The notes below the pieces were generated by a model, which saw nothing but the letters and a program-made list of their open reading frames with translations, ran no database searches and was not told the DNA's origin. The translations under genes were made by a program, and so were the position numbers. A stretch of DNA of 41,409 bases from Acidobacteriota bacterium (GTDB taxonomy: Bacteria; Actinomycetota; Acidimicrobiia; Spongiisociales; UBA5794): assembly GCA_022562055.1 (NCBI GenBank), contig JADFQA010000028.1, positions 1 to 41,409 on the forward strand. Direction: 5' to 3'. The first letter of the stretch is position 1, and the number at the start of each line of letters is the position of its first letter. Below are positions 1 through 41,409 of the stretch, one piece after another.

Positions 1-20
1 ACGCCGTGTGCCGTTGCGAT

Positions 21-122
21 TTAGGCCGTGTTCCTCCCCGCCTGCTCGCGTAATGCGCGCCTTCTCGCCGGTGCCGGAAGTCTTCGCCGGGCATCCGCGT
101 TTTTGAGTGCGGTTTCGAGCAT
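21..122 (-). pseudogene. Small HTH-like ORF cut by a stop codon (possible XRE-type regulator remnant)
   Basis: A minus-strand reading frame starts at ATG 122 with an AAGGGA-type ribosome site about 7 nt upstream and stops after 33 codons at TAA (23-21). The peptide, with a basic RRRLPAPARRRALREQAG stretch, resembles the N-terminus of small XRE-type helix-turn-helix proteins of actinobacterial elements. Past the stop, the same frame continues as IATAHGV, which fits the expected HTH continuation with the stop in place of one residue. I therefore read it as a nonsense-interrupted regulator, but it runs off the window. It could also be a genuine short ORF or chance. Confidence 0.35.
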
Positions 123-226
123 GCTGTTGTCCCTTCGTCGAGGCGTTGTGGCGACAGTGTGACACTTCATCGGGATATTGACTACGCGTGTCACTTATTT
201 CCGATAGGCGATAGGGTGTCATGCCG

Positions 227-262
227 TTGCGATCGAGGCACTCGGCTGGTACCGTGTTGGTA
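227..262 (+). promoter_or_regulatory. Candidate promoter giving a leaderless start for the 221-aa gene
   Basis: TTGCGA (227-232), a 17-bp spacer and TACCGT (250-255) lie 6 nt before the ATG at 262. This spacing would place transcription start at or beside the start codon. The -35 box lies inside TGCCGTTGCGAT (222-233), which occurs again at 9-20, so the repeat may be a regulator site. An AGTGTGACACT dyad sits upstream at 156-166, and a further GTGTCAC occurs at 188-194. Confidence 0.4.
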
Positions 263-927
263 TGGCAAGCGAAACGAACTATTCCAACCTTCAGCTAAAG
301 GACCGTGATGGGCAACATCAGCAGTGGATCTTTGGCGAGATTGATTCTGAGTGGTGCGTCGCCTATCGGATTCGGAATGTGTCCGGTGAGCCGACAGTCT
401 GCGAGATGCGGGTCTTGCCCGGCACCGTATCGCACTACTACGACACGGCGAAGACTGACCGGGAGCCCGGGCCACCCATCGCCGATGTTCCGCGAGGGGG
501 CATCAAGTCGCGGATGATCCGGGGACTGAAACCGGACGAGGCTCGGAGGGAAGCACTGAGCGTGTGGCGATGGACGGCGGACGCGTCAGGGGCACAAGCC
601 GGGGAGGTTCTTGGCCGTCGAGGATATTCGCTGCAGGTGATCGCTGGTGATGCACACACGAAGAGGGCAGGTCGTCCGGGGAAGCCCGACGAGTTCTACG
701 CCGAGATCGGCGCGGCTCATGCGGCACTCGTAAGGGAGGGGAGCCGGAAGCCGAACGTCGCGCTAGCGGACCAACGCGCCACATCGCGGGGGGAGACGAT
801 TAAGCCGGAGCAGATCAGAGACTGGTTATACGAGGCTCGACGTAGGGGCATTGTGCGACGTAAGCCAGGGCCAAGCTGGGGGCTCACGGCAAAAGGCGAG
901 CGCCTATTGAACGAAGCGAAAGGATAA
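262..927 (+). CDS. Hypothetical protein coupled to the integrase, with a C-terminal winged-helix-like region
   Basis: This 221-aa protein matches no family I can name. The first ~125 residues are mixed and polar, with several aromatic residues. From about residue 133 a basic linker (KRAGRPGKP) leads into a predicted helical segment with a motif common at the start of small actinobacterial DNA-binding domains (PDEFYAEIGAAHAALV). The end (IRDWLYEARRRGIVRRKPGP) looks like a recognition helix and wing. It ends 6 nt before the integrase start, so the two are probably co-transcribed. A role in excision, integration control or element regulation is inference from position. No membrane segment or signal peptide is seen. 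Confidence 0.6.
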   Translation: MASETNYSNLQLKDRDGQHQQWIFGEIDSEWCVAYRIRNVSGEPTVCEMRVLPGTVSHYYDTAKTDREPGPPIADVPRGGIKSRMIRGLKPDEARREALSVWRWTADASGAQAGEVLGRRGYSLQVIAGDAHTKRAGRPGKPDEFYAEIGAAHAALVREGSRKPNVALADQRATSRGETIKPEQIRDWLYEARRRGIVRRKPGPSWGLTAKGERLLNEAKG

Positions 928-933
928 CGAGAA

Positions 934-2124
934 ATGAGGCAACGAGGAACGAATGCCCGCCGCGGGCCCATGATTCGGCGGACCGCCGGGGGTCGCTACA
1001 AAGCGGTCGCGAGGCTCAAGATTGCGGGGGTTTGGAAAACTCGAACCAGAACGTTCGATAAACGCGAGGCGGCGCAGGGGTGGCTCGATTCGACGCGGAC
1101 GGCGTCGAGACGCGGCGAGCGGGCCGACTCGAAGCAGATGACAGTGGAAACGTGGTTGGAGAAGTGGGTCGAGACGCTCGACTACCAGGTGACAGTCGGG
1201 GCGCTACGTCCGAGTACCGAGTCGTGGTACAAAACGGCGCTTGCCCGGCACCTTATCCCCGGCCTCGGTCACATACGCCTCGACGAGCTGACCGCTGACG
1301 ATGTCGAAAAGTTCTACGCGGGCAAGCGCCGTAGCGGTAGGGTGGACGGTCGAGGTGGCTTGAGCGCAAAATCGGTACGTTGGTTGCACGTCACGTTGCA
1401 TCGAGCGCTTGCAGATGCCGTAATCCGCCGGGTGCTTGTACGAAACCCGCTCGACGCGCTGGTTGCACGGCCTCAGTCGCCGTCTAAGCACAACCCGCTC
1501 GACAAGACCTGGACGGCAGGCCAAATGCGAACATTTCTTCATGCGGCCGCTGGGGACCGCTTAGGGGCAGCGTATCGGGTCGCTGGGGTGACCGGGATGC
1601 GCCGCGGCGAGGTTCTCGGGTTGCTTTGGGGCGATGCGGACCTAGCAACGGGAAGGCTGTCGGTGCGGAGGTCGTGGATCATGGTCGGCGGTTCGCCACA
1701 ATTATCGGAACCGAAAACCCCGGGGTCGGTGCGCATGATCGAGCTCGACCAACGAACCGTCACCTTGTTACGCGCGTGGCGTAAACGGCAGCTCGAAGAT
1801 CGTTTGGCGTGGGGGAGCGGCTGGACAGACTCCGGTTTCCTTTTCACCCGCGAGGACGGTACGCCCGTGCGCCCCGACTACTTCTCGCGTCGGTTCCGGC
1901 GCATCGCGGAGAAGGCAGGGTTGCCACCGATCCCGCTGCACGGCTTGAGACACAGCGCCGCGAGTTTCGCGCTAGCGAACGGTATAGGCATGAAAGTAGT
2001 GTCGGAAATGCTCGGCCATAGTTCGGTCGAGGTGACGTTGAGCCTGTACCAAGCGGTGACCCCTGGCATGCACCGCGAGGCGGTGGAGTTGTACGCTGCG
2101 GCCCTGGACGAAATCGGGCCGTAG
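934..2124 (+). CDS. int: Tyrosine recombinase / phage-type integrase
   Basis: Site-specific recombinase of 396 aa that would insert and excise the element at the tRNA-Pro site. An N-terminal arm-binding region (about 13-65) contains the AP2-like pattern GGRYKAVARLKIAGVWKTRT. A core-binding SAM-like domain (about 70-170) and the catalytic domain (about 190-385) follow. Visible catalytic residues are R223 (in TGMRRGE), H336 and R339 (HGLRH), H362 (LGHSS) and the nucleophile Y372 (LSLYQ). Length and order are complete for the family, so it should be active. The ATG at 934 is 6 nt after the upstream gene. An AGGCAACGA copy overlaps its first codons, and two more lie at its stop. Confidence 0.95.
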   Translation: MRQRGTNARRGPMIRRTAGGRYKAVARLKIAGVWKTRTRTFDKREAAQGWLDSTRTASRRGERADSKQMTVETWLEKWVETLDYQVTVGALRPSTESWYKTALARHLIPGLGHIRLDELTADDVEKFYAGKRRSGRVDGRGGLSAKSVRWLHVTLHRALADAVIRRVLVRNPLDALVARPQSPSKHNPLDKTWTAGQMRTFLHAAAGDRLGAAYRVAGVTGMRRGEVLGLLWGDADLATGRLSVRRSWIMVGGSPQLSEPKTPGSVRMIELDQRTVTLLRAWRKRQLEDRLAWGSGWTDSGFLFTREDGTPVRPDYFSRRFRRIAEKAGLPPIPLHGLRHSAASFALANGIGMKVVSEMLGHSSVEVTLSLYQAVTPGMHREAVELYAAALDEIGP

Positions 2125-2142
2125 GCAACGAGTAGGCAACGA
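2121..2142 (+). repeat. Tandem 11-bp repeats, candidate integrase arm-type sites
   Basis: GTAGGCAACGA occurs twice head to tail (2121-2131 and 2132-2142), overlapping the integrase stop codon. A further AGGCAACGA copy lies at 937-945. Short direct repeats about 150 bp inside the crossover site are typical positions for integrase arm-binding sites. The function is inferred. Confidence 0.5.
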
Positions 2143-2288
2143 AACCTTCGAGAAATCCTGTTTCCGGCGGTTTCGCGTTTCCCCAGGTCAGAGGCCATAA
2201 CCCGCTGTAAACCCCCGGTTTCATTGACGATTCACCGTATCAGGGGCCATCAGGAGCGACGACACGAACCCACCGAATACGGGGTGTT

Positions 2289-2335
2289 TTTGGCTGGGGG
2301 CCAAGGGGTCGCCGGTTCAAATCCGGCCAGCCCGA
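2289..2335 (+). other. tRNA-Pro(GGG) 3' fragment, attachment site
   Basis: The 47 bp fold as the anticodon arm (TTTGG / CCAAG stem, loop CTGGGGG with anticodon GGG and G37), a GGGTC variable loop, a perfect T arm (GCCGG-TTCAAAT-CCGGC), the 3' acceptor strand CAGCCCG and discriminator A. No matching 5' acceptor strand (CGGGCTG) or D arm occurs upstream, so this is not a working tRNA. It is best read as the duplicated 3' end left by integration, with the crossover in or near the anticodon arm. Confidence 0.8.
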
Positions 2336-2345
2336 CGACTTTCGG

Positions 2346-2373
2346 CCTACCCGTTCCTCAGTGGACGGGTAGG
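2346..2373 (+). terminator. Hairpin after the tRNA fragment
   Basis: CCTACCCGT (2346-2354) and ACGGGTAGG (2365-2373) form a perfect 9-bp stem with a 10-nt loop. It lies 10 bp past the tRNA 3' end, where the terminator of the original chromosomal tRNA-Pro gene would sit, and just before the 3' end of the convergent small gene. No clear T-run follows, and the type is inferred. Confidence 0.55.
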
Positions 2374-2377
2374 TGGT

Positions 2378-2695
2378 CTACACCCCGGATTGCGTCGCCG
2401 GGTGTTGTTCTGCTCTGAGAATCTCGATCCATGCGAGATACGTGGGCACGTTGCTCTTGAGTCGGAGCGCCGTTTCGCAGACGTCGTGGTCACACGCCGG
2501 CTGGCCGTCGTCTGCGACGAAATCGAACATGCATTTGTCACACGTGACTTCGAGTTCTGCGGGGAGTCCGGGGCAGTCGTAGAAACTGCATGGTCTTGCA
2601 TCGATGCTTGCTGCTCGACCGAGCGTGCATCCGGGGCACAGTGGTCGGAACTTTCGAACGGATTTAGGTAACAGAAGGAGATCGGATTGATTCAT
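2378..2695 (-). CDS. Small cysteine-rich hypothetical protein, possible zinc-binding
   Basis: The 105-aa product has cysteines at regular intervals (CPGC, then C-x3-DCPG, CDKC, and CDHDVC near residue 70), suggesting one or two zinc-ribbon-like knuckles. A conserved-looking core YDCPGLPAELEVTCDKC is followed by an acidic turn. The chosen ATG (2695) has AAAGGTGG about 6 nt upstream. A GTG three codons earlier is less likely because it lies in the ribosome site. I recognise no named family. It sits next to the attachment site on the chromosomal side and may be either native or element-borne. Confidence 0.6.
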   Translation of the reverse strand: MNQSDLLLLPKSVRKFRPLCPGCTLGRAASIDARPCSFYDCPGLPAELEVTCDKCMFDFVADDGQPACDHDVCETALRLKSNVPTYLAWIEILRAEQHPATQSGV

Positions 2696-2774
2696 CAAAA
2701 CCACCTTTCGCTGCTCTACTACGAGCGTACATCCGGAACCCGAATCGTGATAGGCCCTAATTCGCGATCAATAG

Positions 2775-3446
2775 TTACGTCAGCGATCGGAGATCGATGA
2801 CGAGGAGGCTGTGGTCGCCTCCTTCGACATCGACTCTGCGGATAGCGGTGCAGACGAGGCCTTCTGAAAAAATATGGTCGATGCGCAGTAGCCGGGGGAA
2901 TTTCGGCCACGGTGACCAGGTGCGTACCGGACCTGCCGACTTCGGCATATCGGTCATGGCGCCGGCGAGGCGTCGATATGAACGGTACAGGGGAGTGGCG
3001 TTCAGATCACCCGCAACCACAACAGGGCCTTCAGCCATTCTTACGTGCTCAAGGATGCCCGTGACCTGTTCATGGCGGATCTTTGCGCTGAGGCGCAAGG
3101 GCCGGTCGATTGGATTGACGAGGTGGGTACCGATCACATGAAGGCCGTCGGGGATTGCGGGATGGACATCCGGTGCGAACGTTGCCAGCGACGCCCGACG
3201 GGTTGGCAGCCAAAGCACTCCCGCGAGAAAATCGAAGCGAGATGCAATCCCTCTACCCTGGTAACCACCCGCTGGGTGCAGGTCGTGGTGAGGAAAGTGA
3301 TCGGCGATCACCTCGGCGGCGTTGGTGGCAAGTTCTTGACAAACCATGATGTCGGGTTCCACCTCGCCGAGCACACGCGCCAACGAATCGGGGTCGACGT
3401 TCCCATCAAAAAGGTTGGCGGTCATTAGGCGAAAAGACACAGACAT
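2775..3446 (-). CDS. Endonuclease/exonuclease/phosphatase (EEP) family protein
   Basis: The 223-aa product has the EEP fold motifs in order: MTANLF near the start, CQEL with the metal-binding Glu, GTHL, AGDLNATP (catalytic Asp/Asn), RIDHIF and GGDHSLL (final Asp-His pair). The fold hydrolyses phosphodiester or phosphomonoester bonds in nucleic acids, lipids or sugar phosphates, and the substrate cannot be read from sequence. There is no signal peptide or membrane helix, so it is probably cytoplasmic. The ATG at 3446 is chosen because the family starts shortly before the MTANL strand. An in-frame TTG 8 codons upstream is possible, and neither start has a strong ribosome site. Confidence 0.85.
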   Translation of the reverse strand: MSVSFRLMTANLFDGNVDPDSLARVLGEVEPDIMVCQELATNAAEVIADHFPHHDLHPAGGYQGRGIASRFDFLAGVLWLPTRRASLATFAPDVHPAIPDGLHVIGTHLVNPIDRPLRLSAKIRHEQVTGILEHVRMAEGPVVVAGDLNATPLYRSYRRLAGAMTDMPKSAGPVRTWSPWPKFPRLLRIDHIFSEGLVCTAIRRVDVEGGDHSLLVIDLRSLT

Positions 3447-3777
3447 CGGAGGAAGCGTAGACCCCGACAAGCCATATGTTGAGCAAGGGATGGATAGCTG
3501 GCGGACGGATTGAAGATGACACCGGCCTGCAATGGTGTCGATGCTCCTTCACATGAAGTCACGGACCGCGACGCTAGGCTGCCTTCCATGAGAATTGCGG
3601 AATCGATCATGTGCATATGCGGGCCCGTTCTTGGAGTGACACGATTGAGCCAGACGAACGTCCGGTTCGCTTTGTCACGGTGACACCCGGCGAGGCGACG
3701 CATTGGGGTACGATGTCCCTACGGTTCAAAGACGGTGACAATCGTGTCCATGTCGTGGAAACTGAGAGTGACACAAC
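3447..3777. other. Intergenic region with repeated GTGACA motifs
   Basis: GTGACA occurs on the plus strand at 3636, 3680, 3735 and 3768. The start-to-start distances are 44, 55 and 33 bp, all multiples of 11, so the copies would lie on the same face of the helix. The 3680 copy forms part of a GTCAC-G-GTGAC dyad (3674-3684). A weak -10-like TACGAT is at 3709-3714. A TAGGCT (3575-3580) precedes a 31-codon ORF at 3588-3683 that I cannot support as a gene. The region probably drives the downstream pgsA block. Confidence 0.4.
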
Positions 3778-4185
3778 ATGAAAATCACTACAGCCATGTT
3801 GGCCGATGCAGCTCAGGTGCAGGGAGGAAAGCTGTTCGTCATGGGTGGCGGGTTTGACACGATTTCGGCGCGTCGGTTCCCGGTGGTGCACCGTGCAATC
3901 ACAGTTGCGTTGATCGCCGAAGTACAACCCGATGAGCGTCACCGCGAGCTGGACATTGCGGTGGTCCTCATTGACGAGGACGGACAAGAGATGCAAGTTG
4001 CCGCTCAGGGGCGTCTCCGTGTCGGCGCGCCGCCGACGCTGCCGCCCGGTTCGCCAAGTTACGTGCCCATCGTCACGCCGTTTTACAACGTCAGGTTTCC
4101 AAAACCGATGGGATACGCTTTCGTGGTGCGATACGACGACGAGGAGCTGACCCGGATCACGTTCCGGATCGTCCAGGGGGAATAG
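3778..4185 (+). CDS. Conserved hypothetical protein, DUF6941-like
   Basis: The 135-aa product begins MKITTAMLADAAQVQGGKLF followed by VMGGGFDTI, the start typical of the DUF6941 family as I remember it. The rest is alternating beta-strand-like sequence (LDIAVVLIDEDGQEM, YAFVVRYDDEELTRITFRIV), giving a probable small beta-sandwich. Function is unknown. No membrane segment is seen. It ends 5 nt before the GTG of pgsA, so the two are likely one operon. Its placement ahead of a phospholipid synthase is not evidence of a lipid role. Confidence 0.75.
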   Translation: MKITTAMLADAAQVQGGKLFVMGGGFDTISARRFPVVHRAITVALIAEVQPDERHRELDIAVVLIDEDGQEMQVAAQGRLRVGAPPTLPPGSPSYVPIVTPFYNVRFPKPMGYAFVVRYDDEELTRITFRIVQGE

Positions 4186-4190
4186 CCGCC

Positions 4191-4742
4191 GTGTGGACAG
4201 TCCCAAACGCGATTTCGTTTGCCCGACTACTGCTCATCCCGTGGTTCCTGTGGCTGGTGTTTTCTGCGCAGGACTACACCGCGGCGGGTCTCCTTCTCGG
4301 CTTCATTGGGGGAACTGACTGGATCGATGGATATCTGGCGCGCCGTCTCAATCAGGTCAGCAAGCTGGGCGAGTTCCTTGATCCACTCGCCGACAGACTC
4401 GCGGTGGCTGCCGCCGTCATCGGTGGGCTGATCGCCGACGTGCTTCCGACTTGGTTTGCGGTTGCCATCATTGTCCGCGAGTTAGCGATCGCAGTTGGAG
4501 CGCTCGTCGTCGGTGTTCGAGCGCGAGACAAGCTTGAGGTTCGCCACCTCGGAAAAATCGCCACGGCGCTGCTGTACGCGGCGATTCCGGGCTTCTATGT
4601 GGCGGTGGGCACTGGGATCACAGCGTGGAACGTCTATGCGTACAGCCTTGGAGTCCCCGGCTTGATTGCGTACTACGTTGTTGCGTTCCAGTACGTCGGA
4701 GACGCCCGGACCGTTGTGCGCGCCAGGCGCGATCGGACCTAG
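4191..4742 (+). CDS. pgsA: CDP-alcohol phosphatidyltransferase (PgsA-like)
   Basis: This 183-aa membrane enzyme of the CDP-alcohol phosphatidyltransferase family joins a CDP-diacylglycerol lipid to an alcohol, most likely glycerol-3-phosphate. The full signature D-x2-D-G-x2-A-R-x8-G-x3-D-x3-D is present (DWIDGYLAR through GEFLDPLAD, about residues 43-67). The start WTVPNAISFARLLLIP is the usual PgsA opening, and about five to six hydrophobic segments follow. A GTG start at 4191 places it 5 nt after the upstream gene. Actinobacteria carry several PgsA paralogues, so the exact acceptor is uncertain. The order pgsA - gcvH - FHA - merR matches mycobacteria. Confidence 0.9.
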   Translation: MWTVPNAISFARLLLIPWFLWLVFSAQDYTAAGLLLGFIGGTDWIDGYLARRLNQVSKLGEFLDPLADRLAVAAAVIGGLIADVLPTWFAVAIIVRELAIAVGALVVGVRARDKLEVRHLGKIATALLYAAIPGFYVAVGTGITAWNVYAYSLGVPGLIAYYVVAFQYVGDARTVVRARRDRT

Positions 4743-4784
4743 TAGCCTCCAGCGAACGAGGAAAAGGTCCAGAGGAGGAAAGCC

Positions 4785-5162
4785 ATGGAAATCCCAGACG
4801 ATCTCATATACGCGCAAAACCATGAGTGGCTTCGTCAGACAGACGGAACGGTCCGCCTCGGCATCAGCGACTACGCACAGGACGCCCTTGGTGACATCGT
4901 GTTTGTCGACTTGCCGGAAGTGGGCACAACGTTGAGCGCCGGAGACAGTTTTGGCGAGGTTGAATCGACTAAATCTGTCTCCGAGGTATACGTCCCTGTC
5001 GATGCGACGATAACGGCGGTGAATGAGGCACTGGATGGCGCCCCCGAACTCGTCAACTCGGACCCGTACGGCGACGGATGGTTCATCGAGTTCTCGATCC
5101 GCGAGGGCACGGCGCTCGATGGGCTGATGAGTCCGGCCGCCTACCATGAATTCACTGAGTAG
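4785..5162 (+). CDS. gcvH: Glycine cleavage system H protein
   Basis: Lipoyl carrier of the glycine cleavage system, which passes the aminomethyl group from glycine decarboxylase (P protein) to T protein. It is 125 aa, the usual length. The opening DDLIYAQNHEWLR and the lipoylation motif ESTKSVSE, with K63 as acceptor, are clear. The C-terminal DPYGDGWFIEF motif is also present. The start has a strong AGAGGAGGA ribosome site. The partner gcvT lies about 4.5 kb downstream on the same strand, and gcvP is not in the window. Confidence 0.96.
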   Translation: MEIPDDLIYAQNHEWLRQTDGTVRLGISDYAQDALGDIVFVDLPEVGTTLSAGDSFGEVESTKSVSEVYVPVDATITAVNEALDGAPELVNSDPYGDGWFIEFSIREGTALDGLMSPAAYHEFTE

Positions 5163-5208
5163 TCACTGTCCGTCCGAAACCTTCAACCGGTTGTTGAGAC
5201 ATGTGGGG

Positions 5209-5220
5209 TATTATGGGGTA
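5209..5220 (+). promoter_or_regulatory. Candidate leaderless promoter of the FHA gene
   Basis: TATTAT (5209-5214) lies 5 nt before the ATG at 5220 and there is no ribosome site, so the transcript probably starts at the start codon. No good -35 box is seen at normal spacing (nearest TTGTTG at 5191 is too close), which is common in actinobacterial leaderless promoters. Confidence 0.45.
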
Positions 5221-5642
5221 TGAGCCTTTCCCCAGATAACGAGGAAAACGCCGACAGGCCGTTTATCGAACACGACCCAACGGTGTACTTTGACCCGGCC
5301 GAGGAGACCGGCACCGAGCCAAGTGGCTCAGAGATCACGGGAGCTTTCAAGTACGCGCTTGTGTTTGAACGCGGACTACGTACCGGGATGACATACGTGC
5401 TCGCGGATGGCGAGACAAAGGTCGGTCGAAGCGAGGATTCTGATCTCTTTCTGGGCGACGTCAGCGTTTCACGCAAACATGCACTCTTCACCGTTGCGGG
5501 AGATACCCTGCGTGTCGAGGACCTAGGTTCACTCAATGGCACCTACCTCAACGGCAATCGTGTCGAAGAGTCCAGCCTTGCGCCCGGCGACGAAGTGTGG
5601 ATTGGAAAATTCCACTTCATCGTGGCTGTCGGCCATGGCTAA
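5220..5642 (+). CDS. garA: FHA-domain protein, GarA/OdhI-like
   Basis: The 140-aa protein has an N-terminal tail and one forkhead-associated domain (about residues 50-137). FHA motifs are intact: VGRSEDSD, SVSRKHA and DLGSLNGTYLNG. In mycobacteria and corynebacteria, GarA/OdhI is phosphorylated on an N-terminal threonine by Ser/Thr kinases. It then switches between self-binding and inhibition of 2-oxoglutarate dehydrogenase and glutamate enzymes. Here the tail has a single matching motif, DPTVYF with T21, instead of the ETTSVF pattern I remember. Position between gcvH and the MerR gene supports the assignment. It overlaps the next gene by 8 bp. Confidence 0.85.
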   Translation: MSLSPDNEENADRPFIEHDPTVYFDPAEETGTEPSGSEITGAFKYALVFERGLRTGMTYVLADGETKVGRSEDSDLFLGDVSVSRKHALFTVAGDTLRVEDLGSLNGTYLNGNRVEESSLAPGDEVWIGKFHFIVAVGHG

Positions 5643-6372
5643 GTCTGGGCGTCTCGCTCGATCGACGTCTAAGGCTTCCAAGTCGACGCGAAGCATTGGG
5701 GAGGTCATCACGTTCCTACGGGACGAGTTCTCCGATCTTTCGGTGTCCAAAATCCGGTTTCTGGAGAGCCAAGGACTCGTACAGCCCAAACGCAGTGCGT
5801 CTGGGTACCGAGAATTCACCGATGACGACCTGCGTCGCATTCAATACGTACTGCGCGAACAGCGGGACCACTTCTTGCCGTTGAAGGTGATTAAGTCGAA
5901 GTTACAAGCGTGGGAGGCTGGCGCGAAGTCTGGTCCTGCCGCTGTAGCAGGGCCCCCCGCGGATATCTACTTCGCGGAACCGACAGGATTCTTGAGCGCA
6001 TCTGAGCTGGCCGCCGCGTGTGGACTTGCCCCAGGGGTGATCGCCGAGCTCATCGATCTCGGGATCCTTCTACCGCGGATGTCCACGCGGAATCAATGGC
6101 TGTTTGACGATGTCGATCGGAACATTGGATACGCCGCGGCACGTCTGCTCGACCGAGGCCTCGACACTCGCCATCTACGCTCGATCAAGTTGGGCGCCGA
6201 CCGCGAGTACGACGTGATTATTCAGCTCGCCGGCCCGTTGCTCTTACACAAGAACCCCGACAGCCGACAACGTGCGACCGATATTCTCGCAGACACGGCT
6301 CACGCGGCATCACAGCTCCAAGAGGGCGTGCTCAAGGCTCGCCTTCGCGCCGCACTGCGAGCCTCGCTGTGA
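5635..6372 (+). CDS. ftsR: MerR-family regulator, FtsR-like
   Basis: The 245-aa transcription factor begins with a basic tail, then the MerR helix-turn-helix (SIGEVITFLRDEF, LSVSKIRFLESQGLVQPKRS, SGYREFTDDDLRRI; about residues 22-80). A long C-terminal domain follows, as in the Rv1828/FtsR group. Those proteins activate ftsZ in corynebacteria and work with the neighbouring FHA and second MerR genes. The ATG at 5635 is chosen because it overlaps the FHA stop and gives the normal length. An open frame runs further upstream inside the FHA gene but is not expected to be used. Confidence 0.85.
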   Translation: MAKSGRLARSTSKASKSTRSIGEVITFLRDEFSDLSVSKIRFLESQGLVQPKRSASGYREFTDDDLRRIQYVLREQRDHFLPLKVIKSKLQAWEAGAKSGPAAVAGPPADIYFAEPTGFLSASELAAACGLAPGVIAELIDLGILLPRMSTRNQWLFDDVDRNIGYAAARLLDRGLDTRHLRSIKLGADREYDVIIQLAGPLLLHKNPDSRQRATDILADTAHAASQLQEGVLKARLRAALRASL

Positions 6373-7418
6373 TCAGGAAACTGGCGGCGTCATTCACGAT
6401 TGCGCTGCCCTTGCTGACGCCGTTGCCTCCACTGATCACCCCAGGTCCGAGTGTTGGCCCACCTCCCGCTGTTCCTGCTGAAGCGTGGATCGTCGTCGAC
6501 TCGGCGTCGGGCCTTGTCCTGGCAGGCAAGGAGATCGACACCCCTCGCCCGATGGCGTCTGTAACGAAGATTCTGACTGCGATTGTTGTTGTTGAGAACA
6601 CCGACTCCGACGAGATCGTGACGATCTCAAGTAGGGCCGCGGACGTTGGAGAGTCGGAAATCGGCGTCGTGCAAGGCGAGCGGTGGACGGTTGGTGACTT
6701 GCTGATCGCAATGATCGTTCGCTCTGGCAACGACGCAGCGGTCGCCCTTGCAGAGCACGTGGGCGGCAGTGTCGACAGGTTTGCAGCCATGATGAATGCC
6801 GAGGCTTCGGCTCTCGGACTCAAGAACTCGCACTTCACAAACTCCCACGGCCTCGATGACGACGCGCACTACACGACACCGTACGATCTCTCAGTCATCG
6901 CAAAGGCCGCAATCGGATATCCCTCAATCGCCGCTGCTGCGCGAGTGCGGATCGTCCAATTCGCTGACGATCCGGAGGGTAACGAGCGTATTGCGGTCGC
7001 GACCAATAGGCTGCTTGGTACATATCCTGGCGTCGTTGGGTTGAAAACGGGTTACACCTCCAAGGCAAACAAGGTCCTCGTCACCGTCGCCAGAACGGGC
7101 GGGCGCGAAATCGTTACCGTCGTAATGGGCTCTGAGGATCACTTCAGTGACACCACCGAGTTGCTGGGGTGGGCGTACGAAACCTTCGGTCCAAGCGAAA
7201 GGCTGCTCGCCCTGGCGTTGCCAGAGCAGGGCGGTTCTGGCGATTTCACCTATCCGCCTGGCCTACCCGAAGATGTCATCGCGAGAGTCGTCGGTATTGC
7301 GCCCTTACAGAGTGCATCCGGCCCACCCAATGGGTTCCAGAACTCCGTCCTGGCGGATGAGATCGAAGCATGGATTCGTTTGAACATCCCGGTGGCGGCG
7401 GGTGGGGCGGACGACTAG
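6369..7418 (+). CDS. dacC: D-alanyl-D-alanine carboxypeptidase (penicillin-binding, S11 family)
   Basis: Secreted or membrane-anchored serine peptidase of 349 aa that trims the terminal D-Ala from peptidoglycan peptides. All three active-site motifs are present: S64-x-x-K67 (ASVTK), S119-G-N (RSGNDA) and K226-T-G (LKTGYT). Residues 1 to about 36 form a signal-peptide-like, proline-rich start. The GTG start at 6369 overlaps the stop of the MerR gene, so the two are translationally coupled. The end (EAWIRLNIPVAAGGADD) lacks a clear membrane anchor. The dacC symbol is by family only. Confidence 0.88.
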   Translation: MIRKLAASFTIALPLLTPLPPLITPGPSVGPPPAVPAEAWIVVDSASGLVLAGKEIDTPRPMASVTKILTAIVVVENTDSDEIVTISSRAADVGESEIGVVQGERWTVGDLLIAMIVRSGNDAAVALAEHVGGSVDRFAAMMNAEASALGLKNSHFTNSHGLDDDAHYTTPYDLSVIAKAAIGYPSIAAAARVRIVQFADDPEGNERIAVATNRLLGTYPGVVGLKTGYTSKANKVLVTVARTGGREIVTVVMGSEDHFSDTTELLGWAYETFGPSERLLALALPEQGGSGDFTYPPGLPEDVIARVVGIAPLQSASGPPNGFQNSVLADEIEAWIRLNIPVAAGGADD

Positions 7419-7420
7419 AG

Positions 7421-7999
7421 ATGTCGACTCCGTGTGAGCTCGTGGCGACACGCGACGACATTGCTGATCGCGTCAAAGTGTTGGCCGCGGACATAGCTTC
7501 AACGTATGCCGATAAACGCCCCGTACTGATAGGTGTACTACCGGGCGCGATCGTGTTCCTGGCGGACCTCGTACGAGCGGTGCGCATCGACACTGACATT
7601 GACTTTCTGGGCCTGCGGCCGTACTCGCTCGAGGGTCGTGTCTCCCTCAGCTTGGACACTGCTAGCCCTCTTACTGGTCGGGACGTTATTCTCGTTCATG
7701 ACGTCGTCGACACCGGACTCACATTGCGAACGTTGCAGCGAATTGTCGCGCAGCGGCAACCGGCGTCACTGGAAAGTTGTGTGTTTGTCAACAAAGAACA
7801 CCGACGAATTGTTGACGTTCCGATTCGGTACAGTGCCTATTCGGCGGCCGACGAGCTTGTCGTCGGATATGGGATTGGGTGGCAAGGTCGGTTCGCAAAC
7901 GCACCCGATCTGTGGGCGGTGACGGATGTGCAGACACTGCTGAGCGATCCCGTCGGTCTCGACACCGTGATCTACGGTGATGTCTCGCAGAAGCGGTGA
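7421..7999 (+). CDS. hpt: Hypoxanthine phosphoribosyltransferase-like protein
   Basis: The 192-aa type I phosphoribosyltransferase would make IMP/GMP from the free base and PRPP in purine salvage. The PRPP motif VILVHDVVDTGLTL is clear. The first loop (LIGVLPGAIVFLADLVRAV) and the C-terminal base-binding region (DELVVGYGIGW) match the Hpt/HprT pattern. The ATG at 7421 is 2 nt after the carboxypeptidase stop. Compared with Hpt proteins I know, the catalytic loop has HDVVDTG for EDI(I/V)DTG, so a changed acidic residue is present. Base specificity is not certain. Confidence 0.83.
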   Translation: MSTPCELVATRDDIADRVKVLAADIASTYADKRPVLIGVLPGAIVFLADLVRAVRIDTDIDFLGLRPYSLEGRVSLSLDTASPLTGRDVILVHDVVDTGLTLRTLQRIVAQRQPASLESCVFVNKEHRRIVDVPIRYSAYSAADELVVGYGIGWQGRFANAPDLWAVTDVQTLLSDPVGLDTVIYGDVSQKR

Positions 8000-8012
8000 T
8001 AGGCTCTGACCA
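8000..8012 (+). promoter_or_regulatory. Candidate leaderless promoter of the bifunctional nuclease gene
   Basis: TAGGCT (8000-8005) is followed by 6 nt and the ATG at 8012, with no ribosome site. The same TANNNT-N6-ATG layout recurs at 250, 19577 and 22609. No convincing -35 box is seen. Confidence 0.35.
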
Positions 8013-8530
8013 TGAGCGTGTTCCTCCCCGTCGAAATCGTCGGGATCCGTATCGAGTTACCGACGAACAGCCCCGTGATGTTGCTGCGCGAGCAGGGCAG
8101 CAACCGGCACCTGCCGATTTGGATTGGGCCCAACGAGGCAACCGCCATCGCATTGGCAATGGAGGGTGTCGAGCCCCAGCGGCCGATGACCCACGATCTC
8201 CTGTCCACCGTCATCCGCGAGCTGTCGTACACGCTCACGGAAGTCGTTGTCACAGGTCTCGATTCGGGCACGTTCTTTGCTGAATTGCATCTCGAGAAAG
8301 AGGGCGAGGACACGGTTATCGTATCTGCCCGGCCTTCGGACGCAATTGCGCTGGCCACTCGGATGGGCGCCTCGGTCTCCGTTGCCCAGGCTGTCCTTGA
8401 CGAGGCAGGGATCGAGATTCGGAGCGACGACGAAGATGCGGAAGATGAGATCAAACGTTTCCGCGAGTTCCTCGACGATCTCACTCCTGACGACTTCGGT
8501 GAAAGCCATAGCCCTCCTGAACAAGAGTAA
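8012..8530 (+). CDS. Bifunctional nuclease (DUF151) family protein
   Basis: The 172-aa protein of the BFN/DUF151 family carries the typical core: VEIVGIRIELPTNSPVMLL, the LPIWIGPNEATAIALA segment, and SARPSDAIALATRMG. Family members have been described as having DNase and RNase activity in plants, and are widespread in bacteria next to MerR genes (Rv1829 in mycobacteria). The C-terminus is an acidic tail (DDEDAEDEIKRFREFLDDL). It is cytoplasmic. The position between two MerR genes reproduces the actinobacterial order. Confidence 0.88.
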   Translation: MSVFLPVEIVGIRIELPTNSPVMLLREQGSNRHLPIWIGPNEATAIALAMEGVEPQRPMTHDLLSTVIRELSYTLTEVVVTGLDSGTFFAELHLEKEGEDTVIVSARPSDAIALATRMGASVSVAQAVLDEAGIEIRSDDEDAEDEIKRFREFLDDLTPDDFGESHSPPEQE

Positions 8531-8569
8531 TTCCGAGCTGTCCGCTCAAGTGCTGCCAAGAATTGGTCG

Positions 8570-8643
8570 TTGACATCGGCTGATAGCCGAGTAGTTTCAC
8601 GGCCGTAGTTCGACGGGCGGAATTACAACGATGTAGGCTACAA
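8570..8643 (+). promoter_or_regulatory. Promoter and dyads upstream of the second MerR gene
   Basis: TTGACA (8570-8575), a 16-bp spacer and TAGTTT (8592-8597) form a good promoter. The spacer contains a perfect dyad TCGGCT-GAT-AGCCGA (8576-8590), where a regulator could bind. Further down, TGTAG-G-CTACA (8633-8643) overlaps another -10-like TAGGCT (8634-8639). MerR proteins act on such spacer dyads, so self-control is a reasonable but unproven reading. Confidence 0.5.
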
Positions 8644-8664
8644 GTAGTCTGAAGGAGGCTCATC

Positions 8665-9153
8665 GTGAACGATGACGCTATGAACATTGACATCCGAGAG
8701 ACCGGTTTCCGCGCACCGCAGGTGTGCAGCCTTGTTGGCATCACCTATCGACAACTGGACTACTGGGCGAGGACAAAACTGATTCGGCCATCCGTGCAAC
8801 CCGCCACTGGATCCGGTTCGCAGCGGCTGTACTCCTTCTCCGACATCGTGCAGCTCAAAGTCGTTCGGCGACTCCTTGACGCAGGCATGAGTCTGAAACG
8901 AATCCGTCAGGCAATCGAGATTCTTCGTGAGCAGCTCGAGAGCGATTCTCCGCTGGCGGATGTCACGCTGCTGAGTGACGGAACCACGATCTACGCAGCG
9001 GCGAGTCCTGAGGAAGTGGTCGATGTGTTCAAACGAGGTCAAGGTGTTTTTGGTATCGCCGTCGGCCCTGTCGAACGAGAATTAATCGGAGAAATGCACC
9101 AGCTCTTCCCGGACGCTGACTCCTCCGACGCCTCGCTAGCCCAAGAAGCGTAG
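8665..9153 (+). CDS. MerR-family transcriptional regulator (Rv1830-like)
   Basis: This 162-aa MerR protein has the HTH at about residues 12-60 (FRAPQVCSLVGITYRQLDYW, LIRPS, SQRLYSFSDIVQLKVVRRL) and a coiled linker (AGMSLKRIRQAIEILREQLE). A small C-terminal domain follows. It corresponds in position and size to the second MerR gene of the garA region. The GTG start at 8665 has a strong GAAGGAGG site 6 nt upstream. No metal-binding cysteines of the MerR/CueR type are seen beyond C16, so a metal sensor is unlikely. Confidence 0.88.
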   Translation: MNDDAMNIDIRETGFRAPQVCSLVGITYRQLDYWARTKLIRPSVQPATGSGSQRLYSFSDIVQLKVVRRLLDAGMSLKRIRQAIEILREQLESDSPLADVTLLSDGTTIYAAASPEEVVDVFKRGQGVFGIAVGPVERELIGEMHQLFPDADSSDASLAQEA

Positions 9154-9156
9154 GTT

Positions 9157-9585
9157 ATGGCGCCGGACCTCACACATGTGCCTGGTCCAGCAATGTCGAC
9201 AGCTTTTGCTCACGAGAGCGAACGACAGTTCGCCCTGCTACTTGACTTCTACGACATCCCTTGGATGTATGAACCCAGAGAATTTGCTGTCGAGTTCGAC
9301 GGGAACGGTGCAGCCACAAGCTATTTTCGACCCGACTTCTATTTGCCCGAGGATGACCGATACATCGAGATCACGACGATGAGCCAGAAGCTCGTGACGA
9401 AAAAGAACCGGAAGTTGAGGTTGCTTCGTGCACTGCACCCGCACATCGACATCAAACTATTCTATCTTCGCGACTACCTCCATCTCGTCGTGAAGTACGG
9501 ACTTGAGCAGCCGGCCGGGTCGGTGTCGCCCGTCATCCCGACCCGTACGCCGGGTCCTGCGAGGGTGTCTGTCGGCTCCTCCTAG
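9157..9585 (+). CDS. Hypothetical protein with a PD-(D/E)XK-like pattern
   Basis: The 142-aa protein has no family I can name with confidence. Its core resembles a restriction-endonuclease fold: ESERQFALLLDFYDIPWMYEP, then FRPDFYLPEDDRYIEIT, then a basic KLVTKKNRKLRLLRAL helix and a strand ending HIDIKLFYL. The PD and E are in the expected places, but the expected Lys of (D/E)XK is Thr (EIT). Activity is therefore doubtful unless a later Lys substitutes. It starts 3 nt after the MerR stop. An internal ATG at 9193 also gives a reasonable start. Association with the MerR gene is by position only. Confidence 0.65.
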   Translation: MAPDLTHVPGPAMSTAFAHESERQFALLLDFYDIPWMYEPREFAVEFDGNGAATSYFRPDFYLPEDDRYIEITTMSQKLVTKKNRKLRLLRALHPHIDIKLFYLRDYLHLVVKYGLEQPAGSVSPVIPTRTPGPARVSVGSS

Positions 9586-9669
9586 CCGCAGATCGCATCG
9601 AGGCAGAGCAGTCTCGCGCTCCGCGCTAGCGTCTGTTGCGTACATTGAGCCAACTACGGAGATGCAGCG

Positions 9670-10716
9670 ATGAAAACGACCCACCTGCGCGCAACTCACG
9701 AGGCACTTGGGGCGCGGTTCACGGATTTCGGTGGTTGGGAAATGCCTCTCCAGTATGCCGGAGTTCTCGGCGAACACGCCGCTGTGCGCGAGACCTGTGG
9801 TGCTTTCGATGTGTCTCATCTCGGACGTTTCTCAGTTCAGGGTGAAGGTGCGACCGAAGTTCTTCGGCGCCAGCTCTGCAACGACATCGCAAACGTCGCT
9901 CCAGGCCGTGCCCAGTACACGATGGCGCTCAACGATTCAGGCGGCATTGAAGACGACATCATTGTCTGGCGTTTCGACGAAGACTCGTACTGGGTACTTC
10001 CCAACGGCGCCAACGTCGATGAGATGTTGCATCGCTTTGCAGCGGACGCTCCCAAAACAGTGACGATCGGTACTCCCCGAGACAGCACAGTGCTGATTGC
10101 CGTGCAGGGTCCCACCGCCATTGACGTAATCGAGTCTGTCATCGGGACGCGAGCCGCAAGGTTTCGTGTGTCGACTGGCGTATTAGCTGGTGAGAAGTTT
10201 TGGGTCGGAGGTACGGGTTACACAGGGGAGCGGGGCGCGGAAATCGCAGTGACGCACGCCGCCGCGCAAGCGTTGTGGGAAGCCTTGATGGAAGCAGGAG
10301 CCACCGCGTGCGGTCTCGGCGCACGCGACACGCTACGACTCGAAATGGGATATCCGTTGTGGGGCCAAGACTTGGACGAATCCACGAGTCCCCTTGAGGC
10401 TGGACTTGGATGGGTCATTGACTGGGACCACGATTTTGTCGGGAAGGCCGCACTTGCAGAACAACGCGCCCGCGGACTCGACCGTAGGCTCATCGGATTC
10501 ACGACCGCTGGCCGACGACCCCCGCGTCATGGATTCGCGGTTCGGTGCGATCAGGGGACGGGGGTTGTGACCTCGGGAAACATCAGCCCTACGCTCGGCC
10601 ACGGGATCGGGATGGCCTATGTCAACACGACTGCCGACATCACCAACCTTGAGATCGACTTTCGCGGCACTTGGACCCCGGCGGAGGTCGTAAGTCCACC
10701 GTTCATAAAGCGGTGA
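9670..10716 (+). CDS. gcvT: Aminomethyltransferase (glycine cleavage T protein)
   Basis: The 348-aa T protein moves the methylene group from the aminomethyl-lipoyl H protein to tetrahydrofolate, releasing ammonia. Recognised blocks are HEALGARFTDFGGWEMPLQY near the start, AVRETCGAFDVSHLGRF, and GGTGYTGERGAEI. The C-terminal ends with the GAVTSG-like VVTSGNISPTLG and an IGMAYV motif. The ATG is 11 nt after the 5' end of a CGGAGATG-type ribosome site. Nothing like a glycine riboswitch is seen in the 84-nt upstream gap. The next gene starts inside its stop codon. Confidence 0.94.
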   Translation: MKTTHLRATHEALGARFTDFGGWEMPLQYAGVLGEHAAVRETCGAFDVSHLGRFSVQGEGATEVLRRQLCNDIANVAPGRAQYTMALNDSGGIEDDIIVWRFDEDSYWVLPNGANVDEMLHRFAADAPKTVTIGTPRDSTVLIAVQGPTAIDVIESVIGTRAARFRVSTGVLAGEKFWVGGTGYTGERGAEIAVTHAAAQALWEALMEAGATACGLGARDTLRLEMGYPLWGQDLDESTSPLEAGLGWVIDWDHDFVGKAALAEQRARGLDRRLIGFTTAGRRPPRHGFAVRCDQGTGVVTSGNISPTLGHGIGMAYVNTTADITNLEIDFRGTWTPAEVVSPPFIKR

Positions 10717-11327
10717 CAGTTCGCGAGCGGATCGCGGCGCAGCTCCAAATCGATGAAACACGTGTCGGGCTCGGCGTCGGGCTCGGGGACCCGACTGATC
10801 GCCGAGACGCGCTGATGATTGACGGCCGCAGCGTCTGGGCAGCCGACGCCCCGATCGACATTGCTGTCGCCGAATCTCCAAACTGGTTTGGTGTGCTTGA
10901 CGGGGAGGGGAGCGCGGTTGCTGCCGTAGATATTGTTCGCTGCGACCGACAAGGCAGTATCCGGGCAGTTCGAGCGGAAGTCTTCGAGCTGCGTGGCTCA
11001 CAAGGCGACCATGGTCGAGCAGTACAGCGGCTTGGGGGCGCCCTGTCCGCCTACAAAGGAATATCTCTACCTTGGGGGCGGCCTGTGTGTCCGTGGTTTT
11101 CGATTCGCACCGCAATACCGGCTTCGGCGTGGGCGAGAATTCGCGGCGACTTCGTGGTCGAGCCGCCAGCGGCGCGGCTGGCGAATTTCCTTCCGGGGGT
11201 GGTCCGAGTTGTGCCCGAACCCGGGTTTGAAGTTCCAGAGTACGCTGCTGCATTGACGGGATTCGTCGAGGATTGGGTACGCCAATGCCGACAGCACGAA
11301 GACCAGCACATGAAAGGCACTGAGTGA
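10713..11327 (+). CDS. Hypothetical protein between gcvT and ppgK
   Basis: The 204-aa protein matches no family I recognise. It starts at GTG 10713, overlapping the gcvT stop, and its own stop overlaps the ppgK GTG, so it is translationally coupled on both sides. The middle has short beta-like stretches (IDIAVAESPNWFGVLDGEGS, VAAVDIVRCDRQGS), and a Trp/Pro-rich part (LPWGRPVCPWFSIRT) lies near residue 137. The C-terminus is helical (EYAAALTGFVEDWVRQC). No signal peptide or membrane helix is clear. The coupling suggests a conserved metabolic accessory, but no role can be given. Confidence 0.6.
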   Translation: MTVRERIAAQLQIDETRVGLGVGLGDPTDRRDALMIDGRSVWAADAPIDIAVAESPNWFGVLDGEGSAVAAVDIVRCDRQGSIRAVRAEVFELRGSQGDHGRAVQRLGGALSAYKGISLPWGRPVCPWFSIRTAIPASAWARIRGDFVVEPPAARLANFLPGVVRVVPEPGFEVPEYAAALTGFVEDWVRQCRQHEDQHMKGTE

Positions 11328-12082
11328 GCATATATCTCGGCATTGACATCGGCGGTTCAGGCGTGAAGGGTGCGCTCGTCGACACAGATTCCGGCGAACT
11401 CACTTCGGATAGGTTGCGAATCGCGACACCGAACCCTGCCTCCGTCGACGCGGTTCTAGACGTCGTTAGCGACATTGTCACGCACTTCTCCTGGCAAGGT
11501 GCTGTCGGGTGCACATTTCCCGGGATAACCGTCGATGGCAAGATCCTGACCGCCGCCAACGTGGCGGACGCGTGGATTGGGGTGAACTTAGAAGCGGCGA
11601 TCGCGGAGCGTGTAGGTGTCCCTGCAAGCGTTCTTAACGACGCCGATGCCGCCGCTATTGCTGAGGCGGTATTTGGGGCCGCAAACGGCATCGCGGGCAC
11701 CGTACTTGTGCTGACCTTCGGTACCGGCATCGGGAGCGGAATGCTCCGCTCTGGGAACCTGATTCCGAACCTGGAACTCGGTCAGTTGGAGTTTCGCGGG
11801 ATGACCGCTGAGGCTTACGCGGCTGCTCGTTTGGTAGAGCGTGAGGACATGCGGATCGACTGGTGGGCGTCACGCGTAAATGAATATCTGCAGCACGTAT
11901 GCGACATCTTCAGTCCCGTGCGGATCGTTCTTGGAGGTGGCATCTCTAGGCGTTTCGACGAAATCGCCGAGTTCTTAGATGTCAGTGCCGAGGTGGTTCC
12001 CGCGGCCCTTCTCAACAATGCCGGCATCGTGGGAGCTGCCTACACTGCGAGCAAGATGGATCGGAGTGAGCAACATGTCTAG
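11324..12082 (+). CDS. ppgK: Polyphosphate glucokinase (ROK family)
   Basis: This 252-aa cytoplasmic kinase phosphorylates glucose using polyphosphate (and often ATP). The ROK/PpgK phosphate motif GIDIGGSGVKGALVDTD is at the start, TFPGITVDGKI follows, and NDADAAAIAEA carries the catalytic Asp. LTFGTGIGSGMLRSG is the second phosphate motif, and NLELGQLEF replaces the usual NTELGH. The C-terminal VLGGGISRRFDE matches the family. Length is normal. GTG start at 11324 overlaps the upstream stop, so co-translation is likely. Confidence 0.9.
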   Translation: MSIYLGIDIGGSGVKGALVDTDSGELTSDRLRIATPNPASVDAVLDVVSDIVTHFSWQGAVGCTFPGITVDGKILTAANVADAWIGVNLEAAIAERVGVPASVLNDADAAAIAEAVFGAANGIAGTVLVLTFGTGIGSGMLRSGNLIPNLELGQLEFRGMTAEAYAAARLVEREDMRIDWWASRVNEYLQHVCDIFSPVRIVLGGGISRRFDEIAEFLDVSAEVVPAALLNNAGIVGAAYTASKMDRSEQHV

Positions 12083-12896
12083 CACCACAAGGACCCACGT
12101 AACCGCCGACGATGTTTCGCTGGTCGTGAGGACTTGGGAGGCGGACAATGCCCACGCAGTCGTGGTGCTGGTTCATGGAATCTCTGAGCACACGTCACGG
12201 TACAACCACGTCGCTGACGCCTTTACTGCCGCCGGAATAACGCTTGTCGGTTTCGATCTACGCGGACACGGCGAGTCGGGCGGCCCACGGATCGACGTCA
12301 AGGACTTTGGTTCCTTCATCAGCGACGTCGGTGAAATGATAACCATGGTTCGTGAACGGGGCCTCCCGGTTGTGATGTACGGCCACTCGCTCGGCGGATT
12401 GATTTCGCTCTCCTACGCAGTGGAAGGCAAGAATCTGCCGGACGGACTCATCCTCAGCTCCCCGGCCTTGGGTGCGAAACTTGCGCCCGGCTTGGAGCCG
12501 GTTGGCAGGCTGATCGCGAAGTTTGCGCCCGGCTTTCGCCTTCCGACTTCGATAAAGGGCTCTCAACTCAGCGGCGACCCAAGCGTTGGAGAGGCGTATT
12601 TCGCAGACCCGCTTGTCGTGACGAAGTCGACGGCTCGTATGGGCGTAGGCGTGCTCGACGCAATGGTGGCGGTAAGAACACGCATTGAGGACCTGACGGT
12701 ACCAACCTATGTGTTCCATGGTTCGCTTGACACGCTCGTACCGACCGAGGTGAGCGAGATTCTCGAGACGAATCCGCTGGTGCGCAGAGTGGTGTACGAA
12801 GGCATGGCCCACGAGACCCACAACGAGGTCGACAAGGCCCGTGTGATTGCGGATCTTGTCGCCGCGGCCGAACAGTTCGTCACGTCGACGACGTAG
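12075..12896 (+). CDS. Alpha/beta hydrolase, monoacylglycerol-lipase-like
   Basis: The 273-aa hydrolase of the serine hydrolase-4 type has the nucleophile S105 in GHSLGG. The oxyanion-loop VLVHGISEHTSRY motif lies near residue 34, DLRGHGESGG follows, the acid is likely Asp in FHGSLDTLVP, and the His is in EGMAHETHNE. Such enzymes split monoacylglycerols or related esters. The ATG at 12075 has GGAG about 9 nt upstream and overlaps the ppgK stop. The GTG at 12066 is possible. It is the last gene before two hairpins. Confidence 0.88.
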   Translation: MSSTTRTHVTADDVSLVVRTWEADNAHAVVVLVHGISEHTSRYNHVADAFTAAGITLVGFDLRGHGESGGPRIDVKDFGSFISDVGEMITMVRERGLPVVMYGHSLGGLISLSYAVEGKNLPDGLILSSPALGAKLAPGLEPVGRLIAKFAPGFRLPTSIKGSQLSGDPSVGEAYFADPLVVTKSTARMGVGVLDAMVAVRTRIEDLTVPTYVFHGSLDTLVPTEVSEILETNPLVRRVVYEGMAHETHNEVDKARVIADLVAAAEQFVTSTT

Positions 12897-12899
12897 TCC

Positions 12900-12955
12900 C
12901 AGGATTCGTGCGCTAACCAGCACCGTATACGGGCTCGTTTAGCGCCAGAATCCTG
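12900..12955. terminator. Imperfect hairpin, convergent terminator region
   Basis: CAGGATTC-GT-GCGCTAA (12900-12916) pairs with TTAGCGC-CA-GAATCCTG (12939-12955). This is a 17-bp stem with a two-base mismatched bulge and a 22-nt loop, starting 4 nt past the hydrolase stop. It has no T-run, so it is a likely but unproven terminator or RNA structure. Confidence 0.5.
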
Positions 12956-12980
12956 AGTGCCCTAGAACCTCTGGCAGCGT

Positions 12981-13024
12981 CCAACGATATGCTCTGCAAC
13001 CCGGGTTGCAGAGCATATCGTTGG
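12981..13024. terminator. Perfect 44-bp palindrome between convergent genes
   Basis: The two 22-bp arms, 12981-13002 (starting CCAACGATATGC) and 13003-13024, are exact reverse complements with no spacer; the centre is CCCGGG. It lies between the hydrolase (plus) and adenosine deaminase (minus) genes, so it may end transcripts from both sides. A loop-free perfect palindrome this long is unusual, and protein binding is another reading. Confidence 0.6.
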
Positions 13025-13067
13025 TGGGCGACAACCGTATCGCAGTAGTTCGTGGGCCGACTCGAAA

Positions 13068-14105
13068 CTACGCGGGAAAGTGGGTATCGATCAGGGTTTT
13101 GCGAACGGTCCAGTCGCCGAAGCCGGCGTGCAGCGCGGTGCGGTTCATTTCATCGAAAACCGCTTGATCAAATCCGAATTCTCGTTCGGCGCTGATGTAC
13201 TCGTCGGTGAGGGTGATGTTCGACATCAGGCGGTTGTCGGCACTCAGGGTGACCGCAAAACCGGCCCGGTACAACATTCCCAGTGGATGGTGAGCCGGAC
13301 TTTCGACGAGTGCCGTGTCGCGGTTCGATGTCGGGCACACTTCAAGCACGATACGGTGGTCAAGGATCATTTGCGCAACACTGCCGAGTTCGACGATCTC
13401 TCCATCCGCGATCACGCAGTCCTCGACGATGCGGACACCATGACCGATGCGCCGCGCACTGCCGAGGGCTACCGCCTTCCATATGGAGTGAACTCCGTCA
13501 CCTTCGCCGGCATGGATCGTGATGCCGAGACCGTGTTGTTTGGCGAGCCGCAACGCAACGAGGTGGTCGGTGACAGGGTATCCGGCTTCTGGGCCGGAAA
13601 GGTCGAACCCGACCACACCTTTGCGTGAGTATCTAATGGCTACCGCAGCGACCGCTTCGGAGTCGTGTTCCTGACGGAGCGCGTTGATGATTATGCCCCA
13701 CGAGATGCCGTATTCGTTTTTGGCACGTGCGAAGCCATCGATCACGGCTTCAACGACGGCATCTCGGGGTAGCCCGCCGGTAGTGTGTAGCGAGGGGCCA
13801 AACCGAATTTCGGCGTATACGACACCGTCGTTGGCCAGGTCCTCGAGGTTTTCAAAAGCCACTCGATTCAACGCCTCCTCGTGTTGCATCACTGCAATCG
13901 TGTGGTCGAACGCCTGCAGATACCGTGGCAACGATCCGGATCCCACCATATGGAGCTGTGTGGCCAGCGATTCATTGTCGCTACCGGGGAGTCCTTCGTA
14001 GCCAAACTGCTGTGCCAGGTCGAGGATCGTATCGATTCGGAGGCTACCGTCGAGATGTTCGTGCAACACGGTCTTGGGGAGCGCTCTTAGCGTGTCGTCC
14101 GTCAC
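13068..14105 (-). CDS. add: Adenosine deaminase
   Basis: This 345-aa zinc enzyme deaminates adenosine and deoxyadenosine to inosine in purine salvage. H15 and H17 in LHEHLDGSLR are the first zinc ligands. HAGEGDG supplies His and Glu, RRIGHGVRI another His, and LSADNRLMS the final Asp ligand. The GTG start at 14105 has AAGGAGG 8-9 nt upstream and gives the normal length. An open frame extends further up. It is divergent from the AI-2E-type transporter gene, with 70 bp between starts. Confidence 0.92.
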   Translation of the reverse strand: MTDDTLRALPKTVLHEHLDGSLRIDTILDLAQQFGYEGLPGSDNESLATQLHMVGSGSLPRYLQAFDHTIAVMQHEEALNRVAFENLEDLANDGVVYAEIRFGPSLHTTGGLPRDAVVEAVIDGFARAKNEYGISWGIIINALRQEHDSEAVAAVAIRYSRKGVVGFDLSGPEAGYPVTDHLVALRLAKQHGLGITIHAGEGDGVHSIWKAVALGSARRIGHGVRIVEDCVIADGEIVELGSVAQMILDHRIVLEVCPTSNRDTALVESPAHHPLGMLYRAGFAVTLSADNRLMSNITLTDEYISAEREFGFDQAVFDEMNRTALHAGFGDWTVRKTLIDTHFPA

Positions 14106-14175
14106 AGCTCTTGTCCTCCTTCTTTGCTCCGTAAGTTCTGCAGGGCGTGGGCGTGACCGGTAGTGTAATGAGCGC

Positions 14176-15297
14176 ATGACTCAGCCCTCATCGATACCGC
14201 ACCCATGGGGTGACTCACCGCCGCCGTGGCTTACGCGCTTGGGTTGGAAACTACTCGGTGTACTCATTGGTGTCTACGCCCTGTTCGAAGTGTCCAAGCA
14301 GTTGCGCGGTCTTCTGATCCAGATCGCGATATCGGTGTTCGTGGCGATCGCGTTGGACCCGGGAGTCACGATTCTTGAGAAACGTGGATGGCGACGAGGT
14401 GTGGCTACGGGCGCCCTCTTTTTGCTCATACTCTTTGCCGGCGCTTTCTTCGTTGCATTGATGATCCCGTTGATCGTCGATCAGGCCGCGACGCTCGTCG
14501 TCAAGGCGCCTTCGTACGCGGAGCAAATCGGCACGTTTCTTGAACGATTCGGATTCGATGCCGAGACTGGCACGCAGACTGCGCTCGACGCTCTGGGTGC
14601 GAACGTCACGTCGCTTGCGGGCGATGTTGCCGGCAGCCTGGTCGGTCTGGGAGGAAAGCTAGTCAACACGCTGTTCCAGGCACTCACGATTGCCATGTTC
14701 TCGTTCTACCTAACGGCAGACGCACCACGCGTTCGCAGGGCGCTGCTGTCCCTGCTGCCACAGCACCAACAAGCTGAGGTTCTACGGGTTCTTGAGATCG
14801 CTATCGAAAAGACCGGCGCCTACTTCTATTCGAGAGCGTTGCTTGCCCTCGTCGGGACGGGCTTTGCTTGGGCGGTGTTCACAGCCCTTGGAATTCCGTT
14901 TGCGCTCGCCCTGGCGCTCTGGTTCGGGATTCTGTCGCAGTTCATCCCGGTCATCGGAACCTATTTGGGAGGCACGTTTCCACTTCTCATTGGGTTGCTC
15001 GAGGCACCGTCAAAGGCTCTTGGAGTTCTTGCGTTCATGGTCGTCTACCAGATGATCGAGAACTACATCCTGGCACCCAAGATCACAGCTCGAACGATGG
15101 AACTCCATCCCGCGATCGCGTTCGGCTCGGCGATCGTCGGGGCTTCGCTGCTCGGGCCAATCGGTGCGTTTATGGCGTTACCCGCCGCGGCCACTGCGCA
15201 GGCGTTCGTATCGACGTTTGTGAACCGGCACCAACTGATCGAATCGGACCTACTCGGCGACTCGGAGGATCAACCCACGGCCGATGGGGATGGCTGA
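14176..15297 (+). CDS. AI-2E transporter family membrane protein
   Basis: The 373-aa inner-membrane protein of the AI-2E family (PurR/TqsA/YdiK-type) has about seven to eight hydrophobic segments. An early pair (about 22-60) and the family's long amphipathic loop (residues ~90-170) are visible. The conserved C-terminal motif GILSQFIPVIGTYLGG, then MIENYILAPKI, is clear. Members export small molecules or act as Na+/H+ antiporters, so a signal-export role should not be assumed. A possible -10 TGTAAT lies just before the ATG. The next gene starts within its last codons. Confidence 0.85.
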   Translation: MTQPSSIPHPWGDSPPPWLTRLGWKLLGVLIGVYALFEVSKQLRGLLIQIAISVFVAIALDPGVTILEKRGWRRGVATGALFLLILFAGAFFVALMIPLIVDQAATLVVKAPSYAEQIGTFLERFGFDAETGTQTALDALGANVTSLAGDVAGSLVGLGGKLVNTLFQALTIAMFSFYLTADAPRVRRALLSLLPQHQQAEVLRVLEIAIEKTGAYFYSRALLALVGTGFAWAVFTALGIPFALALALWFGILSQFIPVIGTYLGGTFPLLIGLLEAPSKALGVLAFMVVYQMIENYILAPKITARTMELHPAIAFGSAIVGASLLGPIGAFMALPAAATAQAFVSTFVNRHQLIESDLLGDSEDQPTADGDG

Positions 15298-16126
15298 ACT
15301 GACCCAAGCTCCCGATACTGGACGCGTGGTCGTTATCGGTTCGGGGCAGGACGGTGGGGCCCCGCAATTTGGCGGACCCGAGGTAGCGGTCCAGCGTACG
15401 GCATCTTCTCTGCTGGTAACGGCACCAAGCGGGGCGACGTTCCTGTTTGACGCGTCGCCGGACATTGTGAAGCAATCACGTGGATCGCCGTTCGATCCGA
15501 ATACGTTGAGCGGGGTATTGCTGACCCATGGCCACATGGGCCACTACATCGGTCTGGCGCACTTTGGCAACGAGGTCGCCGCAACCGATCGCGTTGCCTG
15601 TTTTGGGACCCACTCCATGTTTCGGTTCCTGAGCCGGAACGAGCCATGGAAGACACTGTTTGTGCGCGAGCATCTCGTGTATAACGTGTTGGTACCGGGT
15701 GTTGAGACTCAACTTGACGAGACCCTGTCTGTGACTGCGCATCTCGTTCCCCACCGAGCAGAATTCACCGACACGGTGGGCTACGTCGTCAAGAATCTGG
15801 TCGCCGGTGGGTCGATTCTCTATTTACCTGACATTGATCGATGGGATGCGTGGCCACAAGCACGATCCGTCGTTTCGAACGTCGACATCGCGTTTCTCGA
15901 TGCATCGTTTTCGTCCGCGGACGAGGTGCCGGGCAGAAATATCGAAGACATGCCTCATCCTTTGGTCCCTGACACTGTGGCGCTCTTTACGGGGCTCGAC
16001 ACTCAAATCGTGCTGACTCATATCAACCACAGCAATTCCTTGGGCGCCTCGGAACATCTCGTCACCCGCGATGCTATCCGGAACGGGTTTCTCGTCGCGT
16101 ATGATGGGGCCACGTATGAGTTTTGA
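15284..16126 (+). CDS. MBL-fold hydrolase, PqqB-like
   Basis: The 280-aa metallo-beta-lactamase-fold protein begins VVVIGSGQDGGAPQFGG, the glycine-rich opening of the PqqB group. The metal motif is THGHMGH, where the family HxHxDH would have Asp before the last His but here there is Gly. VPHRAEFTDTVGY and a distal HINHSN supply further histidines. PqqB-like proteins are hydroxylase or accessory enzymes, but no other pqq genes are in the window, so a PQQ role is not supported. The ATG at 15284 overlaps the upstream gene, and ATG 15290 is equally possible. Confidence 0.78.
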   Translation: MGMAELTQAPDTGRVVVIGSGQDGGAPQFGGPEVAVQRTASSLLVTAPSGATFLFDASPDIVKQSRGSPFDPNTLSGVLLTHGHMGHYIGLAHFGNEVAATDRVACFGTHSMFRFLSRNEPWKTLFVREHLVYNVLVPGVETQLDETLSVTAHLVPHRAEFTDTVGYVVKNLVAGGSILYLPDIDRWDAWPQARSVVSNVDIAFLDASFSSADEVPGRNIEDMPHPLVPDTVALFTGLDTQIVLTHINHSNSLGASEHLVTRDAIRNGFLVAYDGATYEF

Positions 16127-16643
16127 TCGCGCGCAACAAGGTTGGCTTGAGGGCAAGCTTCTCCTGGCTTCCGACCTTTTGCGCCACAGCTTCTTTGATC
16201 GCAGCGTTATCGGCATCATCGAACACACCGACGATGGAACCGTCGGTTTTATCCTCAATCGACCGTCGCTGGTCGCTGTAGACGAAGTCCTTGGTCGTCT
16301 CCTCGGCCCCAGCGAGGATCGTTCGCCTGTCTACATCGGGGGACCGGTGCAGTACGAGAATGCTATCGGTGTTGCAGCCACCGATGGCGACAGTGTTGCC
16401 GGGGTGGATATAGTCGACGTATCCGAACTTTGGGCAACCGACACCGGGATGGTTCGCGTGTACGCCGGCTACGCGGGTTGGGATGCTGGTCAGGTCGAGT
16501 GGGAGATCGGGATGGAGTCGTGGCTTGTGGTCGATGCGACCATTGACGACTTCTTTACAGACAGTCCGGATTCGTTGTACGAGAGGGTTGCAACCCGATG
16601 CGGCTACGAGGCGTCGGACGGACCCGACCCGCTTCTTAACTAG
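16116..16643 (+). CDS. YqgE/AlgH family protein
   Basis: The 175-aa protein of the YqgE (UPF0301) family opens LEGKLLLASDLLRHSFFDRSVI and continues IEHTDDGTVGFILNRP. It then has GGPVQYENAI and a Trp-rich YAGYAGWDAGQVEWEIG, all family hallmarks. The family is compact, cytoplasmic and of unknown biochemical function. The ATG at 16116 is chosen, overlapping the MBL gene by 11 bp. Its TAG stop shares the G that starts rnhB. Confidence 0.9.
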   Translation: MSFDRAQQGWLEGKLLLASDLLRHSFFDRSVIGIIEHTDDGTVGFILNRPSLVAVDEVLGRLLGPSEDRSPVYIGGPVQYENAIGVAATDGDSVAGVDIVDVSELWATDTGMVRVYAGYAGWDAGQVEWEIGMESWLVVDATIDDFFTDSPDSLYERVATRCGYEASDGPDPLLN

Positions 16644-17332
16644 TGCCTCGCCTACGTCCTTCGCTCAGGACCACATCGCCATCTCTCGAACACGAGCGGG
16701 CGCTCTGGAACGCAGGTGCAAGATTTCTTATCGGTGTGGACGAGGTTGGCCGCGGGTCTTGGGCGGGACCACTTACGGTTGCGGTCGTCGCGCCGCCCCG
16801 TGAATCTCGCATCTACAAAGTCCGCGACTCAAAAATGCTCTCAGAGGCAGAACGAGAATCTCTCTACGAACGCATCGTTGCATGGGCGGACAGCTGGGCC
16901 GTCGGGCACGCATCCCCAAAGGAATGCGACGTACTCGGAATGGCTGATGCACAACGCCTCGCGACAAAGCGGGCGTTGGCACTCCTCCCGCAGCGTCCCG
17001 ATCATGCGCTCGTTGACGGCAACTGGGACTTCGTTGCGGGTCCGCAGACGCATCTATTTGTAAAGGGGGATGCCCGATGCCTGTCGATCGCAGCAGCGTC
17101 GGTAGTCGCAAAGGTGACGCGAGACCGAATATTGCGTGATCTTGACAAGTACTACCCGCAGTACGACTTCGCTAGTAGCAAGGGGTACCCGAGCCCGAAT
17201 CACCGGCGCGCCCTCCACGGGTACGGTCCATCGGTCGTTCACCGCAAGAGTTGGGCTTGGATGGACGACCTTGCGCATCCGGGAGTCCAAAGGTTGTCAC
17301 GCCCGTCTCGACAGGAGGCATTCTTCGACTGA
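16643..17332 (+). CDS. rnhB: Ribonuclease HII
   Basis: The 229-aa enzyme removes RNA from RNA-DNA hybrids and misincorporated ribonucleotides. D33 and E34 in GVDEVGRGSWAGP are the first metal ligands. DSKMLSEAERE is the conserved loop, and DGNWDF and KGDARCLSIAAASVVAK provide the remaining acids and Lys. SKGYPSPNHRRAL matches the C-terminal motif. The GTG start overlaps the YqgE stop, so the two are coupled. Confidence 0.93.
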   Translation: MPRLRPSLRTTSPSLEHERALWNAGARFLIGVDEVGRGSWAGPLTVAVVAPPRESRIYKVRDSKMLSEAERESLYERIVAWADSWAVGHASPKECDVLGMADAQRLATKRALALLPQRPDHALVDGNWDFVAGPQTHLFVKGDARCLSIAAASVVAKVTRDRILRDLDKYYPQYDFASSKGYPSPNHRRALHGYGPSVVHRKSWAWMDDLAHPGVQRLSRPSRQEAFFD

Positions 17333-17365
17333 CGTCTGAATTTCGAGCGCGGGCCTTTCACTGTA

Positions 17366-17381
17366 CGCTACCTTGGTAGCG
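17366..17381. promoter_or_regulatory. Operator-like palindrome before the acyl-CoA dehydrogenase gene
   Basis: CGCTACC-TT-GGTAGCG is a perfect 7-bp dyad with a 2-bp centre. It overlaps a possible -10 (TACGCT, 17364-17369) with a weak TTTCGA -35 at 17341-17346. The location 47 bp before the start and the dyad symmetry suggest a repressor site. The regulator is not in the window. Confidence 0.4.
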
Positions 17382-17427
17382 CCGACAAGGGATGTCAGCG
17401 ACACGATCGCCGCATTCAAGGACGCAC

Positions 17428-18618
17428 ATGAATACCAATCCCGCAAAGCAACCCAGGGTCAATCCCAAGGACTTCCTCAACACGGATGCGATCCTGAGCG
17501 CCGACGAGACCATCCTGCGCGATACGGTGCGCGAGTTCGTGGCACGAGAAGTCACACCCCACGTTGCGGATTGGTACGAAGCGGGCACATTTCCGGGGGC
17601 ACTAGGCAAAAAGATGGGGGAGCTAGGTCTTTTGGGGATGCATCTCGAAGGTTACGGTTGTGCTGGAATGAGCGCTGTTGAATACGGCCTGGCATGTCTT
17701 GAGCTGGAGGCTGGAGATACCGGGGTGCGTTCGTTTGTGTCTGTGCAGGGATCGCTTGCCATGTTTCCAATCTGGAAATTTGGATCCGAAGAACAGAAGC
17801 AGCGGTGGCTGCCTGCAATGGCGGTAGGCGACGCCGTCGGCTGTTTTGCCCTGACAGAACCCGACTCAGGATCAGATCCATCGAGCATGCGGACCAAGGC
17901 AGTTCGAGATGGACATGACTGGATTCTTAACGGTACCAAGATGTGGATTACCAACGGTTCCACTGCAGACGTTGCCGTCATCTGGGCACAGACCGACGAT
18001 GGAATCACTGGCTTTGTGGTCCCGACCGACACCGCGGGGTTTTCTTGTACGGACATACACACCAAGATGTCGCTCAGGGTCTCGGTCACGTCCGAGCTCG
18101 TGCTTGACAACGTACGGCTCCCTGACAGTGCTGCATTGCCAGGTGTTCGAGGCCTACGAGGGCCATTGTCGTGTTTAGACGAGGCCCGTTTTGGCATTCT
18201 GTTCGGCGCTGTCGGTGCCGCCCGTACCTGTTACGAAACAGCCCTCGTTTACAGCATGGAGCGCGAGCAATTCGGCAAACCGATTGCAAGCTTTCAACTC
18301 GTTCAAAACAAGCTCGTCGACATGATGATCGCGGTGAATCGAGGAATGCTCGTGGCAATGCACGTCGGGAGGATGAAAGACGCCGGCACCCTCCATCCGG
18401 CGCACGTCTCTTTCGGGAAGAGAGACAACGTTGCAATGGCGCTGAAGGTCGCACGTGAGGCCCGGAGTGTCCTCGGAGCTAACGGGATCACAACGGAATA
18501 CCCGGTGTTTCGCCACATGGCCAACCTGGAATCCGTCTACACCTACGAGGGGACCCACGAGATCCACACATTGATACTTGGTCAAGCGTTGACAGGCGTT
18601 TCTGCCTTCGGAGGATAG
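17428..18618 (+). CDS. Acyl-CoA dehydrogenase, glutaryl-CoA dehydrogenase-like
   Basis: The 396-aa flavoenzyme belongs to the acyl-CoA dehydrogenase fold and looks like glutaryl-CoA dehydrogenase (lysine/tryptophan breakdown). LEGYGCAGMSAVEYGL, the Ser/Gln-rich SVQGSLAMFPIWKFGSEEQK, LTEPDSGSDPSSM and the C-terminal YEGTHEIHTLILG with catalytic E374 are diagnostic for that branch as I remember it. FAD would be bound in a homotetramer. The ATG at 17428 has AAGGA 7 nt upstream. An upstream in-frame ATG is less likely. Confidence 0.85.
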   Translation: MNTNPAKQPRVNPKDFLNTDAILSADETILRDTVREFVAREVTPHVADWYEAGTFPGALGKKMGELGLLGMHLEGYGCAGMSAVEYGLACLELEAGDTGVRSFVSVQGSLAMFPIWKFGSEEQKQRWLPAMAVGDAVGCFALTEPDSGSDPSSMRTKAVRDGHDWILNGTKMWITNGSTADVAVIWAQTDDGITGFVVPTDTAGFSCTDIHTKMSLRVSVTSELVLDNVRLPDSAALPGVRGLRGPLSCLDEARFGILFGAVGAARTCYETALVYSMEREQFGKPIASFQLVQNKLVDMMIAVNRGMLVAMHVGRMKDAGTLHPAHVSFGKRDNVAMALKVAREARSVLGANGITTEYPVFRHMANLESVYTYEGTHEIHTLILGQALTGVSAFGG

Positions 18619-18643
18619 CCCTGGGTGTCCCGTCGCCGTCAGG

Positions 18644-19507
18644 TCACAGATACGCAGCGATGATCTTTTCGGCAAACGCCGGGACTGCTTCGGCGGGATC
18701 ATCACCCCACAGGTAGAAAGAAGGCACCATGATGCGGTCAGCGCCAATCTCGATAAGCGCCTCGATGCCTGGTCTCGGATCTCGGCTCAGTGGCATGGGA
18801 AGTGACATCTGTATCGCCCCAGGGTCGCGATCCGCTCGTTCCGCAGACTCGCGCGCGACAGACATCAGGCGCGCAAAGTCGTCGGGCGTGCCTTTCCCGG
18901 GGAAGAAGCCGTCACCGAGGCGACCGGCACGCCGCGCAGCAACATCGGTGTGGCCGCCTACGACGATCGGCACGGATCCGGTGACAGGATGCGGACGAGA
19001 TGTAACATTGGTGAACGACGTGAACTCGCCGTTGAAGGATGAATCATCGCCTGCCCACAAGACACGCATAGCGGCGATGTATTCATCGGTCCGTGCCCCT
19101 CTGCGTTCGAACGGAATGCCAAGTGCCTCGAACTCCTCCTTCAACCAGCCGACACCAATCCCGAGTTCGAAACGTCCGCCAGACAAGTGATCGAGGGTGG
19201 CGACCTGCTTAGCGAGCACCAATGGGTTCCGTTCGGGAACAAGCAGAATCCCGGTGCCAAGACGGAGCGTGGACGTCCGCGCCCCTACCCACGTGAGCCA
19301 TGTAAGCGAATCGGGGATAGTGGCGTCACCGGGCATCTTGCCGCTGGGGTGATAGGGATAGGTGGATGCGTAGGTTTCGGGCCACACAATGTGTTCCACC
19401 GTCCACACCGACTCGAAGCCAGCCGCCTCGGCGGCTATGGCCATGTTGATCGCCGCCGCAGGTTCCGCATAGGGACCTGTGTTTGCAAGAATGATGCCGA
19501 ACTTCAT
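18644..19507 (-). CDS. LLM-class (luciferase-like) F420-dependent oxidoreductase
   Basis: The 287-aa TIM-barrel enzyme of the luciferase-like monooxygenase family has an N-terminal MKFGIILANTGPYAEP strand. FESVWTVEHIVWP, TWVGARTSTLRLGTGILLVPERNPLVLAKQVATLD and the SGGRFELGIGVGWLKEEFEALG motif follow. These are typical of actinobacterial F420-dependent members, though FMN use cannot be excluded. The substrate is unknown. It is divergent from the thioesterase gene with an 81-bp gap. Confidence 0.85.
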   Translation of the reverse strand: MKFGIILANTGPYAEPAAAINMAIAAEAAGFESVWTVEHIVWPETYASTYPYHPSGKMPGDATIPDSLTWLTWVGARTSTLRLGTGILLVPERNPLVLAKQVATLDHLSGGRFELGIGVGWLKEEFEALGIPFERRGARTDEYIAAMRVLWAGDDSSFNGEFTSFTNVTSRPHPVTGSVPIVVGGHTDVAARRAGRLGDGFFPGKGTPDDFARLMSVARESAERADRDPGAIQMSLPMPLSRDPRPGIEALIEIGADRIMVPSFYLWGDDPAEAVPAFAEKIIAAYL

Positions 19508-19554
19508 GTGTCCTTTCCCGGCTGGTGGCGCACCGGCCTCAGCGAGAACTCTAC

Positions 19555-19589
19555 TTTGGCGAGACGTCAGAATGCGTAGAATCGCTACA
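19555..19589 (+). promoter_or_regulatory. Candidate promoter for the thioesterase-maf pair
   Basis: TTTGGC (19555-19560), 16 bp, then TAGAAT (19577-19582) and 6 nt to the ATG at 19589. This is a third-copy example of TANNNT-N6-ATG, so leaderless translation is likely. No ribosome site is present. Confidence 0.5.
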
Positions 19590-20041
19590 TGAGTTCAACC
19601 GACGAGACATACAAAGATCTGATCTACGCGATCGAGCAGGCGATCCCATTCAACAGAGTGCTTGGTATCCACCTCGAAGAAGTGAGCGAAGAGCAGGTGA
19701 CCCTTAGCCTTGGCATGCACCCTGACCTCGTCGGCAATTTTGGCGACCAAAGGCTGCACGGTGGTGTCATATCCTCAGCGATCGATGTCGTCGGTGGGAT
19801 GGCTGCGATGGTGGCCGTGTTGGGCCGCCTATCGTCGAGCGAAGATGCTCTTGCAGGTTTCGCCAAGCTGGGGACCATTGACTTGCGGGTCGACTATCTG
19901 CGGCCGGGAATTGGCGAGAGGTTCATCTGCCACGGTCATGTGATTCGCGCTGGCGGCCGCGTAGCCGTTGTTCGCATGGAGTTTGAGAACAGTGACGGTA
20001 TGGAGATCGCTGTTGGGACTGGAACATACGTACTCGGATGA
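19589..20041 (+). CDS. Hotdog-fold thioesterase family protein
   Basis: The 150-aa protein of the PaaI/YigI-type hotdog thioesterase group probably hydrolyses acyl-CoA thioesters. The core FGDQRLHGGVISSAIDVVGGMA carries the HGG segment, and the strand IDLRVDYLRPG is the usual second motif. The C-terminal FENSDGMEIAVGTGTYVLG completes the fold. Its stop overlaps the maf ATG (ATGA), giving coupled translation. Substrate is not known. Confidence 0.82.
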   Translation: MSSTDETYKDLIYAIEQAIPFNRVLGIHLEEVSEEQVTLSLGMHPDLVGNFGDQRLHGGVISSAIDVVGGMAAMVAVLGRLSSSEDALAGFAKLGTIDLRVDYLRPGIGERFICHGHVIRAGGRVAVVRMEFENSDGMEIAVGTGTYVLG

Positions 20042-20610
20042 CACAGTTTGTCCTCGCCAGCGCTTCACCGAGACGGGCGCTGCTGCTGAGTTCGGCAGGC
20101 TACCGGTTCATCGTCGACCCGCCGGAGGTCGATGAGTCGACGCTGTCGGGCGAACACCCTATTGCGATGGTCGAGAGGTTGGCGATGCTGAAAGCCAGGG
20201 CGGGCGCCCGACGACACCCCACAATGGTCGTCGTCGGCGCCGACACTACGGTGATCCTGGACGACACTGCGCTAGGCAAGCCGCGAGATCTTGAGCACGC
20301 CCGCGCAATGTTGACCTCCTTGATGGGAAGAAGTCATATCGTTGCGACCGCAGTCGCATTTGTGTCTCCCGACACCGAATCCGTCTTGGTCGATCAGAGC
20401 ACCGTACACATGGGCGTCCTGAGCAACGATGATCTCGATGTCTACCTTGCCCTCGGTGAGAGCCTGGACAAGGCCGGCGCGTATGCGCTGCAAGGGGAGG
20501 GGGGCACCTTTATTGATAATATCGAGGGTCTGAAGTCCACCGTGATCGGTCTGCCAATTCCCCGCGTCGTCGAAGCCCTCGAAGTGTTGGGCATTCGTCG
20601 GTCTAGGTGA
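20038..20610 (+). CDS. maf: Maf family nucleotide pyrophosphatase
   Basis: The 190-aa Maf-like protein hydrolyses non-canonical or pyrimidine nucleoside triphosphates. LASASPRRALLL at the start, the catalytic ADTTV, and KPRDLEHARAML are the family motifs. The YALQGEGGTFIDNIEGLKSTVIGLP block finishes it. It overlaps the thioesterase stop by 4 nt and overlaps the 3' end of the convergent GMC gene by 8 bp. Confidence 0.93.
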   Translation: MTQFVLASASPRRALLLSSAGYRFIVDPPEVDESTLSGEHPIAMVERLAMLKARAGARRHPTMVVVGADTTVILDDTALGKPRDLEHARAMLTSLMGRSHIVATAVAFVSPDTESVLVDQSTVHMGVLSNDDLDVYLALGESLDKAGAYALQGEGGTFIDNIEGLKSTVIGLPIPRVVEALEVLGIRRSR

Positions 20611-22561
20611 GTCGTTGTGCGAGGGAACCGGCCGCTCGATGCGCCAGACTTGAAATGGTGATCATCGGGTTTACTCCCGAGGCGTTGGGGAACAACGAAG
20701 CGTCCATGACTGAAAGGCCGGTGTAGCCGTGGACTTCGCAGTCACCGTCAACGACAGACTCGGAGGGATCGGAGCCCATACGCGCCGTGCCCATCTGGTG
20801 GAACGAAAGGTACCCGTGTCGGTTTGGTCCAAGACCAGCGCCATGGATGGTCTGCGAGAAACTCTCGGCGGATCCGCTGATGTCGTCGTGGCGCCAATTC
20901 TTGCGTAGGTTCGATGAACCAAGCACCTCAATCGCTCCGGCGCTCATGAGCACCTGCGCCGCGACTTCGATTGCTGTTCTGAGATGGGACTGATCGAGGT
21001 CATTGATTGTGTAGTCCCAGCGCGGCGAGCCGTCTCGGCGCGTTCGCACCCTGCCACCCTCGCCAGAATCCCTCAGGAGAATGCCGACGGGGCTGAAGTT
21101 ACCAAGTGCGTGCAGGTCGCGCTTGAACACCCCGTCAGGGTGCCACCCGAGCAGCAGTCCGGAAAGCATCGGATGTACGGGAGCGGTCTCAAGTAGGAAG
21201 CCGTATCCGGTCTCGTCAAGATTGGCGAACTGTTTGGAAACGCGAGCCTGGAGCGTGCCGGACCACGGATCAACGCGGTCTTGGAACCGCCCCCACACAA
21301 CAGTCACCGGGTGCAGCCTCAGGTGGCGCCCCATTGCACGGGACTTCACTCCCGAGCGGGCAAGCAACGGCGGTGTGCCCAATGCACCCGCTGCCACCAC
21401 CACATGACGTGTGTTGACCGTGAGGGCATGGGTGCCGACAGAGGCGGCGACCCCAACGGCGGCCGAATCTTCGAAGAGGACTCGGTCGACGCGCGCACCG
21501 GTGACGATCGTCGTCCCCTGGCGCACGGCGTCGCGTAGGAAAGTGACAGCCGTGGACTGTTTGGCCCCGATAGGGCACCCCATTGTGCAGAACCCACATA
21601 CGCCTGCGTCGCAGTCGCGGACGTTGCGAGGCATCGGCTCGACGCTCCATCCGTTTGCCACAAGACCGGACTCGAGAATCTGATCGCGTCTTCCAGGTGC
21701 TGAGAACTCGGTTGTCACCCCAAGACGGCGCATCACAGCCCGCACAGAGCGATCGAAATCCTCGCCCGTGAACACCCCGTCGAGGCCCGATATCCTTTCC
21801 CACTCCTCAAGTAGGGACGCAGGGGGGGCGAACGATGTCGTGTAGTTGATCGTCGTTCCGCCCCCAAGAGAGGCTCCTGCGAGAACCGCTATGGCACCGT
21901 CAGACGTTGTCGAGAGCCCTCCATCGACGTAGTGGTGACGGTACGCCGCGTCTTCGTGGTAGGTGTACGCATCCGGGCGCGGCGGGCGGGCGGCCTCAAG
22001 GACCACGACACTGAGACCAGCGTCTGCGAGTACGCCTGCAGCCACACCTCCGCCGGCGCCGGAACCGATGATCACAACATCGCAATCGAGAACCGTGTCG
22101 GAATCAACGGTAAGAGTCCGAGGAAGGTTGTCAACTCGTTCCACGTCGCCGATTCCTCCCGGCCCCGGGTATCCCATTGCGCTCCATGAAGGTGCGAGTG
22201 AGCCCTGTGGGGCGGTGGTGTACACGACGGCCGAGAGGCTCTTCAGAGATCTGAAACCTCGCCGGACGTCCCTGATCGGACTCGTCGCCATTGTGCGGAG
22301 CGCGTCGATTTTGCCTTGGTAGGTGAGCTTTGACCAGCGGCCCCTTCTATGGATTGCTCGGCTCGTTACCGGGTTGTCGAGCAAACGTAACAGTCGTTTC
22401 AGGTCGCGGCGGTCGCGGTCATGTGGCAAGCCATCGACGACGCTTCCGACCCGTTTCAGGGCTCCGTCTGCAAGCACCGATCGCCCATGCTCAGCGTCGC
22501 CGTAGCTCGCAAGGAACGTCGCAAGGACATCAGCTAACAACGACTCGACCCGAATGTCCAT
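20603..22561 (-). CDS. GMC oxidoreductase
   Basis: The 652-aa FAD enzyme of the glucose-methanol-choline family has an N-terminal helical extension of about 100 residues. The FAD-binding motif is CDVVIIGSGAGGGVAAGVL (about 185-205). A cysteine cluster C-x4-C-x2-C-x3-C (CDAGVCGFCTMGCPIGAKQS) is typical of the long-chain alcohol oxidase branch. The C-terminal HQMGTARMG and GVNPMITISSLAHRAA carry the catalytic His/Asn region. The ATG at 22561 has GGAGGTG 5-6 nt upstream and gives the normal length. It may oxidise alcohols; the acceptor and substrate are not readable. Confidence 0.88.
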   Translation of the reverse strand: MDIRVESLLADVLATFLASYGDAEHGRSVLADGALKRVGSVVDGLPHDRDRRDLKRLLRLLDNPVTSRAIHRRGRWSKLTYQGKIDALRTMATSPIRDVRRGFRSLKSLSAVVYTTAPQGSLAPSWSAMGYPGPGGIGDVERVDNLPRTLTVDSDTVLDCDVVIIGSGAGGGVAAGVLADAGLSVVVLEAARPPRPDAYTYHEDAAYRHHYVDGGLSTTSDGAIAVLAGASLGGGTTINYTTSFAPPASLLEEWERISGLDGVFTGEDFDRSVRAVMRRLGVTTEFSAPGRRDQILESGLVANGWSVEPMPRNVRDCDAGVCGFCTMGCPIGAKQSTAVTFLRDAVRQGTTIVTGARVDRVLFEDSAAVGVAASVGTHALTVNTRHVVVAAGALGTPPLLARSGVKSRAMGRHLRLHPVTVVWGRFQDRVDPWSGTLQARVSKQFANLDETGYGFLLETAPVHPMLSGLLLGWHPDGVFKRDLHALGNFSPVGILLRDSGEGGRVRTRRDGSPRWDYTINDLDQSHLRTAIEVAAQVLMSAGAIEVLGSSNLRKNWRHDDISGSAESFSQTIHGAGLGPNRHGYLSFHQMGTARMGSDPSESVVDGDCEVHGYTGLSVMDASLFPNASGVNPMITISSLAHRAAGSLAQRLT

Positions 22562-22608
22562 GCACACCTCCAATTGCAGTCTATCTGCCGGGACAGCGGG
22601 CAGTTCTC

Positions 22609-22621
22609 TAGTCTTGACCCA
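22609..22621 (+). promoter_or_regulatory. Possible leaderless promoter of the amidohydrolase gene
   Basis: TAGTCT (22609-22614) is followed by 6 nt and the ATG at 22621, in the 59-bp gap between the divergent GMC and amidohydrolase genes. There is no ribosome site and no -35 at normal spacing. Confidence 0.3.
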
Positions 22622-23727
22622 TGCCACCTACTCTCCGCCTCCGCATGCTGGATGAGCACGTCGTTACGCTCGCGGTTGAGGGAGGGGTGTATGCGCACGC
22701 GACAGGGCGAGGCCAGATACTGGACCTGACCCACTTGTGGGCTGTCCCCGGACTCGTTGACGCACATGCACACCTCGTCGCCGCCTCGACGGTCGAAATG
22801 CTCGCCACGTGTGGCGAACGTTCAGATATGCGAACAATGCGCAGGTACGCACGAGATCAGCTTGCCGGGGGCGTACTTTTGATGCTCGACAAGGGCGCCA
22901 AGAACAACACAACACTCGCCATGCTGGACATACCCGAGCCGGACCGGCCGGAGCTTCAAATGGCGGGTAAAGCGTTAGCTCCCAAGGGCGGGTATTACCC
23001 AGAATTTCCGGTCGCCGTTTCAGGCGATGACCTAGAGCGGGAAGTGGAAATTGCGTGCTCCACTACGGCAGCTCAATGGATCAAGGTTGTGGGCGATTGG
23101 CCGCGTAAGGGAAAAGGGGCTGTGCCGAATTATACGGAAGGAGAGTTGGCAGCCGCCGTAGCGGTCGCACACGGGCACGGCAGACGAGTCGCGGTTCACA
23201 CAATGGCGCCCGAGGCTCCGTCGTTTGCGGTTCGTGCCGGCGTCGATTCCATCGAACACGGTCTCTTCCTCACCATCTCGGATATCGCAGCACTTGGCGC
23301 TCGGAGAGGAATGTGGGTGCCGACGCTAGTTGCGATGGAAGGCGTTCGCGACCAACTCGGAGCTGAGTCTTCAGGTCGTCGGCTTCTAACGCGGGGCCTC
23401 GAAAATGTTGCGTCACTTTTGACATCGGCGGTTGACGCGGGCGTCCAAGTGCTCGGCGGCACCGATATCGTCTTGCCACACGGTGCGGTGGCTCTTGAGG
23501 CTCCAAAGCTGGTCGAGTATGGACTTTCACCCGAGCAAGCAACGTGGGCAGTGACCGAGGCCGGCTACGTTGCACTCGGGATCGCGAACCTTGAGTCGGG
23601 TTGTGCGGCTGACGTCACGCTTTTCGCGGCACACCCGCACCTTGACGTAAAGGAGTTGCAGACGCCTGTGGGAATTCTCCGCAGGGGCAGCTGGCTCGTT
23701 GCTCCTCCTCTGTCGCACGCGACTTAG
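22621..23727 (+). CDS. Amidohydrolase family protein
   Basis: The 368-aa metal-dependent hydrolase has the amidohydrolase motif PGLVDAHAHL near residue 43, a Lys in QWIKVVGDW (metal-bridging candidate), VAVHTMAPEA, SIEHGL, and the distal GGTDIVL Asp. These are the residues expected of the imidazolonepropionase/prolidase-type branch. It is cytoplasmic, with substrate unknown. It overlaps no neighbour, and the ABC pair starts 49 bp downstream. Confidence 0.86.
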   Translation: MPPTLRLRMLDEHVVTLAVEGGVYAHATGRGQILDLTHLWAVPGLVDAHAHLVAASTVEMLATCGERSDMRTMRRYARDQLAGGVLLMLDKGAKNNTTLAMLDIPEPDRPELQMAGKALAPKGGYYPEFPVAVSGDDLEREVEIACSTTAAQWIKVVGDWPRKGKGAVPNYTEGELAAAVAVAHGHGRRVAVHTMAPEAPSFAVRAGVDSIEHGLFLTISDIAALGARRGMWVPTLVAMEGVRDQLGAESSGRRLLTRGLENVASLLTSAVDAGVQVLGGTDIVLPHGAVALEAPKLVEYGLSPEQATWAVTEAGYVALGIANLESGCAADVTLFAAHPHLDVKELQTPVGILRRGSWLVAPPLSHAT

Positions 23728-23744
23728 CAATCCCGCACGGAAGG

Positions 23745-23750
23745 TACTAT
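23745..23750 (+). promoter_or_regulatory. Candidate -10 of the ABC exporter operon
   Basis: TACTAT lies 27 bp before the ATG, with CTTAGC at 23723-23728 (16-bp spacer) as a weak -35. A small dyad GCGGC-CGT-GCCGC (23753-23765) follows it. Confidence 0.35.
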
Positions 23751-23776
23751 TTGCGGCCGTGCCGCAGGGAGTCTGT

Positions 23777-25591
23777 ATGGCCGACCGACAACAGAAAGAC
23801 ACGCTGCGTACGGTGCTCGCAGCCGGGTTTCGGCTCGTCGGGCGCTACATAGCGTGGCATCCGCTCGCGTTCGCTCTGGCCGTCGTTGGGGCGACGGTGT
23901 TCGCGTCTGCGATCATCGGTGCTGCGGTGTTTGTCGGTTCGATAGCTGACAACTTCGTGCTGCCGATCATTGAAGGCGGCGAACCCGTTGGGAACCGCGG
24001 TCTCGTCGCAGGAGCGGTGTTGCTGGGTATAGCGACGTGGAAGGCCACGGGTATCGTGCTGCGGCGTAGTGCTGCCGGTTTCCTACAGTTCCGCACGCAG
24101 GCCGATGTCCGCCAAAAACTCGTTGACCACCAGTTGTCGCTCACGTTGGCGTGGTACCAGGGACGATCTGTAGGTGACCTCCTTGCTGTGTCCGACGCAG
24201 ATGCTCGTGGCGCAACGTTTGTCCTCGCACCGCTCCCATACGGTACGGCTGCGGTCGTCCTCCTCGTGGGCACTGTCGTCATCACGTTCACGGTTGACGC
24301 GCTGCTCGGCGTGGTCGTTCTCCTAGCGATCGCGGCAGCGTTGGTGGTAGATGTCTGGGGAGCGTGGCTGATATTCCAAGGCTTCGAGCGCGTTCAGGCA
24401 AAAAGAGGTGCCGTCAGCGACGTCACCCACGAATCGTTTGACGGGGCGCTCACGGTGAAGGCTCTTGGGCGGGAGGCTTTCGAAACCGATCGGGTCAGAA
24501 GGGTGTCTGAGGAGCTGCGGGATGAGTTGATTTACGTCGGCGTTCTCAGGGGGAACCTCACAGCGGCTGTCGACGCGATTCTGCCGCTCGCAACGGTTGC
24601 GATTCTCGTTCTTGGGGCACTTCGTTTCGCTGACGGTGGTGCGACTCCAGGAGAGCTTGTCACAGTTGCGTACCTTCTGTCTCAGTTGGTGTTTCCGGTT
24701 CGGATTGTCGGGTTTGTGTTGTGGGAGATGGCAGCCGGGGTCGCCGCCTGGCACCGGGTCGCCGAAATCCTCGACGCGGATGATGTGCAGTCCTACGGTG
24801 CTCTTCGTAGCAAGCCCGACACGTCAGGCGCCGACGTTGCGACGGATGCGGTGGAGTTCTCGTATGTATCGGGTGATCGGATCCTTGCAGACGTTGATCT
24901 GACTATTGAGCCGGGAACAACTGTTGCCGTTGTCGGACCAACCGCGTCTGGAAAGTCGACCCTCGTGATGTTGCTGGCGCGTCTCTGGGACCCGGTTTCT
25001 GGTGTCATCAAGCTTGACGCTCGCGATCTGCGAGACTTCGCCCGGTCCGAACTGCCCTCCGAGATTGCTTACGTTGGTCAGGACACGTTTCTGTTCGACA
25101 ACTCTGTTACGGGCAACATCGGTCTTGGTTCTATCAACAACGCCACAATCATCGAAATGGCAGCCGAGCTCGCCGCGGCAACCGAATTCATTAACGCCTT
25201 GCCGAAAGGGTTCGCCACGAGAATTGGTGAAAGAGGAGCCTCGCTGTCCGGTGGGCAGCGGCAACGAATAGCAATCGCCCGAGCACTCGCACGACAACCT
25301 CGACTACTCATCCTCGACGACGCAACGTCGGCGGTTGACCCCACGGTGGAATCGCGAATTCTTGCGGCACTGAGTTCCAGCGCTATGCCGGCAACCATCG
25401 TCATGGTGGCGTACCGACCTTCTTCGATCCGACTTGCCGATACCGTGGTGTACATCGAGGGAGGCCGCATCGTTGCACATGCAACCCATGGTGACCTTAT
25501 GAAGTCGCACCCGGGTTACGCCCGCCTCCTGCAAGCGTACGAACACGATGCGCAGAGGCGGTCGTCAACAGACGCCGGGAGTCTGTCATGA
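23777..25591 (+). CDS. ABC exporter half-transporter with degenerate ATP site
   Basis: The 604-aa half-transporter has an N-terminal six-helix exporter domain (about 20-330) and a C-terminal nucleotide-binding domain. Walker A has K393 (GPTASGKST) and the signature is intact LSGGQ (490-494). Walker B reads LLILDD with D515 in place of the catalytic Glu, and the switch residue is Y546 (VAYRP) instead of His. It pairs with the next gene, which has LSAGE instead of LSGGQ. In heterodimeric exporters the two sites differ in exactly this way, with one non-hydrolysing. ATG at 23777 has GGGAG upstream. Cargo unknown. Confidence 0.9.
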   Translation: MADRQQKDTLRTVLAAGFRLVGRYIAWHPLAFALAVVGATVFASAIIGAAVFVGSIADNFVLPIIEGGEPVGNRGLVAGAVLLGIATWKATGIVLRRSAAGFLQFRTQADVRQKLVDHQLSLTLAWYQGRSVGDLLAVSDADARGATFVLAPLPYGTAAVVLLVGTVVITFTVDALLGVVVLLAIAAALVVDVWGAWLIFQGFERVQAKRGAVSDVTHESFDGALTVKALGREAFETDRVRRVSEELRDELIYVGVLRGNLTAAVDAILPLATVAILVLGALRFADGGATPGELVTVAYLLSQLVFPVRIVGFVLWEMAAGVAAWHRVAEILDADDVQSYGALRSKPDTSGADVATDAVEFSYVSGDRILADVDLTIEPGTTVAVVGPTASGKSTLVMLLARLWDPVSGVIKLDARDLRDFARSELPSEIAYVGQDTFLFDNSVTGNIGLGSINNATIIEMAAELAAATEFINALPKGFATRIGERGASLSGGQRQRIAIARALARQPRLLILDDATSAVDPTVESRILAALSSSAMPATIVMVAYRPSSIRLADTVVYIEGGRIVAHATHGDLMKSHPGYARLLQAYEHDAQRRSSTDAGSLS

Positions 25592-27363
25592 GCACATCCG
25601 GGGTATCTACGTCGGCCGCCCTGCGTCGCGCGTTCGTGGTCGCTCCGTCGCTGCGTAACGGTCTCGGAGTTACTCTCGCCCTCGCTGTGGCAGGGACGGC
25701 GCTGCGCCTCGTGGTGCCGTTTGCAGTACAGCAAATTCTCGACAGACAGCTCTTCGGTGGTGGGGCCGTTGACACGGGCACCGTGCTCACGAGCGGTGGC
25801 ATCGCCGCAGCCGCGATGGTTCTCTCAGCGCTGGCTGCGCGCGCTTCGACGATACGGCTTGCCACCGCAGCAGCGACCGGACTGTCGGACCTTCGCGTCC
25901 TCACGTTTGGCCATCTACAGAGCCTGTCAGTTCTCCACACTGAAGCGGAACGTCGCGGTGCATTAGTAGCGCGTGTGACAAGCGATCCCGAGACGATTGC
26001 ACAGTTCATGCAGTGGGGTGGCGTCGGACTTATCGTGGGCACCGCCCAAGTTTCGCTGACCTTCGTGGTGATGATGATCTTCGATTGGCGCCTTACGGGC
26101 GTAGTCGTCGCCGGAGTTGTCGTCTATGCCGCCGCCCTTTGGTGGTTTCAGAGTATTCTGCGGCGGGCCCACGACCGAGTCCGCGGTCTCGTGGCGAAGA
26201 GCCTCACCGTAATTGGCGAAGCAATCTCAGGTCTGCCAGTGATACGAGCGTTCGGGATCGAGGCCGAGACGTCAGAGAACGTCCGGGGCGCCATAGACGA
26301 GCAATTCGTAGCCGAGTACGACACGGGTCGTCTTGGGGCTTTCCTCTTCTCATCCGCGGAAATCTTTGCTGGAGCGATCAACGGAGCGGTAGTCATGGTC
26401 GGCCTTACATTGGGCGGCAACGGGTCGCTCAGTCCCGGGACGTTGATCGCATTCCTCTTCCTCATCAACCTGTTTGTCGAGCCGATCCAGATGCTTGTCG
26501 AAGTCGTTGATCAGGCGCAAGCCGCCGGATCGGGTCTGAGGCGGATCCTCGATGTTCTCGACACACCGAGTGATGTGCCAGAGGTGACCCCTGCCGAAGC
26601 GCAACAGTTGCCGACCGCGATGCTTGACGTCGTTTTTGAGGCCGTTCGGTACCGCTATCCGGACGGGGAAGTCGATGTTCTCAGAGACATTTCGGTAACG
26701 GTTCGCGCCGGAGAAAATGTCGCGATTGTTGGGGAGACGGGTTCAGGAAAGACAACGTTTGCGAAGTTGGCAACGCGCCTCATTGACCCGAGCAGCGGCG
26801 CGATCAGCCTGGGGTCAGTTCCGCTGCTTGCGGTGCAGTTCGATGACCTCCGATCACATGTTGCATATGTGCCCCAGGAGGGGTTTCTCTTTGACACGAC
26901 GATCGAACAAAACGTCCGTTACGGCGACCTGGATTGCACGCTTGGTGACATTCGCGCCGCGTTTGACGACCTTGGACTCAGCGGGTGGGTGGAGGGGCTT
27001 CCAGACGGACTCCAGACAGAGGTCGGCGAGCAGGGCTCATCGCTGTCCGCGGGCGAACGCCAACTCGTCGCCCTCACGCGGGCGTGGATAGCTCGACCGA
27101 CGTTGTTGGTTCTCGACGAGGCAACGTCTGCGGTGGACCCCGTATTGGATGTGCAACTCCGCCAGGCAATGGAGCGCATCATCAGCTCGCGAACGTCTCT
27201 CACCATTGCACACCGCCTGTCTACGGCTGAAGCGGCAGACAGGATTCTGGTCTTTGCCGACGGTGAACTAGTCGAAGACGGCACCCATGTGGAGCTTCTC
27301 GCGAAGAATGGAACATACGCCGCGATGCACGCCCACTGGGAACACGGAACCATTAGCGCATGA
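25588..27363 (+). CDS. ABC exporter half-transporter with canonical catalytic residues
   Basis: The 591-aa partner overlaps the first half by 4 bp (ATGA). It has an N-terminal membrane domain (about 1-330), Walker A with K388 (GETGSGKTT), Walker B LLVLDE with catalytic E511, and H542 in IAHRLST. Its signature is LSAGE (486-490) rather than LSGGQ. It therefore supplies the catalytic part of the active site, while its own changed signature faces the partner's degenerate Walker B. A drug, lipid or peptide exporter is expected; the cargo cannot be inferred. Confidence 0.92.
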   Translation: MSTSGVSTSAALRRAFVVAPSLRNGLGVTLALAVAGTALRLVVPFAVQQILDRQLFGGGAVDTGTVLTSGGIAAAAMVLSALAARASTIRLATAAATGLSDLRVLTFGHLQSLSVLHTEAERRGALVARVTSDPETIAQFMQWGGVGLIVGTAQVSLTFVVMMIFDWRLTGVVVAGVVVYAAALWWFQSILRRAHDRVRGLVAKSLTVIGEAISGLPVIRAFGIEAETSENVRGAIDEQFVAEYDTGRLGAFLFSSAEIFAGAINGAVVMVGLTLGGNGSLSPGTLIAFLFLINLFVEPIQMLVEVVDQAQAAGSGLRRILDVLDTPSDVPEVTPAEAQQLPTAMLDVVFEAVRYRYPDGEVDVLRDISVTVRAGENVAIVGETGSGKTTFAKLATRLIDPSSGAISLGSVPLLAVQFDDLRSHVAYVPQEGFLFDTTIEQNVRYGDLDCTLGDIRAAFDDLGLSGWVEGLPDGLQTEVGEQGSSLSAGERQLVALTRAWIARPTLLVLDEATSAVDPVLDVQLRQAMERIISSRTSLTIAHRLSTAEAADRILVFADGELVEDGTHVELLAKNGTYAAMHAHWEHGTISA

Positions 27364-27410
27364 CGACGCTCGCTGGACACCGTCTTGCGTTTCACATTAT
27401 GGAGCGTCGT
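27363..27410 (+). terminator. Inverted repeat at the end of the ABC operon
   Basis: ACGACGCTC (27363-27371) and GAGCGTCGT (27402-27410) are exact complements around a 30-nt loop. The 5' arm touches the stop codon. It could be a terminator or an mRNA structure ahead of the Rph-like gene, which starts 51 bp further on. Confidence 0.4.
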
Positions 27411-27460
27411 TGTGCGTACCGTGTCGGAACAGAACGCTGTGCGTGGGTGTTCTCCAGACC

Positions 27461-30085
27461 ATGAGGGTTGTAAGGCAGCTTGACGGGTCGGGGGCCCGCG
27501 TCGACGAAGTCGGCGGTAAAGCAGTGGGTCTCGATCGGCTTCTGTCGTACGGATTTCCAGTGCCGAGGGCGCTCGCCGTCACAGTCGATGTCTATCGAGC
27601 CTTCGTAGAAGGTGCCGATCTCCAGGAGGAGCTTGTAAAGATCGCCGCAAGCGAACTCCCACCACCTGAACGAATCGAAGCTGAGACCCGCACTGTTGAC
27701 GGGATGTTCCGAATGGCCGGCCTCGACCACGCAATCGAACAGGAAATCCGAACGGCGCTGCGAACGCTTCTTGCGGAGGGACCGATTGCGGTGCGCTCGT
27801 CTGCAACTGCCGAGGACACGGGGGCGGCATCATTCGCAGGCCAGTACCGCACCGTGCTTGGCATCGAAGACGAGCACGCGGCTCTAGAGGCTATCAAGCT
27901 GTGTTGGGCGTCGCTGTGGGGGCCGTCGGTGCGGGCATATAGGAAGAAAGAACGGATATCCGACGTCGATCTTGCCATGGCGGTTGTGATCCAGGTGATG
28001 GTGCCCGCCCGCCACGCCGGAGTTGTCTTCACCCGAGACCCGCTCGGCGATCCGGAAACTGCCCGCATCGAGATCGTAGAGGGTCTCGGCGAGGCACTCG
28101 TATCAGGGGAGGTGACTCCAGACGACTATCGCGTGGATCGAGCGACCCTGAGGGTGCGGGGTTCCCAAGCCGGCGAAGCGCCCGCCTTCATAGAGGACCT
28201 TGTGCGCATGACGCTGCGAGTCGAACGCCGCTTTGGAGCCCCGATGGATGTCGAATGGGCTCATGACGGCCACCAATTGCTTCTCCTCCAGGCTCGGCCG
28301 ATAACCATTCAAGGCTTCCATCGGCCTGACGACGACGGTTTTGATACCGTCCCAGAACCGGGCAACACGTACACCCCATACGGCCTCGCCGAGATGCTCC
28401 CAGGCGTCATGCCACCGCTCCTGTGGAGCATCAACGCCCCAATGTTGGATAATGCTTTTCGGCGGCTTTTCGCGGATCTTGAAATACCGCCACCGAGGGT
28501 CGCAGGCACGTTCCTCACCATCGGTCGGTTCCGCGGTCGCGCAGCACTCAACCTCAGCGTCCTCAAGGAGGCGGCCGCATCGATGCCTGGCGGTTCGGCC
28601 GCGGAGGTCGAAAGACAGTACCTCGGCAGGGCAGTGTCCGAGGATCTCGGGGATGAAGCAGATCAGAAGACCGGAATCCGCCAGACAATCGCGGGTCTCA
28701 AGTCGCTGCGGGTGCGCAAACGAGTCGAGGACGAAGTCGCCCTGTTCTCTGACGCCGTTGAGTTCATTCTCGCCATCGGAGCAGACCTTGAGGCTCTCCC
28801 CATCCAGCGGCTACTGACCTACCGAGCGAGAATCCGAGATCTAGCGTGGCGTGGTTACGAGGCTGAGATCGCCGCTTCCGCGGGAGCGGCCGCGGCATAT
28901 CGGGGGTTAGAGATTGCCTTGGAGCGTTGGGCCGGAAGAGACGATGCTGCGCTCTGGGCCCAGAGATTGACCGCAGGACCAAACCCGAGCGAGCAAGCGG
29001 GCACCAACTGTGCAGGCGAATTGTGGGACCTCTATGTCGCGGACGTGCAGAACCAGCCACCTTGTGATTACTTGATCAGTGGACCAGTCGAGACCACGGA
29101 GGCTCGGCTTGAGGCACTCGGCGAGGATGGCGCACGGTTTGTGACGGCGGTCCATCGCACTATGCGGCACTTCGGAAGCATGGCGCTGTACGGAGACGTC
29201 ACCTGGGATGAGGATCCGGCGATGGTCTGGGAGTGTGTTGCATCCATGGCGCGGTGCGACGTCGACGGCCACAACATCTCCCCGGCACCCCGCATAGCCG
29301 CCACCAGGCAGAGCCGAGACGAGGCTTTTGACGAACTCGTTGCGGGTTTCAAGAGTTCGTGGAAATGGCGTCTTACGAGGATCATGACGGGCCAAGTCGT
29401 CGACATGCGACGACGGATGCTTCGCAAGTTAGCGGGCGACGCTACCCAGTTCTTGAGTCTTCGAGAACGCGCGAAGGCCGCTCTATTGATCCTTGGGGGA
29501 GAGGAACGCCGACTAATCAAGGAAGCAGCCCGCCGACTCGTTGGGTCCGGCATGATCAACGCCCTCGATGATGTCCTCATGCTCTCGGACCAAGAATTGG
29601 CCCTCATGCTGGTAGGGGAAGAACCCGTATCTGTTGAGGAACTCGCGCGGCGCTCGAATGCGCACGAACAAGCCAAGCTCGGCGATCCGCTGCCGCAAAC
29701 ATTCACCGGGCAACCCGGCGTTGAGGTCTTCGAGCCTGTCGATGGGCAACAGCTGAATGGATGGGCGGCAAGTCCCGGCACTACCCGCGGTCGGGTACGT
29801 CTTCTCGCGACAGTGGCGGACGGTGCAAAGCTTGAAGCGGGCGATGTTCTGGTCGCCAGGAGTACCGACCCCAGTTGGACGCCGCTGTTTCTGATCGCCG
29901 GTGCCATTGTTCTCGAAGAGGGCGGGCCGCTCTCGCACGCCGCAATCGTCGCCCGCGAGTTTGGGATTCCCGCTGTTCTCAACGTCAAGGGCGCACTGCG
30001 CTCGCTCGAAGAAGGTGCCGAGGTCGAAGTCGACGGCACTGTTGGAACCGTCACCTTGCTCGACGACTTCAGGGACGCCGCATGA
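27461..30085 (+). CDS. PEP-utilising phosphotransferase, rifampicin-phosphotransferase-like
   Basis: The 874-aa protein has an N-terminal ATP-grasp-like domain (about 1-310; K20 in VGGKAVGL, AVRSSATAEDTGAASFAGQ, GVVFTRDPLGD, LLLLQARPITIQG). A central variable domain (about 330-760) and a C-terminal swivelling His domain follow (EEGGPLSHAAIVAREFG with H826). In listerial RPH the catalytic His is at 825, and the domain order and length agree. That enzyme uses ATP and the His to phosphorylate rifampicin; a PEP-synthase-like role remains possible. The ATG at 27461 is chosen to match the family start; no good ribosome site is visible and GTG 27443 is an alternative. The next gene overlaps by 4 bp. 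Confidence 0.85.
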   Translation: MRVVRQLDGSGARVDEVGGKAVGLDRLLSYGFPVPRALAVTVDVYRAFVEGADLQEELVKIAASELPPPERIEAETRTVDGMFRMAGLDHAIEQEIRTALRTLLAEGPIAVRSSATAEDTGAASFAGQYRTVLGIEDEHAALEAIKLCWASLWGPSVRAYRKKERISDVDLAMAVVIQVMVPARHAGVVFTRDPLGDPETARIEIVEGLGEALVSGEVTPDDYRVDRATLRVRGSQAGEAPAFIEDLVRMTLRVERRFGAPMDVEWAHDGHQLLLLQARPITIQGFHRPDDDGFDTVPEPGNTYTPYGLAEMLPGVMPPLLWSINAPMLDNAFRRLFADLEIPPPRVAGTFLTIGRFRGRAALNLSVLKEAAASMPGGSAAEVERQYLGRAVSEDLGDEADQKTGIRQTIAGLKSLRVRKRVEDEVALFSDAVEFILAIGADLEALPIQRLLTYRARIRDLAWRGYEAEIAASAGAAAAYRGLEIALERWAGRDDAALWAQRLTAGPNPSEQAGTNCAGELWDLYVADVQNQPPCDYLISGPVETTEARLEALGEDGARFVTAVHRTMRHFGSMALYGDVTWDEDPAMVWECVASMARCDVDGHNISPAPRIAATRQSRDEAFDELVAGFKSSWKWRLTRIMTGQVVDMRRRMLRKLAGDATQFLSLRERAKAALLILGGEERRLIKEAARRLVGSGMINALDDVLMLSDQELALMLVGEEPVSVEELARRSNAHEQAKLGDPLPQTFTGQPGVEVFEPVDGQQLNGWAASPGTTRGRVRLLATVADGAKLEAGDVLVARSTDPSWTPLFLIAGAIVLEEGGPLSHAAIVAREFGIPAVLNVKGALRSLEEGAEVEVDGTVGTVTLLDDFRDAA

Positions 30086-30693
30086 GGCGCTTCACCGAGT
30101 ACGAACTGCTGACATCCCCACTGCGAAGAGATCTCACGGTTACAGACGATGCCCCTGGGCTCAACGTCTTCGTCCCGGGTCTCATGGGGGCAGGGATACT
30201 GCTGTCGGCAGGAATTCTTGTCAGCGACGGCATCAAGAAACTATTCCCCAACAGCGGCACAAGAAGGCGTATAGACGTTACCCGCGGGGTCCAACGAATT
30301 GTCGCCGACGTTGCCGCTGCGGCAGGAGTCGCTATCAACGAGGACAATATCTCCCGGCGTAAGCTCCGCAGTGTTGCCTGGTATACATTCGGGGCGGCCA
30401 CCGCCGCGGTCGTTGCGTTCGCGTCGGTGTCCCGCGGAATCGAGGCGTATGCGACCGCCGGACTCTTCGAAGAGAACGCCATCGCTATCGTGTTCGGTTC
30501 TGTGGTAGCAGCGATCGCAACAGCGTTTGCGGTCGTGTTAGCGTTACTGGCGTTGGGCAGAAATCGGCGTATTCCCGGTATCACCGCCTTGATGGAATCG
30601 ACCGCCCTGGGGCGGCTCAACGCACCACCAGAGAGCAGACTGGATCGGGCACGGCTGCTCATCCCCGAGTTTCAAGAAGGAGATACGCGATGA
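30082..30693 (+). CDS. Hypothetical membrane protein of the Rph-like operon
   Basis: The 203-aa protein has three probable membrane segments (about 24-45, 90-110, 122-148). The first follows a polar N-terminus. The C-terminal 50 residues (GRNRRIPGITALMESTALGR, then ESRLDRARLLIPEFQEG) are soluble. No family is recognised. It overlaps the Rph-like stop (ATGA) and its own end overlaps the next gene (ATGA), so the three should be co-translated. A membrane platform for the phosphotransferase is one idea from position only. Confidence 0.65.
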   Translation: MRRFTEYELLTSPLRRDLTVTDDAPGLNVFVPGLMGAGILLSAGILVSDGIKKLFPNSGTRRRIDVTRGVQRIVADVAAAAGVAINEDNISRRKLRSVAWYTFGAATAAVVAFASVSRGIEAYATAGLFEENAIAIVFGSVVAAIATAFAVVLALLALGRNRRIPGITALMESTALGRLNAPPESRLDRARLLIPEFQEGDTR

Positions 30694-31064
30694 ACAAAAG
30701 ACGTATTGCAACAGTCAGCCTCTTTGGCTTCGTCGGTTACGCCGGCATCTACATATTTATCTACCTGTGGCGTGCCTTTCGGGTTGCAGAACCCGAAAAC
30801 CTTCAGTACGTTGCACTGTGGCACGGCGATAACTTTTCCCGTTCGATTCTGGTTTCAGTGCTCTTCCTGATCGGGCTGGTCGTGATGCTCCACGTGTCGC
30901 TTCTCAGACGTCAAGGTGGATCCGGGCAGATCACGCTACGGTTGGATGTTCAGGAATGGCTTGTACGACAGGCAGAGGCGACGAACGAGGACCCATCTCG
31001 TTTGGCCGATCGGGCGATCAGCACCTACCGGGCCCGCGTCGAAGGCACAAGGACGACGAGCTAG
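30690..31064 (+). CDS. Two-helix membrane protein with a ribbon-helix-helix-like C-terminal domain
   Basis: The 124-aa protein has two hydrophobic segments (about 9-27 and 52-72), then a linker RRQGGSG. Residues 80-117 (QITLRLDVQEWLVRQAEATN, then EDPSRLADRAISTYRARV) fit the RHH/CopG pattern: a short strand ITLRLD, a helix, a turn and a second helix with the SxLxxxAI spacing. If folded that way it would be a membrane-tethered DNA-binding or dimerisation domain. It is coupled by overlap to the preceding gene. No such arrangement is known to me, and the RHH reading is inference from pattern. Confidence 0.6.
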   Translation: MNKRRIATVSLFGFVGYAGIYIFIYLWRAFRVAEPENLQYVALWHGDNFSRSILVSVLFLIGLVVMLHVSLLRRQGGSGQITLRLDVQEWLVRQAEATNEDPSRLADRAISTYRARVEGTRTTS

Positions 31065-31091
31065 CGGCGCTCGGGGTCCGGTGTTTCCCAG

Positions 31092-31817
31092 CTACTCACT
31101 GATGCGGGTTCGGGTGCTGAACTCGCATCCCAGCTCGCCACCAAAGTGGTGCCCGCGCAGCGACCATGCAACGGTGATCACAAACGCGGTTCCGACGAGG
31201 AGAGCCCCAACAACGTCCGAAAACCAATGGACGTCGAGATAGACCCGCGAGATCGCGACGCCGAGGATGATTGTGGTGGCCGCGACATAGCCCGCGACAC
31301 GCACCGCCGTCCGATTGGATGAACGCCACAACACCGCGGCGAGCACCCCGTAGAATCCGACCGTTGCCAGCACATGTCCACTGGGAAAGGACGGGCCGTT
31401 ACCCGGAACCAAACGCGCAAGGTCAGGACGAGGTCGGTCGACGATCGTTTTGAGGGCGTATTCGAGCGGCGGGTTGGCTAGGAAGGCGATGGTCATCACA
31501 GTGAGCGCTCTCTGACATCGCCCGGTCCGCACCACCCACACAGCCAAAAGAAGCAGCAGGGTGCCAATTGTCCATCGGCTCCCGAGACGAGTGACCCATA
31601 TCATTGTCTCGTTTAACCAGGGCCTACGCAGCTCGATCAATTCCTCTTGAACCGTGCCATCGAGGCTCACAATCCACGACGCCCTTGACGCCACCAAGAC
31701 GGCCAACACAACGAAGGCAGCGATGGAGGTGACAAACAGCTGAAACCCGGGACCTCGGTTGATGGACCGCTGAACTGTTTGTCTCCAACGTGAAATCTCA
31801 GTCTTCGTCGTCGACAT
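31092..31817 (-). CDS. PAP2-family phosphatase
   Basis: The 241-aa membrane phosphatase of the PAP2 superfamily has about six hydrophobic segments. The three catalytic motifs are KTIVDRPRP, PSGHVLA and SRVYLDVHWFSDV. It would dephosphorylate lipid phosphates such as undecaprenyl pyrophosphate or phosphatidate, on the outer face of the membrane. The start MSTTKTEISRWRQT is a cytoplasmic tail. It is convergent with the RHH-like gene, with a 27-bp gap. No terminator hairpin is clear there. Confidence 0.9.
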   Translation of the reverse strand: MSTTKTEISRWRQTVQRSINRGPGFQLFVTSIAAFVVLAVLVASRASWIVSLDGTVQEELIELRRPWLNETMIWVTRLGSRWTIGTLLLLLAVWVVRTGRCQRALTVMTIAFLANPPLEYALKTIVDRPRPDLARLVPGNGPSFPSGHVLATVGFYGVLAAVLWRSSNRTAVRVAGYVAATTIILGVAISRVYLDVHWFSDVVGALLVGTAFVITVAWSLRGHHFGGELGCEFSTRTRISE

Positions 31818-32050
31818 AGTCCAGCGTCTCCATAGTCATAGCAACTCAAACAGTGTGTCATATATGCCCAGGGCTCCGCGTAACCACATCATTCTCGGCG
31901 TACCGTGACGTTCCTTGCGTTTCGAGGTCGGGCGGTGCGCGGAGCTAGATCGCACAAGCGTGTACCGGCGCGCCTCAAGAGCGGGCCCTCGAATATCGAT
32001 AGATGCCGGGGACGCCTCCAGCCACCCTTATCGGGAGATCGGGTATTTCA
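31818..32050. other. Intergenic region upstream of the PAP2 gene and gene remains
   Basis: This 233-bp stretch carries the 5' region of the divergent PAP2 gene and then low-quality sequence with no gene I can support. The 32051 frame follows a GGGAGATCGGG that could act as a weak ribosome site. Confidence 0.4.
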
Positions 32051-32344
32051 ATGTCGAAAATTCTTAAGAAAGTCATCAAAACCGGTTCGGGGCATCTTGC
32101 GCCGACTGAAAGCATCGAGGCCGTTCTGGGCGTTGCCACATCCGGACAGATTGTGGCCCACAGCGTGGGCGGGATTGCGGGAATGGTCGTGAACAAGAAA
32201 TTGCAGGCCAAACGCGCCGCCGCCGATGGGGATGGGACTCAACGACTTTACGGAGGTTCTCCAGCGCTACGGTGTCGCCGCAGAAATGGCGTGACGCCAA
32301 CTCCCCGGAGGAACCAGTCGCCCGGGCGCTTGCAAACCAGGTAG
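32051..32344 (+). pseudogene. Short unassigned frame in a decayed region
   Basis: A frame begins MSKILKKVIKTGSG and holds a glycine-rich GVATSGQIVAHSVGGIAGMV stretch, typical of a small membrane-linked protein. After about residue 65 it loses any coding-like pattern (RLYGGSPALRCRRR). It may be a small gene that has lost its 3' part by frameshift or mutation. A second frame overlaps the end (MGLNDFTEVLQRYG, stop). I recognise no family. Confidence 0.35.
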
Positions 32345-32366
32345 CCTCGCTCGGGCGTCGAATCTT

Positions 32367-32684
32367 GCAATCGTCTGCGGAACCGCAGCTGCGGTTATCC
32401 ATGGGCTGTTTTTCACCGCTGAGTCGCTTATGTGGGGTAATCCCCGCGTCATGAAGGTGTTCGGTGTACCCAGGGATGATGCTGAAGTGCTGAGACTACC
32501 GATGCTCAACTAGGGTTTCTACAACGTGTCCCTCGCCGGGGGAATGGTGTATGGACACGTCGTCGATGACACCGCGCTCGTTGGCACGATCAGCGCCATA
32601 ATGGTCGGAGAGGGCATCGTGCTGTTTGCAAGCAAACGATCTGCATTGGTGGGCACATTGATCCATGCCCCCCGCCGGCGATAG
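32367..32684 (+). pseudogene. DUF1304 family pseudogene with in-frame stop
   Basis: The plus-strand frame from 32367 reads VIHGLFFTAESLMWGNPR, then KVFGVPRDDAEVLRLPMLN, a stop, and GFYNVSLAGGMVYGH, then IMVGEGIVLF, and ends at TAG 32684. The DUF1304 family has NQGFYN at that place as I remember it, so the TAG at 32511-32513 replaces a Gln codon (CAG to TAG). No start codon is in frame at the expected N-terminus. Two defects make it a pseudogene. The family is a small four-helix membrane protein of unknown function. Confidence 0.7.
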
Positions 32685-32709
32685 CTCTATTTACGCTGGC
32701 CTAGTGGCC

Positions 32710-33552
32710 TCATGCAATGACTGACGCCATCGCACCAGACGCAATGATCGCGCGGCTCCAGGGGCGAACAGTCGCCCGCAACCAATCGGCCTCGTCTTGC
32801 CCTATGGCAAGCCAGGGTGCCATTGCTGCCTCGTCTGTCGCCACTTCGATGGACTCCCGCTCACTGGCACCGTGTTCCGTAAGCCTTCCGTCAGCGTCGA
32901 CATAACCCAGGCCGATGAGTACACGGTCAGCCTCCTTCCAGGCCTCGACGCTAAATCCTCGGGTCTTCTTGTAGAAGTCTTCTTTTGGTCCGGCGGGGCT
33001 TGCGGTGTACCAGGCATGGGCGACAACCGGATCGATCCGCCGCTGCGTCAACACCGCGTTGTGGCCGTCGCCGCGGAACTCGCGAAACAACGTGAGCGCG
33101 TGCCATAACACCAGGTGCGGTTCAGCGGGGGGAACCACCGCAGCGGTCGCGGCGAACAAGACACGGCCTTCGTTAGGGCACGCGGCGGCAGCGAGAGACG
33201 CTAACTCAGCGGCCTTGCGCATCTCTTGAGAATCGACTTCAGATCCGAGTATCCTTCGAAGGGCCCGGTCAACTGCGCGGAATCGAGCCGCTATTAGGGC
33301 CTCGGGGGTTGTGGACTCCCAGCATGCCGGGATGTATCGGCGTACCGCTGATTCGGCAAAACCGAAAAACGAAGCATGCACGACCTCAGGTCCGACTCGA
33401 CCCATTGGCGCCGACCGCGATGCGAGGTAGTGGGCTCCACGACGCTCAAGACCGGCTTGAACGTATTCTTCCGTGGCTTCGGGGACGAAATACACCATTG
33501 AGTGGAACGACTCCAACGTGCCCCACATTTTCCTAGCAATGATCGTGTCCAC
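32710..33552 (-). CDS. SCO6745-like family protein
   Basis: The 280-aa soluble protein matches the SCO6745 family: start VDTIIARKMWGTLESFHSMV, YFVPEATEEY, and LASRSAPMGRVGPEVVHASF with the FFGF segment. A C-terminal winged-helix-like part (VLIGLGYVDADGRLTEHGAS) is common in the family. Function is unknown. GTG at 33552 with a GTGAGGA ribosome site about 6 nt upstream gives the family start. An open frame runs another 78 codons upstream, but that stretch is low-complexity and overlaps the divergent gene's 5' region. Confidence 0.8.
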   Translation of the reverse strand: MDTIIARKMWGTLESFHSMVYFVPEATEEYVQAGLERRGAHYLASRSAPMGRVGPEVVHASFFGFAESAVRRYIPACWESTTPEALIAARFRAVDRALRRILGSEVDSQEMRKAAELASLAAAACPNEGRVLFAATAAVVPPAEPHLVLWHALTLFREFRGDGHNAVLTQRRIDPVVAHAWYTASPAGPKEDFYKKTRGFSVEAWKEADRVLIGLGYVDADGRLTEHGASERESIEVATDEAAMAPWLAIGQDEADWLRATVRPWSRAIIASGAMASVIA

Positions 33553-33645
33553 TTCGTATTCCTCACGTCCACTGGGCATCGTCTGTCCAATACCGAGACT
33601 AGCGCTCAAGCCCTGTTCGCTGATGCCGATGGTGAGGAGGCGCTG

Positions 33646-34128
33646 GTGACACTCGACCGCGCTCTCATGCGGAAAACCTTGCTTATGGGACTCGCTATCA
33701 CACTGGTCTTCGCCACCGGCGGTTTGGCGTCGGCTAGCCCAGTGCCGCCCGATGGCACATTTGTAGACGATGACGGTTCGGTGCACGAGGCATCGATCGA
33801 GGCGATCGCCCAGGCGGCGATCACGTCGGGGTGCGCCCCGTTACAGTTTTGCCCAAATGACCCTGTCACACGTGGGCAGAGGGCCGGCACACCCGGAAGC
33901 GGCAACGGGGGATCCATAACCCTCGACGGCGTCGCAATCTACGACAGCAATGCTCGTGAGGGTGGCGGCGGAATATTCTTCGTATCTAACAACCGCACCG
34001 GTACGCTGACGATTCGCAACTCGGTCTTGAGGCGCAACGTCAGCGAGCGGTTCGAGACCGCAGGACTTCCGGGAATCTTTGTGTTGTCGGCGGGCACACC
34101 CGCGATTGAGAACTCGATCATCGAATAG
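33646..34128 (+). pseudogene. SLH-domain / beta-helix chimera
   Basis: The 160-aa frame starts at GTG 33646 after a strong GAGGAGG site. It has a signal peptide (about 1-30) and one S-layer homology-like repeat (GTFVDDDGSVHEASIEAI, then CPNDPVTRGQ, about 37-78). At residue 78 (nt 33880) it jumps into glycine-rich sequence of a parallel beta-helix kind (GSITLDGVAIYDSNAREGGG, then TLTIRNSVLRRN) and stops after ENSIIE, where such a helix would go on. SLH domains normally continue MAAFL-type after RGQ. I read it as a deletion joining two surface-protein genes. Confidence 0.55.
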
Positions 34129-34143
34129 ATGGCGGGTGCCATC
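34128..34143. terminator. Hairpin between convergent genes
   Basis: GATGGC-GGGT-GCCATC is a 6-bp stem with a tetraloop, beginning at the last base of the chimera stop codon and ending 6 bp before the aldehyde dehydrogenase stop. No T-run follows. It may serve both genes. Confidence 0.4.
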
Positions 34144-34148
34144 GGTCT

Positions 34149-35513
34149 TCAACTGACAACGACGGTCTTGATGTTGAGGAATTCGTGCATACCGATGGTC
34201 GCCAATTCGCGGCCGTAGCCGGATGCTTTGATACCGCCAAAAGGTAGTCTCGGGTCTGAGGCGACGATCGCATTCACGAAACACGCTCCAGCCTGGAGCC
34301 GATCGCGTGCCATCCGCTCACCCCGGGCGATGTCCTTTGTGAACACCGCGGCACCCAAACCGAACTCGCTGTCATTCGCCAGGGTTACGGCGTCTTCTTC
34401 ATCCCTAAATGATGTGATGCTGGCGACCGGCCCGAAGGTTTCTTCGGAGAACACGGCCATCCCGGACACAACGTCGGCCAGTATCGTCGGAGGGTAGAAC
34501 GCACCAGGCCCATCGGGAATCGCTCCTCCTAGTACTAGTCGGGCCCCCGCATCGACCGAACGAACCACCTGTCCATGGAGTTCATCGCGCAAGTCGCGCC
34601 TCGCCAAAGGACCCAATGTTGTCGTTGCGAGCATCGGATCTCCCATTACAGCGCCACCCATTGCAGTAGTGAGTTTTGCGGTGAACTCCTCAAGAATGGA
34701 CATGTGGACGATGAATCGCTTGGCAGCAATGCACGACTGGCCACCGTTGAGCATACGACCTGCTGCACAGACGTCGACGGCGAGGTCCACGTCGGCGTCA
34801 TGGAGCACGAGGTACGGGTCGGAACCGCCGAGTTCGAGAATCGTCTTCTTGAGCAGTCCTCCAGCTTTCGAAGCAATCGCCCTGCCCGCCGCATCTGACC
34901 CGGTGAGGGTTGCGGCCACGATCTTTGGATGGTCGAGAACCTCGGTGACTCTGTCGGCAGGGAGCACGACCGTTCTAAAGAGTCCGTCGGGGAAACCCGC
35001 TTGGACGACCATTTCATCGATCTTCAGCGCTGCACCCGTGACGTTCGACGCGTGTTTCAATATCCCGCCGTTCCCCGCCATCAAAGCCGGTGCGAGGAAG
35101 CGAAACACCTGCCAGAACGGAAAGTTCCAAGGCATCACGGCCAGGATCACGCCGAGCGGACGGTAGGCAACGTAGCTCTTTGACCGCCCAGTCTCGACGG
35201 GCAGATCGTCCAGCATCTGCCGCGCGCCGTCGGCGTAATAGCGACACACCCATGCACATTTGTCCGCCTCCGCGAGGCCCTGTGTGACAGGTTTCCCCAT
35301 TTCGAGCGCCATGAGTTCCGCGAGCTCCTGGCGCTGCGCGGTGAGAACTTCAGCAAGGTTACGCATGTGCACCGCCCTTGTGGCCAAGACAACGTGCGCC
35401 CATTCCTCCTGGATGGCCGCCGACGTGTCGATCGCGCGTCGTACAGATTCGGGCGAATGCGGCGTGTACAAGGCGATCGTTTCGCCTGTCGTGGGATTAA
35501 CCGATTGTGCCAT
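34149..35513 (-). CDS. NAD(P)-dependent aldehyde dehydrogenase, succinate-semialdehyde-type
   Basis: The 454-aa enzyme has all aldehyde dehydrogenase residues: N130 (MPWNFPFWQ), E227 (LELGGSDP) and nucleophile C261 (NGGQSCIAAK). The sequence resembles the Sad/GabD short-branch type: VNPTTGETI at the start, the PLGVILAVMPWNFPFWQVFR block, and the PFGGIKASGYGRELA end. It would oxidise a semialdehyde to an acid with NAD(P). The ATG at 35513 has AAGGTGAG about 8 nt upstream; a GTG 9 codons earlier is less likely. The EamA transporter gene ends 28 bp upstream on the same strand. Confidence 0.9.
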   Translation of the reverse strand: MAQSVNPTTGETIALYTPHSPESVRRAIDTSAAIQEEWAHVVLATRAVHMRNLAEVLTAQRQELAELMALEMGKPVTQGLAEADKCAWVCRYYADGARQMLDDLPVETGRSKSYVAYRPLGVILAVMPWNFPFWQVFRFLAPALMAGNGGILKHASNVTGAALKIDEMVVQAGFPDGLFRTVVLPADRVTEVLDHPKIVAATLTGSDAAGRAIASKAGGLLKKTILELGGSDPYLVLHDADVDLAVDVCAAGRMLNGGQSCIAAKRFIVHMSILEEFTAKLTTAMGGAVMGDPMLATTTLGPLARRDLRDELHGQVVRSVDAGARLVLGGAIPDGPGAFYPPTILADVVSGMAVFSEETFGPVASITSFRDEEDAVTLANDSEFGLGAAVFTKDIARGERMARDRLQAGACFVNAIVASDPRLPFGGIKASGYGRELATIGMHEFLNIKTVVVS

Positions 35514-35541
35514 CTGCGTACTCACCTTCGTCGCGGCCACC

Positions 35542-36381
35542 CTAAGTCGCCGAGATCATCGGGATTCCAGCAAGAATAAGGGCTACGCCGCCCCACTGGA
35601 CCGGCCGCAGCCGCTCACGCAATATGAGCCATGCCAGGACCACGGTGCTCACAGGGTACAGGCCGCCGAGAACGACAGCTTGGACAACCGGCCCCCTTTG
35701 GAGCGCCACGATGATCAACACCGCAGCCGCGGACCCGATCAACCCGCCCGCCATGTTGAGTCTGAGATCGCGGCGGCTTACCAAAAATCCACCTGTCTTT
35801 ACCCACACGAGCACTGTCACAACGGGCAAGGCGGCTGCCCGTGCGGCGACGAGCGGCCACAAACCTGCGCCCGATGAAGTTTGTGCCAAGCCCAAAAAGA
35901 AAGCAGCAAACGCAACCCCTGCAAGAACCGCAAGTCCAATTGCCTTTCGGGACACACCGGCCGAAGACCCCTGTGTGTCACCCTGGGTGACCAAAACGAT
36001 GCCACCCAGCGCCGCAACAGAACCGACGACGAACAGCGGACCTGCCGAGTCGCCTTGTGCAAGACCGCCCGCCACTGACAGAACAGCACCGACGACCGCA
36101 GCGATCGGGGCGACCGCACTGATCGGCCCATGCGTAAACGCTGCGTAAAGCGCGATGAGGCCCACGATGACTCCAAGGCCGGCAACGGCGCCTGCGACAA
36201 GGTCCGTGGTGGTTACCTCGGGTGCTGGGACGACGACGGCCACGAGCGCAAATGCCAAGAAACTTGCGATCTGTTCACCAAATGCCACACGGAAGACTGA
36301 TGACCTTCTTGCCAGCCACCCGCCAATAAAATCAGAGGTGCCAAAGAGCAACGCTCCGAAAATGGCAAGAGTGGCAGTCAC
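35542..36381 (-). CDS. EamA/DMT family transporter
   Basis: The 279-aa membrane protein has ten hydrophobic segments in two five-helix repeats, as in the drug/metabolite transporter superfamily. GALLFGTSDFIGGWLARR opens it, and IALYAAFTHGPISAVAPIAA and VVLGGLYPVSTVVLAWLILR are the two EamA core motifs. GTG at 36381 has AAGGAG 5 nt upstream and starts just before the first helix. Longer frames upstream are unsupported. Solute unknown. It likely forms a pair with the aldehyde dehydrogenase. Confidence 0.87.
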   Translation of the reverse strand: MTATLAIFGALLFGTSDFIGGWLARRSSVFRVAFGEQIASFLAFALVAVVVPAPEVTTTDLVAGAVAGLGVIVGLIALYAAFTHGPISAVAPIAAVVGAVLSVAGGLAQGDSAGPLFVVGSVAALGGIVLVTQGDTQGSSAGVSRKAIGLAVLAGVAFAAFFLGLAQTSSGAGLWPLVAARAAALPVVTVLVWVKTGGFLVSRRDLRLNMAGGLIGSAAAVLIIVALQRGPVVQAVVLGGLYPVSTVVLAWLILRERLRPVQWGGVALILAGIPMISAT

Positions 36382-36510
36382 ACGGCTCCTTGAAAGGGCG
36401 ATCCTACCAACGCCAGCGCATCCCGGATGTCTAATGGTTGCAGGATACGGCGATAGAACTATTCGTTCGCTTGACTGCGTCATAGAGGGACAACCATTGA
36501 GGAGGCCAAG

Positions 36511-37851
36511 ATGCGTTCTACAACAAGGGTCTTTGCAGCACTCATACTGCTCGTCCTGATCGGCGCTGCGTGTAGTAGCTCGTCCGACAGCGGTGCGTTC
36601 GATCATTCATCGCCCGATGTGACGTCGGCCGGTGCCCAAGCGTTCCAAGGAGAAGTCGAACTCCAGGTCGGCGCGACCGCCACAACACAGGGCTCGGCCG
36701 CCGAGGCCGTGGCAGTGGACGCCCCGCTAGTCGCCCGCAAGGTCGGCGATGGGGGAGTGGTGGCTGCAAAGGTTGCGAACATTGGCCGCAACATCATTTT
36801 CACCGCTGACATGACAGTTGCAGTTAGCGACGTGGCGGCGACAAGCCGCCAAGCTATCTCCGTGATCAACGGGCATGGCGGATTCCTATTTGGCCAAAGG
36901 ACGATCGGCGGCTCTGAACCGAGCAGCGTCTTGACGTTCAAGGTACCGCCGGAGAACTTTCTCCGAGCGCTCGACGACCTCGGCACTATCGGTGAGGTGC
37001 GTGACCAGCGAATTACGGCCGACGACGTCACAGAACGGATCGTTGACCTTGAAAGCCGCATTGTCACAGCAGAGGCCAGCGTTGCTCGGTTGCGCGCCTT
37101 TCTTGAACAGGCAACTGACGTGAAGACGGTCACAGAGCTTGAGACCCAGCTCCTGCAACGAGAAACTGATCTTGAGACCCAGCGGGGCCAACTGCGCACC
37201 ACCCAGAGACTGGTCGATCTGGCGACGATTGTCATCAATCTCACCGAAGCCGCCAGCCGCACGGCGATCTCCGTTGCTGTCTCTGCGTATCCGGGTACTG
37301 ACGGGGGAGCGTCCTGTCCTGGAGCGGGCACGGCGGTCGTCGACGAAGGCGAGCAGGCGACTGTGTGCTGGGAAGTGACCAACACCGGTGATACCCCACT
37401 TACAGAGTTTGCGATAACAGACAACGTCCTAGCGATCGAGCTCAAGGACCTCGTGGTCGTCTTTGGTGACCCGACCGGCGTGCTCGAAACGGGGCAGTCC
37501 TTCGTCGTCGCACACGAGATTCCATTGGAGCGCAACCTCAGAACACAGACTCGGATCACCGCCAAGCCGGCGGATGAGAACGGTGTGCCTATGGCCGGAC
37601 GCGCTATCAGCGACACCCAGGGGATTGCTCTGCGTGCCATGGATTCAGGTGATGGACCCGGGTTCAGGGACAGCTTCGGCGCCAGCGTCGAGGCGCTGCA
37701 GGGTCTGACTGGATTCATCGCCCTGGTGGCCGGCGCCGCCGTGCCGTTCTTGTGGGTTCCGATTGTGGTGTGGGTGTTGAGGCGTAGGTTCTTGCGCACA
37801 CCAGATGAACATGCAACGACAAGCGCTCTTGCAACGGGCGAGTCGCAGTAA
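36511..37851 (+). CDS. DUF4349 lipoprotein with extra DUF11-like domain
   Basis: The 446-aa envelope protein starts with a signal and lipobox-like LIGAAC (C21). Residues about 93-245 are DUF4349: NIIFTADMTVAVSDVAATSR, then LTFKVPPENFLRALDDLG, DDVTERIVDLESRI and a coiled coil. Residues about 265-375 look like the DUF11-type extracellular repeat (CWEVTNTGDTPLTEF, then ITAKPADENGVPMAG), not usual in DUF4349 proteins. One TM helix lies at 402-425 with a short tail. The ATG has AGGAGG at 8-13 nt upstream. DUF4349 proteins are membrane-linked; function unknown. Confidence 0.82.
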   Translation: MRSTTRVFAALILLVLIGAACSSSSDSGAFDHSSPDVTSAGAQAFQGEVELQVGATATTQGSAAEAVAVDAPLVARKVGDGGVVAAKVANIGRNIIFTADMTVAVSDVAATSRQAISVINGHGGFLFGQRTIGGSEPSSVLTFKVPPENFLRALDDLGTIGEVRDQRITADDVTERIVDLESRIVTAEASVARLRAFLEQATDVKTVTELETQLLQRETDLETQRGQLRTTQRLVDLATIVINLTEAASRTAISVAVSAYPGTDGGASCPGAGTAVVDEGEQATVCWEVTNTGDTPLTEFAITDNVLAIELKDLVVVFGDPTGVLETGQSFVVAHEIPLERNLRTQTRITAKPADENGVPMAGRAISDTQGIALRAMDSGDGPGFRDSFGASVEALQGLTGFIALVAGAAVPFLWVPIVVWVLRRRFLRTPDEHATTSALATGESQ

Positions 37852-37860
37852 TCTGGCGAT

Positions 37861-38280
37861 GTGGAACAAGTTCCACGTTACTCAATTGGCGATTTTCTTG
37901 CCGATGCCCGCGCCAAGATCGAACGTTTGAGTCCAGCGGACGCCTTCGTCGCCCAACGTCGCGGCGCAACCATTGTCGACATCCGCACCGCCGCCGACCG
38001 CACCGCCGAGGGAGCCATCCCGCATGCGGTTGTCATCGCCCTGTCGGTGTTGCCGTGGCGCATGGACCCAGACGCCGAAGCGACCGACAGACGCGTGAAC
38101 GATCTAAGCCACCACATGATTCTCGTGTGCAACGACGGGTATTCCTCAAGCTGGGCAGCCGCGGTGCTATCCGACATCGGCTTCACCGCAATCAGCGACA
38201 TCAGCGGCGGCTTCCGAGCCTGGAGAGCAGCCGAGCTTCCCACAGTGGGAAGTAGTGGGGTTCCACCAAAGCCCGTCTAG
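37861..38280 (+). CDS. Rhodanese-like domain protein
   Basis: The 139-aa single-domain sulfurtransferase-like protein has the rhodanese pattern. IVDIRTAADRTAEGAIPHAV is the start of the fold, and the active-site loop is CNDGYSS with C90. The cysteine loop and DISGGFRAWRAA end are typical. It may move sulfur or take part in redox chemistry. GTG start at 37861 is 9 nt after the DUF4349 stop, so co-transcription is likely. Confidence 0.88.
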   Translation: MEQVPRYSIGDFLADARAKIERLSPADAFVAQRRGATIVDIRTAADRTAEGAIPHAVVIALSVLPWRMDPDAEATDRRVNDLSHHMILVCNDGYSSSWAAAVLSDIGFTAISDISGGFRAWRAAELPTVGSSGVPPKPV

Positions 38281-38742
38281 CTTTACATAACGTGGATTAT
38301 AGGCGCTTCGTTCTATGTTGCGGCATGGCCGCTACCTTTGAACGGTGTCTTCCGGGCCGCGGCCCGGGCATGGTGGCATCCTCCTCAAACTGGGTCAATG
38401 TTATCAACGTGTCTCGTGAGGGGTCGGCGCCCTCTATCCGCTACCAGAATCAACGCGCACCAGTTCGATGCCCAATTTCACCAAAGGTTTCATCCGGACA
38501 GGCGTTTCGCATCCTGACGTGTTGGTAGCTTCCACAACCAGCGTGTTTGGCGTTTTTGGGGAGTTCTTCTTCGTACTGGAACCTCGGGCGTGAACCGTCA
38601 CTGTGACGTAAAGGGGCGTTCCTGCTGGTCTTTCACCCAGATGTGATAGGCGAAAGCTGCCGGCAGATTTGTACCTGCGCCAGGCGGTGGTGGCCAACTG
38701 GATCGGAACAATGTGACTACATGAGGAAATAGTGCGTAACAC
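38281..38742. other. Gap with palindromes and no supported gene
   Basis: A GC-rich palindrome CCGGGCCGCGGCCCGG (38352-38367) and a second dyad CGTCAC-T-GTGACG (38596-38608) lie here. The GTCAC-N-GTGAC dyad also occurs at 3674-3684. Minus-strand frames of up to 144 codons overlap the next gene and lack any recognised domain. I see no protein-coding signal, though a decayed gene is possible. Confidence 0.5.
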
Positions 38743-38772
38743 TTGTCCCATGAACGCGTCTTGTATATCGAC

Positions 38773-39630
38773 ATGGGAAAACGCGTGGGTGTTGAGGAAC
38801 TTCATAGGTACGCACATGCGCTGATGGACCGCGCAGGTACTCAGCATGATTTCCCTGAAAGGTTTCACCGGGAGCCGCAGACGCTTACGCGATTCCTACG
38901 TACCCCACGTGTCGCTGTCGCCTCCGTTGGCCTAGTTGTCTTCGGAAACTTAGGCATGGCAGCCGCAAGCGATGGAGCGGCTCCCGGTGATATTCTCTAT
39001 TCGATCGACCGAGTGTACGAACGGTTGGCAAGCTTTGTCGGGTTCGACCTCGGCGGTCCTAGCGAACGTCTCGATGAGGCCCGTGTCATGCTGGTCCGGG
39101 GCGAATCGGATGCGGCTTTGATGCTCGTGTCCGAGGCAGTCATAGATACCGATCAGATGCTCGCTGGCGACATTGAGGACCTGGCTGCGGCGATTCATGG
39201 TCCCGCTTCGCCGTCGAGTGACCCCGCCGACTTAGAACCTTCGGTCACCGCTCTGGTAGCCGCAGCGGAGAGCTTCGTCAACGCTGCACCTTCGGGTGTT
39301 GGCATTGCAAGAGCAGAACTCATAGGACGCTCCAACGACGTCGCTGTTGCCGGAGGGTCCGAGTGGCGGGTGCCACCAGGCCACAACAGTGGGTTTGTGC
39401 CGCCAGGTCAGAACGATGAGTTCATACCACCAGGCCAACCCGATGGTTCGCTTCCCCCGGGTCAGGACGACGATTTCACTCCCCCGGGTCAGGACGACGA
39501 TTTCACTCCCCCGGGTCAGGACGACGATTTCACTCCCCCGGGTCAGGACGACGATTTCACTCCCCCGGGTCAGGACGGCGGCAGCGAGAATAGTTCCGGT
39601 GGTAACGGAAACGGAAACGAGGACGGGTAG
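38773..39630 (+). CDS. DUF5667-like membrane protein with PPGQ repeats
   Basis: The 285-aa protein has a short N-terminal region, one TM-like segment (about 46-66) and a DUF5667-like stretch (GAAPGDILYSIDRVYERLAS, then ARVMLVRGESDAALML). The tail from about residue 204 repeats PPG-Q-like units, with exact PPGQDDDFT copies (from 39454). A glycine/asparagine end (GGNGNGNEDG) follows. DUF5667 often sits in sigma/anti-sigma pairs, which fits the next gene. ATG 38773 is used; the frame also opens at TTG 38743. No clear ribosome site supports either start. Confidence 0.6.
   Translation: MGKRVGVEELHRYAHALMDRAGTQHDFPERFHREPQTLTRFLRTPRVAVASVGLVVFGNLGMAAASDGAAPGDILYSIDRVYERLASFVGFDLGGPSERLDEARVMLVRGESDAALMLVSEAVIDTDQMLAGDIEDLAAAIHGPASPSSDPADLEPSVTALVAAAESFVNAAPSGVGIARAELIGRSNDVAVAGGSEWRVPPGHNSGFVPPGQNDEFIPPGQPDGSLPPGQDDDFTPPGQDDDFTPPGQDDDFTPPGQDDDFTPPGQDGGSENSSGGNGNGNEDG
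39454..39577 (+). repeat. 27-bp tandem repeat, four exact copies plus partial
   Basis: Exact copies of a 27-bp unit encoding PPGQDDDFT occur at 39454-39480, 39481-39507, 39508-39534 and 39535-39561; a fifth partial copy reaches about 39577. Unit identity suggests recent expansion by slippage or recombination. The preceding PPGQ-like units (from 39379) have diverged. Confidence 0.92.
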
Positions 39631-39740
39631 GGCCATGGACGTTCAACAACGTATAGGCTGGACGACAACGCTAAAGGACGCTGTGTGTTCGGACCGACTA
39701 ATTGCATGTCGCGATCAACCAAAGATCCAAAGCTGGTCGG

Positions 39741-40316
39741 ATGAATCCCGAACCGTGGCCGCCCACTGTTGCTTCAGTCAAGGCCGCGCAGAACGGCGAT
39801 CCAACTGCGCTCGAGGCCGTCTATCGGACAATGCAACCGCGTCTCGCGGCATTTCTCCGGTATCAAGGATTCAGCCAAACCGTACAGGAAGACATTGCGG
39901 CAGACGTCTCCGAGACAGTTCTTACGAAGATCTCGACGCTGAGAAACTCGGGTACGTTCGAAGCGTGGTTCTGGGCGATTACCCGCAACCAAATCCGAGC
40001 TTGGCTCCGAGCCAAACGGCGCGACGCACAAAAGAACGAACCCGCGGAACCCGAACCCGCCACGCTGGACGAAATCGTCATCGCCAAGGAAGAGCACTCG
40101 GACATTCGCCTGGCTCTGTCCCACCTGTCGGACCAGGATCGACACCTGTTATGGATGCGCGAGATCGAGGGCCTCTCGTACAAGAACATCGGTACGATCG
40201 TTGGAGTGGCCCCCGGCACCGTACGAGTACGGTGCCACCGGGCACGCCGGAAGTTGGAGGTAGCGTATGAAGATCTTCGCCAAGAACACCCCTCGGGTGC
40301 CACACCTGACTCGTGA
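39741..40316 (+). CDS. ECF-type sigma-70 family RNA polymerase sigma factor
   Basis: The 191-aa sigma factor has region 2 (about 22-90: AFLRYQGFSQTVQEDIAADV, then TFEAWFWAITRNQIRAWLRA) and region 4 (LSDQDRHLLWMREIEGLSYK, then IGTIVGVAPGTVRVRCHRAR). No region 3 of size is present, which is the ECF plan. It is the likely regulator of a promoter in this locus or elsewhere. ATG at 39741 follows CTGGTCGG; an upstream TTG extends the frame by 13 residues. The TadE gene begins 50 bp before its end. Confidence 0.85.
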   Translation: MNPEPWPPTVASVKAAQNGDPTALEAVYRTMQPRLAAFLRYQGFSQTVQEDIAADVSETVLTKISTLRNSGTFEAWFWAITRNQIRAWLRAKRRDAQKNEPAEPEPATLDEIVIAKEEHSDIRLALSHLSDQDRHLLWMREIEGLSYKNIGTIVGVAPGTVRVRCHRARRKLEVAYEDLRQEHPSGATPDS

Positions 40317-40821
40317 GTCCGGCGAGGAAACTCACCAACCCAGCCGATCTTCTCGTTTCAGGCGTTCGGAGTCAGGCGCGGCCCTCGTTGAATTCGCAAT
40401 GGTCCTCCCGTTGCTCTTGATACTGCTCTTCGGAGTCATCGAGTCTTCGTGGGCGTTCGCTCAAATAAGCGATGTTCGTTTCGGAGCCCGCGAGGGTGCC
40501 AGAGCGGCGGCGGTGAATGTTGGCGATGTTGACATCGTGGGTCAACTCGTCTGTGATCGGATGGACATCATCCTTCCCAACCAGAACGTATCGGTGCAAC
40601 TCACTCCGCTTGCAACGTCGCCGACGGTGAGCGGAGAAGGATCGGTGGGAGCATCGGCTCAAATAACCGTCGCCGCCGACCTTAAAACGCTGACTGGGTT
40701 CTTCGATGCTGTCTTCGGTAACAAATCGCTGACGTCGACCATCGAGTTCCGCGTTGAGCAGCCTGCCGGAGGCTCGGGCGATGTTGCGTGGTGGGCTGGC
40801 GGGACGTTCATGTGCTCTTGA
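40267..40821 (+). CDS. TadE-like pilus/secretion protein
   Basis: The 184-aa protein has an N-terminal basic stretch then a type IV prepilin-like site: G37 and the +5 Glu E42 (SGAALVEFAMVLP), followed by a hydrophobic helix (about 43-65). The ARXGARAAA start of the mature part (RFGAREGARAA) is typical of TadE pseudopilins. It would be cut by a prepilin peptidase and join the Tad apparatus. The ATG at 40267 is 8 nt after a GGAGG in the sigma gene, so the two genes overlap by 50 bp and are likely co-translated. Confidence 0.83.
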   Translation: MKIFAKNTPRVPHLTRESGEETHQPSRSSRFRRSESGAALVEFAMVLPLLLILLFGVIESSWAFAQISDVRFGAREGARAAAVNVGDVDIVGQLVCDRMDIILPNQNVSVQLTPLATSPTVSGEGSVGASAQITVAADLKTLTGFFDAVFGNKSLTSTIEFRVEQPAGGSGDVAWWAGGTFMCS

Positions 40822-41409
40822 GTAAAACGACTTCACGCGAAGATGGGGCAACCGCAATCACGGTGATGATTGTCCTGACGGTCCTTCTAGGTTTCGCCGC
40901 GATAGCTGTTGACGGTGCTGCGGCATGGGCACTGAAGCGCCAAGATCAGTCTGCTGCGGACACGGGGGCCGTTGCCGGCGCAATATTTACCGCCAATCGA
41001 ACCAAGGCCCAGGCGATGGTTGACGCCGAGACCGAAATCATCCGGATAACGTTTGCGACCGTCTCACCGGACATGACCCTAGCTGAGTGGACTACCGAGT
41101 GGGCGAACTGTGCCGACCCGAACAAGCCCGCTCGTTTCGTCGAACCTCCCAACAGCAAATGCATCTCCTTCACATCGAATCTGAGTGAGGTGCGTGTCCA
41201 GACACCGATAATCCCGTGGGCAACAGCGTTCGGAGGCATATTCGGGGTAAGTCAGCTGGACACGTCCGCAGCGGCGGAGGTCAACACGAACCTGATCTCT
41301 CAGGGCGGAGTGTTGCCCTTCGGTATCCCAGGAAACGCCGCGAACGAGACTGAAATTTGCTTGAAGACAGGCGCAAACCCTCAGAATATCGCCCCTTGTG
41401 ATGGGCCCG
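40818..41409 (+). CDS. TadG-like membrane protein, truncated by window end
   Basis: A frame from TTG 40818 (overlapping the TadE stop as TTGA) runs to the window end with no stop, at least 197 codons. It opens with REDGATAITVMIVLTVLLGF and AAIAVDGAAAW, the hydrophobic start of TadG/TadE-type proteins. A luminal stretch with cysteines follows (WANCADPNKPARFVEPPNSK, then VLPFGIPGN). TadG-like proteins anchor pilus assembly. TTG start choice rests on the overlap; ATG 40864 is too far in. Confidence 0.75.
   Translation, partial: MSKTTSREDGATAITVMIVLTVLLGFAAIAVDGAAAWALKRQDQSAADTGAVAGAIFTANRTKAQAMVDAETEIIRITFATVSPDMTLAEWTTEWANCADPNKPARFVEPPNSKCISFTSNLSEVRVQTPIIPWATAFGGIFGVSQLDTSAAAEVNTNLISQGGVLPFGIPGNAANETEICLKTGANPQNIAPCDGP

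Follow-up and report, generated by a model that had tools for sequence, protein, structure and literature searches.

The three overlapping genes at positions 27,461 to 31,064 of the stretch of DNA analysed here (the window, 41,409 nucleotides) and a neighbouring membrane phosphatase gene are read by us, with a probability of roughly 0.4, as one membrane-associated phosphorylation/dephosphorylation module, in which a membrane-soluble alcohol would be phosphorylated inside and dephosphorylated outside. The A-B-C-phosphatase set looks like an undescribed system in which phosphate is added on the inner side of the membrane and removed on the outer side, and we found no description of an operon of such make-up in the open-access literature. 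The elements from which the model is built, i.e. the enzyme class and catalytic residues of A, the predicted fold of the tail of C, the gene linkage, the natural fusions and the exchange of phosphatases, come from sequence and predicted structure.

Gene A (27,461-30,085, + strand, 874 amino acids; Pfam PPDK_N and PEP-utilizers) encodes an enzyme whose sequence and predicted structure support its assignment to the RPH-type small-molecule dikinases. An ATP-grasp domain (residues ~15-285) is followed by a substrate-binding middle domain (~300-745) and a C-terminal swivel phosphohistidine domain (~762-868), which is the domain order of this enzyme type. We preferred the ATG at 27,461 as the start over the longer frame from 27,287, because the homologues begin at about the same position. 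The phosphohistidine, H826, sits within the swivel motif GGPLSHAAIVARE, and is, similarly to K20, R112 and R668/E669/K672, invariant in all 20 aligned sequences. The profile made from these sequences could be aligned with the RPH of L. monocytogenes in the ATP-grasp as well as in the C-terminal half, with R668/E669/K672 standing opposite R666/E667/K670, the residues that hold the phosphate in RPH and form its catalytic set with K22, R117 and H825 (PMC4844700); thus A has the catalytic lysine, arginine, R-E-K triad and histidine expected of the class. The AlphaFold2 model of A (pLDDT 81) found RPH (5hv1) as its best match in the PDB, over the whole length of the protein (766 residues, Z 30.7, rmsd 15.8); the large rmsd probably reflects a difference in the placement of the domains. 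The Pfam domains, the invariant residues, and the profile and structural matches to RPH bear out the first-pass annotation, which had recognised an RPH-type enzyme with H826. Although A and RPH (5hv1/5fbs) share the order of ATP-grasp, substrate and swivel-histidine domains, A is only ~21-24% identical to RPH, and RPH was described to act alone as a soluble enzyme, with neither membrane partners nor a phosphatase.

No substrate can be named for A by homology, since it scores under the cut-off for every named NCBIfam family with which it was compared. With 278 bits against the cut-off of 999 of NF041857 (rifamycin-inactivating RPH) it was rejected as a recognised rifamycin kinase. It was also rejected as a PEP synthase (TIGR01418, 287 bits, cut-off 740), on the ground of domain order: H826 is near the end of the 874-residue chain, and the Pfam domain search did not find the PEP/pyruvate-binding barrel. 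That the enzyme acts solely as a PEP synthase, an outcome that would have spoken against the original proposal, is therefore unlikely. The best NCBIfam scores of A were obtained with the RedH/PigC prodigiosin ligases, which have ATP and swivel domains in common with it; these are, however, ligases of pigment biosynthesis, and A is far below their cut-offs. Chemistry and domains are shared also with HpeHI, CreHI and phenylphosphate synthase, and HpeI, the ATP-grasp part of the first of these, matches A structurally, but the three enzymes are split into two soluble chains and function in aromatic catabolism (PMC12167813), and neither an RHH transmembrane protein nor a membrane phosphatase has been reported for them. 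Some copies of A do not seem to work as full enzymes: at L043 (1645-3276) the middle substrate domain is missing in frame, and at L038 (5540-8110), where the middle domain and the swivel histidine are retained, the ATP-grasp motif (RSSATAED) is degenerate. The latter copy may be a pseudo-kinase or a gene in decay.

The other two genes of the trio encode membrane proteins. The hydropathy scan detected three hydrophobic regions (~29-51, 98-116 and 128-159) in B (30,082-30,693, + strand, 203 amino acids), whose conserved motif is VFVPGLMGAGIL...SDG, and two (6-24 and 53-71) in C (30,690-31,064, + strand, 124 amino acids), in agreement with the three-helix and two-helix proteins described at first reading. 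In C the two helices are followed by a tail (residues 74-124; 30,909-31,061, + strand) that is predicted to be cytoplasmic and, as had been suspected from the sequence, to form a ribbon-helix-helix (RHH) domain. In the AlphaFold2 model of C, a monomer (pLDDT 74 overall, ~77-90 across residues 81-120), the tail folds into two helices with RHH geometry, and its top matches in the PDB are, with few exceptions, RHH proteins (CopASO, AtaR, PutA, omega, CopG, Arc; Z up to 6.6). The RHH sheet arises only between two chains, thus its absence from the monomer model is expected. The RHH call depends on the structure model, since Pfam searches with C and with its tail matched no RHH family, the PDB profile search with C found the omega repressor with an E value of 0.3, which is below significance, and a profile of the tail alone gave unrelated hits. 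R84, D86, W90 and R108 of the tail are invariant in 19 aligned sequences. The predicted fold is that of CopG, Arc and omega, but C differs from these proteins in having two transmembrane helices in front of the RHH domain and in being encoded in a kinase operon.

The coordinates confirm that the genes overlap by 4 bp at both the A-B and the B-C junctions, all three being on the + strand. Overlaps of 4 bp are seen again in other genomes, so the arrangement is not a matter of chance. In some relatives neighbouring genes of the module are fused. At L043, where the genome is incomplete and the fusion sits on a single small contig, the membrane-RHH part of C and A are joined in a single reading frame. 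B is in one reading frame with PhoD at L082, and with both PAP2 and PhoD at L083 and L084. Judged from their sequences, these natural fusions point to a pairing of C with the kinase and of B with the phosphatase in two sub-assemblies; what we propose below for B is based on the latter three fusions.

The first-pass annotation missed the phosphatase, which we consider the best clue to the function of the module. In the window a gene convergent with the trio (31,092-31,817, - strand) encodes a PAP2 membrane phosphatase (PF01569, E 8e-19, 68 bits against a cut-off of 27.2), in which the three catalytic motifs (KTIVDRPRP, PSGH and SRVYLDVHWFSD) are intact. Either a PAP2 or a PhoD-like gene adjoins every copy of the module with enough flanking sequence; the two loci that have neither, L046 and L078, both end at a contig edge inside A. 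PAP2 is found beside the module in the window and at L032/L075, L034, L036, L037, L043-L045, L073, L074, L076, L077, L079-L081, L083, L084, L089 and L090. The group of the window, the f7 genomes and g4, g19, g44 and g49 have it either convergent with the module or in the same operon. With only about two PAP2 genes per genome on average, adjacency by chance should be rare. PhoD accompanies the module at L035, L038-L042 and L082-L084. Among the 60 relatives PhoD occurs in only eight, and in six of these it takes the place of PAP2 as the gene immediately upstream of A, the two overlapping by 4 bp where this was checked (Fisher p 8e-4, a value that ignores the relatedness of the genomes, as no phylogenetic correction was applied); the PhoD gene of genome G016 is not adjacent to A on its contig. 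The linkage of A, B, C and a phosphatase persists despite changes in gene order, C being the first gene at L044 and L079-L084 and the last in the window group. This arrangement is not a common property of the enzyme family, since none of four distant RPH-type dikinases encoded on plasmids (Rhodococcus, Methylocystis, Haladaptatus and Mycobacterium) has a phosphatase annotated next to its gene, and the plasmid records searched encode no relative of C.

Conservation of the trio, which the original proposal had made a point to check, was found in relatives, mostly represented by draft assemblies: 12 of the 60 genomes have an ortholog of A, and B and/or C is close by in all 12. Across the class the C profile detected members in 26 of 395 genomes, spread over 19 of 184 genera; in a phylum-wide sample it did so in 4 of 396 genomes, one of which belongs to another class and has the full trio. 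The module is missing from two genomes of the same genus, of which one is 97% complete. In the tree of A the copy of the window clusters with copies of other families and of another class and apart from those of its own family, pointing to horizontal transfer. From these sequence comparisons the trio is a conserved but sporadic and apparently horizontally transferred module, occurring mainly in one class and rarely elsewhere in the phylum. An apparent remnant of it was seen in a genome of the same phylum (L090, 7352-8927), where C and pieces of A are accompanied by a convergent PAP2 gene.

In the model that we favour A would be a cytoplasmic ATP-dependent dikinase, whose H826 is phosphorylated from ATP; the swivel domain would then swing to the middle domain, and the phosphate would be passed to a hydroxyl of the substrate near R668/E669/K672. 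This chemistry follows from membership in the RPH family. C would hold A at the cytoplasmic face of the membrane by means of its RHH tail, used for dimerisation or docking and not for reading DNA, and B would pair in the membrane with the phosphatase (PAP2 in the window, PhoD-like or both elsewhere), whose active site should point outward and remove the phosphate on the outer side. We infer the tethering and the outward orientation from the fusions, the hydropathy and what is generally known of PAP2 and PhoD enzymes, and the substrate class and the direction of the cycle are proposed in the same spirit. The substrate would most likely be a membrane-soluble alcohol, such as a lipid, a polyprenol or another hydrophobic small molecule. 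Such a compound fits both a lipid-type phosphatase and a middle domain like that of RPH, which binds the bulky rifamycin; since the substrates of the PAP2 and PhoD families are diverse, a lipid is a guess. A more specific form of the model, in which an RHH-tethered dikinase and an outward PAP2/PhoD enzyme drive a transmembrane phosphate cycle on one lipid-like carrier, the RHH fold having been recruited as a tether, seems doubtful to us; if true, it would represent a novel way of driving lipid phosphorylation and turnover, or vectorial transport, with ATP. The module would resemble the lipid phosphate cycle of DgkA and PAP2 in being a membrane kinase/phosphatase pair, although A is unrelated to DgkA. 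A DgkA-type kinase as a rival lipid kinase was uninformative, being absent from 59 of the 60 relatives, with or without the module.

The same phosphatases could serve uptake: the outer enzyme would dephosphorylate extracellular esters, the alcohol or phenol would diffuse into the cell, and A, held at the membrane, would rephosphorylate it and block its exit. Lipid phosphates are the main substrates of PAP2 enzymes, which speaks against such scavenging, and the catabolic and transport neighbours seen in the window are not shared beside the module in relatives. The idea draws on the adjacency of PhoD and PAP2 to A, on the patchy and mobile distribution of the module, and on the dikinases HpeHI, CreHI and PpsAB, which phosphorylate phenolics, trapping having been proposed for HpeHI (PMC12167813); we consider it unlikely. 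The upstream ABC exporter of the window and the fact that the nearest solved relative of A is RPH could point to self-protection, A inactivating a hydrophobic antibiotic inside the cell and the outer phosphatase re-activating it after export, for which streptomycin and StrK offer a precedent. But relatives do not have the exporter next to the trio, the neighbourhood shows no apparent biosynthetic cluster, and A is far below the cut-off of the rifamycin-inactivating family, which makes antibiotic handling very improbable.

The membrane-linked modification or signal system envisaged in the first-pass annotation has held up in its membrane link, the natural C-A fusion tying the RHH protein to the kinase. 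In a signalling scheme C would be a membrane-bound DNA-binding regulator set by phosphorylation by A, with the phosphatase as off switch. The predicted RHH fold could still bind DNA, given the invariant R84 of its strand region. The remaining strand positions vary, however, with an acidic residue in L042, the fusion puts the RHH tail on the kinase, and neither PAP2 nor PhoD is known to act as a protein phosphatase. C is thus probably not a DNA regulator, and we regard signalling as quite unlikely. A chance run of overlapping genes without common function can practically be dismissed, being already refuted by linkage conserved in several families, recurrent overlaps and natural fusions.

The interest of the module lies in the enzyme family, which is large and whose substrates are mostly unknown (PMC4844700): the conserved link of a dikinase to membrane anchors and lipid-type phosphatases hints, in a way that can be tested, at a substrate class that is new. 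In addition, C has the predicted RHH fold on a membrane protein able to fuse to an enzyme, instead of using it in gene control.

The heterodimeric ABC exporter noted at first reading is indeed encoded upstream of the trio by two genes recognised by Pfam (23,699-25,591 and 25,588-27,363, + strand), but, being absent beside the trio in relatives, it was rejected as a part of the module. Anti-phage defence was rejected as well, as the PADLOC models match none of A, B, C, PAP2 and PhoD. A sigma-70 promoter scan found no promoter. At 39,453-39,577 a perfect 27-bp tandem repeat (4.6 copies) lies within an ORF and encodes a PPGQDDDFT repeat, and a reading frame near the window's left end (934-2,124), some 25 kb away from the trio, resembles, by eye, a phage-type integrase.
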